64,000 nt of DNA from NCBI RefSeq assembly GCF_022406875.1, contig NZ_CP023018.1, forward strand, positions 903,575 through 967,574, in the 5' to 3' direction. Origin of the DNA: Ectothiorhodosinus mongolicus (GTDB lineage: Bacteria; Pseudomonadota; Gammaproteobacteria; Ectothiorhodospirales; Ectothiorhodospiraceae). A model generated the notes under the pieces. The model had not been told where the DNA came from, did not search any database, and worked only from the letters and a program-made list of their open reading frames with translations. Positions 1 through 64,000 of this stretch are shown piece after piece. Each line of letters opens with the position of its first letter. The first letter of the stretch is position 1. Made by a program: the position numbers and the translations under genes.

Positions 1-588
1 TACAATCAAGCCAACTTCCTACTCAGCGCATCACGCCTTTCCGGACTGCCTGAGGACTCTGGATATGAGGTAGCTTTTGCCGGCCGCTCCAATGCAGGCA
101 AATCCAGCGCCATTAATACCTTGTGCCGCCGGCGCGGACTTGCCCGTGCCAGTAAGACACCGGGACGCACGCAATTGATCAATTTTTTTTCGCTAGACGA
201 GGAGCGACGCTTGGTCGACCTCCCGGGCTATGGCTACGCCAAGGTGCCTGAGGAAATCCGTCGCAAGTGGGGCAAACTCATGCGCGACTATTTGGGCAAG
301 CGTGAGTGCCTCAAAGGATTGGTGCTGATCATGGACATTCGCCACCCGCTCACCGAGGGTGACTGGCAGATGCTGCACTGGGCCCAAGAGCACGCACTCG
401 CCATTCACATACTCTTGACCAAGGCCGATAAGCTCAAACGCGGCCCGGCACTTACCACCGCCCATCAAGTGGCTGCTGCCCTCGGCGATGCCGATATCGA
501 AGCCACCGTACAACCCTTTTCCTCTCTCAAGGCCGAGGGCATCGAAGATCTGCACAGCATCTTAGACGCCTGGCTCGGCTGGACTTAA
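1..588 (+). CDS. engB: Ribosome biogenesis GTPase EngB (YihA/YsxC), 5'-truncated
   Basis: EngB is an essential small GTPase that assists late assembly of the 50S ribosomal subunit in the cytoplasm. The reading frame is open from the first base, so the N-terminus lies outside the window; 195 codons are present, near the family's usual 200-210. Visible motifs are the P-loop GRSNAGKSS at about residues 28-36, TPGRTQ (switch I), DLPGYGYAKVP (G3) and TKADK (G4). Its stop codon TAA sits inside a perfect 22-bp inverted repeat. In E. coli the gene is convergent with the small RNA gene spf; here too the region beyond the stop carries minus-strand small-RNA candidates pointing at it. Confidence 0.97.
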   Translation, partial: YNQANFLLSASRLSGLPEDSGYEVAFAGRSNAGKSSAINTLCRRRGLARASKTPGRTQLINFFSLDEERRLVDLPGYGYAKVPEEIRRKWGKLMRDYLGKRECLKGLVLIMDIRHPLTEGDWQMLHWAQEHALAIHILLTKADKLKRGPALTTAHQVAAALGDADIEATVQPFSSLKAEGIEDLHSILDAWLGWT

Positions 589-632
589 CAAATGGGGTAC
601 GACCCCAAATGGGGTCGTACCCCATTTGTTAA
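585..632. repeat. Perfect 22-bp inverted repeat, REP-like
   Basis: The arms at 585-606 and 611-632 are exact reverse complements separated by a 4-nt loop (aaat). The core is GGGGTCGTACCCC. The left arm includes the engB stop codon. No T-run follows on either strand, so it is not a classical terminator, although the hairpin could protect the engB mRNA 3' end. A decayed relative with the same GTCGTACCCCA core lies at 817-854. Short palindromes of the GGGGTC-N-GACCCC type are often REP elements mobilised by RAYT transposases; no such transposase is in this window. Confidence 0.85.
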
Positions 633-642
633 AGTTCTGGCG

Positions 643-685
643 AAAAAAAGCCCCGGGGCCATCGGGGGAAGGCCGTATCCGGGGC
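643..685 (-). terminator. Rho-independent terminator of small RNA A
   Basis: On the minus strand GCCCCGG (679-685) pairs with CCGGGGC (650-656), with a secondary GGCC/GGCC pairing inside the loop, followed by seven U (643-649). It points toward the engB 3' end. Confidence 0.8.
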
Positions 686-770
686 AGAGCTTGGCCCGAC
701 TTGAGGGGTAACGGGCCAACCCGCTCAGGGAGGTTAGCGGGGAGCGCCGGGCTACAGCGCTCGAGTACAT
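643..770 (-). ncRNA. Candidate small RNA A (inner copy, C-rich loops)
   Basis: Read on the minus strand this stretch folds into consecutive hairpins and ends in a rho-independent terminator. Stems are 757-761/743-747, 736-741/720-725 (loop AACCTCCCTG), 712-717/693-698 (loop TTACCCCTCAAGT), then the terminator stem 679-685/650-656 followed by seven U. It resembles candidate B in order and sequence, e.g. the shared 11-mer CCCGCTCAGGG at 720-730 and 920-930 on the plus strand. The 5' end is uncertain: I see no sigma-E-like promoter, and a weak CATAAT box near 814 would make the transcript about 170 nt. It may be a degenerate duplicate. Confidence 0.6.
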
Positions 771-816
771 TGGAACATGAAATGACTGAAAAGTGTAGTA
801 ATTTACTCAGGTATTA

Positions 817-854
817 TGGGGTTACTCCACAGAAAACAATGGAGTCGTACCCCA
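817..854. repeat. Imperfect inverted repeat related to 585-632
   Basis: TGGGGTTACTCCA (817-829) and TGGAGTCGTACCCCA (840-854) are reverse complements except for a 2-nt deletion in the left arm. The right arm keeps the GTCGTACCCCA core of the repeat at 585-632. The two repeats start 232 bp apart and the two small-RNA terminators start 216 bp apart, which fits tandem duplication of a repeat-plus-small-RNA unit. Confidence 0.65.
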
Positions 855-858
855 GTGT

Positions 859-887
859 AAAAAAAGCCCCGGCCAAAAGACCGGGGC
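859..887 (-). terminator. Rho-independent terminator of small RNA B
   Basis: On the minus strand GCCCCGG (881-887) pairs with CCGGGGC (866-872) across a short loop, followed by seven U (859-865). It is a canonical strong terminator. Confidence 0.9.
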
Positions 888-963
888 AATCTTGGGCTCG
901 ACTTGGGGAGTCAGAGCAACCCGCTCAGGGGGTAAGCGGGCAGCGCTCAGGGGAGAGCGCTTA
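859..963 (-). ncRNA. Candidate sigma-E-type small RNA B with three C-rich loops (spf/ersA position)
   Basis: The predicted transcript is about 105 nt on the minus strand, starting near 963. Hairpin 1 has a 7-bp stem AGCGCTC/GAGCGCT with loop UCCCCU. Hairpin 2 has stem CCCGCU/AGCGGG with loop UACCCCCUG. Hairpin 3 has stem GCUC(U)GACU/AGUCGAGC with loop CCCCA. A strong terminator follows. The first bases GGGUAAGCG can alternatively pair with CGCUUACCC, giving a second fold. The RNA is convergent to engB, the locus of Spot 42 in E. coli and ErsA in Pseudomonas; homology to either is inferred from position, promoter type and architecture, not from alignment. The segment CUCCCCAAG is complementary to the porin Shine-Dalgarno region at 1227-1235. 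Confidence 0.72.
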
Positions 964-968
964 CCCGT

Positions 969-995
969 TATGACTCTAGTGCAAAAACAAAGTTC
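969..995 (-). promoter_or_regulatory. Sigma-E/AlgU-like promoter of small RNA B
   Basis: On the minus strand GAACTT (990-995) lies 16 nt upstream of TCATA (969-973). This matches the extracytoplasmic sigma factor pattern GAACTT-N16/17-TCtgA of RpoE/AlgU. The predicted start, near 962-964, lies just before hairpin 1. Confidence 0.7.
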
Positions 996-1194
996 CCTCA
1001 AAAATCACATTGTGGTGTAGGCCACACTATGCCCATAAGTCGTATTCGCGAAGTGCTCCAAGCTTTCCTGCTTGTGGGCCATCGACTTAAAACTGCAACG
1101 CGCATGCCCAAGAACTTAAACAGGATGTTCATAGGCCTTTCAAGAAACTTCCATCGGCATTAAACATTCGCGCGTCAAGCTGCGCCCTGGGTTG

Positions 1195-1211
1195 CAGGAC
1201 ATGTCGTCCTG
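1195..1211. repeat. Small inverted repeat in the porin leader
   Basis: CAGGAC (1195-1200) and GTCCTG (1206-1211) form a perfect 6-bp stem with a 5-nt loop, 33 bp before the porin start codon. It may be a leader hairpin or an operator. The rest of 996-1194 shows no feature I can support; the porin promoter could not be placed with confidence. Confidence 0.4.
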
Positions 1212-1244
1212 TTGATTTCACTTGACCTTGGGGAGCACCCTGTA

Positions 1245-2294
1245 ATGAAACGTAAACTACTGCTTGCAGCAATGATCTCTGCGGGTATGGCCATGCCGGC
1301 CATGGCCGACACCACACTTTATGGCCGCGCCAATCTGTCGGTTGATTACTTGGACGACGGCAAAGACTATTCGGAAGTCAACGTCTCGAGTAACTCCAGC
1401 CGCTTGGGCTTCAAAGGCGAGCGCGACTTTGGTGTCGTTACCGGCATTTTCCAGATCGAAGGCGAAATTTTATTTGACACGGGCAGTGACAACACGGACA
1501 TCTCTAGCCGCGATACTTTTGCAGGCATTAAAGGTGACTGGGGCATGCTGCGTATTGGCAAGTTCGACACGCCCTTCAAGAGGGCTCGCGGTCCTGCCAA
1601 TTTCTTTGGTGACATCGTTGGTGACATGCGCAACTTAGCTCGGACCACCGACTTTGGCCGCTTCGATGAGCGCTTTAAGAACAGCATTCATTATCGCAGC
1701 CCCTCGATGAGCGGTTTGGTGCTTGATTTGCAGTACTCCCCAGAAACCAGTGACGCCGATACTAGTGATGGAAACAAGCGTTCGGCCGTCAGCACGTCTC
1801 TAAGCTATAGCAGCGGCCCCTTCCGCGCAGCCCTGGCTTTCGAGCAGCAGGGTATCACCGCTACTAGTATGGATGACTTCACAGCTGATGCCATCCGTCT
1901 TGCTGCCTCCTATCGAGTTAGTAGCGATCTCACTTTGGGTGGCTTCTATCAGCAATCAGAGCGCACTCGTGACGTCACTACCGCCACCAAAGGTGATAAG
2001 GCCGATGTCTATGGTTTTGGTGGTCAATACCGCTTGAGCCCAGCGTGGTTCTTGAATGCACACTACTTCACGCTGAAAGCCGACAACTTAAACGATAAAG
2101 ATGCGGATCTTTATGCGGTTGGCGTTGAGTATCGCGTCGACCGCAATCTGCGCTTCTACGGTGTTTACGCTGCCACCAGCAATGACGGCGGCTCGAGCCT
2201 GACTTCATGGTCTGCTGCCCGCAGCGCCACACCCTCCGGCGCTGCTGGTCAGACTGCAAGTGCTCTATCAGCTGGAATGCGTTTGGACTTCTAA
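1245..2294 (+). CDS. Gram-negative general porin (OmpC/Porin_4 type)
   Basis: The product is an outer-membrane trimeric porin for small hydrophilic solutes. The 349-residue precursor begins with a signal peptide MKRKLLLAAMISAGMAM... cleaved after PAMA, followed by DTTLYGRANLSVDY, the typical first beta-strand. It has alternating amphipathic strands and ends in the terminal phenylalanine (RLDF) needed by the BAM machinery. I chose the ATG at 1245 because GGGGAG lies 9 nt upstream and a signal peptide follows; an upstream TTG would add 11 residues before it. The Shine-Dalgarno context CTTGGGGAG is the exact complement of a loop in small RNA B. No Pho box is visible, so a phosphate role is not indicated. 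Substrate preference is unknown. Confidence 0.93.
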   Translation: MKRKLLLAAMISAGMAMPAMADTTLYGRANLSVDYLDDGKDYSEVNVSSNSSRLGFKGERDFGVVTGIFQIEGEILFDTGSDNTDISSRDTFAGIKGDWGMLRIGKFDTPFKRARGPANFFGDIVGDMRNLARTTDFGRFDERFKNSIHYRSPSMSGLVLDLQYSPETSDADTSDGNKRSAVSTSLSYSSGPFRAALAFEQQGITATSMDDFTADAIRLAASYRVSSDLTLGGFYQQSERTRDVTTATKGDKADVYGFGGQYRLSPAWFLNAHYFTLKADNLNDKDADLYAVGVEYRVDRNLRFYGVYAATSNDGGSSLTSWSAARSATPSGAAGQTASALSAGMRLDF

Positions 2295-2356
2295 GGACTT
2301 GCTCCCCGGGCAGGGATGCCCATGTCCTCCTCTGCGCCGCTCACTCGGCGAGCTTC

Positions 2357-2382
2357 GGCCCGACACTGTCGGGCCTTTTTTT
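2357..2382 (+). terminator. Rho-independent terminator after the porin
   Basis: GGCCCGAC (2357-2364) and GTCGGGCC (2368-2375) form an 8-bp stem with a 3-nt loop, followed by seven T. It ends the porin transcript before the convergent metallophosphoesterase gene. Confidence 0.92.
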
Positions 2383-2409
2383 CATCGGCTCATCACATTG
2401 AGCATTCTC

Positions 2410-3201
2410 TCAAGCAGCCTGTTCAAAAACGGGCGTCAACACTTTCTTGGGTGCCTCAAGACGCACGCTTGGCCAATGCAGCAACTCCAGATTGCCATCC
2501 ATATCCTCGGTAATGGCGGTGCAGTGCTCCACCCAGTCGCCGCAATTGGCATAGAGTAAATGTTCGTGCTGGCTGAGCGCCGCCTTGTGGATGTGGCCGC
2601 AAACAAAACCGTCATAGTCCTCCGCTAAAGCCCTGCCCACTGCCGCCTGCTCAAACCGAGCCACATACTCGCGGGCCATGCCCACGCGTCCTTTGATGTG
2701 TGCGGACAATGACCAGTAGGGATAACCCAACTTAGCACGCACGGCATTTAATGGCCGATTCAGGCGCAACAATATCTTGTAAGCGCTGTCACCCAATAAT
2801 CTCGCCAAGCGATTGTGGGTGACCATGCCGTCGAACTCATCGCCATGGCTGACCAACAGGCGCCGCCCACTGAGCGTGGTGTGTTCGGCTCTCTGTTGAA
2901 TATGTATGCCGTGGAACACGCTGCCGATCAGATCACGCACGGCTTCGTCGTGATTGCCCGGAATATAGATGACCCGAGTTCCCTTGCGCGCTTTGTGCAA
3001 GATCGTCTGGATGACGGCGCTGTGCTCACCTTTCCAATGCACGCTGCGACGCATCGACCATAAATCAAAAATATCCCCCACGAGGTAGAGATAGTCGGAC
3101 TCGGTGTGGCGCAAAAACTCGAGAAGGTAATCTGCTCGACAGGCAGCAGAGCCCAGGTGGAAGTCGGAAATAAAGATACTGCGGCGGTCTAGGGTTTGCA
3201 T
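2410..3201 (-). CDS. plcP: PlcP-like metallophosphoesterase (LpxH-related, COG2908 type)
   Basis: This 263-residue cytoplasmic calcineurin-like phosphoesterase has all metal-binding motifs: DFHLG (about 13-17), GDIFD (43-47), GNHDE (83-87), HGDEFD (119-124) and GHIH (203-206). Databases often call such proteins UDP-2,3-diacylglucosamine hydrolase. However, the DFHLGS start, the YWSLSAHIK segment and the tail CGDWVEHCTA resemble PlcP, the phospholipase C-type enzyme that releases the headgroup phosphate of phospholipids during phosphorus starvation. It is divergent from a GT4 glycosyltransferase and near the pho/pst genes, which supports PlcP over LpxH. ATG 3201 is preferred to an adjacent GTG because GAGGG is spaced 7 nt away. 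PlcP is an inference; LpxH remains the alternative. Confidence 0.72.
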   Translation of the reverse strand: MQTLDRRSIFISDFHLGSAACRADYLLEFLRHTESDYLYLVGDIFDLWSMRRSVHWKGEHSAVIQTILHKARKGTRVIYIPGNHDEAVRDLIGSVFHGIHIQQRAEHTTLSGRRLLVSHGDEFDGMVTHNRLARLLGDSAYKILLRLNRPLNAVRAKLGYPYWSLSAHIKGRVGMAREYVARFEQAAVGRALAEDYDGFVCGHIHKAALSQHEHLLYANCGDWVEHCTAITEDMDGNLELLHWPSVRLEAPKKVLTPVFEQAA

Positions 3202-3232
3202 CACACAACCCTCATCTGATGGGCTTGTCGCT

Positions 3233-4381
3233 ATGGTGACTGAGACCTACCCCCCGGAGATCAACGGGGTCGCCAAGACTTTGCAGCAGATGGTGGTCGG
3301 CATGCTCGATCGCGGTCATGCAGTGCAGCTGATTCGCCCCGGTCAGGGCGCCGATGACCACGGTAACCGAACGCATGCCTTTGACGCCGAAGAAATCATT
3401 GTTCCCGGCGCGCCGCTACCGGGCTACAACGGCCTGCGCTTCGGGCTTTGGTGCAAGCGCCGCCTGCTTCGCCATTGGTCGGCGATTAGGCCGAACATTA
3501 TTTATGTAGCGACCGAGGGACTCCTCGGCCATTCCGCTATGGCTGCCGCCCGCGACTTGGATATTCCGGTGATCACCGGGTTTCATACGCAGTTTGATCA
3601 CTACAGCCGACATTACCACCTAGGGCTTTTAGAGCCGGCGATACGCCGCGTGCTGCGACGCTTTCACAATCGCGCGGAATGCACACTCGTGCCAACGCAA
3701 GACCTGCGCAAGAAACTTGAGCATCAGGGCTTTGGCAAGTGCCGAGTGATGTCCCGCGGTGTGGACATCCGCTTGTTTAGCCCGGAGCGTCGCGACCCTG
3801 CTTTGCGCGCCGAGTGGGGCCTCGGTGATCAAGACATCGCTTTGATTCATGTGGGTCGGCTTGCGCCTGAGAAAAATCTCCCGCTGGTGATCAAAGCGTT
3901 TGAAGCTTTCCGTCAGAAATTACCCAATACACGCTGCGTTTTGGTGGGCGATGGTCCGGACCGGGAAAAGCTGCAGCGCGAATATCCTGATGTGGTGTTC
4001 GCCGGCATGCGCACCGGCGAGGATCTGGCTAGGCATTACGCCAGCGGCGATTTATTCCTGTTTCCCTCGGTCACCGACACTTTTGGGAATGTGGTGTTAG
4101 AGGCGATGGCCTCCAGCTTGCCCGTGCTTGCCTTCGACTATGCCGCGCCCAGAGAGCATATTCGCTCGGGAATCAGCGGGTTTTTAGCACCCTATGGTGA
4201 TGCGGCGGCATTTTGCCGAGCCGCGGCCAATCTGGCTGCGCGGGCAGAAATGATCCCCGCTATGGGACGATCGGCCCGCGGCATTGCCGAGGGCTTGGAT
4301 TGGTCAAATGAGTACGACCGACTTGAAGCCCTGTTTCTCTCTTACGTGAGACGTCCTCTGGGTCGCGAGGTAGCCGCATGA
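3233..4381 (+). CDS. GT4 glycosyltransferase, probable Agt-like glycolipid synthase
   Basis: A 382-residue GT-B fold transferase. The N-terminal acceptor domain opens with VTETYPPEINGVAKTL. The C-terminal donor domain has HVGRLAPEKNL, GDGPDREKL and the FPSVTDTFGNVVLEAMA nucleotide-sugar motif with its E-x7-E-like region. Paired with a PlcP-like enzyme, the likely role is transfer of a sugar from a nucleotide-sugar to diacylglycerol, making phosphorus-free glycolipids at the inner membrane (Agt role). The start ATG has no clear Shine-Dalgarno, and only 31 bp separate it from the divergent phosphoesterase start, so the N-terminus is very short before the first motif. It overlaps the next gene by 4 nt (ATGA), indicating translational coupling. 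The sugar and acceptor cannot be read from the sequence. Confidence 0.8.
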   Translation: MVTETYPPEINGVAKTLQQMVVGMLDRGHAVQLIRPGQGADDHGNRTHAFDAEEIIVPGAPLPGYNGLRFGLWCKRRLLRHWSAIRPNIIYVATEGLLGHSAMAAARDLDIPVITGFHTQFDHYSRHYHLGLLEPAIRRVLRRFHNRAECTLVPTQDLRKKLEHQGFGKCRVMSRGVDIRLFSPERRDPALRAEWGLGDQDIALIHVGRLAPEKNLPLVIKAFEAFRQKLPNTRCVLVGDGPDREKLQREYPDVVFAGMRTGEDLARHYASGDLFLFPSVTDTFGNVVLEAMASSLPVLAFDYAAPREHIRSGISGFLAPYGDAAAFCRAAANLAARAEMIPAMGRSARGIAEGLDWSNEYDRLEALFLSYVRRPLGREVAA

Positions 4382-4902
4382 GCTTGATGCAGCGATTGGA
4401 TGCCGCGGAGTTAGGCCTGTGTCTGAGATTTAATCGGGCCTCGCAGCGATGGTTGATCGCACACTCTTTCGCTTTGATCAGCCGCTTGGGTAATGGGCTT
4501 TTTTGGTATGTCTTGATGCTGGCTATACCGTTGGTGTTTGGCTGGCAGGCCAGTTTGGTCAGTTTGCACATGGGCTTAGTGGGTTTGCTGTGTTTGCCGG
4601 TGTACCGCATTCTAAAAGCGGGCACCTCGCGCACGCGCCCTTGTCACGCACACGGCGGCATCATCCAATCGGTACCCCCATTGGATCAGTTCAGTTTTCC
4701 CTCGGGCCACACCATGCATGCCGTGGCCTTCACGATTATCCTGCTGGCTTATCTGCCGGCCTGGGGTTTCTGGGTTCTGCCGTTCACTCTGCTGGTGGCC
4801 CTGTCTCGATTAATATTGGGCCTGCATTACCCCAGCGATGTGCTGGCTGGCGCCGCCATTGGTGCGGGCATTGCACTGGTCAGTCTGTGGGTCATTCTGT
4901 AG
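4378..4902 (+). CDS. PAP2-family membrane phosphatase
   Basis: A 174-residue integral-membrane protein of the type 2 phosphatidic acid phosphatase family. The three active-site motifs are present: K-x6-RP (KAGTSRTRP, about 82-90), PSGHT (about 109-113) and SR-x5-H-x3-D ([12 protein letters not shown], about 142-153), between about five hydrophobic helices. It starts inside the glycosyltransferase stop codon, so the two are co-translated. A phosphatidate phosphatase would supply diacylglycerol for the neighbouring glycosyltransferase, fitting lipid remodelling, but undecaprenyl pyrophosphate or PGP phosphatase activity is equally possible for this family. Confidence 0.88.
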
Positions 4903-4915
4903 AGTCGCTGGAATC

Positions 4916-5920
4916 ATGACGAAGATACGAGTCGGTATTAATGGGTTCGGCCGCATGGGCCGCCTGCTGCTGCGCGCTGGCTGGGATAGCCCATCGGTGC
5001 AATTCGTGCGCATCAATGAGATCGCCATGAATCCCTATGGCGCGGCGCATCTACTGCAGTTCGATACCGTACATGGTCAGTGGCCGCTTGAGTGCATTGG
5101 CAGCAGCCAAAGACTTTACGTGAATGGTCATGGTCTGGAATACAGTCAGCATACCCAGCCAGCCGGTGCGACTTGGAGCGATTGCGATATCGTGATTGAA
5201 GCTACAGGCATCCACCATAAACGCCCGGGACTGTTGAATACTTATTTTGGGCAGGGCGTGAAAAAAGTCCTGGTAGCCGCGCCAACCGAGGGTGCGCTGA
5301 ATTTGGTTTATGGTGTGAACCATAATACCTACGACGCTGCTCAGCATCGCTTGGTCACTGCTGCCTCCTGCACCACCAATTGCCTAGCACCGCTGGTGCA
5401 GGTGATGCATGAACGCATCGGCATCCGCCATGGCACCATGACCACCCTGCATGCACTAACCAATACCCAAGAGGTATTGGATCATGGGCATAAAGATTTG
5501 CGCCGCGCTCGCGCCTCAGGCGAATCCTTGATCCCCACGACCACAGGCTCGGCCAAAGCCATCACGCAAATCTTCCCGGAGCTCAAAGGGCGCTTGAATG
5601 GCCTGGCCGTGCGCGTACCACTACTGGGTGCTTCATTGACCGATTTTGTGTTTGAAGCGCAAAAGCCGGTGACGGTTGAAGAGGTCAATACCGCCTTTCG
5701 CGAAGCCGCCCAAGGCCGATTAGAGGGGATTTTGGGTTACGAGGAACGCCCCTTAGTGTCGATTGACTATCGCCACGACCCCCGCTCGAGCATTGTCGAT
5801 GCATTATCCACCATGGTTATTAATGATACTCAGGTCAAAGTGCTGGCTTGGTATGACAACGAGTGGGGCTATGTAAACCGAATGTTGGACATTCTGCATC
5901 TGCTCGCACGTGAGCTTTGA
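4916..5920 (+). CDS. ArsJ-associated glyceraldehyde-3-phosphate dehydrogenase
   Basis: A type I GAPDH of 334 residues. It has the NAD-binding loop INGFGRMGR at residues 8-16, the catalytic cysteine in SCTTNC (about residue 152), and the C-terminal WYDNEWGY motif. The start is the ATG 13 bp after the PAP2 stop. The next gene is ArsJ and overlaps or nearly abuts it. In this established pairing the enzyme uses arsenate in place of phosphate to make 1-arseno-3-phosphoglycerate, which ArsJ exports before it hydrolyses, giving net arsenate resistance. A glycolytic role cannot be excluded, but the linkage argues for the arsenate-specific paralogue. Confidence 0.92.
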
Positions 5921-5937
5921 GCGCCTATACTGGTCTG

Positions 5938-7143
5938 ATGCAAGACGCGCTTAAGCAGTACTTCACCATCACCGGAAATTACTGGGCATTCACGCTGACG
6001 GATGGCGCCATCCGTATGCTGGTGGTTTTGCATTTTTATGCCTTGGGCTACAGCCCGTTTGAGATTGCCCTGCTGTTTCTCTTCTATGAGTTCTTCGGCA
6101 TCGTCACCAATTTAGGTGGCGGCTGGATGGCGGCGCGGCTGGGCCTTAATCTCACCATGCAAGTGGGAACGGCCCTGCAAATTTTCGCGCTGTTGATGTT
6201 GACAGTACCCGATGCTTGGCTGGGCGTCGTGTATGTGATGATCGCCCAAGCGCTCTCGGGCATTGCCAAAGACCTCAATAAGATGAGCGCCAAAGCGGGC
6301 GTCAAGCTGGTCTCCGGCAATACCGATGAACGCCTGTTTCGCTGGGTGGCTTGGATTACCGGTTCTAAAAATGCCCTCAAAGGCGTGGGATTTTTCCTTG
6401 GCGCTCTACTGTTAGCCACACTTGGCTTTCGCGGTGCGCTATTGGCGCTAGCTGGCTTGCTGAGCGTGTCACTGCTGGTCACCTTGGGGCTGCCGCGCGG
6501 CATGGGCGCAGTCAAAACCAAACCGGCTTTTGCCAGTATCTTCGCCCGCGAACCGGCAATTAACTGGCTTTCAGCGGCTAGGGTATTTTTATTCGGTGCT
6601 CGCGACGTCTGGTTTGTGGTGGCCTTGCCCGTATTCTTGGTTTCGATTGGCTGGGGCTTCGAAGCGGTCGGCGCTTATCTGGCGTTGTGGGTGATTGGTT
6701 ATGGCATGGTGCAGGCCTTAGCACCGCAACTATTAAAGGCTCGGGAACGTCAATTGGGTGCTGCCAGCGTCGCCTTTTGGACCACGCTATTAACCGGTAT
6801 CCCATTATTAATATGGGCGGGGCTTTTTTATGCGCTCAACCCCTCGGTGGTTTTGGTGGGGGGACTGGCGCTGTTTGGCGTGGTGTTTGCCATGAACTCA
6901 GCGCTGCATTCGTATCTGATTTTAAAATATTCAGACTTTGACAAGGCCGCCATGGATGTCGGCTTTTACTATGCCGCCAATGCCGGCGGCCGCTTAGTCG
7001 GCACCGTTTTATCGGGGTTTGCGTACCAACAGATCGGTATCGAGGGCTGTTTGTTGATCAGCGCGGGCTTTGTGGCCATAGCTGCTGTCATCACCTGGTT
7101 GTTGGCGCGACGAGAGGCCTCGTCGCACCAACAACCGGCTTAG
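5938..7143 (+). CDS. arsJ: Organoarsenical efflux MFS transporter ArsJ
   Basis: A 401-residue major facilitator protein with about 12 membrane segments. It opens with QYFTITGNYWAFTLTDGA and contains GIAKDLNKMSAKAG, both characteristic of ArsJ. It exports 1-arseno-3-phosphoglycerate made by the adjacent GAPDH. I use ATG 5938; a TTG at 5917 that overlaps the GAPDH stop would add seven residues and is also possible. The gene converges on phoU with only 10 bp between the stops. No arsR or arsC is visible, so any control may be phosphate-linked or may come from elsewhere. Confidence 0.92.
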   Translation: MQDALKQYFTITGNYWAFTLTDGAIRMLVVLHFYALGYSPFEIALLFLFYEFFGIVTNLGGGWMAARLGLNLTMQVGTALQIFALLMLTVPDAWLGVVYVMIAQALSGIAKDLNKMSAKAGVKLVSGNTDERLFRWVAWITGSKNALKGVGFFLGALLLATLGFRGALLALAGLLSVSLLVTLGLPRGMGAVKTKPAFASIFAREPAINWLSAARVFLFGARDVWFVVALPVFLVSIGWGFEAVGAYLALWVIGYGMVQALAPQLLKARERQLGAASVAFWTTLLTGIPLLIWAGLFYALNPSVVLVGGLALFGVVFAMNSALHSYLILKYSDFDKAAMDVGFYYAANAGGRLVGTVLSGFAYQQIGIEGCLLISAGFVAIAAVITWLLARREASSHQQPA

Positions 7144-7153
7144 ATCACCTTAA

Positions 7154-7879
7154 CTACTCGCGGCCATCACCCGTGGCCTCAATGGCCATCTGTTCAAAAC
7201 TGGTGTGGCGAACGTCTTTGCCTTTGACGAAGTAGATCACGTACTCGCAGATGTTGCCGGCACGATCACCAATGCGTTCTAGGGCGCGCGTCGCCCAGAC
7301 CAGATCCATTACCCGCGGAATAGAATCCGGGTCTTCGCGCATCAAAGCCATCAACTGGCGAATGATTTCCTCATAGAGGCTATCGATCTGAATATCCATT
7401 TTTACGGCGCGCACCGCTTGATCAGCGTCCATGCGAACAAAGGAGTCCAGCGCGTTGTGGATCATCTGTTGTACGTGCCCCCCCATGGCCTTAAACTCTT
7501 CCATGGGTGCTACTTCCCGATCTTTCTCCAGTACATGCAGCGCCATGCGGCCAATACGCTCGGCCTCATCGCCCATGCGCTCAAGGTCGGCAATGGCTTT
7601 GATCACCGCCATAACTAAGCGTAAATCGGAAGCAGTTGGCTGACGGCGTGCCAGAATCTGAGTGCAGGTCTCATCCAGAGCCACTTCCATAGCGTTAATC
7701 TTGTAATCACTGGTGATCACGGTCTCGGCCTTTTCGACATTGCCCGTCACCATGGCCTCAACCGCATCGATAGTCTGCTGTTCAACTAGGCCACCCATGG
7801 CCATGATGCGTTTGATAATCCCCTCCAGCTCGGCATTGAATTGCTGGGAGATGTGCTGCTTGAAAAAATCGCTGTCCAT
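7154..7879 (-). CDS. phoU: Phosphate signalling protein PhoU
   Basis: A 241-residue all-helical protein with two PhoU three-helix repeats (about 15-105 and 120-215). The metal-binding signatures are DLERMGDEAERIG in the first and ALERIGDRAGNI in the second. PhoU links the Pst transporter to the PhoR kinase so that PhoB is dephosphorylated when phosphate is ample. It is the last gene of the minus-strand pst run, 29 bp after pstB. Confidence 0.97.
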   Translation of the reverse strand: MDSDFFKQHISQQFNAELEGIIKRIMAMGGLVEQQTIDAVEAMVTGNVEKAETVITSDYKINAMEVALDETCTQILARRQPTASDLRLVMAVIKAIADLERMGDEAERIGRMALHVLEKDREVAPMEEFKAMGGHVQQMIHNALDSFVRMDADQAVRAVKMDIQIDSLYEEIIRQLMALMREDPDSIPRVMDLVWATRALERIGDRAGNICEYVIYFVKGKDVRHTSFEQMAIEATGDGRE

Positions 7880-7908
7880 GGTCTATGTCCTAGGGTCTGG
7901 GTAACAAA

Positions 7909-8736
7909 TCAGCCAAAGCGGCCGGTAATGTAGTCTTCGGTCTCTTTCTTGGTTGGCGTCGTAAAGAGCTTACTGGTGCTGCCATATTCGACCAGTTCGC
8001 CAAGGTACATATAGGCGGTGTAGTCCGAGACACGTGCGGCCTGTTGCATATTGTGGGTGACGATAACGATGGTGTATTGGTCCTTGAGCTCGACCATCAG
8101 CTCTTCGATCTTCAGGGTAGAGAGCGGATCCAAAGCCGAGCAGGGCTCATCCAGCAGCAAGACCTCTGGCTCAATGGCAATGGCGCGGCCAATCACCAGA
8201 CGCTGCTGCTGTCCACCCGACAAACCAAACGCATTGCTCTGCAGGCGATCTTTAACTTCATCCCACAGGGCCACGGATTTAAGCGAACGTTCAACCACCT
8301 CATCCAAGACGCGTTTGTCGCGAACCCCTTGGAGGCGAAGACCATAAGCAATATTTTCATAGATCGACTTAGGGAAGGGATTGGGTTTTTGAAACACCAT
8401 ACCGACCCGGCGACGCAGTTCCGCGGTGTCCGTGCCCTTGGCATAGATGTCATCACCGTGCATACGAATAGCCCCCTCAATACGACAGCCATCGACCAAG
8501 TCATTCATGCGGTTAAAACAGCGCAGCAAGGTCGACTTACCGCAGCCGGAGGGACCGATGAATGCGGTCACGCACTTCGAGGGGATACTCATGTTGACGC
8601 CATGTAGGGCCTGGGTGTTGCCGTAAAATAACTTCAAGTCCTCAACCGTTAAGGCGATGTCCTCCTGACTCAAGGAGCGACTGGCGCCGCCTTGTCCGGC
8701 GAACAGGCTCGGGTCAAATCCAGTTTCTGGGCTCAT
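7909..8736 (-). CDS. pstB: Phosphate ABC transporter ATPase PstB
   Basis: A 275-residue ABC ATPase that powers high-affinity phosphate uptake through PstC/PstA. It shows Walker [10 protein letters not shown], the Q-loop [10 protein letters not shown] typical of PstB, signature LSGGQQQR, Walker B VLLLDEP and the switch histidine in VTHNM. The N-terminus has about 25 extra residues before the first strand, as is common in Pseudomonas-type PstB. It lies between pstA and phoU in one transcription direction. Confidence 0.98.
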
Positions 8737-8767
8737 AATAAATCTCCAATAATCATTAGGCTAAGCA

Positions 8768-10423
8768 TCAGTCGCTCTCGGCGCGGTACTTCTCGCGCAG
8801 GTGGTTTCGAATCGTAATGGCGGACAGATTGAGCACAACAATCAACAGCACCAGGATCAGCGCCGTGGCATAAACCAGCTGCTCAGCTGCCTCAGCATGG
8901 GGACTTTGGAAGCCCACATCATAAATATGAAAACCCAAGTGCATGATCTTTCGCTCGAGGTGCACAAAGGGGAAATTGCCATCGATCGGCAGGGTGGGGG
9001 CGAGCTTTACCACACCCACCAGCATCAGCGGCGCCACCTCGCCAGCCGCGCGCGCAATCGCCAAAATCAAGCCGGTCATCATCGCTGGCGTCGCCAGAGG
9101 CACCACCACCTTCCACAAGGTCTCACTCTTGGTAGCGCCCAGGGCCAAGGAACCTTGACGAATGGTGGAAGGAATGCGCGCCAGACCCTCCTCGGTAGAG
9201 ACAATCACGACAGGCAGAGTTAACAGCGCCAGCGTCAGCGATGCCCAAAACAAGCCAGGGGTACCAAAAGTAGGCGCTGGCAATGCCTCCGGATAGAAGG
9301 CTTGGTCCACCTGACCGCCCACGAAGTAGACGAAAAATCCCAGACCAAATACCCCGAACACAATCGAGGGCACGCCCGCTAAGTTATAGACGGAAATGCG
9401 AATGGTCTTAAGCAGCGCCCCCTGCTTGGCATACTCCCGCAGATAAATCGCAGCCAGGACACCAAACGGGGTCACGATGATGGACATCACCAACACCATC
9501 ACCACAGTGCCAAAGATCGCTGGGAAAATGCCGCCTTCGGTATTGGCTTCCCGTGGATAGCCAAAAATAAATCCGAAAAAGTCGTTGACGTAGAAGCCGA
9601 CCTTCGAAGGAATAGACATATTATTGGGCTGCCACGCTTTAACAATATCCGCTAGACGAATCGTCACCTCGCGACCGTCCGCAACTTGCAAGACAAGGCT
9701 GTCACGCGCCGCATCGGCGTATAGCTGATTCAGCTGTCTTTCCAGAATCGCATACTCGGCATCTAAGGACTGGCGGCGCTGAATGAGTTCTTCACGCACC
9801 TCGGCCGTTAACTGCTCGCGCAGTTCCGCACGCCGCTGATCCAAACGCACCCGCTCTAGGGCGAAATTAATGCGTCCGATCGCGCCCCGCTCAATAGAGC
9901 GGATCTCATCGAAAAGGGCATTACTGCGCGAAAGCCGCGCTTGAAACTCTGGCCAAAGCGCATCACCCTCGGCCACAACACGCCCCTCCTCCAACAAACG
10001 CAGCGGACGACCATAGAAATCGCCCCATTCGCGCCGCTCTAGCACCGCCATCTCCCGGGGGTACTGCCAGGGCGTCATGAAATCGTCAACGAAGTAACCA
10101 AAGTCTTTACCGGTCACATCGCGATTTCCCTGTTTGATGAGATGACGAGTCACCAATACCTGCTCTAGCGGAATATCTACCCCAGCATCGCGCATGGCCT
10201 GACCGGTGAGCGTTTCAGAGCGGCGCAATTCACCGATCACCGTTTCGATCTCACCGGTGCGTGGGTCCTGATACTCTGCCTCCAGCACGGCATGAGGCCA
10301 AAAGCTACCGAAGCCACGCACCAGAATCAGCAACAACAGGCCAAAGACCATGATCATGCTGATGGTGACAGCGCCACCTGTGAGCCAGATCCAGGGCGTT
10401 CCGCCTTTCCACCAGGTCTTCAT
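8768..10423 (-). CDS. pstA: Phosphate ABC transporter permease PstA (long form)
   Basis: A 551-residue inner-membrane permease, far longer than the about 300 residues of E. coli PstA. An N-terminal membrane helix (about 15-38) is followed by a periplasmic region rich in charged helices (about 40-270, DUF3333 type). The permease core with six helices and the EAA-like loop ALGATKSETLWKVVVPLATP occupies about 285-540. This long form is known from Pseudomonas and relatives. The ATG follows AGGATGATCTG. The pstC stop lies 24 bp upstream. Confidence 0.96.
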   Translation of the reverse strand: MKTWWKGGTPWIWLTGGAVTISMIMVFGLLLLILVRGFGSFWPHAVLEAEYQDPRTGEIETVIGELRRSETLTGQAMRDAGVDIPLEQVLVTRHLIKQGNRDVTGKDFGYFVDDFMTPWQYPREMAVLERREWGDFYGRPLRLLEEGRVVAEGDALWPEFQARLSRSNALFDEIRSIERGAIGRINFALERVRLDQRRAELREQLTAEVREELIQRRQSLDAEYAILERQLNQLYADAARDSLVLQVADGREVTIRLADIVKAWQPNNMSIPSKVGFYVNDFFGFIFGYPREANTEGGIFPAIFGTVVMVLVMSIIVTPFGVLAAIYLREYAKQGALLKTIRISVYNLAGVPSIVFGVFGLGFFVYFVGGQVDQAFYPEALPAPTFGTPGLFWASLTLALLTLPVVIVSTEEGLARIPSTIRQGSLALGATKSETLWKVVVPLATPAMMTGLILAIARAAGEVAPLMLVGVVKLAPTLPIDGNFPFVHLERKIMHLGFHIYDVGFQSPHAEAAEQLVYATALILVLLIVVLNLSAITIRNHLREKYRAESD

Positions 10424-10447
10424 CAGATCATCCTCAACTTAAAACCG

Positions 10448-12742
10448 TTACAGGGACGCATAGCGCTTGCGCAGCCGCTGGCGCACAATTTCCGCCAGTG
10501 TGTTCAGTAAGAAGGTGAACACCAGCAGCACCAGCGCTGAGAGGAACAAGACTCGGAAGTGGGTTGATCCCACGGCGGTCTCGGGCAACTCCACGGCGAT
10601 ATTGGCCGCCAGAGTGCGCATCCCTTCAAAGAGATTGAAATTCACCACTGGACTGTTGCCCGAGGCCATCAGAACGATCATGGTCTCGCCAACCGCCCGA
10701 CCAAAGCCGATCATGATGGCCGAGAATATTCCCGGGCTGGCGGTCAACAGCACCACACCCACGACGGTCTGCCAGGGCGTCGCACCGAGCGCCAATGAGC
10801 CTTGGGTCAGATGTCTGGGCACGCTGAATACCGCGTCCTCAGCGATGGAAAAGATCGTTGGGATCACGGCAAAGCCCATGGCCATTCCAACGATCAAAGC
10901 ATTGCGCTGGTCATAAGGAATACCCACATCGGAAAACCACTGACGCATCGACCCGTCGAAAAAGGCGATCTCGATCCAGGGGCTACTACTGACCACCAAC
11001 CAGCCAGTGCCAATCACCACCGGAATCAGCAGGGCAGCCTCCCAACCCGGGGGGACGGCATTGCGAATACGTTCGGGGAAACGGCTCCAAGCAATGGCGG
11101 CCAACAAAATAAACAGCGGGAAGAATAGGGCACCGGTAACCAAAATCGGCAGGTTGTTTTCCACATAGGGCGCCAACCAAATCCCCGCTAAGAAGCCCAA
11201 AATAACGGTTGGCAAGGCCTCCATCAGCTCAATAGAGGGCTTTACCAAGCGACGAATTTTTGGTGACATGAAATAGGCGGTGTAGATCGCCCCCATAATC
11301 GCTAGCGGGGTCGCTAGCAGCATCGCAAATAACGCTGCTTTCAGCGTCCCAACGGACAAAGGCACGATGCTGTACTTGGCCTCAAAAGCATCGTCTGCAG
11401 ATGAGGACTGCCAGATGAATTCCGGCTCGCTGCGACCTTCATACCAGACCTTGCCCCATAGGCCACTCAAGGTGGTTTGTGGGTGTGGATTATCAATCTT
11501 GAGAACACCAATGCCGGTATCGTTCTCAGTGAGCACCAAAGCCAAGGAGTTGTTGGGGCCAATGGCGAGCTGGCTAATGGCATTTTCAGACACGGGCTTC
11601 ATGGCCAAAGTAACATGAGAGGTGGCGTAGTGCAGTCCCACGGTGCCGCTGTCATCACCGACCAAGAAGCCTTTGCGCAGATACTCGGGCTCGATCACCA
11701 TCACCGCGCCAGGATGGCTACTGAATTCGCGAATCATGCGGAGGCGTGAAATCCCCGCGTCCTCATCGCGCACCAAAAACCACTGGCGCAAGCTGCCATC
11801 AGAGCCGCCGACGATCAATGAGCGGGTGCCGACCAGAAATTCTGCGGCCGTGACTCGCGCATCAACGCCCACGAGATCGACTTCTTCGACCAAATGTGGA
11901 TTGCCGCGATCAGAAATGTCAAAAGACATCAGCCAACCCCGATCGTCGATCAGGAATAGATTGCGCAAGGTTTCGTTTAGGAGCATCTGGCGAATTGGCG
12001 TGCCGATGTTGGGCAAATTAAAATCCTGCCGGCTGACCGTCATTTGCCCTGTCATCAAATTGGTGCGCGAAGAAAACATCGCCATGGCAATATCGCCTTC
12101 TTCAGAGGCGCCAGCGACGATAAACCCGCCGCGACCTTCAATGATTTCTAGGGCTGAAAAATTGCTGATGGGGCGCGATCCCAGAATGATGGGGCTATCT
12201 CCCAGCGGGAACTCCAGCTCCGGCACAATCACGCGCTGACCGGTGGAGAAGTCCTGAGCGTAAACCACGCGCAGTGGCAGGACGCTACCGTCGGAAAAGC
12301 CATAAACGAATAGGCTGCGGCGGTTCTCTGCGCGGCCAAACCGAGTAATACTGGCATTGTCGGGAATTGGCACCTGCAGGCGCGACAAGGGCGCGCCGCT
12401 GCGTGCATCAAAAAAATGAATTTGGCCATTCTCCGCAAATTGCGCACCGATGCGCTCGAAACGATCCAAGGTGTAATGAAAAGCAGGCGCTTGCGAGAGA
12501 TGCGCCGGCAAACTGTATTCGGTTTCCGGTGTGACACTAACCGGCTTTAATAAAGGGAATGTTTCATAGAACAAGTAAACAAAAATCAGACCCAGGGCGA
12601 TAATCACGCCAATGCCCCCAGAGCCCACTCCAAACAGAGAGAAGCGATCCCGAAACGCGCGTTTCTTGCGCAGTTTCAAACGCTTTTCCTCATCGGGCAG
12701 CAAGGAGCGTCGAGAATCGGCAGTTGCTTGTGATGCAGCCAT
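10448..12742 (-). CDS. pstC: Phosphate ABC transporter permease PstC (long form)
   Basis: A 764-residue permease subunit, over twice the E. coli length. After a charged cytoplasmic start there is a helix at about 38-60, a large periplasmic region (about 65-470) with beta-propeller-like repeats (SDGSVLPLRV, SDGSLRQWF), then the membrane core (about 475-755) with the EAA loop ALGATPWQTVVGVVLLTASPG. The periplasmic expansion is typical of the Pseudomonas-type PstC; its function is not established. It is separated from pstS by a hairpin with a U-run that probably lowers expression relative to pstS. Confidence 0.96.
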   Translation of the reverse strand: MAASQATADSRRSLLPDEEKRLKLRKKRAFRDRFSLFGVGSGGIGVIIALGLIFVYLFYETFPLLKPVSVTPETEYSLPAHLSQAPAFHYTLDRFERIGAQFAENGQIHFFDARSGAPLSRLQVPIPDNASITRFGRAENRRSLFVYGFSDGSVLPLRVVYAQDFSTGQRVIVPELEFPLGDSPIILGSRPISNFSALEIIEGRGGFIVAGASEEGDIAMAMFSSRTNLMTGQMTVSRQDFNLPNIGTPIRQMLLNETLRNLFLIDDRGWLMSFDISDRGNPHLVEEVDLVGVDARVTAAEFLVGTRSLIVGGSDGSLRQWFLVRDEDAGISRLRMIREFSSHPGAVMVIEPEYLRKGFLVGDDSGTVGLHYATSHVTLAMKPVSENAISQLAIGPNNSLALVLTENDTGIGVLKIDNPHPQTTLSGLWGKVWYEGRSEPEFIWQSSSADDAFEAKYSIVPLSVGTLKAALFAMLLATPLAIMGAIYTAYFMSPKIRRLVKPSIELMEALPTVILGFLAGIWLAPYVENNLPILVTGALFFPLFILLAAIAWSRFPERIRNAVPPGWEAALLIPVVIGTGWLVVSSSPWIEIAFFDGSMRQWFSDVGIPYDQRNALIVGMAMGFAVIPTIFSIAEDAVFSVPRHLTQGSLALGATPWQTVVGVVLLTASPGIFSAIMIGFGRAVGETMIVLMASGNSPVVNFNLFEGMRTLAANIAVELPETAVGSTHFRVLFLSALVLLVFTFLLNTLAEIVRQRLRKRYASL

Positions 12743-12776
12743 GGTTAGATTCCTGATTCAGGCAATGGACTCGCCT

Positions 12777-12807
12777 AAAAAGGCCCTGACACTCTTGTGC
12801 CAGGGCC
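12777..12807 (-). terminator. Intra-operon terminator/attenuator between pstS and pstC
   Basis: On the minus strand GGCCCTG (12801-12807) pairs with CAGGGCC (12782-12788), with an inner CAC/GTG pairing, followed by five U. Its place directly after the pstS stop suggests partial termination. This would make the binding protein more abundant than the permease subunits, as is usual for ABC operons. Confidence 0.8.
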
Positions 12808-12822
12808 CCTTGGCGGACAGAC

Positions 12823-13779
12823 TTAGTTCAGGTTGAACTCTCTGCGGAAACGCTCAGCGGCGGCCGCATCCAGAGTGACGTAGCCGTCACGATGCACCAC
12901 ACCCTGACCCTCCTTAGAGAGCACCAGACGGAAGAATTCCTTTTCCAAAGGATTCCAGCCATTGGTGGGGTGTTGATTGGCAGCAACGTACAAGAAGCGG
13001 GCCAAAGGATAGTCGCCAGTCGCAGCATTAGCGCCGCTGGCTTCAAAACCGTTCAGCGGCACCACGCGCACGCCAGAGGTGCTGTAACCGATACCCGAGT
13101 AGCCAACACCGCCTAAGGTCTGCTCAACGCCACGGACCACCGCGGAGGAACCGGGCTGTTCGTTAACCGTATCTTTAAAGTCACCGCCACATAAGGCGAC
13201 TTCGCGGAAGAAGCCATAGGTACCAGACACGGCGTTACGGCCATAGATGGTGATATCGCGATTCGCCCAAGAGCCTGTCATGCCGGCATCGCCCCAAGTA
13301 CGTATATCACTGCTGTGACCGCAGGCGCGGGTAGCAGAGAAAATGGCGTCTACTTGCGGCATGCTTAGATCGGCGATCGGATTATCCTTGTTGACAAACA
13401 CCGCGATCATGTCGATGGCGACTGGCACCAAAGTCGGCGCATAACCATAACGATCTTCAAAACCACGCTGTTCAGAGTCACGCATCGGACGGCTCATGGG
13501 GCCGAAGTTGGAGGTCCCTTCAATCAACGCCGGGGGCGCTGTGGAGGTGCCAGCCCCCTGAATCTGGATATTCACATTGGGATAGAAGCTAGCAAACTCT
13601 TCGGCCCAAAGGGTCATCAGGTTGTTCAGCGTGTCAGAACCTACAGAGCTCAGGTTGCCGGAAATACCGGAAACGCGCTGGTAATCAGGTAAGTTGGGAT
13701 CGACATCAGCCATGGCAACGGGTGCCGCCATGGTGAAGGCCATTGCCAAGCCTAGAGTGGTACGACGTAAGTTGTTCAT
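12823..13779 (-). CDS. pstS: Periplasmic phosphate-binding protein PstS
   Basis: A 318-residue precursor with signal peptide [18 protein letters not shown]... cleaved after VAMA. It has the phosphate-contact segments [11 protein letters not shown] (about 45-55), [12 protein letters not shown] and [12 protein letters not shown]. It captures phosphate and delivers it to PstC/PstA. A strong Pho box with a -10 element precedes it, and a hairpin terminator follows. Its distance from phoR is taken up by an FKBP gene and a Sel1-repeat gene, which is unusual. Confidence 0.97.
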
Positions 13780-13848
13780 TCAGTCTTCCTCTTATTGAGA
13801 CATGTGCCAAAGACAAGCAAGGCGATTGTCCCGACGGCGGAAGACAAG

Positions 13849-13880
13849 AATATGTCTGCTATGTAACAGTTTTATGACAG
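13849..13880 (-). promoter_or_regulatory. Pho box and -10 element of pstS
   Basis: On the minus strand CTGTCATAAAACTGTTACA (13862-13880) is a near-consensus pair of PhoB half-sites 11 nt apart. A CATATT -10 box (13849-13854) lies 7 nt downstream. The box directly abuts the stop codon of the upstream FKBP gene. Confidence 0.88.
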
Positions 13881-14432
13881 TCAGCGAAGCCCCGGAACCG
13901 GCACTTCCCAAGCCTGCGGTTCATGCTGTGTGGGCGGCTCCAGTATGGCGATTAAATGCACCTCAAATATCAATGTTTCATCCGGCCCGATAGGACCAGA
14001 GCCGCCTCGCCCGTAACCCTGTTCGGGTGGAACAACCAGCCGCAGGGTGGTTCCGGCAGGGACCAGGGATAGAGTCTCGCGCCAAGCAGGAATGGCTTGA
14101 TTCAGACGCAGACTGGCCGGTGTACCCCGACGAATAGAATTATCGAATTGCCGGCCATCGATGTGCCAGGCCTGATAGTGCACCTCAATCCAGTCATCAA
14201 GCTCAGGCTCGGGGCCATCCCCCAAAGCCAGGACTTCCACCTGAACGCCGCTCTCGAGAACTGCCACGCCCGGACGCAGAGCATTCATACGGCGATAATG
14301 CTCTCCTTCTTCGTTATTTAGGGCAGCCAAAAGAAGGCGATTCTCACTGTGTTCTGCGCCCGGACCAAACCACTGCATGCCGATAAAAATGGCGACCAAC
14401 AAAGCCAAGCTCAAAATAATGGCGCGCAGCAT
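13881..14432 (-). CDS. FKBP-type peptidyl-prolyl isomerase, membrane-anchored or secreted
   Basis: A 183-residue protein. An N-terminal hydrophobic segment (about 4-20) should anchor it or direct it to the periplasm, followed by a linker and an FKBP domain (about 65-165). Recognisable FKBP elements are VHYQAWHIDGRQFDNSIRRG, PAWRETLSLVPAGTTLRLVVPPEQGYG and ETLIFEVHLI. It probably catalyses prolyl isomerisation of envelope proteins. It sits between the Sel1 protein and pstS, 3 bp after the former, so it is probably co-transcribed with phoBR. Any phosphate link is only from position. Confidence 0.88.
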   Translation of the reverse strand: MLRAIILSLALLVAIFIGMQWFGPGAEHSENRLLLAALNNEEGEHYRRMNALRPGVAVLESGVQVEVLALGDGPEPELDDWIEVHYQAWHIDGRQFDNSIRRGTPASLRLNQAIPAWRETLSLVPAGTTLRLVVPPEQGYGRGGSGPIGPDETLIFEVHLIAILEPPTQHEPQAWEVPVPGLR

Positions 14433-14435
14433 GGC

Positions 14436-14966
14436 TTACTCTTCTAGGCCCTGCAGCCAGTCCACTGCTCGTTGCCGCGCGGCGTCGCGTTCTTCCGGCA
14501 CAAGCTGCGCTTCGAGTCGCTGCCAGAGCATGATGGCCGCTGGGTCCTGTCCAGCCGCCGCAATATTGGCCCATTGCGCGGCCAGCGAAGGATCTACCTC
14601 AATACCAATGCCTTCACTGTAGATCCGCGCCAAGAAATAAGCCGCAATGGGGGGCTGCGCTGGCGCCGCCTCAAGCAATAAATCCCGAGCTTCAAAAACT
14701 CCCTCGGGATTCAACCCCCCTTGTGCGTCGGCGTAAAGCAATGAGGCCAAAGCAATTTGAGCTGGTGCGTAACCGGTCTCTGCGGACTCGCGAAACCAGT
14801 ATTCGGCCTGTGCACGATCGTGTTCGACTCGATCACCCTGCAAGAACATCCAACCCATGGCGAGCATGGCTCTAGGCGTTGACTGAATCGGCTGATCTTC
14901 GTTCGGAGTCTCTGCAACTGCGACAGGGCTTACGCAAATAACCAGTAGCAAAAAGAAGATTTTCAT
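14436..14966 (-). CDS. Secreted Sel1/TPR-like repeat protein
   Basis: A 176-residue protein with a signal peptide (MKIFFLLLVICVSPVAVAE) and about three Sel1-type repeats. Signatures are AMLAMGWMFLQGDRVEHDRAQA, YWFRESAETGYAPAQIALASLL and AAYFLARIYSEGIGIEVDP. Such repeats act as protein-protein scaffolds, here in the periplasm. Its ATG overlaps the phoR stop by 4 nt, so it is translationally coupled to the sensor kinase. A periplasmic modulator of PhoR or Pst is an attractive but unproven reading. Confidence 0.85.
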   Translation of the reverse strand: MKIFFLLLVICVSPVAVAETPNEDQPIQSTPRAMLAMGWMFLQGDRVEHDRAQAEYWFRESAETGYAPAQIALASLLYADAQGGLNPEGVFEARDLLLEAAPAQPPIAAYFLARIYSEGIGIEVDPSLAAQWANIAAAGQDPAAIMLWQRLEAQLVPEERDAARQRAVDWLQGLEE

Positions 14967-16303
14967 GCACTTTGGTCCACGACCGGGCTCGGATTAGGCA
15001 GGTGGCTTTGACACAGACGCCCTTTCGGAAAATGGCAGAAAAATGTGCTGCCCTTGCCTGGCAAGCTTTGAATTTCGAGGTGGCCGCCGTGGCGCATCAA
15101 CACATGCTTCACAATTGCCAAACCCAAACCAGTGCCGCCGCGACCCCGACTGCGCCCGTCATCCACACGATAAAAGCGCTCGGTTAAGCGCGCCTGATGA
15201 TGCGTTGGGATACCCGGGCCATCATCGCTGACACGAAAATGACCGCCGCTGTTGTTCACTTCCCAGCCTATCCGCACACAAGAACCGGCGGGCGTATGGC
15301 GGACGGCATTAAACACCAGATTAGAAAAAGCACTGCGAACCTCCGCTTCACTGCCCAGCAAACTCACCTCAGCAGCGGCTTCGATAACCACTTCGTGGCG
15401 TGACTGAGCAGCCAATGCCAGTGCATCTTCACGTAAATCTTGGAGCAAGCCAGCCACATTAACGACATCATCAGGAGGGGGAGCCGTGGCGGTCTCCAGG
15501 CGCGACAGCATGAGCAAATCCTCCACCAAAGCTTTCATGCGCTCGCTCTGTTGACGCAGCAGGCGTGCCGAGTCAGCAAGCTCAGGCTCATCAGCCAATT
15601 CCTCAGCCAAGGTTTCTGCCACACCGTACACCACGGTTAAAGGTGTGCGCAGCTCATGTGACACATTCGCCACAAAATCCCGGCGCATGGTCTCCAGTCT
15701 TTGCACCCGACTCACGTCTCTGGCCAGCAACAAATACTGGCGCTTACCATAGCGAATCACGCGTATTTCCAGCGTGATGGAGTCATCCACCGGTGATGGC
15801 AAGGTGATCACTCCACCGCTGGCATCTAAGTCATCGAGAAAATCAAGAAAGTCCGGGTGGCGATAAATATTGCCAATGCGCTGGCGTTCGTCAGCCGGCC
15901 AGGTCAAGCCCAAAAGATCAGCTGCGGCTTGATTCCACCAGTCGATGCGAAAGTCTTTGCGCAATACCACGACCGCGTCAGGCATGGCTTTGGCTGAGTC
16001 GCGATAGCGACGCGTGAGTTTTTGCAGCTTTTTATAGCGATTACGTTGCCGCCGACGCTGGCGGTAAATCCCGTCAAAAATCACGCCCCAGATCCCGCGC
16101 GCCATGGGCGGATCCAGTTTGCGGCCCTCGCGAATCCATGTTTCCAGCTGATACAGATGACGTAAATGCCAGCCCAAAACAACGATCAGCAACAATAGGA
16201 GCGCAAGCCACAAATAACCAAAAATCACGCCCAGCAGCACAAAAGGCACCGCCAGAATCAGCAACTGGCGTACAAATCGCGGCCAGGGGTTAGGTGATTG
16301 CAT
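14963..16303 (-). CDS. phoR: Phosphate regulon sensor histidine kinase PhoR
   Basis: A 446-residue inner-membrane kinase. Two adjacent N-terminal helices (about 12-45) lack a large periplasmic loop, as in PhoR. A PAS domain (about 95-200) follows, then the phosphoacceptor helix VANVSHELRTPLTVVYG (about 210-226). The ATP-binding domain has NLVFNAVRHTP, DDGPGIP and GGTGLGLAIV. It phosphorylates or dephosphorylates PhoB according to Pst/PhoU status. The ATG shares one base with the phoB stop (TGATG); an upstream TTG is less likely. Confidence 0.97.
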   Translation of the reverse strand: MQSPNPWPRFVRQLLILAVPFVLLGVIFGYLWLALLLLLIVVLGWHLRHLYQLETWIREGRKLDPPMARGIWGVIFDGIYRQRRRQRNRYKKLQKLTRRYRDSAKAMPDAVVVLRKDFRIDWWNQAAADLLGLTWPADERQRIGNIYRHPDFLDFLDDLDASGGVITLPSPVDDSITLEIRVIRYGKRQYLLLARDVSRVQRLETMRRDFVANVSHELRTPLTVVYGVAETLAEELADEPELADSARLLRQQSERMKALVEDLLMLSRLETATAPPPDDVVNVAGLLQDLREDALALAAQSRHEVVIEAAAEVSLLGSEAEVRSAFSNLVFNAVRHTPAGSCVRIGWEVNNSGGHFRVSDDGPGIPTHHQARLTERFYRVDDGRSRGRGGTGLGLAIVKHVLMRHGGHLEIQSLPGKGSTFFCHFPKGRLCQSHLPNPSPVVDQSA

Positions 16304-16992
16304 CAAGGAGTATCGGAGAAACGATAGCCTGTGCCGCGCACGGTCTGCACGAGGTGATCATGCCCGGTGGGCTCTAAAGTCTTGCGAAGGCGTCTGATGT
16401 GTACGTCCACGGTGCGTTCCTCTACGTAAACGTTGGTGCCCCACACATGATCCAGTAATTGTCCCCGCGAGAAAACCCTCTCCGGATGCGTCATAAGAAA
16501 CAGCAGCATGCGATATTCTGTGGGCCCGATGCTGATACTCTGGCCATTACCGCTCACCCGGTGGCTCACGGGATCTAGGCGCAAACCAGCCGTTTCGATC
16601 ACCTCCTCACTGGTGTGCGGCGCTACGCGACGCAACACGGCTTTCATGCGCGCCACCAGTTCACGCGGAGAAAAGGGCTTAGTCACATAATCATCTGCTC
16701 CAGCCTCCAGCCCGCGCACCCGATCTTCTTCCTCACCTCGAGCAGTGAGCATGATGATGGGTAATTCCCGGGTTTGTTTATCCTGTTTAAGTTGACGCGC
16801 CCATTCCACACCACTGACGTCAGGCAACATCCAATCCAGTAAGATCAGTTGCGGCTCATGCTCGATCAGGCGTTGCCGGGCGGTGGCAATATCGCCCGCC
16901 TCCGCAACCAAAAACCCTGCTTTTTTCAGTGGCAGGCGCAGCATCTCACGGATCGCGCTATCATCTTCAACCAGTAATACGGTATTTGTCAT
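16303..16992 (-). CDS. phoB: Phosphate regulon response regulator PhoB
   Basis: A 229-residue OmpR/PhoB-type regulator. The receiver domain (about 4-118) has the acidic pair in [11 protein letters not shown], the phosphorylated Asp in [14 protein letters not shown] and the [11 protein letters not shown] signature. The winged-helix DNA-binding domain (about 130-226) has [14 protein letters not shown] and GTGYRFS. It binds Pho boxes, two of which are visible in this window, one upstream of its own gene (autoregulation). Confidence 0.97.
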
Positions 16993-17025
16993 GGTTGCAG
17001 TCCAATGACCTGAAAGTCCGAATTA

Positions 17026-17044
17026 CATAACAAAAATATGACAA
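17026..17044 (-). promoter_or_regulatory. Pho box upstream of phoB
   Basis: On the minus strand TTGTCATATTTTTGTTATG has two half-sites 11 nt apart (TTGTCATA and TTGTTATG), each close to CTGTCATA. It lies 34 bp before the phoB start and within the 106-bp divergent gap to dapF. Confidence 0.72.
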
Positions 17045-17098
17045 TTTGATGATAGCGCGTCTCACAGCGCTCAGATACTGGGATAACGGATTAGTTTA

Positions 17099-17938
17099 AT
17101 GCCTATTGCTTTCACCAAAATGCAGGGGCTGGGCAATGATTTCGTGGTCATCAATGCCATGAACGCCCCCGTATCGCTCGATGCCGAGCAAATCCGCGCC
17201 CTAGCGGACCGCCGCTTTGGCGTCGGCTGCGATCAAGTCTTATGGGTCGAGCCACCCGTCGATCCCAGCCGTGCCCAATTTCGCTATCGCATCTTCAATG
17301 CTGATGGCGGTGAAGTCGAACAATGTGGCAACGGCGCAAGATGCTTCGCCCGCTTTATCCATGAACAAGGCCTTTGCGATCAAAGATGTATTACTGTGGA
17401 AACACTGGCCGGCCTGATTGAGCTGATCTTGGAAGAAGATGGCCAAGTCACGGTCAATATGGGCCTACCCCGCTTCGAGCCCTCTGAGATCCCCTTTAAA
17501 GCCGCCAAGCGAGATGCGCTCTATTCCCTAAACATTTCCTCTGAAGAGCAAGTCAGCGTAGGTGCGGTTTCCATGGGCAACCCCCACGCCGTTTTACAAG
17601 TGAACTCCGTCGATACTGCAGAGGTTGCGCGCCTTGGCGCCGCGATAGAATCCCACTCGGACTTTCCGCGACGCGTCAATGTGGGGTTTATGCAGATCAT
17701 CGATCGAGAACATATACGCTTAAGGGTATTTGAACGCGGCGTTGGCGAGACTCTGGCCTGTGGCACCGGCGCCTGTGCAGCTGTTGTCATCGGCCGCCAG
17801 CAGGGGCTGCTGGATGAACGCGTCACCGTGACGCTTCCCGGCGGACAGCTTGTGATAAAGTGGAACGAAGACGAACAAGAACCGGTGTGGATGACAGGGC
17901 CCGCGCAAACCGTGTTCACGGGTGAAATAGAATTATGA
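17099..17938 (+). CDS. dapF: Diaminopimelate epimerase
   Basis: A 279-residue PLP-independent epimerase converting LL- to meso-diaminopimelate for lysine and peptidoglycan synthesis. The two catalytic cysteines are in [10 protein letters not shown] (about 76-85) and [10 protein letters not shown] (about 219-228). Other family motifs are [10 protein letters not shown] and GNPHAV. It starts a plus-strand run with DUF484 and xerC, overlapping the former by 4 nt. In Pseudomonas and relatives lptM-lysA directly precede it; here these are about 36 kb away. Confidence 0.98.
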
Positions 17939-18636
17939 GCGCAGCAAGCAAATCCGCGAAAACTCAGGCCAGCGAGTCATTCGAACACACGCTGGAGACG
18001 TTTCTTCACGACAACCCGGATTTTTTTGCCAGCCGACCCGATCTTTTGGCGCAATTGGATTTGAGTCATCCCAGCGGTGGCGCCGTTTCTTTACTAGAGC
18101 GCCAAGTATCCGTGCTTCGCGACAAGTCGCGGCAGCTGGAGCGGCGCCTCTTGGACTTGGTGCAAGTCGCCCGCGATAACGAAAGACTGAGTCAGCGCAT
18201 GCATCATCTGGCCTTGGGACTCATGGAGTCGGAAAGTCTTGATGCCACTTTGGCCACCACCCAAGAACAGTTGGCCAGAGAATTTTCCGCCGAGCATGTG
18301 GTGCTGCGACTGTTGGGCGAGCCCACCGAAGGCATGCACTATCTGTCCCCGCAAACACCGGGTTTTGACACCTTCAAGGATCTATTGGCCAAGGCCAAAC
18401 CCGCTTGTGGCCGCTTAGCCAAAGCGCAGTTAAAACTCCTATTTGATTCCAGTGTCAGCGATCAGATTCAGTCAGCAGTTGTGGTGCCCTTATTGGATGG
18501 ACAAGAAACCCTAGGGCTCTTGGCATTGGGAAGCATCCATGCTGACCGCTTTCATCCCGATATGGGCACGCTTTTCCTCGAGCAACTGGGACAACTGGTC
18601 TCACGGGCCATTCTGGGATGTCGGAACCAAAGCTAG
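17935..18636 (+). CDS. DUF484 (GAF-like) family protein
   Basis: A 233-residue protein of the YigA/DUF484 family, conserved between dapF and xerC in gammaproteobacteria. The N-terminus has [19 protein letters not shown] and a coiled segment (about 45-90). The rest is a GAF-like domain (about 95-225) ending in a hydrophobic-plus-charged helix. Its molecular role is not established. It overlaps dapF by 4 nt and xerC by 19 nt, so the three are co-translated. Confidence 0.93.
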
Positions 18637-19556
18637 GCACCGCTGAGGAGCCTGTCGGCGCGCTGGATCCGGCGATCACTCGGTATTTGCGGCATTTACG
18701 CCAAGAGCGGGCCTACTCCTCTCATACCTATCAGAATTACCAACGTGATCTAGCCTTGCTATACGATCACATTCAGGCGGCTTTGCCCAGCGTGAATTGG
18801 TCGGCCGTGAATACCCAACATATCCGTGAGCTGGTGGCCGGACGTCATCGTCAGGGCGCGGCCGGTCGCAGCCTGCAACGCCTGCTCTCATCCATCCGCG
18901 GTTTCTTCAACTACCTATTGCGTGAGGGCGAAGTGAGCCACAATCCCGCGAAAGGCTTACGCGCGCCGCGCAGTGCACGCAAACTGCCCCAAGTGCTGGA
19001 TGCTGAGCAGGTCGCCATGCTGGTCGAAGTCCCCGGTGATGAGTTACTGATGGTACGTGACCGAGCTTTGCTGGAACTGTTTTATTCCTCCGGCTTGCGT
19101 TTATCAGAACTCACCCAGCTTAATCTGCGCGACCTGGATTTGGGTATGGCCAGCGTGCGCGTCTTGGGCAAGGGCCAAAAAGTGCGTCAAGTTCCGGTGG
19201 GACGCAAAGCCATGCAAGCACTGGAGCTGTGGCTACAGCGGCGATCCGAGTGGGCCGCTCCCGAACAAGTCGCGTTATTTGTGGGTCGCACCGGAAAACG
19301 CCTGAGTGCTCGCAGCATTCAGCAACGCATGGCTCGGCATGCCCGCACTCAGGGTTTGGATCGACATGTCCATCCGCATCTGCTGCGACATTCCTTTGCC
19401 AGTCATATTCTTGAATCCTCGCAAGATTTGCGGGCCGTGCAAGAATTATTGGGACATGCAGATATCAGCACCACCCAGATTTACACCCATCTGGATTACC
19501 AGCATCTGGCCCGAGTCTATGATCAGGCCCACCCGCGAGCACGGCGCCGCAAATAG
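18618..19556 (+). CDS. xerC: Site-specific tyrosine recombinase XerC
   Basis: A 312-residue recombinase that, with XerD, resolves chromosome dimers at dif. The N-terminal SAM-like domain (about 18-108) precedes the catalytic domain. Visible catalytic residues are Arg in SSGLRLSE, Lys in GKGQKVRQ, His and Arg in HLLRHSFA, His in LGHADIST and the nucleophile Tyr in QIYTHLD. The conserved operon position after dapF-DUF484 distinguishes it from XerD. The start ATG lies within the upstream reading frame. Confidence 0.97.
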
Positions 19557-19624
19557 TCTGCGGCGCGCGCCGGCCTGATTCCGTTACAATGACGGTTTTG
19601 CCGTTTCAGATGAGAGGGTTTGGC

Positions 19625-20158
19625 GTGGAACAGTTTCGCGGTACCACCATTGTGAGCGTCCGGCGCGGGGGCAAAGTGGCCCTAGGCGGCGATGGCCAGG
19701 TGTCTTTGGGCAATACCATCATGAAAGGCAACGCCCGCAAGGTACGCCGTCTCCACCACGAGCGAGTGATTGCGGGTTTTGCCGGCGGCACGGCTGATGC
19801 GTTTACCTTGTTCGAGCGCTTTGAAGGTAAGCTGGAAAAATACAGTGGCAATCTGGTGCGCGCGGCGGTTGAGCTCGCCAAAGACTGGCGTACCGAACGC
19901 AGTTTGCGGCGCCTGGAAGCGTTGCTGGCCGTCGCTGACAGTGAGGCCTCGCTGATTATCTCCGGCAACGGCGATGTGATCGAGCCAGAAGATGGCCTGA
20001 TTGCCATTGGTTCAGGCGGACCCTTTGCTCAGGCGGCAGCCAGGTCCTTGCTGGACAACACCGAGCTCGGCGCGAAAGACATCACCGAAAAAGCACTGAA
20101 TATCGCAGCGGATATCTGTATCTATACCAATCATCATTTGACGGTGGAAGAACTTTAA
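19625..20158 (+). CDS. hslV: ATP-dependent protease subunit HslV (ClpQ)
   Basis: A 177-residue proteasome-beta-like peptidase. The GTG start is chosen because GAGAGGG lies just upstream and the product then begins [12 protein letters not shown]. Processing after Gly6 exposes the catalytic Thr (TTIVSVRR). Other conserved parts are [26 protein letters not shown] and GNGDVIEP. It forms a double-hexamer protease with HslU, whose gene begins 1 bp after its stop. A TACAAT box at about 19584-19589 may be part of its promoter. Confidence 0.96.
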
Positions 20159-20159
20159 T

Positions 20160-21512
20160 ATGGCTATGTCCGCAATGACTCCCCGAGAAATCGTCCAAGA
20201 ACTGGACCGCTTCATCATCGGCCAAGACGCAGCCAAACGCGCTGTGGCGATTGCCTTGCGTAACCGCTGGCGGCGCCAGCAGTTGCCTGAGGATTTGGCG
20301 CGCGAGGTCACGCCCAAGAATATTCTGATGATTGGTCCCACTGGGGTCGGAAAAACCGAGATCGCCCGCCGTCTGGCGCGCCTCGCCAATGCACCTTTTA
20401 TCAAGGTCGAAGCCACTAAATTCACCGAGGTCGGCTACGTCGGGCGAGATGTGGAATCGATCATCCGCGATCTCGTGGATGCTGCTGTGAAAATGCTGCG
20501 TGAGCAAGAGAAAAGCAAGATGCAGCCCCGCGCCGAAGAGGCTGCGGAAGAGCGCATTCTGGACGCTTTGCTGCCACCGCCGCGCTCCTCCGGTGGTGGA
20601 TTTATGGCGGGCGAGCCGGCGCAACCTCAACGCACGGATTCAGAAACGCGGCAGAAATTCAGGAAGCGCCTAAGAGAAGGGCAACTTGACGATAAGGAAA
20701 TCGAAATTCAGGTACAGGCAATCCCGCCGGGTGTGGATATCATGACGCCCCCGGGTATGGAGGATATGGCCAGCCAGCTACAAGGCCTGTTTCAAAACTT
20801 GGGCGGTCAGCGCACACGCACACGCAAATTGAAGATTAGCGAGGCCCTGAAGCTGTTGACCGACGAGGAGGCTGCCCGACTGGTGAATGAGGAAGACATC
20901 AAACTGCGAGCGGTCAGCCATGTCGAGCAAAATGGCATTGTCTTTATCGACGAAATCGACAAGGTAGCGCGCAAAGGCGAGTACAGCGGCGCTGATGTCT
21001 CCCGCGAGGGCGTACAGCGCGATCTACTGCCGTTAGTAGAGGGCTGCACGGTGACCACCAAAATGGGCTCGGTACGCACAGACCATATTCTGTTCATTGC
21101 CTCTGGCGCGTTCCACCTGTCGAAGCCTTCCGATCTCATTCCGGAGTTGCAGGGGCGCCTGCCCATCCGGGTCGAGTTACAGGCTTTGAGCAGTGAGGAT
21201 TTCGTGCGCATCTTGACCGAACCCCGGGCCTCACTAACCGAACAGTACGCAGCGCTGCTGCAAACCGAAGGTGTCAGCCTGCGCTTTACCGAGGATGGCG
21301 TGCGACGTCTGGCGGAAATCGCCTGCGAGGTCAACGATCGCACCGAGAACATTGGCGCCCGCCGGCTGCACACGGTAATGGAGCGGGTCATCGAGACCGT
21401 CTCTTACGAAGCCCCCGATACCGCGCCCGAGACGATGATTGATGCCGCTTTTGTCGATGCGCGTTTAGGTGATCTGGTTCAGGACCAGGACTTGAGCCGC
21501 TACATTCTTTGA
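20160..21512 (+). CDS. hslU: ATP-dependent protease ATPase subunit HslU (ClpY)
   Basis: A 450-residue AAA+ unfoldase feeding substrates to HslV. It shows [17 protein letters not shown] at the N-terminus, Walker [10 protein letters not shown] (about 60-68), the pore motif GYVGRDVES, the variable I-domain (about 110-240), Walker [10 protein letters not shown] and sensor region [12 protein letters not shown]. The C-terminal SRYIL is the tail that docks into HslV. Start at ATG 20160 follows GGAAGAAC; in-frame ATGs 6 and 15 nt later are possible. Confidence 0.97.
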
Positions 21513-21521
21513 GGACATCCC

Positions 21522-21884
21522 ATGGCCAACAAAAACCGCCCCACAGACATTCGGCTGCATCAGCAGTCGCGCAAGTTAGAGCTGGTTTATGCCGATGGTG
21601 TCAGTCATCAGTTGAGCTGCGAGTTCTTAAGGGTGCATTCGCCTTCTGCTGAAGTCACTGGCCACGGTCCGGGTCAGGAAGTACTGCAGGTGGGCAAAGA
21701 AGATGTGGGCATTGTGAACATCGAACCCATTGGTCACTATGCCATCAAACTGATATTTTCAGATGGGCACGATACCGGTATCTATGACTGGAATTACCTG
21801 TTTCATCTGGGCTGCAATCAGGCAGAGCTGTGGGAGAACTATTTGCAACGGCTGGCCGCCGCTGGCCACCAGCGCAAAGCTTAG
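21522..21884 (+). CDS. DUF971 (GBBH-like N-terminal domain) protein
   Basis: A 120-residue single-domain protein of the DUF971 family, related to the N-terminal domain of gamma-butyrobetaine hydroxylase. Recognisable segments are RPTDIRLHQQSRKLELVYADG, LSCEFLRVHSPSAEV and GIYDWNYLFHLG. It lies between hslU and ubiE, a conserved association in many gammaproteobacteria. A specific function is not known to me; the fold suggests an iron-sulfur or metal-linked accessory role. Confidence 0.92.
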   Translation: MANKNRPTDIRLHQQSRKLELVYADGVSHQLSCEFLRVHSPSAEVTGHGPGQEVLQVGKEDVGIVNIEPIGHYAIKLIFSDGHDTGIYDWNYLFHLGCNQAELWENYLQRLAAAGHQRKA

Positions 21885-21893
21885 GGGAGGCGC

Positions 21894-22643
21894 ATGAGCA
21901 GCAAGAAAACAACCGACTTTGGCTATGAACAAGTCCCAGTCGACGAAAAGGTTAAGCGGGTTGGCGAGGTATTTCACTCGGTGGCGCAACGCTATGACCT
22001 GATGAATGATTTGATGTCTTTGGGCATTCACCGCATGTGGAAGCGCTTTACCGTGGAAACTGCAGCGGCTCGGCCTGGCTGGCGGATACTGGATCTGGCA
22101 GGCGGCACCGGTGATCTCGCTGCGCGTTTTGCACGTATTGTGGGCGACACTGGCGAAGTCGTGCTGTGCGATATCAATGCCTCCATGCTGCAGGTCGGCC
22201 GCTCGCGACTCATTGATGAGGGTCTGATTGGCAATATCCGTTATGTGCAGGGCAATGCCGAGCGCCTGCCTTACCCCGATAATCATTTCGATCTGATCAC
22301 GATTGCTTTTGGGCTGCGCAATGTGACGGATAAGAATGCGGCGTTAGCCTCCATGCTGCGGGTACTCAAACCCGGCGGCAAATTGTTGGTATTGGAATTC
22401 TCTCACCCGACCTCTGCGGGTTTTCAAAAGCTCTATGATTTTTACAGCTTCAAGGCGCTCCCGTTTATGGGGCGCATGGTGGCTAATGATGCCGAGAGTT
22501 ATCGCTACCTGGCTGAAAGCATTCGCATGCACCCCGACCAAGAGACGCTAAAAGGTATGATGGAAACAACAGGGTTTGAGCGTTGTGATTATTTCAATCT
22601 TACCGGTGGCATCGTCGCGCTGCATCGTGGCTATAAACTCTAA
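21894..22643 (+). CDS. ubiE: Ubiquinone/menaquinone C-methyltransferase UbiE
   Basis: A 249-residue SAM-dependent methyltransferase that adds the C2 methyl group to the quinone ring. The N-terminal signature [20 protein letters not shown] and [18 protein letters not shown] are followed by SAM-binding [11 protein letters not shown] (about 66-76) and the second UbiE signature around [15 protein letters not shown]. It begins the ubiE-ubiJ-ubiB block for aerobic ubiquinone synthesis. Confidence 0.98.
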
Positions 22644-22654
22644 GTGGATCGCCC

Positions 22655-23272
22655 ATGATCATCCCCAGCTCCATCACGCAGCTCATCGAAGAAGCCATCA
22701 ATCGCTTTTTGGGCTTAGACGCCGATAGCCAGGCACGCATTGAAAGAATGCAAAAAGCGGTCATTGCTGTGGAAATCACCGGACTCGACCTAACACTGTT
22801 TTTTCTTCCAGCGGCCGACAGCATGCAAGTACTCTCGCATTACGATGGGCAAGCGGATGCCCGCATCGCCGCCACACCCTTGGCGCTGATCAACCTCGCC
22901 ACCGGCACCTCAGGGACGCAATTGCCAGAGGGGGTGGTGATCACCGGGGACGCAGAAGTGGCCAAGCAGTTCAATGATTTGCTTCGGCAAGTCGACATCG
23001 ACTGGGAGGAGCTTCTGGCGCGCCTCACCGGTGACATCATTGCTCACCAAACCGGCCGAACCCTAGCTGAGATACGTCAGTGGTGGCAACGCAATAACCA
23101 GGCATGGCAAGCGGATATCGCCGAATACCTGCAAGAGGAATCGCGCACCCTACCCTCACCTCCAGAGGTCGAAGGCTTTCTGGATGCTGTTGATGCGCTG
23201 CGCAATGATGCGGAACGTTTGGAAGCGCGGTTGAAACGTCTGGAGGCGCGAGGAGCGGAGAAGGGTTCGTGA
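22655..23272 (+). CDS. ubiJ: Ubiquinone biosynthesis accessory factor UbiJ
   Basis: A 205-residue protein with an SCP2 lipid-binding domain (about 15-115, e.g. [26 protein letters not shown]) and a C-terminal charged helix or coiled coil (about 165-205). UbiJ with UbiK organises the soluble ubiquinone synthesis complex and binds the lipid intermediates. Its end overlaps the ubiB GTG start by 4 nt, matching the conserved gene order. Confidence 0.95.
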
Positions 23273-24933
23273 AACATTTACATCCCAGCCAGATCCTGCG
23301 GCTGGTCACCATTAACCGGGTTTTGATCCGTCATGGACTGGACGATGTGGTGCTGGCCATTCGCCTGCTGCGTCCGGTTCGCTGGGTACGCTACTTAGCC
23401 CCCTGGAATTGGTTTCGTCACATCGATTACGGTCATGGCGAACGCATCCGCCGCGCTTTGGAAGATCTCGGCCCGATCTTCATTAAGTTTGGGCAGATGA
23501 TCTCAACCCGCCGCGACTTGCTGCCGGATGATATCGCCGAGGAGATGGCCAAGCTACAGGATCGCGTGCCGCCATTTCCCAATGAACAGGCGCGGGCCAT
23601 TATCGAAAAATCTCTAGGCCACCCTGTAGGCGAGTTGTTTGCGCATTTTGAGGAAAGCCCCATGGCTTCGGCCTCCATTGCTCAAGTGCATGCGGCACGC
23701 ATGCATGATGGCCGCGAGGTAGTGGTCAAGGTGTTACGCCCGGGCATTGAAAAAGCCATTCGTCGTGATGTCGAACTCATGTACGTCATCGCTGAACTGG
23801 CGGAGAGGTACTGGCCTGAGGGGCGACGCTTACGCCCGATTGAAGTGGTCGCCGAGTACGAGCAAACCATCCTCGATGAACTGGACTTGATGCGCGAGGC
23901 TGCGAATGCCTCGCAGATCCGCCGTAACTTTGAGAATTCCCCGCTTTTGTACTTACCCGAGGTGTACTGGGATTTTTGTCGGCGCGACGTCATGGTGATG
24001 GAACGGGTTTATGGCGTGCCCGTCTCCGATATCAAAACCCTGCGCAGTCTCGGGGTCGACCTCAAGCTACTCGCGGAGCGGGGCGTTGAAACCTTTTTCA
24101 CGCAGGTATTTCGCCACAATTTTTTCCATGCCGATATGCATCCCGGCAATGTGTTCATCAATGCCTCAAACCCCGCCGACCCAAGCTATATCGCCGTTGA
24201 TTTTGGCATCGTTGGCACCTTATCACCCGCTGATCAACGCTATCTGGCGGAAAACTTCTACGCCTTTTTCAACCGGGATTACGCCCGTGTGGCCGAGCTC
24301 CATGTGCAGTCTGGATGGGTGCCGCCCACGGTGCGCGTGGCGGAGCTAGAAGGTGCTATCCGCACTGTGTGCGAGCCTATTTTCGAAAAGCCGCTTAAAG
24401 ACATCTCTTTTGGCCATGTGCTTGTCCGGCTTTTTCAAACGGCGCGGCGCTTTGATATGCAGGTTCAACCGCAACTGGTTTTATTGGAAAAGACATTGCT
24501 CAACATCGAGGGCATGGGCCGTGACCTCTATCCCGAACTCGATTTGTGGCAAACGGCCCGCCCTTTTATTCAGCGCTGGATGGATGAGCAGGTGGGTGCT
24601 CGGGCTTTTATCAAAGGCCTACAGCGCAATTTGCCCTTTATTTTAGAAAAAACGCCGGATCTGCCAGAACTCATTTATGAAGCCCTCCGGCATCAAGCGC
24701 AGCGACCCAGTGAAACACAGCTTTACGCCGTACAGGCCGCGACGGAGAGCCAGCAGGAAACACAAGGAAGGCAATCACAGGTGCTTGCTATCGCCGGTGG
24801 TAGCGCCCTATTAGCCGCGGTATTAGTCGCCGCACTCATTCCAGCAGCGCCGTCAGCCATGGGACTTCCTTGGGCCAGCTGGGTGCTGGGCATCGGAAGC
24901 CTGCTGGCTTTTGCACTGGCCTGGCGTCGCTAG
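23269..24933 (+). CDS. ubiB: Atypical kinase/ATPase UbiB
   Basis: A 554-residue member of the UbiB/ABC1/ADCK family needed for ubiquinone synthesis. It carries the KxGQ motif in [16 protein letters not shown] (about 72-87), the alanine-rich nucleotide loop [12 protein letters not shown], the invariant lysine VVVKVLRPG, the catalytic [11 protein letters not shown] and metal-binding VDFGIVG. Two C-terminal membrane helices occupy about 500-550. It starts with GTG inside the ubiJ stop. It converges on lpdA with 30 bp between; no terminator is obvious there. Confidence 0.97.
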
Positions 24934-24963
24934 CGATCAACGCCATTTGGCCAATCTATTGAG

Positions 24964-27688
<2,725 letters not shown>

Positions 27689-27715
27689 GGTAATGGGATC
27701 CTTGTCACTGACTTT

Positions 27716-30541
27716 TTAGTTTTGTCGTAATGCACGCTCAACGAGCGCTTCCTGCTGTTTCGCATGGACATCTAGGTGACCCACAGCCGGTGAGGCAGAC
27801 GCGGGCCGCGTCACGTGCTGTAAGTGGTACTTCTCACCAATTAGCGGCCGAATATGGTGCTGACTGGAGTACCAAGCACCTTGATTCAGCGGTTCTTCTT
27901 GTACCCAAATAAATTCCTTGGCATTGGGATATTGGGCCAGCACCGCGGATAGTTCCTCTTCGGGGAAGGGGTAAAGCTGTTCGATGCGCAAAATTGCGAT
28001 ATCGTTTTTCTCCTCGGCGCGCCGCCGCTCGAGCAGGTCGTAGTAGACCTTGCCACTGCACATCAAAATTCGTTTCACCTTAGCCGCATCAAGACTATCT
28101 ATTTCATCCATGACATTAAAGAATCGGCCCTGCGTCAAATCCTCTAGCGCATTCACCGCCAGTTTATGCCGCAACAGACTCTTTGGGGTCATGACGATCA
28201 GCGGCTTGCGATAGGGGCGAATCATCTGCCGACGCAAAAGGTGGAACATTTGTGCCGGCGTTGAGGGCACGCAAACTTGCATATTGTTCTGTGCACAAAG
28301 CTGCAAATAACGCTCCAGACGCGCTGAAGAATGTTCTGGACCTTGGCCCTCATAACCATGGGGCAACAACATCACGAGTCCACAAAGGCGGTCCCATTTT
28401 TGTTCACCAGAGCTGATGAATTGATCGATGACCACTTGCGCACCATTAGCGAAGTCACCGAACTGCGCTTCCCAAATGGTCAGTGTTTCTGGAGTAGCTG
28501 TGGCATAGCCATATTCAAAGGCCAACACCGCCTCTTCGGAGAGCAGTGAATCAATGACCAGAAAATCTGCCTGATCTTCATGCACATGGCGCAGCGGAAT
28601 CCAGCGCTCGCCGTCGCGCTGATTGAATAACACCGCATGTCGATGAAAAAAGGTGCCACGTCCACAATCTTGGCCGCTGAGCCGCACGGGGTAGCCCTCA
28701 TCAACCAGGCTGGCATAGGCACTGACCTCAGCAAAACCCCAATCCAGCGGTAGTGACCCTGCTGCCATCTTGCGCCGATCATCGACAATTTTGGCCACTC
28801 GGGGTTGCAGCTCCATACCCTCAGGCAGATCGCCCATAGCACGCCAATACTGGCGAAGCTTCTCGGGTGCCACACGCGTCACCGCAGTCTCACGCCAATC
28901 CTTGTCTAAATGAGGCTTCCAATTGATGGTGACTCGATGGCTGTTGTCCTCGCCCAGCAAGTGGTGGGGCGCGATGTCAGCACCGCTATCTAGGCGAGTG
29001 CGCAAAGCATCCACCATGGTGTCTGCTTCGGCTGCATCGATGATATTTGTCTGTTCCAGATGCTGGGCGTAACGCGCCCGTGTCGTCGGTAACGCTTTAA
29101 TACTTTGATACATTTGCGGCTGGGTAGCTGAGGGCTCATCGGCTTCGTTATGGCCATGACGGCGGTAGCAGACCAAATCGATTACCACATCTTTTTTGAA
29201 CTTCATGCGGTATTCCAAAGCGATCTGCGCCGCATAAACCACCATTTCCGGATCATCCCCGTTCACATGCAAAATGGGTGCATTCACCATTTTCGCCACA
29301 TCAGTGCAATAGGGCGTAGAGCGAGCATCTTTCAGTGTACTTGTGGTGAAGCCAATCTGATTATTGACCACCACATGAATCGTACCTTTGGTGGAAAATC
29401 CCCGGGTTTGCGACATATTCAAGGTTTCCATAACGACGCCTTGGCCAGCAAACGCGGCATCGCCGTGGATAACCAAAGGCAGCACGCGATCACCATCAGG
29501 ATCCTCCCAGCGAGTCTGCCGTGCGCGCACTGAGCCCTCAACCACTGGGCCAACAATCTCCAAATGTGAAGGATTAAATGCGAGCACCAAATGCATGCGC
29601 CCCGTGGGCAGCTGGACATTGGACGAAAAGCCCATGTGGTACTTCACATCGCCCGTGCCGGGGTGGCGCCGCCCCTTGCCCTCGAATTCCTCAAAAAGCA
29701 CAGAGGGTGATTTGCCCAATACATTGATGAGCACATTGAGCCGGCCACGATGCGCCATGCCCATAATGGTCTCACGCACGCCATGCTCTGCAGCGCGCAA
29801 CACAATCTCATCGAGCAACGGAATGAGACTCTCGCCGCCTTCCAGAGAAAAGCGCTTTTGACCCACATAGCGGGTGTGCAAATAGCGCTCAAGACCCTCT
29901 GCAGCCGTCAGACGATCAAGGATGTAGCGTTTCTGACCCGAGTTAAAATTCGGTTCACCACGCAGTGGTTCGAGCTTAGATTGCAACCAGCGCTTTTCGT
30001 CGGTATCGGTGATATGCATGTACTCCGCACCCAGCGTCTTGCAGTAGGTACCGATGAGAATGCGCATGATGTCGCGCAGCGAGGCCTCCTCGGGCCCCAC
30101 TAATGAGCCGGTGTTGAACACCGTGCCCAGATCGTCCTCAGAAAGATGATGGTATTCCAGCGTCAACTCAGGCAGGGCGCGGGGTTCTTGAAGCCCCAGC
30201 GGATCCAGATTGGCTTGCAAGTGACCGAGAAAACGATGGGCATTGATGTACTGCAAGACACGGACTTGTTTGCGTTCGTGCTCCAAGCTGCCCATGGGCA
30301 GTCCACGCGCCGGCATTTCTGCCATACGTCGGAATTCTTCACGCACTCGTCCGTGGATGGCGGCGCCGTTTGCCTGGCCGCCAGTGAGCGCATCAAAATG
30401 CTGGCGCCATAGCTCGGGCACAGCCTCGGGCTTTTCCTGATAGGTTTCAAAAAGGTAATCGAGATAGGCGGCGTTACCCGCATCCAAATATGAATCTTCC
30501 CATTGGGACAACATATCGCGGGCTTGCAGACTTTTGCTCAT
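27716..30541 (-). CDS. sucA: 2-oxoglutarate dehydrogenase E1 component
   Basis: A 941-residue thiamine-diphosphate enzyme that decarboxylates 2-oxoglutarate and succinylates the E2 lipoyl group. The N-terminal E2-binding stretch has WEDSYLDAGNAAYLDYL and WRQHFD. Active-site motifs include MAHRGRLNVLINVLGK, the ThDP motif starting HGDAAFAGQGVV and ending VNNQIGFTT, and LLPHGYEGQGPEHSSAR in the transketolase-like domain. It leads a three-gene operon without the usual flanking sdh and sucCD genes, and is divergent from uvrD. Confidence 0.98.
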   Translation of the reverse strand: MSKSLQARDMLSQWEDSYLDAGNAAYLDYLFETYQEKPEAVPELWRQHFDALTGGQANGAAIHGRVREEFRRMAEMPARGLPMGSLEHERKQVRVLQYINAHRFLGHLQANLDPLGLQEPRALPELTLEYHHLSEDDLGTVFNTGSLVGPEEASLRDIMRILIGTYCKTLGAEYMHITDTDEKRWLQSKLEPLRGEPNFNSGQKRYILDRLTAAEGLERYLHTRYVGQKRFSLEGGESLIPLLDEIVLRAAEHGVRETIMGMAHRGRLNVLINVLGKSPSVLFEEFEGKGRRHPGTGDVKYHMGFSSNVQLPTGRMHLVLAFNPSHLEIVGPVVEGSVRARQTRWEDPDGDRVLPLVIHGDAAFAGQGVVMETLNMSQTRGFSTKGTIHVVVNNQIGFTTSTLKDARSTPYCTDVAKMVNAPILHVNGDDPEMVVYAAQIALEYRMKFKKDVVIDLVCYRRHGHNEADEPSATQPQMYQSIKALPTTRARYAQHLEQTNIIDAAEADTMVDALRTRLDSGADIAPHHLLGEDNSHRVTINWKPHLDKDWRETAVTRVAPEKLRQYWRAMGDLPEGMELQPRVAKIVDDRRKMAAGSLPLDWGFAEVSAYASLVDEGYPVRLSGQDCGRGTFFHRHAVLFNQRDGERWIPLRHVHEDQADFLVIDSLLSEEAVLAFEYGYATATPETLTIWEAQFGDFANGAQVVIDQFISSGEQKWDRLCGLVMLLPHGYEGQGPEHSSARLERYLQLCAQNNMQVCVPSTPAQMFHLLRRQMIRPYRKPLIVMTPKSLLRHKLAVNALEDLTQGRFFNVMDEIDSLDAAKVKRILMCSGKVYYDLLERRRAEEKNDIAILRIEQLYPFPEEELSAVLAQYPNAKEFIWVQEEPLNQGAWYSSQHHIRPLIGEKYHLQHVTRPASASPAVGHLDVHAKQQEALVERALRQN

Positions 30542-30591
30542 GGTGACTGTGCTACCTGCCTGATGGCTGCGGAGGAGCCAAATTACAATCT

Positions 30592-30597
30592 ATTATA
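30592..30597 (-). promoter_or_regulatory. Probable -10 element of the sucA-sucB-lpd operon
   Basis: On the minus strand a perfect TATAAT lies 51 bp before the sucA start codon. The -35 region (TTAAGG, 16 nt upstream) is weak, suggesting activator dependence or an incorrect -35 assignment. Confidence 0.5.
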
Positions 30598-30676
30598 GTC
30601 ATATAAGTTTCCGCCTTAATAACATGACTCGCAAGTGCCCATGCTCAGGTTCGGGGCAAATTTTCCGCATGGGTTT

Positions 30677-30685
30677 TGCTACACT
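30677..30685 (+). promoter_or_regulatory. Extended -10 promoter directly before uvrD
   Basis: TGCTACACT is an extended -10 element (TG-N-TACACT) ending 7 bp before the uvrD ATG. A start about 7 nt downstream would give an mRNA with essentially no leader. Confidence 0.45.
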
Positions 30686-30692
30686 GCCGCGC

Positions 30693-32870
30693 ATGGACGT
30701 GTCTGCAATTTTGGATGGGCTTAATGAGGCTCAGCGGGAAGCTGTTGCCAGTCCCTGCAGTCCAGTTTTGGTTTTGGCAGGGGCAGGCAGCGGAAAAACT
30801 CGTGTTCTGGTGCACCGCATCGCCTGGCTGGTTGAAGTCGAGGGCTTGTCACCGCACAGTGTTTTGGCGGTGACCTTTACCAACAAAGCGGCTCATGAAA
30901 TGCGTGGTCGCTTAGAAAACCTGTTAGCGCTGCCACCCCAAGGTCTGTGGGTAGGCACATTCCATGGCTTATCACATCGCTTGTTGCGCATGCATTGGCG
31001 CGAAGCTGGCCTGCCTGAGGCCTTTCAAATCCTTGATAGCGAGGACCAGTTGCGCCTCGTCAAGCGTGTGCTGAAGTCTTTGGATTTGGACGAAGCACGC
31101 TGGCCACCCAGACAGATTCAATGGTTCATCAATGGCCGCAAGGATGAGGGAATTCGCTCAACCCATATGCAGGATAGCGGGGACCCCGTCAGTCGTCAGA
31201 TGATCCGCATCTATTCGGCCTATGAGGCTGCTTGTCGACGTGCCGGAGTAGTTGATTTTGCTGAGCTGATGCTGCGCAGCCTTGAACTATTGCGCGATAC
31301 TCCGGCCTTGCTTGAGCACTACCGTGAACGCTTTCGCCATATTCTGGTGGATGAGTTTCAGGACAGTAATGCCATTCAATATGCGTGGCTGAGGCTCTTG
31401 GCTGGGGCGAAAACTCCCGTATTTGCGGTGGGTGATGATGACCAGTCCATCTATGGCTGGCGCGGCGCACGTGTCGAACACATCCGTCAGTTCACCCGAG
31501 ATTTCCCGGGCGCACAGACGGTCCGGCTTGAGCAGAACTACCGCTCGACTCAGAACATTCTCTCGGCAGCCAACGCCTTAATCCGCCACAACGACTCCAG
31601 GCTGGGTAAAGAACTATGGACCGCGGGTAAAGCAGGAGAGCCCATCACTCTCTATGGCGCGTTTAACGAATACGATGAAGCCCGCTTCGTCACTGAACAA
31701 CTCAATACTTGGCACCATCAAGGCGGGCGCTTTAGTGAAGTCGCGATCCTCTATCGGTCCAACGCGCAATCACGCGTTTTTGAAGAAACCCTGATTGGTC
31801 AACAAATCCCCTATCGGGTGTATGGCGGGCTGCGCTTTTTCGAACGCGCTGAAATCAAAGACGCGCTCGCGTACTTACGATTGCTCGCCTCTAAAGACGA
31901 TGACACCGCTTTTGAGCGCGTCGTCAATCAGCCCAGTCGCGGCTTGGGTGAGCGCACCGTTGCCTTGCTGCGTGACCATGCACGCCAGGCCGATTGCTCT
32001 TTGTGGTCAGCTGCCAAGACTTTATTAAGCCAAGGCGGCTTAACCGCGCGGGCCGGCAATGCGCTGCAAAGTTTTTTGCAGTTAATTGAGCAAATGTCAC
32101 AAACCTGCTTGACGCTGCCTCTGCATGAACAAGCGGATCACGCCATCCAGCACTCAGGGCTGCGCGATCACTATGCCGCAGAAAAAGGCGAAAATGCGCA
32201 GGCGCGCCTAGACAACCTTGATGAACTCATCAGCGCCGCTCGCGGATTTCGTGTCGAGACTGTTGAGTCCGCGGACGAACCCACCTCTCCGCTAACTGCC
32301 TTTCTCAGCCATGCCGCGCTTGAAGCGGGTGAGGGTGAGGCCAATGCTTGGGAAGACTGCGTGCAGCTGATGACCCTACATTCCGCCAAAGGCTTGGAAT
32401 TCCCACTGGTGTTTTTGGTGGGTATGGAAGAGGGCCTTTTCCCACATCGTATGTCTGCTGAGGAGCCAGGCCGACTCGAAGAAGAGCGACGATTGGCTTA
32501 TGTCGGTATTACCCGAGCACGGCAGCGTCTGGTGATGTGCTATGCCGAAACGCGACGCCTGCATGGACGTGAAACATTTAATGCCCCCTCGCGCTTCATC
32601 GGTGAGTTGCCTGAAGAATTACTCGAGGATGTGCGTCCTCGCGCCTCACTGCGGCGGCCCTACAGCGCCGCGCAGACAGAGTCAGCAGCCACCTACACCG
32701 AACCCACACTCGGATTCTCACTGGGCAGTCGCGTACGGCACCAAAAATTCGGTGAGGGCATCGTCACCGATTATGAGGGTCGCGGCAATGCCGCCCGCGT
32801 CCAAGTGCAGTTCAGTGATGCTGGCAGCAAATGGCTGGTATTGGCCTATGCCGGCTTGGAAAGTCTTTAA
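30693..32870 (+). CDS. uvrD: DNA helicase II UvrD
   Basis: A 725-residue superfamily 1A 3'-5' helicase for nucleotide-excision and mismatch repair. Motifs are the Q-motif LNEAQREAV, Walker A AGAGSGKTRV, Walker B VDEFQDSN, motif III GDDDQSIYGWRGA, motif V TLHSAKGLEFP and motif VI YVGITRARQRL. The C-terminal Tudor-like domain GSRVRHQKFGEGIV ... AYAGLESL identifies UvrD rather than Rep. The ATG at 30693 gives the usual family length; starts further upstream (30624, 30672) add unconserved residues. No clear LexA box is seen. The end overlaps the convergent DUF2782 gene by 4 bp. Confidence 0.93.
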   Translation: MDVSAILDGLNEAQREAVASPCSPVLVLAGAGSGKTRVLVHRIAWLVEVEGLSPHSVLAVTFTNKAAHEMRGRLENLLALPPQGLWVGTFHGLSHRLLRMHWREAGLPEAFQILDSEDQLRLVKRVLKSLDLDEARWPPRQIQWFINGRKDEGIRSTHMQDSGDPVSRQMIRIYSAYEAACRRAGVVDFAELMLRSLELLRDTPALLEHYRERFRHILVDEFQDSNAIQYAWLRLLAGAKTPVFAVGDDDQSIYGWRGARVEHIRQFTRDFPGAQTVRLEQNYRSTQNILSAANALIRHNDSRLGKELWTAGKAGEPITLYGAFNEYDEARFVTEQLNTWHHQGGRFSEVAILYRSNAQSRVFEETLIGQQIPYRVYGGLRFFERAEIKDALAYLRLLASKDDDTAFERVVNQPSRGLGERTVALLRDHARQADCSLWSAAKTLLSQGGLTARAGNALQSFLQLIEQMSQTCLTLPLHEQADHAIQHSGLRDHYAAEKGENAQARLDNLDELISAARGFRVETVESADEPTSPLTAFLSHAALEAGEGEANAWEDCVQLMTLHSAKGLEFPLVFLVGMEEGLFPHRMSAEEPGRLEEERRLAYVGITRARQRLVMCYAETRRLHGRETFNAPSRFIGELPEELLEDVRPRASLRRPYSAAQTESAATYTEPTLGFSLGSRVRHQKFGEGIVTDYEGRGNAARVQVQFSDAGSKWLVLAYAGLESL

Positions 32871-33208
32871 AAGCTGAATAAAACCCAAGCAGGGATATGC
32901 AGGCGCGGATTGAGTTCATGGCCGCGTACATCCATGACTCCGTCACCGTCCAAGTCCACCAGATAATAAGCTGGCCCGCTTTGGGGAACCACGCGGATCA
33001 TGTAGAGCTGCCCGTTGATGCGTTTCTCATGAATGGTTTCACCATCGCGCTCGATGATCGTAATTTCTGGCTCGAGCAGCTCACGCAAGCCTTCGCCACT
33101 ATCATCCAGCATTGGTGGTGGCGGCGGGGCCGCCTGCTCTTGCGCCAAAGCCAGCGGCGATACGATAAGCAAAAAGGCCAGAGCCATCACAAATATAGGT
33201 TTCATCAT
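32867..33208 (-). CDS. DUF2782 family secreted protein
   Basis: A 113-residue protein with signal peptide MMKPIFVMALAFLLIV... cleaved after ALA, a proline run (APPPPP) and the DUF2782 domain (EPEITIIERDGETIHEKRINGQLYMIRVVP ... YYLVDLDGDG, about 48-95). The family is typically next to polA in Pseudomonas and relatives, as here with one gene between. No function is established. Its start overlaps the LOG gene stop by 4 nt. Confidence 0.88.
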   Translation of the reverse strand: MMKPIFVMALAFLLIVSPLALAQEQAAPPPPPMLDDSGEGLRELLEPEITIIERDGETIHEKRINGQLYMIRVVPQSGPAYYLVDLDGDGVMDVRGHELNPRLHIPAWVLFSF

Positions 33209-33930
33209 AGGTTTGATAACCTCTCCAGTTCTTCGCGAGTCGGCTCCAGACTGCCTTTCTCATAGAAATCGAAAATAGCATCAATCACATCTTTGGGGTC
33301 GTCCACGAGGGTGTATAGCGCCAAATCCTGTTCACTGATCGTGCCAGCTGGAATCAAGGTTTGCGCGAACCAATCCAACAGGCCCTGCCAAAACTCGGAC
33401 CCCACCAAAATAATGGGGATGCGCCGGGTCTTTTGGGTTTGCACCAGCGTCAGAATTTCGGCCAATTCGTCTAAGGTGCCAAAGCCGCCGGGCAAAACCA
33501 CATAGGCCGATGCGTATTTCACAAACATCACCTTGCGCGAAAAGAAGTGCCGAAAGCCCAAAGAGACATCCTGATAAGGATTAGCCACCTGTTCATGAGG
33601 CAAGACAATATTCAAGCCCACAGACGGTGATTTGCCCGCGTAAGCACCCTTGTTTGCCGCCTCCATAATCCCAGGCCCGCCGCCGCTCACCACGGCAAAC
33701 CCAGCATTGGAGAGCTGCAAAGCGATCTCCTCGGCGAGCTGATAAGTGGGATGCTCTGGGGGAATACGCGCTGAGCCAAAAATACTCACCGATGGCTTAA
33801 TCCGCGCCAGACGCTGAAAGCCCTCGACAAACTCACCCATAATCTGAAAGATCTTCCAGCTCTCACGGGCCAGATGGCTGTCATCGACGGGCTTTAAACC
33901 TGGATGTTCGGTGCGGCGCTGCTCATTCAT
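33205..33930 (-). CDS. LOG family protein (TIGR00730-like)
   Basis: A 241-residue Rossmann-like protein with the lysine decarboxylase-like/LOG signatures GGGPGIMEAANKGA (about 84-97) and PGGFGTLDELAEIL (about 151-164). The family hydrolyses nucleoside 5'-monophosphates to release the base (cytokinin riboside phosphoribohydrolase in plants); PpnN-type activity on AMP or GMP is known for bacterial relatives. I use the ATG at 33930, where conserved sequence begins; an in-frame ATG at 33960 is possible. It is divergent from polA. Confidence 0.88.
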   Translation of the reverse strand: MNEQRRTEHPGLKPVDDSHLARESWKIFQIMGEFVEGFQRLARIKPSVSIFGSARIPPEHPTYQLAEEIALQLSNAGFAVVSGGGPGIMEAANKGAYAGKSPSVGLNIVLPHEQVANPYQDVSLGFRHFFSRKVMFVKYASAYVVLPGGFGTLDELAEILTLVQTQKTRRIPIILVGSEFWQGLLDWFAQTLIPAGTISEQDLALYTLVDDPKDVIDAIFDFYEKGSLEPTREELERLSNL

Positions 33931-34033
33931 GTGGGCAGCATAGCGCTTCACCGCCCTCATTCGGAAGTACCCGTTTCCCCTGAGGATCGGTCTGTAACAC
34001 AATAGGAGCCGAAATCACTGGAGAAGAAGCACT

Positions 34034-36748
34034 GTGAGTAAGACTGCCCCCTTGGTACTGGTTGATGGATCATCGTATTTGTACCGGGCCTTTCATGCCT
34101 TACCCCCGCTGAGCAATTCGCGGGGCGAGCCCACGGGGGCCGTATTGGGCGTTGCCAATATGCTGCGCCGCTTGATCAGTGATTATCAGCCCACCCACAT
34201 GGCCGTGGTCTTTGATGCCAAAGGACCAACCTTTCGCGACGAGCTTTACAGCGAATACAAAGCGCACCGCCCACCGATGCCCGAAGAGCTGCGCGCGCAG
34301 ATCGAGCCCCTGCATGAGTTGGTTGAGGCGATGGGTTTGCCCATGCTGGTGATACCGGGAGTCGAAGCAGATGATGTCATCGGCACGCTCACCAAAACCG
34401 CGCATGCTCAAGGCATGGAGATCGTCATCTCAACCGGCGACAAAGACCTCGCGCAGCTGGTGGAACCCGGCGTCACGCTGGTGAACACCATGAACGGCAG
34501 CGTCCTCGATGACGCTGGCGTGGAAGAAAAATTTGGGGTCACACCCCAAGGCATTATCGATTATCTGACTTTGATCGGTGACACCTCAGACAATATTCCA
34601 GGCGTGCCCAAGGTCGGCCCCAAGACCGCTGTCAAATGGCTACAGGAATACGGCAGTCTGGATAACATCATCGCCAATGCCGATGCCATTGGTGGCAAGA
34701 TCGGAGAGAACCTGCGCGCCAGTCTCGAGCAGCTGCCGCTGTCGCGGCAACTGGTCACCATCAAGTGTGATGTGGATTTAGACGCATCCATCGAGCAATT
34801 ACAGCTTAAAACAGTCGACCAGAACGCGTTGCAGATGCTGCTCAAACGCTTGGAACTGCGCAGCTGGCTCAAGGAACTGGAGCAAACTGAGGCTCCCAAA
34901 GAAGCCGAAATCACCGAAATTGAAGCATCGTCGAACCCAGAACCGGAATATGAACTGATTCTCGATGAAGCTCATTTGCAGCATTGGATCAAAGCGCTAG
35001 AAGAAGCGGAGCTGTTTGCCTTTGATACTGAGACCGACAGCTTGGATTACATGCAGGCTAGGGTCGTGGGCGTGTCCTTCGCGATTGAACCTTATCGCGC
35101 AGCCTACCTACCACTGGCTCATAACTATAGCGATGCCCCCACTCAGTTGGATCGCGAGACCACGCTCGAAGCACTCAAGCCTTTGCTGGAGAGTTCAGAC
35201 CACAAAAAAGTGGGTCATCACCTGAAATTTGACCGCAATGTCTTAGCCAACCATGGCATCAGCTTAAATGGGATTGCCCATGACACCATGCTCATGTCGT
35301 ACGTAGTGAACAGTACGTCAGGGCGGCATGACATGGATTCTCTGGCTGAACGTTGCCTAGGCGTGCGTACTACTAAGTATGAAGAAGTGGCCGGCAAGGG
35401 CAGCAAACAAATCTGTTTTTCTGAAGTGCGTTTGGAAGAGGCTGGGCCTTATGCGGCGGAGGATGCAGATATTACCCTGCGCCTGTTTCACCACCTATGG
35501 CCACAGCTGCAGGCCACCCCCAAGCTGCTTGAAGTCTATGAGTCGCTGGAGGTGCCGTTGGTGCCGGTACTCTCCCGCATGGAACGCCTTGGCGTCTGTG
35601 TCGATCCGCAGCAGCTCTTCACCCAAAGCCATGAGCTGGCCGATCGCATGGGGCAGATCGAGTGCCAGGCCCATGACTTGGCCGGCTTTGCCTTTAACCT
35701 CGGTTCGCCCAAACAAATTCAGGAAATCCTCTTTGAGCAACAAAAACTGCCGGTACTGCGCAAAACCCCCAAGGGTCAGCCCTCAACCGCTGAAGACGTA
35801 TTAGAACAACTGGCTCTGGATTATCCCCTGCCGAAACTGATTCTCGAGCACCGCGGCCTATCCAAGCTCAAATCCACCTACACGGACAAGCTGCCTGATC
35901 GTATCGACAAAGATACCGGCCGAGTCCACACTTCTTATCACCAAGCCGTTGCCTCAACCGGGCGGCTGTCCTCCTCCGATCCCAATCTACAAAACATCCC
36001 TATCCGAACCGAAGCCGGCCGTCGTATTCGCCAAGCCTTTATAGCCCCCGAGGGGCAGCTGCTATTGGCCGCTGACTACTCGCAGATCGAGCTGCGCATC
36101 ATGGCGCATTTGTCCGATGACCCGGGACTGCTCAAAGCCTTTGCGCAAGGCGAAGACATCCATCGCGCCACCGCCTCAGAGGTGTTTGGCACATCTTTAG
36201 ATAAGGTCAGCAGTGACCAGCGGCGTGCGGCTAAGGCCATCAACTTTGGGCTGATTTATGGCATGTCTGCCTTTGGTTTGGCCCGCCAGCTGGGCATTGA
36301 ACGCGGCGCAGCGCAAGAATATGTCGATCTCTATTTTCAGCGCTATCCGGGCGTTAAAGACTATATGGACCGCACCCGTGAGCAGGCCCGTCAGCAGGGC
36401 TATGTCGAAACCTTATTCGGCCGCCGCCTGTATCTTCCGGACATCAACGCCCGCAACGGGCAAATCCGCCAACAAGCCGAACGCGTGGCCATCAATGCCC
36501 CGATGCAGGGCACGGCCGCTGACATTATTAAGCGCGCCATGCTGGCCGTTGATGCTTGGATCACCCAAGAGCAGGCTCCAGCGCGTATGATTATGCAGGT
36601 GCATGATGAACTGGTGTTTGAAGTGCAGCGCGAGGTGATTAATGAAACCAAAGCGCGAATCACCGAACTCATGTGTGGCGCCGCCACACTCAAGGTGCCG
36701 CTGTTGGTGGAAGCGGGTGTGGGCGACAATTGGGATGCCGCCCACTGA
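34034..36748 (+). CDS. polA: DNA polymerase I
   Basis: A 904-residue three-domain polymerase for gap filling and primer removal. The 5'-3' exonuclease domain (1-290) has VDGSSYLYRAF and ADDVIGTL. The 3'-5' proofreading domain (about 310-500) keeps its acidic pair in FDTETDSLDYM. The polymerase domain (about 530-904) has motif A AADYSQIELRIMAHLS, motif B RRAAKAINFGLIYGMS and motif C MQVHDELVFEV. The GTG start follows GGAGAAGAAGC. Unlike E. coli, engB is not adjacent; it lies about 33 kb away at the left end of the window. Confidence 0.98.
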   Translation: MSKTAPLVLVDGSSYLYRAFHALPPLSNSRGEPTGAVLGVANMLRRLISDYQPTHMAVVFDAKGPTFRDELYSEYKAHRPPMPEELRAQIEPLHELVEAMGLPMLVIPGVEADDVIGTLTKTAHAQGMEIVISTGDKDLAQLVEPGVTLVNTMNGSVLDDAGVEEKFGVTPQGIIDYLTLIGDTSDNIPGVPKVGPKTAVKWLQEYGSLDNIIANADAIGGKIGENLRASLEQLPLSRQLVTIKCDVDLDASIEQLQLKTVDQNALQMLLKRLELRSWLKELEQTEAPKEAEITEIEASSNPEPEYELILDEAHLQHWIKALEEAELFAFDTETDSLDYMQARVVGVSFAIEPYRAAYLPLAHNYSDAPTQLDRETTLEALKPLLESSDHKKVGHHLKFDRNVLANHGISLNGIAHDTMLMSYVVNSTSGRHDMDSLAERCLGVRTTKYEEVAGKGSKQICFSEVRLEEAGPYAAEDADITLRLFHHLWPQLQATPKLLEVYESLEVPLVPVLSRMERLGVCVDPQQLFTQSHELADRMGQIECQAHDLAGFAFNLGSPKQIQEILFEQQKLPVLRKTPKGQPSTAEDVLEQLALDYPLPKLILEHRGLSKLKSTYTDKLPDRIDKDTGRVHTSYHQAVASTGRLSSSDPNLQNIPIRTEAGRRIRQAFIAPEGQLLLAADYSQIELRIMAHLSDDPGLLKAFAQGEDIHRATASEVFGTSLDKVSSDQRRAAKAINFGLIYGMSAFGLARQLGIERGAAQEYVDLYFQRYPGVKDYMDRTREQARQQGYVETLFGRRLYLPDINARNGQIRQQAERVAINAPMQGTAADIIKRAMLAVDAWITQEQAPARMIMQVHDELVFEVQREVINETKARITELMCGAATLKVPLLVEAGVGDNWDAAH

Positions 36749-36757
36749 GTTGACTCG

Positions 36758-37609
36758 CTAGCGCACGATCAACAAAGGGATAGGAGAGCGCATGATCATG
36801 TCGGTGGTCGTACTGCCCACAAACCAACGTCGCAATAGTGAATGTCCGAACGCACCCATGGCCAATAGCTGAATGTCTTGTTCCTGCCGGTAGGCGCATA
36901 CCACGTCGGTGACGGCGCCTTGACGCAATGCCACCTGCACATCAAAGCCCTGAGCCGCTAGAGCGCTACGTGCATGATCCAATTTGGCGCGATTATCGCC
37001 GTTGTCTTCCGCCACCATCAGCACATGCGCCTCAAGACCTTTGAGCAATGGACTGGTGGCCACTTTATCCAGCACTTTTTGAGCGGCGGCGCTGCCGTCA
37101 TAAGCGATCATAAATCGTTCGGGTTGGTTAAACGCCAGAGGCGCCACCAATACCGGGCGTGTCATTGTGCGAATTAAGCTCTCCAAATGGCTGCCGACAT
37201 GTTGCTCCACCATGTCACCATCCTTGCCTTGCTTGCCAACCACAATCAAACGCGCTTCTTCCTGCATATCACCAATGGCCAGCACCACGCGGTCATTGCG
37301 CAGCAAACTCCCGGGCTCGGCTATACCTTTGGCTTGCACGCGTTCAATGGCATCAGCCAGCACAGCACGACCTTGCTCCCGCAAAAGCTTGCCGCGCGTC
37401 TCCTCAGCTTCCACCATTTGCTCGAGCAAGGCTTCACGCCCACCCAGCACCATATTGCCGCTGAAATCGGCCTTGGCTTCAGCGTGCACATTCTTGATCA
37501 CATGCAGCAGTGTCAACGGTGCCTGAAGGCGCAGCGAGGCCCATGCGGCATGATCACATACCGAATGCGATGATCGAGAACCGTCAATGCAAGCGATGAT
37601 TTTTTCCAT
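36758..37609 (-). CDS. Tandem universal stress protein (UspA domain x2)
   Basis: A 283-residue cytoplasmic protein with two Usp domains (about 2-148 and 155-283). The second has the ATP-binding G-x2-G-x9-G-S/T motif (GAFGHSLLRRWFVGST); the first has a related GKQGKDGDMVEQHVGS, one residue longer in the spacer. The ATG at 37609 follows GAGGGG at good spacing. It is 23 bp downstream of the SulP transporter and probably forms an operon with it; Usp proteins often accompany SulP carriers. It converges on polA. Confidence 0.92.
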   Translation of the reverse strand: MEKIIACIDGSRSSHSVCDHAAWASLRLQAPLTLLHVIKNVHAEAKADFSGNMVLGGREALLEQMVEAEETRGKLLREQGRAVLADAIERVQAKGIAEPGSLLRNDRVVLAIGDMQEEARLIVVGKQGKDGDMVEQHVGSHLESLIRTMTRPVLVAPLAFNQPERFMIAYDGSAAAQKVLDKVATSPLLKGLEAHVLMVAEDNGDNRAKLDHARSALAAQGFDVQVALRQGAVTDVVCAYRQEQDIQLLAMGAFGHSLLRRWFVGSTTTDMIMRSPIPLLIVR

Positions 37610-37632
37610 GGTATCCCCTCCCACTGGTGCTT

Positions 37633-39144
37633 TTAATGTCCCATCAACCGATCGACGGCATCGGGTTTGTCATGGACCGCATGTTTATCGACGATGGTTG
37701 CTGTCGCCTGGTTCATGCCGATGATTTCCACCTCGGTCCCCTCACGACGGAAGTTGACGACCACTTTATCCAGCGCAGCCACTGAGCTGATGTCCCAGAA
37801 GTGCGCGCGCGACAGGTCAATGGTGACCTTGTCGAGATCCTCACGGTAATCAAACGCAGCCATGAATTTCTCGACGGAGGCGAAAAATACCTGACCATGG
37901 ACGCGATAGGTGCGGTGCAAGGTTTTTTCATCCGGCAATTCGTCCGTGTCGGCGCCCACAAACATGAATTGGCTGACCTTGTTGGCAAAAAACAGCGCCG
38001 CCAGCAAAACGCCCGTCAGGACACCCAGAGCCAAGTTGTGGGTGAACACGGTGACTCCGACGGTGCTGAGCATGACGATATTGGTGCTCAAGGGATGACG
38101 CTTCATGTTCTTGATCGACGACCAATTGAAGGTGCCGATGGAGACCATAATCATGACAGCGACCAATGCCGCCATCGGGATCATGCTGAGTAATGGCGTC
38201 AAAAACACCACCATGATTAACAAAACCACCCCAGCGGTGAATGTTGATAAGCGCCCCCGCCCTCCGGATTTAATATTAATCACCGACTGACCAATCATGG
38301 CGCAACCGGCCATTCCACCAAAGCTACCCGCGACAATATTGGAGAGCCCCTGACCTTTGCACTCCTGATTACGATCGGTCTGTGTATCCGTCAGATCATC
38401 GACGATACTTTGGGTGAGCAACGACTCCAACAATCCCACGACTGCCAGCGCCAGTGAATAGGGAAAAATAATCCACAGGGTTTCCCAATTTAGTGGCACA
38501 TCCGGCCATAAAAACACGGGCAGCGTATCGGGCAACTCACCCATATCCCCCACGGTGCGAATATCCAGCTGAAGCGCCCAAGCAATCAGGGTGAGCACCA
38601 CAATGGTCACCAATGGAGAGGGTAGGGAGCGGGTCAAATACGGAAACAAATAAATGATCCCCAACCCCAGAGCCGTCAGCGCATAAACGTGCCAAGTGAC
38701 ATCAATTAGCTCCGGCAATTGCGCCAAGAAAATCAGAATGGCCAGGGCGTTCACAAAACCGGTCATCACTGAGTTAGAGATAAAGCGCAGCACCCGTCCC
38801 AGGCGCAGGTAGCCGGCGAGAATCTGCAGCACGCCCGTCAATAAAGTCGCAGCCAGCAGATACTCCAGCCCATGTTCCTTCACCAGAGTGATCATCAACA
38901 GCGCCATGGCGGCGGTCGCGGCAGAAATCATGCCCGGGCGACCACCAGTAAAGGCGATCACAACGGCGATACAAAACGAGGCGTAGAGCCCCACCTTGGG
39001 ATCAACCCCGGCAATAATGGAAAAAGCAATCGCCTCAGGGATCAGCGCCAGCGCCACTACCAGCCCTGCAAGCAGATCTCCCCGGACATTAGAAAACCAC
39101 TCGCGACGAATACGCGCGGGGCGATACAAACTCAGAAAACCCAT
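37633..39144 (-). CDS. SulP family anion transporter with STAS domain
   Basis: A 503-residue inner-membrane carrier. The transporter domain (about 20-385) has the SulP start [36 protein letters not shown] and [18 protein letters not shown] cytoplasmic STAS domain (about 405-495) has [22 protein letters not shown]. Substrates in this family include sulfate, bicarbonate and dicarboxylates; the sequence resembles the BicA-like bicarbonate branch, but this cannot be settled here. It forms a likely operon with two fluC genes upstream (1 bp gap) and the stress protein downstream. Confidence 0.9.
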
Positions 39145-39145
39145 A

Positions 39146-39538
39146 TTACTTACAGCCCCTTCGAAAACCGATATGCGCCGCTACAACCCATACCGTCAGG
39201 GATGTAGCGAGATATAAGCCGGCAAAACCATACTGTTGCTCAAGCAAAAAGCTAAGCAACTCCAAACTGAAAAACGAAAATGTTGTTAATCCGCCGCAAA
39301 ACCCAGCCATCACAAACTGCTGAGTTGCCGTTGAATGTTGGAATGCATGCAGCGGATGTTGCAGGCGACCAGCATACCAGCCAATCAAGCCGGAGCCTAA
39401 GACGTTGGCAAGCAAGGTTCCCCAGATAGCACCCGGCAGACCACTACTCAACAGCACAATTACCAGCACATAGCGCAAACCTGCACCCAAAGCACTGCCT
39501 AGGGCCACCGCGGTGAGAATCTGCCACCGCGTGCTCAT
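39146..39538 (-). CDS. crcB: Fluoride channel FluC/CrcB, second copy
   Basis: A 130-residue four-helix membrane protein of the CrcB/Fluc family. Typical motifs are [14 protein letters not shown] at the N-terminus, [15 protein letters not shown] and [15 protein letters not shown]. Dual-topology Fluc dimers export fluoride. Its ATG overlaps the upstream fluC stop by 4 nt, so the two are translated together and probably make a heterodimer, as known for paired crcB genes. Confidence 0.93.
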
Positions 39539-39942
39539 GCCGTTGTCCCAGAGAAGAGCAGTGCAACCACAGCAAACCCTAATGCCGCGGCGCCGACACA
39601 CAAGCAAACGGATAAAAGCACATTGGCCAACGCAGCGGCCCGAGCCCCTTTTTGTAACAAAGTTAGGGTCTGGAGACTGAAGGACGATACCGTGGTGTAA
39701 CTGCCCAAGACCCCTATCGCGAAAAAGGCCCAAGCTGTCGAAGGCAGCAGCGTGTCACCCACCATCGCTATCGCTGCCAAGGCGCCGATAAGCAGGGCGC
39801 CAGTGACGTTGACCACCAAAGTGCCCCAAGGAAAGTTGCTTCCTAAGAGTCTCGTGACGGTTTCATTGAGTAGCACACGGGCGACACCGCCGAGCGCGCC
39901 GCCGAGCATCACTAACCCCAGATGAAAAACGCTGAATTCCAA
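39535..39942 (-). CDS. crcB: Fluoride channel FluC/CrcB, first copy
   Basis: A 135-residue CrcB-type protein with GGALGGVARVLLNE, PWGTLVVNVTGALLIG and GVLGSYTTVSSFSLQTL. The TTG start at 39942 is chosen because AAAGGG lies 7 nt upstream and it gives the usual 11-13 residues before GGALGG; the ATG at 39909 would remove part of helix 1. GSYTTVSSFS keeps the conserved T-T-x-S-x-F track residues. No convincing fluoride riboswitch was found upstream. Confidence 0.88.
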   Translation of the reverse strand: MEFSVFHLGLVMLGGALGGVARVLLNETVTRLLGSNFPWGTLVVNVTGALLIGALAAIAMVGDTLLPSTAWAFFAIGVLGSYTTVSSFSLQTLTLLQKGARAAALANVLLSVCLCVGAAALGFAVVALLFSGTTA

Positions 39943-40015
39943 GTCAACCCTTTGGCGTGAGCAATCGCCTAGGGATTTTCGCACAACCCGCTTGCGGTCT
40001 TGTAATCGATACCTA

Positions 40016-40048
40016 TTGACCTGCTACTTGAAAGTTATGTTATAACAT
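40016..40048 (+). promoter_or_regulatory. Promoter with overlapping Zur-like operator
   Basis: A -35 TTGACC (40016-40021) and -10 TTATAA (40040-40045) are spaced 18 bp. The perfect 12-bp palindrome ATGTTATAACAT (40037-40048), preceded by AAGTT, covers the -10. It resembles Zur boxes of the GTTAT-N3-ATAAC type. The zinc-uptake genes downstream support Zur control. Confidence 0.72.
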
Positions 40049-40078
40049 TTAATTCGAATTCAACCTTGGGGATTACTC

Positions 40079-41338
40079 ATGCAGAAAAAGCGTTCATTCA
40101 AACTCGCGCCACTGGCAGGCGCGGTGGGGCTGGTATTTGCCGGCGCGCAGGTCAGTACCGCTAACGAGCTGGATTTGGATATTTCACTGATCATCGATGC
40201 GGTGTACTTCAACACCTTAAGCACAGGCAATGAATCCCCGGCAGGCTTCAGTAGCGGGCATCACCATCATGGCCATAGCCATGATCACGGCCACGGTCAC
40301 AGCCATGGTTTTGATGAAGGCTTCAACATGGGGCACTCGGAAATCTCTATCGAAGGCACCCTCGGCGGCGCCCTAAAAGGCGTCCTGATGCTCGGCTTTA
40401 ACGATAAAGAAGTGGAAGTCGAGGAAGCTTATCTGCAGACCTTAGGACTACCCAATGGCTTGCAGCTGAAAGCGGGTAAGTTCCTCTCGGGCATTGGCTA
40501 CATCAACAGCCAGCACGGACATGATTGGGACTTCGTGGATCGTCCGCTGTTGAACGAGTATCTGTTTGGCGATCATGGCCTGCAGGAAACCGGCATTCAG
40601 GCCACTTGGTTGGCCCCCACTGATACCTACACTTTGTTTGGCCTTGAGCTCTTGCAGGGCGAAACCAGTGGTGTGGCCAACTACATCGGCTCGCAAGGTG
40701 ATGGACGCATCCTCAAAGACGTCAGCGGCCCCCGCCTGGTTACGGGCTTCGTGAAATTTGCCCCTGATTTGGGCGATGCCAACGCCGCTCAATTCGGACT
40801 TTCCGGCGGCTATGCTCGCAGTTATCAAAATACCCGTGAGCATTCGTTGCGCAATGAGGACTGGGATGGCACGGCTTGGTTTGCTGGCGTTGACGGCGTA
40901 TTCAAGCACGATGCTGGCCGCAGCTATGGCCATGGCGATTGGCGTTTGCAAGGTGAGTATTTTTATCGTGCGCAGGATGTGGACCGTCGCGATGTGGCAT
41001 TCGAGGGGAGTGCGGTGTCCAATGTTCAAAGTTTCACCAACAAACAAGATGGACTCTACATCCAAGGGGTTTATGGCATCGCTCCTCGTTGGGAAGCTGG
41101 CTTGCGCGCCGAGGCGCTGGGCTTTACCAATAAAGTCGGTCGAGGAGACGGTAAAACTGAAGATACATCCTACCGCTACAGTGCTCAGCTGACTTTCCGC
41201 CCCATGGAGCCGGTGTTCCTGAGGGCGCAGCTCAGCAGTATCGACTTTGCCGATGACGACCACAGCCACGGCAATGGCTTGGAATTCATGTTGCAACTGA
41301 ATGTGGCTCTGGGTGCGCATGGCGCACATCGCTTCTGA
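40079..41338 (+). CDS. Histidine-rich outer-membrane beta-barrel, putative zinc porin
   Basis: A 419-residue precursor with a signal peptide ending VSTA (about residue 28), a long run of amphipathic beta-strands and a terminal Phe (AHRF), as in porin-like barrels. A His-rich segment (residues 61-76, HHHHGHSHDHGHGHSHG) lies after the first strand, probably surface- or pore-exposed. More His occur in SQHGHDWD and DDDHSHGNG. Placed behind a Zur-like operator and upstream of ZnuA/C/B-like genes, it is a candidate zinc-scavenging outer-membrane channel for zinc-limited growth. No TonB box or plug domain is visible, so a TonB receptor is unlikely. The Shine-Dalgarno context CTTGGGGA matches that of the porin at 1245. 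Confidence 0.82.
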   Translation: MQKKRSFKLAPLAGAVGLVFAGAQVSTANELDLDISLIIDAVYFNTLSTGNESPAGFSSGHHHHGHSHDHGHGHSHGFDEGFNMGHSEISIEGTLGGALKGVLMLGFNDKEVEVEEAYLQTLGLPNGLQLKAGKFLSGIGYINSQHGHDWDFVDRPLLNEYLFGDHGLQETGIQATWLAPTDTYTLFGLELLQGETSGVANYIGSQGDGRILKDVSGPRLVTGFVKFAPDLGDANAAQFGLSGGYARSYQNTREHSLRNEDWDGTAWFAGVDGVFKHDAGRSYGHGDWRLQGEYFYRAQDVDRRDVAFEGSAVSNVQSFTNKQDGLYIQGVYGIAPRWEAGLRAEALGFTNKVGRGDGKTEDTSYRYSAQLTFRPMEPVFLRAQLSSIDFADDDHSHGNGLEFMLQLNVALGAHGAHRF

Positions 41339-41354
41339 GCCAAGGAGTGAACTA

Positions 41355-42272
41355 TTGACTCATCTTCTGCCGAAAACTTTGCCCAGCCTTGTGCTGGGCA
41401 TTTTTTTACTACTGTTGATCTGGGCGTTACCCGGAACGGTCGTAGCGCAAGGACTGCAAATCGTCACCACCACCTCGACCTTGGGCATGCTGGCCCGAGA
41501 AATCGGTGGCGATGCGGTGCAGGTTCGTGTGCTGGCGCCGCCGGATCGTGACCCCCACTATCTGGATGCACGCCCCAGCTTCATGGCAGCGCTTAGGCGT
41601 GCCGACCTGCTGGTGGAAATGGGTGCCGATCTAGAAGAGGGCTGGTTACCGGTGGTGCAAACCAGCGCTGGGAACCCGCGCATCCTCAACGGCCGCGAGG
41701 GACATTTTAAGGCCTCTTCCCATCTGCAACTGCGCCGTTCCATCACCATGGATGGCCCCAATCTGGGTCATGTCCATGCCGAGGGCAATCCTCATTTTCA
41801 CGTGGACCCGCTGCGCATTGCCGCTGTGGCTATGCCTTTGGCAGCGCATATGGGCACGCTCGCCCCCCAACAAGAGTCCGCCTTCATGGCCCGCGCCGAA
41901 CAAATAGCCATGCGCATTCGCAGCCATGCGGCAGAACTTCGCGAGCAGGTCAGTGTGGGACGCTTGTTAATGACCTATCACGAAGATCTAGACTACCTGG
42001 AGGAATGGCTGCCGGTGGCCTTGGTTGGTCATTTGGAGCCGCTGCCCGGCATTCCACCCTCGGCGCGGCATTTGCGCACTTTGGTGACCGAACTGGCTGA
42101 ACTGCGCCCCGGGGTGGTCATCCATGCCGAGTATCAGCCCGCACGCGGCGCCCGATTCTTGCAGCAAGAGCTGGGTTGGGAGGCAAAGTCCGTGCGCATG
42201 GAGCCCCCGGCTGATGCACGGCTGGAGGATTATCTGGATCTGATGCAACATTGGGTCGATGCGCTCAAGTAA
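41355..42272 (+). CDS. znuA: Periplasmic zinc/metal-binding protein, ZnuA family
   Basis: A 305-residue cluster A-I metal-binding protein. The TTG start at 41355 follows AAGGAG and gives a signal peptide (LVLGIFLLLLIWAL..., cut near VVAQG). Likely ligands are the His in DPHYLDARPS, the His in NPHFHVDP, the His in TYHEDLDYL and the acidic residue in HAEYQP. The long His-rich loop of E. coli ZnuA is reduced to GHVHAEGNPHFH. It delivers metal to the ABC transporter encoded next; zinc is favoured by the Zur-like operator, manganese is the alternative. Confidence 0.87.
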   Translation: MTHLLPKTLPSLVLGIFLLLLIWALPGTVVAQGLQIVTTTSTLGMLAREIGGDAVQVRVLAPPDRDPHYLDARPSFMAALRRADLLVEMGADLEEGWLPVVQTSAGNPRILNGREGHFKASSHLQLRRSITMDGPNLGHVHAEGNPHFHVDPLRIAAVAMPLAAHMGTLAPQQESAFMARAEQIAMRIRSHAAELREQVSVGRLLMTYHEDLDYLEEWLPVALVGHLEPLPGIPPSARHLRTLVTELAELRPGVVIHAEYQPARGARFLQQELGWEAKSVRMEPPADARLEDYLDLMQHWVDALK

Positions 42273-42855
42273 CGTGTCGCCGAGCCCCTTGCTGCAAGTG
42301 CAGCAGGGGGTATTTGGGTTTTCCAAAGCCGTATTCGGGCCAGTGACACTGAGCTTACAACGGGGCGACTGCTTGAGCTTGATGTCGCCCAACGGCAGCG
42401 GCAAGTCGCTGCTGCTACAAACCTTGGCCGGCAAACTGTCCTTACTCCAAGGTCAACTCATCCATGCTGCGGATCTGAAGTTTGGATTTTTGGCACAAGA
42501 GCATGCACGACCCCGACCTTGGCCGCTATCCAGCGAAGACTGGCTGGTATTGATGGGGTCTGACCCCTTTAGTCATCCCCTGTTAGATCGCCTGAGGGGC
42601 CGTCGGCTGGATCAATTAAGCGGCGGCCAGTGGCAGTTTTTGCGCTTGGCATCGGTGTTGAATCTGCCGGTGCCCCTATTGCTGCTGGATGAACCTGCCA
42701 ACCATCTCGATACTGAGGTGCGCGATGCCAGCATCGAGCTTATTCAGCAGTGCTCGGCGGGTAAAGTGGTGTTGATGTCCACACATGACGCTGATTTTGC
42801 CGCCGCCGTGGGATTTCCCATCACCTCGGTCAGTGCTTTGGTGGATCAATCGTGA
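42259..42855 (+). CDS. znuC: Metal ABC transporter ATPase, ZnuC-like
   Basis: A short 198-residue ABC ATPase with Walker A SPNGSGKSLL (Ser replaces the usual Gly or Arg at its start), signature LSGGQWQFL, Walker B LLLLDEPANHLD and switch His STHDADF. It is shorter than E. coli ZnuC (251 residues), lacking the C-terminal extension. Its start lies inside the upstream gene (14-bp overlap) and its stop overlaps the permease start by 4 nt. Confidence 0.87.
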   Translation: MRSSNVSPSPLLQVQQGVFGFSKAVFGPVTLSLQRGDCLSLMSPNGSGKSLLLQTLAGKLSLLQGQLIHAADLKFGFLAQEHARPRPWPLSSEDWLVLMGSDPFSHPLLDRLRGRRLDQLSGGQWQFLRLASVLNLPVPLLLLDEPANHLDTEVRDASIELIQQCSAGKVVLMSTHDADFAAAVGFPITSVSALVDQS

Positions 42856-43631
42856 GCATGTGGTGGATGGCATTTGCCACTGGCTTAGGCATGGCAGCGG
42901 TGCTGGGGCTGGCCAGTGCCGGGTTGTTTCTGCGGGGTTCCATTTGGCAAGCACTGGCGGTGAGTCAATGGTCGGCGCTGGGCGGCGTGTTTGCCAGCAC
43001 CCTGGCCCTACCGATACTGCCTGTGGCGCTAGGAACCGCCGCCTTGGCGATTGCTTTTTTGCATTGGAAAAATGATGCGCAGCGTTGGCCCATGCTGCTG
43101 TTTCTGGGGGGTATCGCGGGCGTGATGTTACTGGCCGGTAACTTTGGTCAAGCTGAGCTGGCGGCAGCGCGCTGGGCCGAGGGCCAATTGTATTTTGTGA
43201 CGCGTGATTTGAGCCTAGTGGCGCTCTTAGTACTAGTCGCTAGTGCGATTCTCTTCCCGCGGCTGTTGCGACAATGGTTGCTCACTCAGGCTGGGCCTGA
43301 TCTTGGCAAAGGAACTCGCCTGAGTCTGAGTGCGCTGCTTCTTGAGGCCAGCTGGTGGACGTGTGTGATTGTCTTGGGGACGGTCACCATGGGCCTACCT
43401 GCCTCACTCGCGTTATTACTGTTACCGGCTTGGGCGGCGACGCCCATCGCCCGCCACGCCCGCGGCTTTGTGCTGACATCGTTGGTGATTGCAGTCTTCA
43501 GCTATGTGCTTGCGTGGTTCACGGCCCTGTATTTCGACCAAGCTTTTGCCCCTGTTTTGGTGGCCTGCTTAATACTGATCACCGCTGTCATGCATTTGGG
43601 CCGACGCCTAAACATCGTGCCCGGAGCTTGA
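42852..43631 (+). CDS. znuB: Metal ABC transporter permease, ZnuB-like
   Basis: A 259-residue integral-membrane protein with about eight helices of the ABC-3 permease family. Features are GTAALAIAFLHWKN, the ATPase-coupling region DLSLVALLVLVASAILFPR, and LLLPAWAATPIARHARGF. It is divergent for the family but the gene order A-C-B supports the call. The GTG start overlaps znuC; ATG 42858 is an alternative. It forms the channel for zinc uptake. Confidence 0.83.
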   Translation: MSMWWMAFATGLGMAAVLGLASAGLFLRGSIWQALAVSQWSALGGVFASTLALPILPVALGTAALAIAFLHWKNDAQRWPMLLFLGGIAGVMLLAGNFGQAELAAARWAEGQLYFVTRDLSLVALLVLVASAILFPRLLRQWLLTQAGPDLGKGTRLSLSALLLEASWWTCVIVLGTVTMGLPASLALLLLPAWAATPIARHARGFVLTSLVIAVFSYVLAWFTALYFDQAFAPVLVACLILITAVMHLGRRLNIVPGA

Positions 43632-43650
43632 TTCAGGCTAAGATGGGGGC

Positions 43651-44988
43651 ATGTCAGCCCCCAGCAAACCGCCCGCCTCGCCACGTGGCAAGGCTGTTCC
43701 TAGCTCGCGCCTGAGCCGGCTCTGGCACCTGGGCATGGCCACCGGTTCGTTGGCAGCAGGCCTTGGCACCAAAGGCTTAATGGAAATCAGTCGCCGCCAA
43801 CCCAGTCAGCGCGGTCCAATCGAACTAGCACCGGCACAAATGCGCCGCTTTACCGAAAGACTGGCGCAGATGCGCGGCGCAGTGATGAAGATGGGCCAGT
43901 TGATGTCCATGGATGGCAGTGATCTGCTGAGTCCAGAGATCGCGGAAATACTGGGCACTTTGCGTCATGATGCCGAGCCCATGCCGCTGGGCCAGTTGGC
44001 TGCCACATTGAAGAATGCCTATGGAAAAGGCTGGGAAAGCGGTTTTGTGCAGATGCAACTCCAGCCCATTGCCGCAGCCTCGATTGGCCAAGTGCATCGA
44101 GTGAAAACTGCTGATGGGCGGGAACTGGCACTGAAAATCCAGTTTCCCGGCGTGCGCCGCAGTATCGATAGCGATATCCGCAACCTACGTTTTTTATTGA
44201 CCACCTTTCCACTGCTGCCGCGCGACTTGGATATTGCACCGATGCTTGAAGAGGCTCGCCTGATGCTGCATCGTGAGACCGACTATGGGGCAGAAGCTGA
44301 TGCCATGCGGCGCTACGCGGATCGAGTTGGTACGCATGAGCATCTACGCGTACCGCGCCCCCATGAAGATCTGACCACCCCGGAAATTTTGGCGATGGAT
44401 TTTTTGCAGGGGGAGTCAGTCGAGCGCGTCATGCAACAGGGCGCTGAGCGTCAGCATCGGGATTTGATCGCGCAGCTGCTGGTGGAACTGAGTTTTCGTG
44501 AGCTCTTTGAATTCGGCTTGGTACAGACCGATCCCAATTTTGCCAATTATCTGTATGACCGGCCGACTCGGCGGCTCAGCCTGCTGGATTTCGGCGCTGC
44601 GCAAAGTGTTGAAGCGCAGTGGGTGGAATGCTATCGCCAGCTCGCGCGTGCGGCGCGGGCCGATGACCGAGCGGGTATTCGCGAGGGCTGTGAAGCGCTG
44701 GGCTATATCGATGCGCACACGCCACGCGAGGATGCCAACGAGATGATCGATTTGCTGCGACTCTCAGGGGAGCCGGTCAGACAATCCGGAGCCTATGACT
44801 TCGGCCAATCTGATCTGTTCGAGCGCGTCTACTATCGCGGCCGAGAATTATTCATGGACAATCGTTTTCGCCGCACCCCAGTTCCCGGCACCTTGTTTTT
44901 GCATCGCAAATTCATGGGCACTTTTATGCTTTGTCGTAAACTGCGAGCATCGGTCGATATTCATGGGATGCTGGAGCCCTATTTATGA
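43651..44988 (+). CDS. ABC1/AarF-family atypical kinase-like protein
   Basis: A 445-residue protein of the ABC1/ADCK family, paralogous to UbiB in this window. It has the KxGQ motif in MKMGQLMSMDGSDLLSP (about 72-88), the A-rich loop AAASIGQVHRVK, the lysine in LALKIQFPG, the catalytic segment LVQTDPNFANYLY and LLDFGAAQ. It lacks the UbiB C-terminal membrane helices, so it is probably soluble. It starts 19 bp after the zinc permease and overlaps the thioredoxin-like gene by 4 nt. Substrate unknown; a role in lipid or quinone handling is usual for the family. Confidence 0.87.
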   Translation: MSAPSKPPASPRGKAVPSSRLSRLWHLGMATGSLAAGLGTKGLMEISRRQPSQRGPIELAPAQMRRFTERLAQMRGAVMKMGQLMSMDGSDLLSPEIAEILGTLRHDAEPMPLGQLAATLKNAYGKGWESGFVQMQLQPIAAASIGQVHRVKTADGRELALKIQFPGVRRSIDSDIRNLRFLLTTFPLLPRDLDIAPMLEEARLMLHRETDYGAEADAMRRYADRVGTHEHLRVPRPHEDLTTPEILAMDFLQGESVERVMQQGAERQHRDLIAQLLVELSFRELFEFGLVQTDPNFANYLYDRPTRRLSLLDFGAAQSVEAQWVECYRQLARAARADDRAGIREGCEALGYIDAHTPREDANEMIDLLRLSGEPVRQSGAYDFGQSDLFERVYYRGRELFMDNRFRRTPVPGTLFLHRKFMGTFMLCRKLRASVDIHGMLEPYL

Positions 44989-46046
44989 ACAGCATATTAA
45001 CGCCGATGACAAAAACGCTCAGCGGCTGGGGTGTGTGCTTATTGGCCACTTTGTTTTTGGTGGCAATGACTCCGGCAGAAGCACGCGAGCGTATCGAATA
45101 CCCCGAATGGTTTGTGCAGGGCTTTTACGATCTGCGCGGAGATCTAGAGGCAGCGGGTGATCGCGGCAAACAGGGCATTGCTTTGTTTTTTAGTGCCGAA
45201 ACCTGCCTGCATTGTGTCGCTATGGCGCGGCGTACCTTTCAAGATGAGACCGTGGTAGAGCGCTTTGCGGCGCAATTTGATGTCATGGCCATCGATGTGT
45301 TTAGTGATGTCGATATCACCGATTTATCGGGTGAGCTGATTCGCGCCCGAGAACTGTCAGAGCGAGAACGCGCCACATTCACTCCAACCCTGTTATTCAT
45401 CAATCAACAAGGTGAGCGCATGCTGCGTCATGTGGGTTTTGCCGATCCCGAGCGCATGCATTTAATCCTCGACTTTCTGGCCTCAGACTCTTGGCAATCC
45501 ATGTCTTTGCGTGAATTTGCTGCACTGGAACAGCCGCCTAGGCCGAGTCCGGCTAGCCCCCATGCCTTAGTGCCCCAATTTCAGCAGGCGCCAGCCGATC
45601 TAAACGCCCAGCGACGCGCCAACCCCAAGCCCGCAGTGGTCTTGTTTAACCGAGATGATTGCGAGGAGTGTCGGCGGCTTAGTCAGCTGATTTTGCAGCA
45701 TCCCGAGGTGCAAGCTGAACTTCAGGGTTTCTACACGCTCGAACTCAACAGCGATGCGCTTGGTCAGGTCGTATTGCCCGACGGGCAACATGGCTCGGCA
45801 CAGTCTTTGGCCGCCGCGTTGGATTTGACGCATCGTCCGGGTCTGGTATTTTTTGCAGAGGATGGTTCGGAAGCCTTTCGCATGGATAGCACTTGGTTGA
45901 TTGATCATGACGGACATCTGCCTAGCGAAACCCGTGATGATCATTTGCAGAGCTTTTTGGCGCGCCTTGACTATGTGCGAAGCGGGGCTTATCGCGACTG
46001 GCCGCAATATCAGCGCTGGCGGGCACAACGCGATCGCAATGATTAA
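44985..46046 (+). CDS. Secreted protein with two thioredoxin-like domains
   Basis: A 353-residue protein with an N-terminal signal segment (CLLATLFLVAMTPAEA). The first thioredoxin-like domain (about 55-165) has CLHC in FFSAETCLHCVAMA and the cis-Pro loop FTPTLLFI. After a Pro-rich linker the second (about 210-330) has CEEC in LFNRDDCEECRRL and RPGLVFF. The family resembles SoxW/DsbD-gamma-like periplasmic thioredoxins. Its coupling to the ABC1 gene and proximity to zinc uptake suggest a role in envelope thiol or metal-site redox, but this is inference. Confidence 0.82.
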   Translation: MNSILTPMTKTLSGWGVCLLATLFLVAMTPAEARERIEYPEWFVQGFYDLRGDLEAAGDRGKQGIALFFSAETCLHCVAMARRTFQDETVVERFAAQFDVMAIDVFSDVDITDLSGELIRARELSERERATFTPTLLFINQQGERMLRHVGFADPERMHLILDFLASDSWQSMSLREFAALEQPPRPSPASPHALVPQFQQAPADLNAQRRANPKPAVVLFNRDDCEECRRLSQLILQHPEVQAELQGFYTLELNSDALGQVVLPDGQHGSAQSLAAALDLTHRPGLVFFAEDGSEAFRMDSTWLIDHDGHLPSETRDDHLQSFLARLDYVRSGAYRDWPQYQRWRAQRDRND

Positions 46047-46057
46047 TTCTGCTTAAG

Positions 46058-46081
46058 CCGTAGCAAATTGCTAAGGTTTTT
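46058..46081 (+). terminator. Weak terminator candidate after the thioredoxin-like gene
   Basis: CCGTAGC (46058-46064) and GCTAAGG (46070-46076) pair with one mismatch around a 5-nt loop, followed by five T. It would separate the zinc block from cfa. A TATGAT box just after it (46082-46087) may belong to the cfa promoter. Confidence 0.35.
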
Positions 46082-46131
46082 GTATGATGGGACACAGTTG
46101 ATGAAGATCCACCGTTTCAGGGGTGTTTTGA

Positions 46132-47355
46132 GTGAGCGCTGAACACGAACAGGCGATTGTGCTGCCAGAGGCCAGAGCCTCATGGTTGGCTTTGGCCATT
46201 TATCGTTATTTCAAGGATTTTCGCTACGGCACACTGCGTTTTCGCGTCGATGGCCAGAATTATCTGATTGAAGGGGCCGAACCCGGGCCCGAAGCCCATA
46301 TCCACCTGCACAATCCCATGCGCGTTTTGAAAAAAGTCGCGCGCCGCGGAGACACGGGCCTGGCTGAGGCTTACATGGATGGTGACTGGGACTCAGGCAA
46401 CCTGACGGAACTGTTGTTTTGGGGTGCGCGCAATTTTCATTCGCTGAGTGAGACCCTAGGAGCCAAGGGCCTGGTGCGCTGGGTGCTGCGCTTAAAACAC
46501 ATGCTGCGCAGCAATACGCGCAAGGGAAGCAGACGCAACATCGAAGCGCATTACGATCTAGGTAATGATTTTTATGCGCAATGGCTGGACCCCAGCATGA
46601 CCTACTCCAGCGCCCTCTTCAAACATGAAGATGAGCCATTGGAGCAAGCGCAAACCAACAAATATGCGCGCTTGCTAGAGTCTTTAAATGCCAAGCCCGG
46701 CGACCATATTCTTGAGGTTGGCTGCGGCTGGGGTGGCTTTGCTGAGTACGCCGCCAAGCAGGGCATGCGCGTCACCGGCATTACTTTATCGCGCGAACAA
46801 CTGGCTTGGGCCCGTGAGCGTATGGCCAAGGCAGGTCTTAGCGATCGAGTGGATTTACGACTGCAGGATTACCGCGATCTGAACGAACGGTTTGATCACG
46901 TAGTCAGCATCGAGATGTTCGAAGCGGTGGGTGAGGCCTATTGGGGCACTTATTTCAAAATGCTGCACAAAGTGATTCGCCCAGGTGGCCGCATCGCCTT
47001 GCAGATAATCACCATCAATGACAAAGATTTTGAGACCTACCGACTGTCAGCAGATTTCATTCAGCTGTACATTTTTCCCGGCGGCATGCTGCCCTCACCG
47101 GGTGTTTTGCGCCAACTGGTCGATGAAAAAGGGTTTACGCAAATCGCCTGTGATTGTTTTGGACAAGACTATGCCCAAACATTGGCACAATGGCATGAAC
47201 GCTGTAACGCCCATGCCGCGGCTATTCGTGACCGCTTTGATGAGCGCTTTTTGAGAATGTGGCGATACTATCTGTCCTATTGCGAAGCCGGTTTTCGGGA
47301 TGGGTGTATCGATCTGTGTCAGCTGGTACTGCAAAAACCGCAAGCTGCGACATAA
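46132..47355 (+). CDS. cfa: Cyclopropane-fatty-acyl-phospholipid synthase family methyltransferase
   Basis: A 407-residue SAM-dependent methyltransferase acting on unsaturated acyl chains of membrane phospholipids. The N-terminal lipid-binding domain (about 20-110) has GDTGLAEAYMDGDWD. The catalytic domain has LGNDFYAQWLDPSMTYSSALF, SAM motif LEVGCGWGGFAEYA and HKVIRPGGRIALQ. The GTG start follows AGGGGTG. Companion genes MFS, DUF3833 and chalcone isomerase-like mark it as the paralogue found in photooxidative-stress clusters, some members of which make furan-fatty-acid precursors; ordinary cyclopropane synthesis is equally possible. Confidence 0.9.
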   Translation: MSAEHEQAIVLPEARASWLALAIYRYFKDFRYGTLRFRVDGQNYLIEGAEPGPEAHIHLHNPMRVLKKVARRGDTGLAEAYMDGDWDSGNLTELLFWGARNFHSLSETLGAKGLVRWVLRLKHMLRSNTRKGSRRNIEAHYDLGNDFYAQWLDPSMTYSSALFKHEDEPLEQAQTNKYARLLESLNAKPGDHILEVGCGWGGFAEYAAKQGMRVTGITLSREQLAWARERMAKAGLSDRVDLRLQDYRDLNERFDHVVSIEMFEAVGEAYWGTYFKMLHKVIRPGGRIALQIITINDKDFETYRLSADFIQLYIFPGGMLPSPGVLRQLVDEKGFTQIACDCFGQDYAQTLAQWHERCNAHAAAIRDRFDERFLRMWRYYLSYCEAGFRDGCIDLCQLVLQKPQAAT

Positions 47356-48681
47356 ATGCAGACAGCCTCCCAGGAGCGGGCCTGGCATTTTTGGCTTTAT
47401 GGCCTGCCCGGCCTGCCGTTGGCCGCTTTGGGCCTGCCCTTGTATATCTACCTACCGACCTTTTATGGCACCGAGATCGGCCTAGGGCTGGCTACTGTCG
47501 GCTTTCTATTGCTGCTGGCGCGCGCCACCGATGTGATTTCCGACCCTTTGATTGGTGCACTGTCGGATTATCTGCCGATCAAACATCGCCGCAAATGGAT
47601 GATGGCGGTTGCGGCGCCTTTGTTGATGATTTCCATCAGCGCTTTGTTCACGCCGCCCGAAGATGCCGGAGCCGGCTGGCTGTTATTTTGGAGCCTGCTG
47701 GTTTACCTGGCTTGGAGTCTGATTACTCTGCCATATAGCGCCTGGGGCGCTGAATTGTCCGAGGATTACCACCGGCGCAGCCAGATCACCGCGAGCCGCG
47801 AGGGCTTTGTGCTGCTGGGAACGCTGGTGGCTGCCGGCCTGCCACTGGCGCTGGGGCTGGCCAGCAACCAAACCGGTGAGATTCTCTCGGCTTTGCAGTG
47901 GATGCTGCTCATTGCCTTACCTTTGGCTTTGTTCATCGCCCTTTGGTGGGTGCCTGAACCACAGCGTCGCGGGCCACCCGTGCCGGTAGTTCAAGGGCTG
48001 TCTTTGCTGCGCGAGAACCCATACTTTGCGCGCCTGATCAGTGCCTATTTGTTGAATGGCTTGGCTAATGGTCTACCGGCCACGCTGTTTTTATTGTTCG
48101 TCACTTACGTTCTGCAGACACCAGATCAGTTCGGGGTATTGCTGGGCATATACTTTGTCAGCGGCATTTTGGGCTTACCCATTGGCTTGGCGTTGGCGAA
48201 AAGATGGGGAAAACACCGGGTCTGGAGTCTATCGATGCTTTGGGCCTGCCTGATTTTTATGTGGGCGCCGTTTCTGGGTCCCGGGGACTTTTGGCCATTT
48301 TTCGTGATTTGCGCGCTCAGCGGCCTAAGCTTGGGTATTGATATGGCCCTTCCAGCATCCATTCAAGCGGATGTCATTGATATGGATACCGCCCAGGGCG
48401 GCGGTGAGCGAGCCGGTTTGTTTTTTGGCCTATGGGGCATGACCACCAAACTGGCCTTGGCTTTGGCGGTTGGATTGTCTTTCCCCTTATTGGCACTGAC
48501 TGGCTTTAGCACCGATCCTGCGCCTGACGCCAATGGCAATCCATGGGCACTGGCTTTACTCTATGGGGCATTGCCTATTCCTTTTAAGCTCGCAGCCGCC
48601 CGCATGATGTGGCGCTTTAGCCTAGATCAGGCCACGCAACAGGCACTGCGAGAACGCATTGATGGAGAGCGCGCTTTATGA
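47356..48681 (+). CDS. MFS transporter, GPH (melibiose) family
   Basis: A 441-residue carrier with about 12 membrane helices. Family motifs are the cation-site segment ATDVISDPLIGALSDYLPIKHRRKWMM and LPYSAWGAELSEDYHRRSQITASREG. It starts directly at the cfa stop and ends 4 nt into the lipoprotein gene, so the cluster is tightly coupled. Substrate unknown; GPH members move sugars or other small solutes with a cation, but in this cfa cluster a lipid-related substrate is conceivable. Confidence 0.88.
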   Translation: MQTASQERAWHFWLYGLPGLPLAALGLPLYIYLPTFYGTEIGLGLATVGFLLLLARATDVISDPLIGALSDYLPIKHRRKWMMAVAAPLLMISISALFTPPEDAGAGWLLFWSLLVYLAWSLITLPYSAWGAELSEDYHRRSQITASREGFVLLGTLVAAGLPLALGLASNQTGEILSALQWMLLIALPLALFIALWWVPEPQRRGPPVPVVQGLSLLRENPYFARLISAYLLNGLANGLPATLFLLFVTYVLQTPDQFGVLLGIYFVSGILGLPIGLALAKRWGKHRVWSLSMLWACLIFMWAPFLGPGDFWPFFVICALSGLSLGIDMALPASIQADVIDMDTAQGGGERAGLFFGLWGMTTKLALALAVGLSFPLLALTGFSTDPAPDANGNPWALALLYGALPIPFKLAAARMMWRFSLDQATQQALRERIDGERAL

Positions 48682-49214
48682 AACGTCTGATTGCCTTTAT
48701 GCTTTTGCCATTGGTTCTGCTGTTCTTGAGTGCCTGCAGCAGCGTTTCCATTGAAAACTACCGCCATAGTGAGCCGCAATTGAACCTAGAAGACTATTTC
48801 ATTGGCCAGACCCGTGCTTGGGGCATCTTTCAAGACCGCAGTGGCCAGGTACAGCGCCAATTCACGGTAGACATCCATGGCTATATGGATGGCGATGAAT
48901 TGGTGCTCGATGAAGATTTTTTATACAGCGATGGCGAGGTCGACAAACGCATCTGGCGTCTGCGGCGTATTGATGAGAATACCTATGAAGGGCGTGCTGA
49001 TGATGTCATCGGTGTTGCCAAAGGGCATCTTGAAGGCAATGCCTTTAATTTCAGCTATACCTTGGATCTGCCTTATCGCAACGGCACGATTAAAGTGAAG
49101 TTTGATGATTGGATGTTTCTTCAGTCTGATGGTGTGATGATCAACCGTGCCGTCATGAGCAAATTTGGCATCCGTTTGGGTGAAGTCACGCTGGTATTCC
49201 AGCGCACAGATTGA
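48678..49214 (+). CDS. DUF3833 lipoprotein
   Basis: A 178-residue lipoprotein precursor with lipobox LSAC (Cys at about 20) after a short hydrophobic signal. The DUF3833 domain follows, with LNLEDYFIGQTRAWGIFQDRSG, GEVDKRIWRLRRIDENTYEGRADDVIG and FDDWMFLQ. The fold is predicted to be a lipocalin-like beta-barrel; the function is not established. It is a regular companion of cfa and chalcone isomerase-like genes. Confidence 0.9.
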   Translation: MKRLIAFMLLPLVLLFLSACSSVSIENYRHSEPQLNLEDYFIGQTRAWGIFQDRSGQVQRQFTVDIHGYMDGDELVLDEDFLYSDGEVDKRIWRLRRIDENTYEGRADDVIGVAKGHLEGNAFNFSYTLDLPYRNGTIKVKFDDWMFLQSDGVMINRAVMSKFGIRLGEVTLVFQRTD

Positions 49215-49269
49215 ACCAGTAAGAAGTGAGATGGTCGTATCTGGGTAGAATCCCTGTGGAGCTGACCCC

Positions 49270-49821
49270 ATGATCACTCGGGCAAAAAAAGTGTGGTTTG
49301 CGCCGCTTGCATTGATGCTGATGTTAAGCAGCTCTCTTGGCGCAGTATCAATGATTCCCTCAAACCAAGATCTTGTGCTCAAAAGCAGTGGTACGGCCAC
49401 CTGGATGCGCTTTGTGCGCGTCTATGATGCCGCTTTGTTTGCGCCCAGCGATGCTCGGGTTGAGCAGGTGTTGCAAAAAGATGTGCCACTGAGTCTGAAA
49501 ATCGAATATCTGATTGGCGTGAGTGCCGATAACATCGTTAAAGCAGCGGATGTGGCATTAGCCCGGCAGCACGGTCCAGAAGTTTTGGATCGGTATTCCA
49601 CACATATCCAAAGACTGCACCAAAGCTATCAAAGCACCGAACCAGGCGACCGCTACCGCCTCGATTACCGTCCCGGCGAAGGCATCAGTCTGTGGTTCAA
49701 TGATCAGTATTTGGTCAGCATCAACGATGACAAATTCGCGCGCCTATATGTGGGCATTTGGCTGGGTGAGCAGCCACTATCTGAGCGTTTGAGAACCGCT
49801 TTGCTTAACTGGGAGGATTAA
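49270..49821 (+). CDS. Chalcone isomerase-like secreted protein
   Basis: A 183-residue protein with an N-terminal signal peptide ([15 protein letters not shown]) and a chalcone isomerase-like fold. Recognisable parts are [58 protein letters not shown] and the terminal [24 protein letters not shown]. Bacterial members probably bind fatty acids rather than chalcones. GGAGC precedes the ATG. The last 17 bp overlap the convergent msrA gene. Confidence 0.88.
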
Positions 49822-50446
49822 AGCGCACGCCGGTACCACCCAGCCCACAATAGCCGCCAGGATTTTTGGCCAGATACTGCTGATGGTAGTCCTCAGCGAA
49901 ATAAAACTCGGGCGCGCTGATGATTTCTGTGGTGATCGGGTCATGCCCTGCTGTCGTTAAAGCCCGTTCAAAAGTCTCAAGACTGGCGTCGGCCTGGTCT
50001 TTTTGTTCTGAATCGTAGCAATAAATGCCTGATCGGTACTGAGTGCCTACATCATTGCCTTGACGCATGCCCTGTGTGGGATCGTGGCTCTCCCAAAATA
50101 CTCTCAAAAGCTCCGTGTAAGCGATTTTTTGAGGATCAAAAACCACCAACACCACCTCATTGTGTCCGGTCATACCGCTGCAGACCTCGCGATACGTCGG
50201 ATTGGGGGTGTGACCAGCGGCATAGCCAACAGCAGTCGCATACACCCCGTCTAGCTCCCAGAACTTGCGCTCAGCACCCCAGAAACAGCCCAAACCAAAC
50301 AGCGCTTTACGCATATCCGCGGGATAGGGCGGCGTCATGGGTGTCTGCAAAACCGCATGTTTTTCTGGAACTGCCATGGGCTCAGTACGGCCCGGCAAGG
50401 CCTCCTCAGCACTGGGCATGGCGGCTTTCTTGAATAATCCAAACAT
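49805..50446 (-). CDS. msrA: Peptide methionine-S-sulfoxide reductase MsrA
   Basis: A 213-residue enzyme that repairs the S-epimer of methionine sulfoxide. The catalytic Cys is in [14 protein letters not shown] (about residue 54). Other motifs are [44 protein letters not shown] and the C-terminal [10 protein letters not shown] with one resolving Cys. A 40-residue N-terminal extension begins MFGLFKKA, as in several proteobacteria. It lies 3 bp after recG and may be read with it. Confidence 0.96.
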
Positions 50447-50449
50447 AAT

Positions 50450-52528
50450 TCACCCTACCTTACCGTAGGCCTGAGCATCCCCAAGCCAGCGATCAATCAG
50501 TAACTCCACGCGGTCAGGATAATCTTCCAACAAACTGGCGGCTACCTGTTTGGCATCGTCGATCATGGCCTCATCGCGCAGCAAATCGGCAATGCGAAAT
50601 TGCATCATACCCGTTTGTCGGGTCCCCAAAACTTCCCCGGGACCCCGCAATTCCAGGTCAATTCGCGCAATCTCGAATCCATCGGTGCTGGCGCGCATGG
50701 CATTGAGGCGGTGCTGCGCGGTCTCTGACAAAGGCGGATGATACATCAGCACGCAGGAACTCTGAGTGCTACCTCGCCCCACACGCCCACGAAGCTGATG
50801 CAGCTGAGCCAAACCGAGGCGCTCGGCATTCTCAATCACCATCAATGAAGCGTTGGGCACATCGACACCTACCTCGATCACCGTTGTGGCGACCAAGAGT
50901 TGAATATCACCCTGCTTAAACGCCGACATCACCGCCTCTTTTTCACGCGGCTTCATGCGGCCATGTATTAAACCCACGGAAACATCACTTAAGGCTGTTC
51001 GCAATGCTTCATGAGTGTGCTCTGCTGCCTGCGCCTGCAAAGCATCAGACTCCTCAATCAGAGTACAAACCCAATAGGCTTGGCGACCCTCACGAATCGC
51101 ATGATGAATGCGATCCACCACCTCATTGCGCCGCTGATCACTGATCGCTACGGTTTGCACCGGTTGGCGCCCTGGCGGCAACTCATCGATCACCGAATAA
51201 TCTAGGTCTGCATATGCGGTCATGGCCAAGGTTCTTGGGATCGGTGTGGCGGTCATAATCAACTGATGTGGCAAGTGACCATCTCGTTGTCCCTTGTCGC
51301 GTAGGGCCATGCGCTGATGTACGCCAAAACGGTGTTGTTCATCGACCACAACCAGAGCCAGATTGCGAAACTGAAGCTCTTCCTGAAATAAGGCATGCGT
51401 GCCGATCGCAATCGCCGCACTACCCGTTTCGATGGCTTCCAGAGCCTCACGCCGTTGTTTGACGCCTTGCTTACCGGAAAACCACGCAGTTTGGATACCC
51501 AAGGGTTCCAGCCACGCCTTAAAATTTCGCAAATGCTGTTCAGCGAGTAATTCAGTGGGAGCCATGACCACCGCCTGATAACCTGACTCGATGGCCTGCA
51601 AACAAGCCGCCAACGCCACTAGGGTTTTGCCGGAACCCACATCACCTTGCACCAGACGCAACATCGGCTGGGGTCTGGCCATGTCCTCCAGTATCTCGGC
51701 AATGACTCGCTGTTGCGCCGCCGTCAGTGCAAATGGCAACTGGGTTTTCAGCGCATCTAGGAGCTTACCCGCGCTGCGAAGGGCTGCTGCGGGTTGTTGG
51801 GTGGTCTGGCGGCGCAGCTTCTCCATGCTCAAGTGATGCGCCACTAACTCTTCAAAAGCGAGGCGCCGCTGCGCCGGGTGTTGTCCCTGCAGCAGTTCAT
51901 CCAAAGGCGCATCTTGGGGAGGGCGGTGCACAAAGCGCAGGGCCGAGAGTAGGTCGGGCAGTCCCGCCAGTGCCAGCAATTGCGGGGGCAGATAATCCGG
52001 CAGAGAATCCACGCGCTGCAAAGCCTGATCAGTAAGTCGCCTCAAGCCGAGCTGGTGCAAACCCTCGGTAGTGGGATAGATCGGCGTGAGGCTCAATTCC
52101 AGCGGCTCACCTTCGGGCCGCAGAATCCGATACTCAGGGTGTACCATCTCCAAGCCCTGTCCCCCAAGGCGGATTTCACCAAAACAGCGCAGCAATGTCC
52201 CGCGCGCGAGCATATTCTGCTGCGCCAGGGAAAAATGAAAAAAGCGCAACGACAGGCTGCCGGTGCCGTCGGCAACGCGCACCACCAGCATGCGCCGACC
52301 CCTTAATATCACCTCATTGAGCTGAACTGTGGCATCAATGGTGACTTCTTCCCCGGGGCGCACACTGCCCAGGGGCCGGACGCGCGTGCGATCCTGGTAG
52401 CGCATCGGCAAGTGGAACAACAAATCGGTCACACTGTGGATGCCCAGCCGCTCCAGCCGGACGGCCATTTTCGGGCCGACACCTTTTAGCGTGTCGAGAC
52501 GATCCTCACTCCAAGACGAGGATGGCAT
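50450..52528 (-). CDS. recG: ATP-dependent DNA helicase RecG
   Basis: A 692-residue superfamily 2 helicase that regresses stalled forks and processes branched DNA. The N-terminal wedge/OB domain (about 5-190) includes [17 protein letters not shown] and [11 protein letters not shown]. The helicase core has Walker A GDVGSGKT (about 292-299), Walker [30 protein letters not shown] and [12 protein letters not shown]. The ATG lies within the 3' end of ridA (23-bp overlap). The usual spoT upstream of ridA is absent here. Confidence 0.98.
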
Positions 52529-52889
52529 CCATCTCTACCTGCGCATCCTTGGGCAGGCTGGCCACACCAATGGCGGCGCGCGCGGGGTAAGGCTCGTGGA
52601 AGTATTCGCTCATCACCTGGTTGACCAGAGGAAAATGCGCCAGATCGGTCAGAAACACGTTGAGCTTAGCCACATCAGCGAGACCGCCGCCGGCTGCTTT
52701 GGCTACCGCGGCCAGATTGTCGAATACCCGTCGGATCTGAATCTCCATGCCGCCTTCCACCATTTCCATGGTGTCTGGCACCAAGGGAATCTGCCCCGAC
52801 AGGTAGACAGTGCTGCCCACTTTGATGGCTTGAGAATAGGTACCGATGGCTTGGGGGGCATCGAGTGTGGTAACGATTTCGCGTGGCAT
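52506..52889 (-). CDS. ridA: RidA family enamine/imine deaminase
   Basis: A 127-residue RidA/YjgF protein that hydrolyses reactive 2-aminoacrylate and related enamines. It shows [43 protein letters not shown], the Arg in [25 protein letters not shown]. The ATG at 52889 follows AGGAG; further upstream starts add unconserved residues. It is 10 bp downstream of lysA and overlaps recG, so lysA-ridA-recG-msrA can be one transcript. Confidence 0.96.
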
Positions 52890-52899
52890 CGCGGACTCC

Positions 52900-54147
52900 T
52901 TAATCGGGCAAAAGGGTTTCTCGCGCCAGCAGGGCATCCAGGCTTTCTCGAGGGTTAACGAGATAGGCCCGGTCCCCGTCGACCATGATTTCCGGTGGAC
53001 GCGGACGCGTATTGTAATTCGAACTCATCACATAACCATAAGCACCGGCGGAGCGAATGGCCAGCAAATCACCCGTCTCTAAAGCCAGTGCTCGAGATTT
53101 ACCAAGAAAATCACCGGTTTCACAGACAGGCCCAACAATATCCCAAGTGGCTGGCGCTACATCACGCGGCCGCACGGGCACAATGTCCATCCAAGCATCA
53201 TAAAGAGCCGGGCGAATCAGATCGTTCATGGCCGTATCGACAACCGCAAAATACTTATCGGCAGTCGGTTTCAGGTACTCCACCCGAGTCAAGAGCACCC
53301 CGGCGTTACCGGCAATGGCCCGCCCAGGCTCTAATAAAATCTCGTAATCCAAGTCTTGCAGTTCCGCCAGCATCTCCCGAGCGTAGTCCTCTGGCAACGG
53401 CGGATTCTCATCGCGATAGCGGATTCCCAGGCCACCGCCAAGATCCAAATGCTGGAGATGAATACCCTCCGCATTTAGTGAACCGACCAAATCCAGCATT
53501 CGCCGCAAGGCGTCAACAAAGGGCTCGGTGCGGGTTAGCTGCGAGCCGATGTGACAATCAATACCAACCACCTGCACATGCGGCAGATCCGCCGCTTGGC
53601 GGTATACCGTCAGCGCAGTCTCAACATCCAAACCAAACTTGTTCTCTTTGAGCCCCGTGGAAATATAAGGATGCGTCTTCGCATCCACATCCGGATTGAC
53701 TCGCAAGGAGATCGGCGCCAAGACCCCCAGTTCGCCAGCGATTTGATTGATGCGCCTGAGCTCAGGCTCAGATTCAACATTAAAGCAGCGGATACCCACC
53801 TCTAAGGCACGGCGAATTTCTTGGGGCTGCTTGCCGACACCGGAAAACACCACTTTGTCGGCTTGCCCACCGGCTAGGAGCACGCGCTCCAACTCACCCA
53901 CCGAGACGATGTCAAAGCCCGAACCGAGGCGTGCCAACACATTGAGCACGGCCAAATTACTATTGGCTTTTACCGCATAACAAATGAGATGAGGCCGCGC
54001 AGCCAGCGCCTGATCAAACGCTTTCCAATGGCGCTCTAGCGTCGCCCTTGAATAGACATAGGCAGGGGTTCCGTGTTGCTTAGCAATATCTTCAAGATTG
54101 ACTTGCTCAGCATGCAAGACGCCGCCCGAATAATTGAAATAATCCAT
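52900..54147 (-). CDS. lysA: Diaminopimelate decarboxylase
   Basis: A 415-residue PLP enzyme producing lysine from meso-diaminopimelate. The PLP-binding lysine is in [13 protein letters not shown] (about residue 60). Other motifs are [31 protein letters not shown], the substrate segment [13 protein letters not shown] with the catalytic Cys, and [19 protein letters not shown]. It follows the tiny lptM gene by 9 bp, the conserved lptM-lysA order, but dapF is not adjacent. Confidence 0.97.
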
Positions 54148-54156
54148 GAGGGCGTA

Positions 54157-54285
54157 TCAGTCCTGCTGCGGTGCGTCACTGGGCAGGAAAAGGTCACCTT
54201 TTTGACCACAACTGGACACCATGCTGGCCGTGCCCAGCACCACAACAATGACTACAAAAACGCTTCTGGCCCAGCAAAAAGGCAT
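54157..54285 (-). CDS. lptM: LptM (YifL-type) small lipoprotein
   Basis: A 42-residue lipoprotein, short enough to be missed by length cut-offs. It starts MPFCWARSVFVVIVVVLG, has lipobox VSSC and then the family hallmark CGQKGDLFLPS, followed by a short tail. LptM binds the LptD-LptE lipopolysaccharide translocon and aids LptD disulfide maturation. A GGGGA Shine-Dalgarno lies 8 nt before the ATG. Its position immediately before lysA is conserved in gammaproteobacteria. Confidence 0.9.
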   Translation of the reverse strand: MPFCWARSVFVVIVVVLGTASMVSSCGQKGDLFLPSDAPQQD

Positions 54286-54309
54286 CACTATCCCCAAATA
54301 CTCCGGTCT

Positions 54310-55143
54310 TTACCCGATTCCCACCACTTCGCTGGCCGCCTGCGTCACTACCTGCTCCAGTTCGGCCCGACAGGCAACGATATGGCCGATGACGATAATC
54401 ACCGGCGCAGCAAAATCCTCCTGCTGCATGTGTTCCTCAAGCTTATCTGCCGTGGTAATCAATACTCGTTCATCTGCAGTGGTCGCGGAGGCGATGACCG
54501 CTGCCGGAGTCTGAGGCGCCATACCGCCAGCAAATAGGTCACTGAGTATGAGAGGCAGATTTTTCAGGCCCATATACAACACGATTGGCTGCCCCAGCTT
54601 GGCCACCTGCAACCAATCGATGCCGTCTGGAGTCATTTGTTTGCCGGCCCCATGGCCTGTTGCTAGGAAAATCGCCTGATTGACCCCACGATGAGTGGCG
54701 GGAATACCCACAGCACCCAAGCCGGCCAGACCAGCCGTGAGCCCAGGGATCACTCGGTGACCGATACCAGCCGCTTTTAATGCGGCCACTTCCTCGCCAC
54801 CACGCCCGAAGATGTAGGGATCTCCCCCCTTGAGACGCACCACCCTAAAGCCGCGTCGCGCCTGGTCAATTAGCGTCACAACGATATCGTCTTGCGGGGT
54901 AGAGGGTTTGCCGCCCCGTTTACCGACAAAAACCCGCGCCGCACCGGGCCGCGCCAAGTTTAGGACACGCTGATCCACCAAGGCATCATGGACCAAGACA
55001 TCGGCCTGCATCAATGCGGACAGGGCATGCACTGTGAGCAAACCCGGGTCACCCGGACCGGCACCCACAATCCATACATCCCCGGGCGTGAGTATCGGCA
55101 GCCCCGGCACCAAAGTGCCCAAATTATTGGTGGCAATATTCAT
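54310..55143 (-). CDS. cobA: Uroporphyrinogen-III C-methyltransferase (SUMT)
   Basis: A 277-residue SAM-dependent methyltransferase making precorrin-2, the entry to cobalamin and siroheme. SAM motif GAGPGDPGLLTVHA (about 27-40), the signature YIFGRGGEE and GLTAGLAGLGAVGIPATHRG are present. There is no CysG-type dehydrogenase/chelatase domain. It ends the minus-strand cob series and lies 24 bp before lptM. Confidence 0.95.
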   Translation of the reverse strand: MNIATNNLGTLVPGLPILTPGDVWIVGAGPGDPGLLTVHALSALMQADVLVHDALVDQRVLNLARPGAARVFVGKRGGKPSTPQDDIVVTLIDQARRGFRVVRLKGGDPYIFGRGGEEVAALKAAGIGHRVIPGLTAGLAGLGAVGIPATHRGVNQAIFLATGHGAGKQMTPDGIDWLQVAKLGQPIVLYMGLKNLPLILSDLFAGGMAPQTPAAVIASATTADERVLITTADKLEEHMQQEDFAAPVIIVIGHIVACRAELEQVVTQAASEVVGIG

Positions 55144-55154
55144 TTCTGGTGAAA

Positions 55155-55907
55155 TTATACCCGGTAGCGACGGTGATAATCTGGATCATACAATGCGCTT
55201 TCGCGAAAATCCTGTCCACCCAAAGCAGGACCGACCAAAATGAGGCCCGTTCGCTCCAGTTCATGGGCACTGCTTGCAGCTACCAGCTGTCCTAAGGAGG
55301 AGCGCACCAATAACTGTTGCGGCCAGGTGGCGCGAACGACGACCGCGGCTGGGCAGTCGGATCCATAAAAGGGCAAAAGTTTTGCCACCACTTCTTCCAA
55401 TCGGTTGACCGCCAGATGAATGGCTAGCGTGGCACCACTACCAGCAAACTGCTCTAGAGTCTCGGACTTAGGCATTTTCGAGGCGCGTCCCGACAAGCGC
55501 GTAATCACTAGGCTTTGGCTGACTTCGGGCAGCGTCAGTTCCCGCCCCAATTCCGCCGCAGCGGCGGCAAATGCGGGCACACCCGGTGTCATGGTCCAGG
55601 CAATCCCAAGACGCTCCAAGCGACGAATTTGTTCGGCCACAGCGCTATAAATCGATAAGTCGCCAGAGTGCAGGCGTGCCACATCCTCGCCCGACGTATG
55701 CGCTCGCTGATACTCGGCTTCGATGGCATCGAGATCCAAGGGGGCAGTATCCACCAATCGAGCGCCTGGTTGGCAATGGCTCAGCACCTCCTTGGGTATA
55801 ATTGAGCCGGCATAAAGACAAACTGGACAGGCCGCCAATAGGCGCACGGCTCGCAAAGTCAGTAAATCAGCCGCGCCCGGGCCAGCGCCGATGAAATGTA
55901 CGGTCAT
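55155..55907 (-). CDS. cobM: Precorrin-4 C11-methyltransferase
   Basis: A 250-residue methyltransferase of the tetrapyrrole family with [27 protein letters not shown], the characteristic [19 protein letters not shown] and [25 protein letters not shown]. These match CobM/CbiF. The ATG at 55907 overlaps the cobL stop by 4 nt. It methylates C-11 of precorrin-4 in the corrin pathway. Confidence 0.95.
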
Positions 55908-57154
55908 AAAACCATCTCCGGCTTTTGCACTACCCACTGTAAAACGGTCATGCCAGGACGAAAAGCGTGCATTTGTCCGACTGCATCCAAGCGCTCAACC
56001 GACAGGCGACTGAGATGCCCACCCAGCTTTTGCCAAGCATTTTGTACCACCAATTCGGTTTCTACTGCCACGCAATTCACCACCAGACGACCGCCAGCAC
56101 GCAGCGCCGTCCAGCAAGTTTCTATTAATTCAGGATTACGCGCACCACCGCCAATAAAAATGGCATCCGGAGTGGGCAGATCCAGCAATAAATCGGGCGC
56201 CTGACCGATGCGCACCTCAAACTGTGGCACACCCAAGGCCAGACTGTTGCGCGTCGCCCGCGCTGCCCGATCAACATCCACCTCGATACCGATGGCCTGG
56301 TTGGCTTTATGCGCCAAGAGCCACTCAATAGACACGGACCCCGAACCGCAACCCACATCCCATAACAATTGCCCTGCCTGGGGTTGAAGGCTGGATAGGG
56401 TCACAGCCCTGATCTCACGCTTGGTAATCTGGCCATCATGTTCGAACCAATCATCCGGCAAACCACGGGCTACGGGCCAGATGCGCGCTCCGGGGTCTGC
56501 CTTGACCTCCAGCCCCATGAGATTGAGTGCAGCGACATCTGCAAAAGTGAAACGCTTAGCCAAACACTGACGAATGCGTTCGCGCGGACCACCCAAACTC
56601 TCCAGCACCCAAACTCGGCTGTCACCAAAGCCCCACTCACTCAGCGCCTCACAAACAAGCCGCGGCGAGCTAGCATCTGCACTTAACACAAACAAACCCC
56701 GACCCGGCTGTAGAGCCGGTCGCAGACACTCCAAGGGACGATGCGTCAAGGAAACCACCGGTCTGTGTTTTTGTTCCCATTTGAGTCGGGCAGCGGCCAG
56801 CGTCAAACTGGAAAGCGTAGGGACACAAAGCATTTCCTCAGCAGGCAAAAAGCGGCGCAAAGTATTGCCAATGCCATGCAAAAAAGGATCGCCCGATGCC
56901 AGAACCGCCACAGCTTCACCGCGCAGTTGCATCAAGTCAGCCATACTGTCGCTCAGCGGCGATTTCCAGGCGACCCCCTTATCACCGATCAAAGATTCGG
57001 TGAGCTGCAAATGACGACGCGCGCCGAACACATGATGCGCTTGTGCCAGCAATTGCCGAGCTGCTGGGGACAGACCCTCGACGCCTTCCTCACCCAAGCC
57101 TATGATGCTAAGCCAAGGAGTGGATGTTTCCGGCGGTGTTGACTCATGGTCCAT
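55904..57154 (-). CDS. cobL: Precorrin-6Y C5,15-methyltransferase (decarboxylating)
   Basis: A 416-residue fused protein. The N-terminal CbiE-like domain (about 15-205) has [19 protein letters not shown] and [16 protein letters not shown]. The C-terminal CbiT-like methyltransferase (about 235-405) has [17 protein letters not shown] and [13 protein letters not shown]. It methylates C-5 and C-15 and decarboxylates ring C acetate. The ATG at 57154 is 53 bp from the divergent cobK start, so a promoter for one or both must lie in this gap or within the genes. Confidence 0.94.
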
Positions 57155-57207
57155 GAATTTGCCTTTGCCTTCGGTTTGCTCAAGCCAGCGCGAGCGAAGC
57201 ACTCATA

Positions 57208-57978
57208 ATGCCCGGCCCAGTGCGCATTTTGCTACTGGGTGGCACTCAGGAAGCGCGGCAAATTGTCGAGCACCTGATTCCAAACAGTGAATATCAAGGC
57301 GTTTACTCACTAGCAGGACGCACCCAATCGCCGCAGCTTCCCAACTGGCCGGTGCGCCAAGGCGGGTTTGGCGGCATTCCTGGCCTGATCGACTATTTGC
57401 GCCAGCAAGATATCGATCTCATTATCGACGCCACCCATCCTTTTGCCGCACAAATGTCTCGCCACGCCGTTGAAGCTGCGGCGACAGTGGGTATTGCAGT
57501 GCTGCGTGTGGAACGTCCTGCTTGGCAACCCGAAACCGCTGATGACTGGCGCTGCATGAATGATTGGGTCAGCCTGATCAAAGCCCTAGGAGCCGAATCC
57601 AGGCGCGTGTTTTTAAGCATTGGCCGGCAACATGTGGGCGAGTTTGTTGCTGCCCCCCAGCATTTTTACCTGCTGCGCAGTATCGAACCGCCCGAGCAGA
57701 TGCCGCCCAATAGCCTCTGTCTACATGATCGTGGGCCATTCAGTCTGGCTGAGGAACTAGAGCTACTGAAAAAGCACAAAATCGAGGTAATCGTCAGCAA
57801 AAATTCGGGGGGTCAGGCCACCCAAGCCAAGCTCTTAGCCGCCCGCGAACTGGGTTTACCCGTGCTGATGCTTAATCGCCCCGCCATGCCCCCTGCGACC
57901 GCCGTGGCGGCCGATGCTGCGGCGGCATTGAGCTGGCTGAGCGCTTACAAGCCGCCACCCACAGAGCGCGGCGTATAA
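57208..57978 (+). CDS. cobK: Precorrin-6A reductase (CobK/CbiJ family)
   Basis: A 256-residue NADPH-dependent reductase. The N-terminal nucleotide fold ILLLGGTQEARQIVEHL, GGFGGIPGLIDYLRQ, the signature IDATHPFAAQMSRHAV and the C-terminal IVSKNSGGQATQAKLLAARELGLPVLMLNRP are diagnostic. It is the only cob gene here on the plus strand, inverted between cobL and cobJ, and its last 34 bp overlap the convergent cobJ 3' end. Confidence 0.94.
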   Translation: MPGPVRILLLGGTQEARQIVEHLIPNSEYQGVYSLAGRTQSPQLPNWPVRQGGFGGIPGLIDYLRQQDIDLIIDATHPFAAQMSRHAVEAAATVGIAVLRVERPAWQPETADDWRCMNDWVSLIKALGAESRRVFLSIGRQHVGEFVAAPQHFYLLRSIEPPEQMPPNSLCLHDRGPFSLAEELELLKKHKIEVIVSKNSGGQATQAKLLAARELGLPVLMLNRPAMPPATAVAADAAAALSWLSAYKPPPTERGV

Positions 57979-58709
57979 ACCCAGGCGCCACCATCGGGGC
58001 GCTCAAGGCAGCGGGTCTCGGCTGTGCCGATCAGCACTAAGGTGCGCATATCCGCCTGCTCTGGCTGGGCATCCTGCAGTGAAGTCACAAGTACAGCTTC
58101 GTCTTCACGGCTAATGGCACGGGCGAAAATCACCGGCACGCTGGCCGGCAGATGACGTCGCAACAAGGCAAAAGTGCTACCCAATTGCCAGGGGCGAGAT
58201 TGTGAGATGGGGTTGTACAAAGCCATCACCAGGCCTGCTTGCGCTGCGTGGGCTACGCGGTGCTCAATCACCGTCCAGGGCTTGAGATTATCCGACAAGG
58301 AAATCACACAAAAATCATTGCCCAGTGGCGCACCCAGCCGGGCGGCCACAGCCAATACCGCGCTGATGCCGGGATGCACTTGGATGGGGAGCTCACGCCA
58401 CTGCAGATCGCCCTGTTCTAGGGCTTCAAAGACCGCCGCTGCCATGCCAAATACGCCAGCGTCGCCGGCCGAGACCACAGCGACTTGGCGGCCGTCCGCA
58501 GCCAACTGCAAGGCATGCCGAGCCCGCAGGATTTCCTCGCGGTTATCAGAGGCATGCACACATTGCTCAGGATGCGCTTGAACTCGCTGCACATAGGGCA
58601 GATAGCCCAATAAGTCCGTCGCCTGATGCAGGGCTTGGGTGGCGCGCGGACACTGCAGATCTGCAGCGCCTGGCCCCAGCCCGATAATGTCTAGTCGCCC
58701 GCCGCTCAT
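57945..58709 (-). CDS. cobJ: Precorrin-3B C17-methyltransferase
   Basis: A 254-residue tetrapyrrole methyltransferase with IIGLGPGAADLQCPRATQAL, YLPYVQRV, SAGDAGVFGMAAAVFE, HPGISAVLAVAARLGAPLGNDFCVISLSDNL and LYNPISQSRPWQ. These identify CobJ/CbiH. It catalyses ring contraction with C-17 methylation. It overlaps cobI by 4 nt. Confidence 0.95.
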   Translation of the reverse strand: MSGGRLDIIGLGPGAADLQCPRATQALHQATDLLGYLPYVQRVQAHPEQCVHASDNREEILRARHALQLAADGRQVAVVSAGDAGVFGMAAAVFEALEQGDLQWRELPIQVHPGISAVLAVAARLGAPLGNDFCVISLSDNLKPWTVIEHRVAHAAQAGLVMALYNPISQSRPWQLGSTFALLRRHLPASVPVIFARAISREDEAVLVTSLQDAQPEQADMRTLVLIGTAETRCLERPDGGAWVYTPRSVGGGL

Positions 58710-59437
58710 CGTTGACCCAGCCTGCCGGGCACCAGGACGATGCTGAAATACGGGGGGATCTCTTCCTCGGGCACGTCGGCCAGACGCCGTACGCGCTGCT
58801 CAGGCATGCTGCCACCTTCTACCAGATAGGCGCGCTGTAAGCGACCAGCCTGTTGCAGGGCCGCGCGAATTTTCGGTAATTGCCGACCCACTTTCATGAA
58901 AACCAGGGCATCGCTGCTGGGGATACGCGCCTGCATCTCACTAGCGGGCAATGTGCCAGGCAGAACGGTGAGCACATCATCGCCATGGGTGATGGGTGTA
59001 TTCGCCGCCGTCCAGCAGGCGCTCATTCCCGTCACGGCGGGCACGACCTCGGTATCATAGTGCTCAGCCAGTCGATCATGTAAGTACATGTAAGACCCAT
59101 AGAAAAACGGATCCCCCTCACAAATCACCGCTACATCCTGGCCGGCATCAAGCAATGCCGCGATGCGCACTGCGCTGTCATCGTAAAATTGGTGCATTTG
59201 CTCATGATAACGGCTGTCGCTGAGCGATACTTCAGTGGTGAAGGGGTATTCCAAGCGCAGCTCTTTTTGCCGCGGCAAAAGATGTGGCGCTGCAATGCGC
59301 CGAGCCTGACCTTCGCGACCAGGTTTGACGAAATAAGCGACCACCGGCGCGCTTTGCAGCAGGCGCAATGCCTTCAAGCTGAGTAGTTCCGGATCGCCCG
59401 GTCCCAAGCCGATTCCCAATAAGCGACCTATCGCCAT
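58706..59437 (-). CDS. cobI: Precorrin-2 C20-methyltransferase
   Basis: A 243-residue methyltransferase of the CobI/CbiL type with GIGLGPGDPELLSLKALRLLQ, the segment YFVKPGREGQARRIA, VICEGDPFFYGSYMYLHDRL and VPAVTGMSACWTAANTPI. It adds the C-20 methyl group to precorrin-2. Its start shares one base with the cobH stop, so cobH-cobI-cobJ are tightly coupled. Confidence 0.95.
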   Translation of the reverse strand: MAIGRLLGIGLGPGDPELLSLKALRLLQSAPVVAYFVKPGREGQARRIAAPHLLPRQKELRLEYPFTTEVSLSDSRYHEQMHQFYDDSAVRIAALLDAGQDVAVICEGDPFFYGSYMYLHDRLAEHYDTEVVPAVTGMSACWTAANTPITHGDDVLTVLPGTLPASEMQARIPSSDALVFMKVGRQLPKIRAALQQAGRLQRAYLVEGGSMPEQRVRRLADVPEEEIPPYFSIVLVPGRLGQR

Positions 59438-60069
59438 TATTCGCGCTCACAGGCCAAAGCATTAATCGCCGCTACTGCCATGGCACTCCCGCCCAGACGC
59501 CCGTGCACGACGATGGATGCGAGGGCACTTTCATCGGCCAAAGCTTGTTTCGACTCGGCGGCACCGACAAAGCCCACTGCCATGCCGATAATCAAAGCCG
59601 GGGGCGGTGCACCAGCATCCAATAATTCCAGCAAATGGAACAAAGCCGTTGGGGCATTGCCGATGGCAACCACAGCTCCCCGCAGCCGCTCACCCCATAG
59701 GTCTAATGCCACCGCCGAGCGGGTATTGCCCTGTGCGCGAGCTAAGCTGGGCACCTGCGAATCATTAAGCGTGCAAATCACCGGGTTATCAGCCGGCAAA
59801 CGCGAGCGCGTGATGCCGTGGGCCACCATTTCACTGTCACAAAGAATAGGGCATCCCGCGACTAAGGCCGCCCGACCAGCGTCAGCAGCCCCCGGAGAGA
59901 ACGCCAGATGCGGTGTGACATCCACCATGCCGCATGCGTGGATGATGCGTACCGCCACGCGCTCCTCCCAGAAGCTCAGCCCAGACAGTTGTGCCTCGGC
60001 ACGAATGGTGGCAAAGGATTGTTCGTAGATGGCAGCGCCATCGCGGATGTAATCTCGCGTCTCAGTCAT
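59437..60069 (-). CDS. cobH: Precorrin-8X methylmutase
   Basis: A 210-residue mutase moving the C-11 methyl to C-12 to give hydrogenobyrinate. The catalytic His is in RIIHACGMVD (about residue 43). Other motifs are CDSEMVAHGITRSRLPADN, GNAPTALFHLLELLD and GMAVGFVGAAESKQAL. It leads the minus-strand cob run and is divergent from the flavin oxidoreductase gene. No cobalamin riboswitch fits in the 128-bp gap upstream. Confidence 0.96.
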   Translation of the reverse strand: MTETRDYIRDGAAIYEQSFATIRAEAQLSGLSFWEERVAVRIIHACGMVDVTPHLAFSPGAADAGRAALVAGCPILCDSEMVAHGITRSRLPADNPVICTLNDSQVPSLARAQGNTRSAVALDLWGERLRGAVVAIGNAPTALFHLLELLDAGAPPPALIIGMAVGFVGAAESKQALADESALASIVVHGRLGGSAMAVAAINALACERE

Positions 60070-60135
60070 GGTGGGTCCGTTACTGATCAGCCAGTCGCTG
60101 CAACAACAAGCAGCAAATGACTCAAAAATGAATCC

Positions 60136-60165
60136 TGTTAGAATGCGAACACTTAGCTCAAGCTA
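60136..60165 (+). promoter_or_regulatory. Extended -10 promoter with downstream palindrome before the OYE gene
   Basis: TGTTAGAAT (60136-60144) fits an extended -10. TAGCTCAAGCTA (60154-60165), with perfect 5-bp arms and a 2-nt spacer, sits just downstream of the expected start and could be a repressor operator, as in NemR-type control of such enzymes. Confidence 0.4.
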
Positions 60166-60197
60166 GCCATCTTATCAGGATCAGGGGAAAAGCTTTC

Positions 60198-61268
60198 ATG
60201 CCCAGCAAAGATGTGGATCTTTTTTCGCGTTTGTACGCCGGAGCCCTGGACCTCAAGAACCGAGTTGTCATGGCACCAATGACCCGTGGCCGCGCGGCGG
60301 ATGACGGCACGCCGACCGAGTTAATGGCCGAATACTATGCTCAACGAGCCAGTGCCGGGCTAATTATCACCGAGGGCGTTTATCCCTGCGATATGGGCAA
60401 AGGCTATTTGCGTACGCCGGGCATCTGCACCGATGAACAAGTCGATGCATGGCGGCAAATTACCGATGCAGTGCATGCCGCAGGCGGGGTTATCGTGATG
60501 CAATTAATGCATGCCGGGCGCATTTCTGATCCCAGTTTTCTACCGGGAGGCGCCACCCCCGTGTCGGCCTCGGCTGTGCCGGCCCGGGGAGAGTCACTCA
60601 CCGACGCTGGGCCCAAACCCTTTGTCACACCGCGAGCTATGACCATTGACGAGATTGAGGAAGTGATCGAGGACTACCGAACCGCGACGGCGACCGCCTT
60701 ATTCGCGGGGTTTGATGGCGTCGAGCTGCATGCCGCTTCCGGTTATCTGCCGGAGCAGTTTCTGTGCTCCCGTTCGAATCTGCGCGATGATGAATACGGC
60801 GGCAGCTTGGAAAACCGTGCTCGGTTTATTCTAGAGCTGGCTGATGCCATGGCTTCGGTTCGTAGTGGTGACTACATCGGCATCAAACTGGCACCAGAGA
60901 TGGTATTCAACGACATTGCCGACGATACGCCCCAAGATACCTATAGCTACTTGGTCGAACAACTTAATGATTACCGTTTGGCCTATCTCCACGTGGCGCA
61001 ATTTGAAGCCAGCACCGACTATCATGAACTGCTGCGACCCTTGTTCCGTGGCGACGCCTATCTGGCGGGAGGCAATCTCACACAAGCATCTGCTGAGGAG
61101 ATGGTTCGCTCGGGGCGCGCCGATGCGGCGGTGTTTGGCAATGCCTTTATCAGTAACCCTGATTTGCCGGAACGTTTTCGACACAATGCGCCGCTGACCG
61201 AGCCTGATCGCGACACTTTTTATACGCCGGGTCCCAAAGGCTATACCGACTACCCGCCGATGTCCTAA
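60198..61268 (+). CDS. Old Yellow Enzyme family NADH:flavin oxidoreductase
   Basis: A 356-residue FMN-dependent ene-reductase (NemA/XenB-like). Features are [62 protein letters not shown] and [13 protein letters not shown]. The substrate-binding pair is usually His-x-x-His/Asn; here it is His-Ala-Ala-Ser, which may alter substrate use. Such enzymes reduce activated alkenes, nitro compounds and quinones. AGGGGAAAAGC precedes the ATG. Confidence 0.92.
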
Positions 61269-61296
61269 CTACTCACGGAAACAAGGAGGTTTCCTC

Positions 61297-61968
61297 ATGG
61301 CAATTCATGAATGGCCGGCTGAGTTGCGGCCGCGCGAGAAATTATTACTCAAGGGTGCTGCATCGTTATCGGATGCGGAGTTACTGGCTATTTTTCTGCG
61401 CGTTGGCACGCAAGGCGTGAGCGCGGTGGATTTGGCTCGGCAATTGCTAACCCAGTTTGGCGGCTTGCGACCATTGCTGACGGCCACTCAAGAATCATTT
61501 TGCAGCTACAAAGGGCTGGGCTCAGCCAAATACGCCCAACTGCAAGCTGTACTGGAAATGCACCGTCGCCACATGCTGGCAAAGCTCGATCGCGGCGAGA
61601 AGATCACCCACCCAGCACAAACCTGCGAAGTACTGGCGGCGCAGCTGCGTGATTATCCTTATGAGGTTTTTGGCTGCCTATTGTTGGATAAACGCCATCG
61701 GGTCTTGGTTTTTGAGGAACTGTTTCGCGGCACGATAGACAGCGCCGGAGTCCACCCGCGCGAGGTGCTGCGCTTGGTGATGCGTCATAACGCAGCGGCG
61801 GTGATTCTGGCCCACAACCACCCCTCAGGAGTAGCCGAACCCTCGCGCGCCGATGAGCTAATAACCCGCCGCATCCAAGATGTTCTGGCCTTAGTGGATG
61901 TCAGCGTACTGGACCATGTCATCGTCGGTGATGAGTGTGTCTCACTGGCAGAGCGCGGCCTGATCTAA
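61297..61968 (+). CDS. radC: RadC/JAB-domain protein
   Basis: A 223-residue RadC-family protein with an N-terminal helix-hairpin-helix part ([30 protein letters not shown]) and a C-terminal JAMM-like metalloprotease fold. The metal-binding HxH...D motif is [15 protein letters not shown] (about 170-184), with upstream [22 protein letters not shown]. The family was once linked to radiation repair but its role is unproven. GGAGG precedes the ATG. In many genomes it sits near coaBC-dut or rpmB; that context is absent. Confidence 0.95.
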
Positions 61969-61983
61969 TCGCGTCGACTTAGG

Positions 61984-62850
61984 TTAAGGGCTAAGGTGCT
62001 GGTGCATGAACTGGGATGAGCGCTGCAAGGCATCCCGAGTGGCAAGATCATCAGCAAAAGTGCGTATCGGCAAATCGCGGAAATCGAAACCTCGACCGAT
62101 CCCAGGATAGGTGAACAGCTGCACGGGTAAACCCTTGTCACGCATGCTTTCTACCGCCGTATCAATGCCGCGTTTGCGCTGATACTGCTCATTTTCACCG
62201 ACAAAAATCATACTCGGAATGCGCAATTGGTCCGCCTCCAACGCATAACGATAGACCTGCATAGGCTCGGGTGCATTGGGGTCCTGCATGTGCGGGTAAT
62301 AGCTCACGAAGCAGGCCAAGGCATCGGCTTGGCGCTCAAAAGTCACGGCGAGTTTCAGGGCTAAATACCCACCACGAGTGTGTGAGTAGACGCAGAGCTT
62401 GTTTCCACCGTGGCGTGGCCCAGCGATGATGGCATTCAAGACCTCATTCAAATCGCTCTCAAGCACATAATCATGCTCGATGGGCATCGTCTCAATGAAT
62501 CGCGCCTGATAAAGATCCGGAGCGTAAACCACAAATCCCCGGGCGGCGAGACGACGCACGTGCCCCTGTAGCAAAGGATCTACACCGCGGCGCCCATGCA
62601 CGAATAACACCCCGGGAAAATCACCTTGTGCATCGGGGCGGGCCATAAATACCGGCACATCCACCTCATCGGTAGATATCTCAAAGCGCTCCACTTGGAC
62701 CCCATAATTATCGGGCACGGGCAGCTGGCCATCAGACCACCAAGCTCTGTCCCACCAACCGGGCTGGGTATCCGCCTTAGCAATAGCCACGCAGGTCAGG
62801 CTCAATAGGAGAACCGAAAACCACCACATACGACGCTTGATCAGGCTCAT
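61984..62850 (-). CDS. Dienelactone hydrolase-like secreted protein with altered catalytic residues
   Basis: A 288-residue protein with a signal peptide (MWWFSVLLLSLTCVAIAKA) and an alpha/beta hydrolase fold of the dienelactone hydrolase type (VPVFMARPDAQGDFPGVLFVHGRRG, VYAPDLYQ). The nucleophile elbow, usually G-x-C/S-x-G-G, reads SHTRGG, with Thr at the nucleophile position. The usual catalytic His of the G-x-H-G-F loop is Arg (YPGIGRGFDF). This suggests a catalytically inactive binding protein or an unusual enzyme. The ATG at 62850 follows AAGGAG; an ATG 15 nt upstream is less likely. Confidence 0.82.
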   Translation of the reverse strand: MSLIKRRMWWFSVLLLSLTCVAIAKADTQPGWWDRAWWSDGQLPVPDNYGVQVERFEISTDEVDVPVFMARPDAQGDFPGVLFVHGRRGVDPLLQGHVRRLAARGFVVYAPDLYQARFIETMPIEHDYVLESDLNEVLNAIIAGPRHGGNKLCVYSHTRGGYLALKLAVTFERQADALACFVSYYPHMQDPNAPEPMQVYRYALEADQLRIPSMIFVGENEQYQRKRGIDTAVESMRDKGLPVQLFTYPGIGRGFDFRDLPIRTFADDLATRDALQRSSQFMHQHLSP

Positions 62851-62920
62851 GTGCAACTCCTTCATCCCCCAGAAACCCGAGTATCGGCGTGCCCTCCCAC
62901 CAGGGTCAAGGGTCAGGCGC

Positions 62921-62929
62921 TGCTATACT
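62921..62929 (+). promoter_or_regulatory. Extended -10 promoter of the ABC exporter
   Basis: TGCTATACT is an extended -10 element (TG-N-TATACT) 23 bp before the first in-frame TTG of the exporter gene. No good -35 is visible, which is common for extended -10 promoters. Confidence 0.5.
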
Positions 62930-62952
62930 GTAGCCTCTGCTCTCTATCTTTG

Positions 62953-64000
62953 TTGGATCCCCTATTGGCCGAACATGATTTCAGTATCAGTGATCGCCCC
63001 ACCAGCCTGAACCTGAGGGTATTGGGGCGGCTACTGGGTTTTGCCAAACCGCACCTGGGGCGGGCCATGCTGGCGGTGTTGGCACTGGTCATCGGCTCTG
63101 GCGCCGTTTTGGCCTTTGGCTTGGTGCTGCGCCTGGTGATTGACCGCGGCTTGGCAGATGGGGATGCCAGCGCTCTGAATTTGGCATTGGGCCTTTTGCT
63201 GTTGGTCATTGCTGTGATGGCGGTCGCTGTTGCGCTACGGCTTTATCTGGTCACTTGGATTGGTGAACGCGTGGTGGCCGATGTGCGCCGCGCTGTCTTC
63301 ACGAGGGTACTGCGTCTGGACCCCAGCTTTTTTGAGGTGACGCGAACGGGTGAGGTGATTTCCCGGCTCACTACTGATACCTCCTTGGTGCAGGTGGTTG
63401 TAGGCTCCACTCTGGCGATTGCTATGCGCAATTTCCTGCTTTTTTGCGGTGGCTTGACCCTGTTGGCCATTACCAGTCCTAAACTCACATTCTGGGTCAT
63501 GTTGGGCGTGCCCTTGGTGTTTATTCCTATTTGGATATTGGGGCGACGCGTACGCGATTTATCCCGCCAAAGTCAGGATCGCGTTGCTGATGTGGGGGCG
63601 TACATCGATGAAACACTGTATGGCATCCGGACGGTACAGGCTTTTTGCCGCGAGGCCGTCGATACCCTGCGTTATGGTCAGCAAGTGGAAGGCGCGTTTC
63701 AGGCTGCGGTCAACCGCACCCGAGTCAGCGCCCTACTCAGCGCTTTGGTCATGCTCTTGGTGTTTACCGCAATTGCCTTGGTGTTGTGGGTGGGCGGTCA
63801 TGATGTGCTCGCGGGCCGTATGACTCATGGGCAGCTGGCGGCCTTTGTTTTTTATGCGGTGCTGGTGGCGGGCGCCGTGGGCGCGCTCAGCGAGGTCATC
63901 GGTGAATTGTTGCGCGCTGCTGGTGCTGCGGAACGTCTGATTGAACTTTTGGATACCGAACCCACGATTACCTCACCAGCGATGGCCGCAGCTTTGCCCG
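62953..64000 (+). CDS. ABC exporter (fused permease-ATPase, MsbA-like), 3'-truncated
   Basis: About 349 codons are present and the frame runs off the window end. The visible part is the type-IV ABC transmembrane domain with about six helices: GAVLAFGLVLRLVIDRGLA, the intracellular coupling segments VVADVRRAVFTRVLRLDPSFFE and TGEVISRLTTDTSLVQ, and VGAYIDETLYGIRTVQAF. The ATPase domain lies beyond the edge. It resembles half-size exporters of lipids or drugs. The start is uncertain: TTG codons at 62950, 62953 and 62965 precede the conserved region, none with a strong Shine-Dalgarno; the first in-frame ATG (63067) is too far in. Confidence 0.88.
   Translation, partial: MDPLLAEHDFSISDRPTSLNLRVLGRLLGFAKPHLGRAMLAVLALVIGSGAVLAFGLVLRLVIDRGLADGDASALNLALGLLLLVIAVMAVAVALRLYLVTWIGERVVADVRRAVFTRVLRLDPSFFEVTRTGEVISRLTTDTSLVQVVVGSTLAIAMRNFLLFCGGLTLLAITSPKLTFWVMLGVPLVFIPIWILGRRVRDLSRQSQDRVADVGAYIDETLYGIRTVQAFCREAVDTLRYGQQVEGAFQAAVNRTRVSALLSALVMLLVFTAIALVLWVGGHDVLAGRMTHGQLAAFVFYAVLVAGAVGALSEVIGELLRAAGAAERLIELLDTEPTITSPAMAAALP

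Follow-up and report, generated by a model that had tools for sequence, protein, structure and literature searches.

Two paralogous C-rich small RNA genes convergent to engB in Ectothiorhodosinus mongolicus: homologues of anti-hemB with a sigmaE-type promoter motif and a predicted porin target

In many proteobacteria the surroundings of engB harbour a small RNA, and the sequence of Ectothiorhodosinus mongolicus raises the question of why two related units should be found there, what they are and what they might control. The material analysed here (referred to as the window) is a stretch of 64,000 nucleotides of DNA from this bacterium. Both are minus-strand units in the gap that separates engB, which ends at 588 on the plus strand, from a porin gene whose ATG is at 1245, also on the plus strand. 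The original prediction described them as related units of about three hairpins each, with C-rich loops and a GC terminator stem followed by seven U, and direct reading of the sequence confirmed this architecture, as well as their convergence to engB, towards whose end both units run. The features of the locus are as follows (R2 is a covariance model introduced below).

1-588, plus strand: engB (TIGR03598, 240.8 bits), its 5' end cut off by the border of the window; both RNAs run towards it
585-632, no strand assigned: REP-like perfect palindrome (two arms of 23 nt), reaching from the stop of engB almost to the inner terminator
643-762, minus strand: inner small RNA, about 120 nt (sequence reading; folding; RF02837, 47.3 bits; R2, 97.1 bits, E 4.8e-19)
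762-742, minus strand: inner hairpin 1
741-720, minus strand: inner hairpin 2, loop AACCUCCCUG
719-691, minus strand: inner hairpin 3, loop UUACCCCUCAAGU
685-650, minus strand: inner terminator, GC stem with an extra C-rich loop, then seven U (649-643)
769-796, minus strand: degenerate counterpart of the promoter motif at the inner RNA, ACACTT-N16-TCCAAT
838-854, no strand assigned: further REP-like repeat copy, directly past the terminator of the outer RNA
859-962, minus strand: outer small RNA, about 104 nt (sequence reading; folding; RF02837, 47.5 bits; R2, 69.9 bits, E 5.1e-13)
960-943, minus strand: outer hairpin 1, loop UCCCCU (949-954)
940-920, minus strand: outer hairpin 2, loop UACCCCCUG
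917-896, minus strand: outer hairpin 3, loop CCCCA within GACUCCCCAAGUC, exposing CUCCCCAAG
887-866, minus strand: outer terminator, GC stem, then seven U (865-859)
968-995, minus strand: promoter motif at the outer RNA, of sigmaE/AlgU type, GAACTT (995-990), N16, TCATAA (973-968), 11 nt before hairpin 1
1227-1235, plus strand: Shine-Dalgarno region of the porin gene, CTTGGGGAG, perfectly complementary to CUCCCCAAG in outer hairpin 3
1245-2294, plus strand: porin gene (Pfam Porin_4, E 4.1e-45), in the place that polA occupies in most congeners; predicted target

Folding of both units was examined against shuffled sequences. The segment 860-975 reached -58 kcal/mol (z -6.3) and the segment 644-785 reached -60.6 kcal/mol (z -4.0), and in neither case was any of the 200 shuffles as stable; a shorter inner stretch (644-748), in which the first inner hairpin is cut, gave z -2.4, with 2 of 200 shuffles as stable. 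The two units share 56% identity overall, with two exact 14-nt repeats in common. Two mechanical reading frames, of 61 and 115 aa, cross them. The palindrome at 585-632 and the copy at 838-854 are parts of a dispersed repeat and lie outside the RNAs proper: the pattern TGGGGTCGTACCCCA (at most two mismatches) occurs at 116 and 121 places of the genome on the two strands, compared with 5 and 6 for a control pattern. A copy of this repeat adjoins each of the two RNA terminators.

As regards the transcribed strand, we give next to no credence to an RNA read from the opposite strand, whose G-rich loops could bind CsrA. Plus-strand loops would indeed read GGGGA, but the U tracts, the promoter motif and the match to the Rfam family discussed below are all on the minus strand.

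The tandem pair beside engB was found in eight of the nine congeneric genomes, the remaining one (G004) having one unit. With PolA (DNA polymerase I) as query, polA was located upstream of the units in seven congeners, namely G002-G007 and G009, and was not found near them in G001 and G008. The relatives show the order polA-small RNA-engB, which bears out the earlier assignment of the locus to the position of spf and ersA. In another genus of the family, tandem pairs were also present in G012 and G015, and in G017, G019 and G021 two divergent units are located beside polA, engB being absent from the stretch fetched. The orientation of these divergent pairs (loci L052, L053 and L054) indicates a rearrangement with respect to the tandem order. 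For comparison, EngB of the window is 69-73% identical to its counterparts in the genus and in G015, and 63% identical to that of the best named genome among the matches listed.

The units themselves are much better conserved than their surroundings. When compared pairwise with those of eight congeners, the outer and the inner unit of the window showed 76% and 83% identity, respectively (71% and 77% in the multiple alignment), versus 31-48% for the spacer and flanks. These values, together with the covariation of the stems described below, exceed what chance would produce. A tree of 41 units placed the nine outer copies, including that of the window, in one clade (support 99/98) and joined the window's inner copy to its counterpart in G009 (99/95). 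Each copy thus has its own orthologues, and this grouping implies that the duplication predates the split of these congeners; with the exception of G004, both copies have been kept since.

To which family do these RNAs belong? At the Rfam gathering score there was no match in the 64-kb window. With permissive thresholds, RF02837 (anti-hemB) aligned over its whole length (model positions 1-81) to the outer and the inner unit, with 47.5 and 47.3 bits (E 4.9e-10 and 5.5e-10), both narrowly missing the curated cut-off of 49.5 bits. The layout of this family, i.e. a CCCGC-(C-rich loop)-GCGGG hairpin, a second hairpin and a terminator with a U tract, is present in both units, and the cut-off was passed by the inner copies of G001, G003 and G008 (52.8, 50.6 and 51.0 bits). 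On these alignments, the window copies are close homologues of anti-hemB, though not filed as RF02837 under the strict cut-off. The earlier view of the two units as small-RNA candidates has accordingly changed in one respect: they are two paralogous genes with covarying stems, but they are not without a family, since both match anti-hemB just below its cut-off.

The genomic position points in the same direction. Four betaproteobacterial loci (L127, L132, L133 and L136) carry an RNA convergent to engB, with hemB (porphobilinogen synthase) on its other side; three of these RNAs are over the RF02837 cut-off, and that of L133 was found by R1, a covariance model built from 41 family units and used at E ≤ 0.001. 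Because of this shared position, the kinship of the window RNAs with anti-hemB is supported by locus as well as by sequence, and the fold is homologous too. The differences are that hemB is the other neighbour there, that each of the four loci has one copy, and that the window copies remain just under the cut-off; hemB does not flank the RNAs in the window, where the porin gene is found instead, or in seven of the nine congeners, where polA is.

Anti-hemB is an alternative name of ncS04 of Burkholderia cenocepacia (PMC5688073, PMC4603805). For this RNA of 105 nt, the accessible parts of the same papers report a 3' end determined by RACE, detection by Northern blot and binding to Hfq. Its level was changed in none of the seven tabulated conditions, and membrane stress (20 min of SDS) induced the small RNAs of B. 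cenocepacia hardly at all, according to the part of PMC5688073 available to us. In the accessible portions of the open-access literature we found no target, function or regulator of anti-hemB/ncS04, nor any report of sigmaE control.

In the genome of E. mongolicus, RF02837 gave 10 matches at E ≤ 1, strong only for the two at engB. Of 14 control genomes, 11 gave matches at E ≤ 1 and five did so at E ≤ 0.01, none of them over the cut-off, and for this reason the weak matches were left out. The next-best match (26.6 bits), which is located outside the window (G000:C1:555084-555168, plus strand; L039 2085-2169), is a CU-rich candidate RNA of two hairpins. It is accompanied by a promoter-like sequence, TTGACA-N16-TAGAAT, and precedes a gene resembling purH by eye; its best Rfam match was the Betaproteobacteria toxic sRNA RF02278 (34.3 bits, cut-off 50, E 2.3e-5).

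A wider distribution of the family was revealed by searching the class with R1 (E ≤ 0.001), which matched 113 of 274 genomes, three of them from the family of the window, and gave no match in the other 161. With the same threshold it matched 12 among the 80 named engB loci listed; in one of these (L129) the RNA is not convergent to engB and in another (L059) it is 1.6 kb away from it. We analysed 104 of the 110 non-family genomes with a match (G099, G103, G108, G179, G226 and G273 were omitted). Within 1.5 kb of the RNA, engB was present in 67 of these 104 loci (convergent downstream in 62, with the RNA turned round in five) and polA in 63 (upstream on the same strand in 58); at least one of the two genes was found in 85 loci and neither in 19.

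Conservation of the stems in relatives had been set beforehand as one of the results on which the prediction would stand or fall, and the stems proved to be conserved. In an alignment of 95 distinct units from outside the family, changes on both sides were seen for 24 of 25 stem pairs. In the same units 94.9% of the cells were able to pair, against 72.2% after shuffling and at most 47.5% with slid partners, and a second alignment set, with the family included, gave 95.4% against 82.3% after shuffling; the two alignments (A5 and A6) were made to the covariance model, so that their pair counts lean towards its structure. A second model, R2, was built from non-family units alone, with no row of the window's family, and it nevertheless recognised both window units with the scores listed above. 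A further R2 match, at position 41313 of the window (22 bits), was rejected, as it overlaps coding frames. We conclude that the two small RNAs are real, paralogous and well conserved, that they belong to a known family, and that they occupy a known small-RNA locus.

Could these units simply be antisense or terminator elements, which shield engB from read-through and do not act in trans? They are convergent to engB and have strong terminators, and the Rfam name anti-hemB itself hints at an antisense role. We nevertheless consider such a function highly improbable, given that the inner unit stops 54 nt beyond the engB stop, neither unit overlaps engB or the porin gene, hairpins 1-3 covary, and a promoter motif precedes the RNA in most of the class loci.

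Duplication of the RNA was not confined to the genus. Arrays of five tandem copies (L249 of G297, 3062-3801, plus strand) and four tandem copies (L182 of G206, 3050-3801, minus strand) were found beside polA, and three tandem copies in L250 (G276), the third with only 20.3 bits. L181, L221, L229, L231 and L251 have two copies each; both engB and polA are missing from view in L229 and L231. Most copies in the arrays of L249 and L182 have their own GAACT- or AAACT-type element. The duplicated pair had originally been regarded as an unfamiliar form at this locus, and this requires some qualification, as a second RNA in the gap between spf and engB is known: in Vibrionaceae, Spot 42 and VSsrna24 share one polA-engB intergenic region (PMC3295665). 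VSsrna24 (about 60 nt) is not termed a paralogue in the accessible text of that paper, and this system differs from the present one in the size of VSsrna24 and in its control by glucose and cAMP. In Shewanella marisflavi (L119, 4207-4299, minus strand) we noted a second C-rich hairpin unit (CUCCCCAA) in the Spot 42-engB gap, with an R2 score of 20.1 bits, which recalls VSsrna24.

The sequences upstream of the units provided information on their probable control. The motif at the outer RNA (GAACTT-N16-TCATAA) has only a drifted counterpart at the inner RNA of the window, and the congeners have GAACTT, GAACTA, GAACCA or GAACCC in that place. In the family, GAACT followed by one base plus 16-17 and TC was found 10-12 nt before hairpin 1 in 33 of 43 units, compared with 0.18 in shuffles that preserve base composition alone; the search covered 45 nt upstream, and the 43 units include the near-identical L018, L019 and L020 and the misplaced starts of L053 and L054. 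In the class, the strict form (GAACT-N17-TC, 8-14 nt before hairpin 1) was present in 63 of 104 best units (0.05 in shuffles of the same kind) and a loose form (GAACT, AAACT or GAACC) in 79 of 104 (0.43 in shuffles). Ordinary 45-nt windows of the same loci, with the true sites left in, contained the strict form in 22 and the loose form in 80 of 21,586 cases. The loose motif was missing at the set distance in 25 of the 104 loci, and anywhere in the 45 nt in 15.

Base counts over the class read GAACTTT...GTCTNA, which we take to be the sigmaE/AlgU promoter type. Since the motif lies outside the covariance model, the hits were not selected by it, and it constitutes independent evidence that transcription would start there. 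The genome of E. mongolicus encodes both RpoE (301.5 bits) and Hfq (98.6 bits). The features that mark a small RNA of the sigmaE regulon, an RpoE gene and an RpoE-type promoter, are therefore found together in this bacterium, the latter as a motif and at the outer copy only; no motif of the GAACTT-N16-TC type was detected upstream of rpoE itself.

This result bears on the comparison with Spot 42 and ErsA that was drawn at the outset. The shared locus stands, and the promoter motif, in pointing to sigmaE, brings the window RNAs closer to ErsA than to Spot 42. An arrangement of the Spot 42 type, in which the RNAs would serve carbon-source control via CRP and not envelope stress, appears to us a slim chance. 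Spot 42 occupies the same locus, its model (RF00021) gave 17.9 bits to the outer unit, and an unfiltered R2 search of ten loci fell on Spot 42 in six of the seven having it (12.7-17.9 bits), so that kinship is only a possibility at the level of sequence. The cut-off of RF00021 is, however, 80 bits, far above the score reached, and the promoter motif points to sigmaE.

ErsA of Pseudomonas (RF01719) is induced by sigma22, has its gene flanked by polA and engB, and acts with Hfq to repress the porin gene oprD, as described in the accessible part of PMC8575079. Its position is the same as that of the window RNAs, and its envelope-stress sigma factor, Hfq and porin repression are features which are predicted here; on the side of the promoter, the likeness consists in the motif of the outer copy alone. 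RF01719 was not among the 21 Rfam matches to the window units up to E 5. R2 matched the place of ErsA in all 11 Pseudomonas engB loci (18.9-33.2 bits; ten with E between 7e-5 and 7e-3, one with 0.098). Scores of similar size occurred elsewhere, in L076 (25.1 bits, 1.8 kb from engB) and at the rejected coding position of the window, and position therefore counts as much as score in this comparison, which suggests that ErsA is a distant relative of the window RNAs.

Two other groups of RNAs resemble the pair. MicA, RybB and similar RNAs combine a sigmaE promoter, Hfq and the repression of outer-membrane protein synthesis; they belong to other sequence families and loci, and the likeness to the window RNAs lies in predicted features. 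The other is sX13 of Xanthomonadaceae (RF02232), also encoded beside polA, which has three stems with apical C-rich loops, seen in the window units as well; through these loops it represses mRNAs that carry a G-rich motif close to their start, according to the available text of PMC3771888. In contrast to the Hfq-type action proposed here, sX13 acts without Hfq (same source), and its model gave 15.4 bits to the window units, short of the cut-off of 50.

What, then, might the C-rich loops recognise? The sequence CTTGGGGAG, complementary to outer hairpin 3, is situated nine nt before the porin ATG. We read 24 porin starts, among which there were nine orthologues (at least 57% identical, that of the window included; a partial match in G004 was left out). 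Six of the nine contain CTTGGGGAG: besides the window, the orthologues of G003, G005, G006, G007 and G009 (57-66% identical) have it in the same place, surrounded by differing sequence. The orthologue of G002 has an imperfect version, CCGGGGAG, and those of G017 and G019 have no such site. As the outer loops of the congeners contain five C versus four G in the site, pairing beyond the core would require a bulge. Duplex energies calculated for the whole-length RNA and porin leader were set aside, because they ignore the fold of each molecule.

More distant porins have mostly another leader, often GCAGAGGA. Porins of the genus in L300, L301, L304-L308, L310 and L317 share this leader at the Shine-Dalgarno position, where another small RNA may perhaps bind.

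In the ten congeneric genomes, the 9-mer with an ATG 3-13 nt downstream occurred at 35 places, 30 of which were fetched. Five of these were porin genes, and the listed site of the G009 porin raises the number to six of ten genomes. Before other Pfam-supported genes the 9-mer was found once each among these 30 places (a solute-binding protein, a B12-binding regulator, a redoxin and a response-regulator frame), and no Pfam-supported gene except the porin recurred. In the genome of E. mongolicus, TTGGGGAG precedes the ATG of a phosphoribulokinase-family gene and of a solute-binding protein gene, and in 14 genomes TTGGGGGAG was found before an ATG at 92 places in 13 of them. From these 92 places 30 loci were read and five frames of at least 100 aa were scanned with Pfam; many of the sites represent one dispersed repeat. 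For two Pfam-supported frames, the B12-binding regulator of G006 and a SpoU-family methylase of G012, an identical site string was also listed in a second genome (G007 and G015, respectively). The B12-binding regulator has CTTGGGGAG in G001 and TTGGGGGAG, with five G, in G006, in both cases at the ribosome-binding site (the proteins are 54% identical), and is a possible second target. Its gene was placed as follows.

L324, 1518-2459, plus strand, and L284, 517-1503, minus strand: B12-binding regulator gene, site CTTGGGGAG or TTGGGGGAG

C-rich loops partly match any strong Shine-Dalgarno sequence, and the porin match was noticed post hoc. One might thus propose that the RNAs are members of the same family whose main targets are other mRNAs (of metabolism, transport or regulators), the porin match being that of a mere strong Shine-Dalgarno sequence beside the locus. 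The sites before the phosphoribulokinase-family and solute-binding protein genes and before the B12-binding regulator of two congeners would fit this explanation, as would the lack of response of ncS04 to the tabulated conditions (PMC5688073, available part) and the fact that, among the eight porin orthologues outside E. mongolicus whose start was read, two lack the site and one has it in imperfect form. We consider it a serious but rather unlikely alternative: the exact 9-mer recurs before the porin alone among the Pfam-supported genes at the 30 of 35 places fetched, and the sigma22-driven ErsA is a known repressor of a porin (PMC8575079, accessible part). The porin mRNA is the best-supported of the predicted targets.

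Taken together, the data lead us to favour, as the probable explanation, two paralogous and separately transcribed trans-acting RNAs of the Hfq type, the outer of which would be driven by sigmaE and would repress the porin gene by pairing with its Shine-Dalgarno sequence. Under envelope stress, RpoE would transcribe the outer RNA and Hfq would hold it; the loop of its third hairpin would then cover the ribosome-binding site CTTGGGGAG of the porin mRNA, block translation and thereby lower the amount of porin. The remaining C-rich loops would be available for further mRNAs with G-rich ribosome-binding sites. The inner copy has the same fold and C-rich loops, with other loop sequences and a drifted promoter, which makes other targets or conditions probable and suggests a division of labour between the two RNAs.

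With regard to the origin of the family, we put forward, as a tentative scenario which is somewhat less likely true than false, that one sigmaE-driven, porin-repressing C-rich RNA was already present at engB in the common ancestor of beta- and gammaproteobacteria and has resided there ever since. Its descendants would include anti-hemB and ErsA, perhaps also Spot 42, with promoters rewired in some lineages, and repeated duplication would have produced up to five copies, most of them keeping their own motif.

To conclude, four elements of this analysis are new, in that we found no account of them in the open-access literature: the existence of the pair, its promoter motif of sigmaE type, the porin site that some members of the genus retain, and the wide spread of a family in which duplication has recurred. 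A conserved sigmaE-type promoter and a porin site would suggest a regulator and a function for anti-hemB and would tie it to ErsA. The accessible text of the paper on sX13 asks whether RNAs of related structure are encoded at polA in other bacteria (PMC3771888), and this question is now made directly testable. Finally, the duplicated copies are a natural example in which one can follow how paralogous small RNAs drift apart in their promoters and loops.
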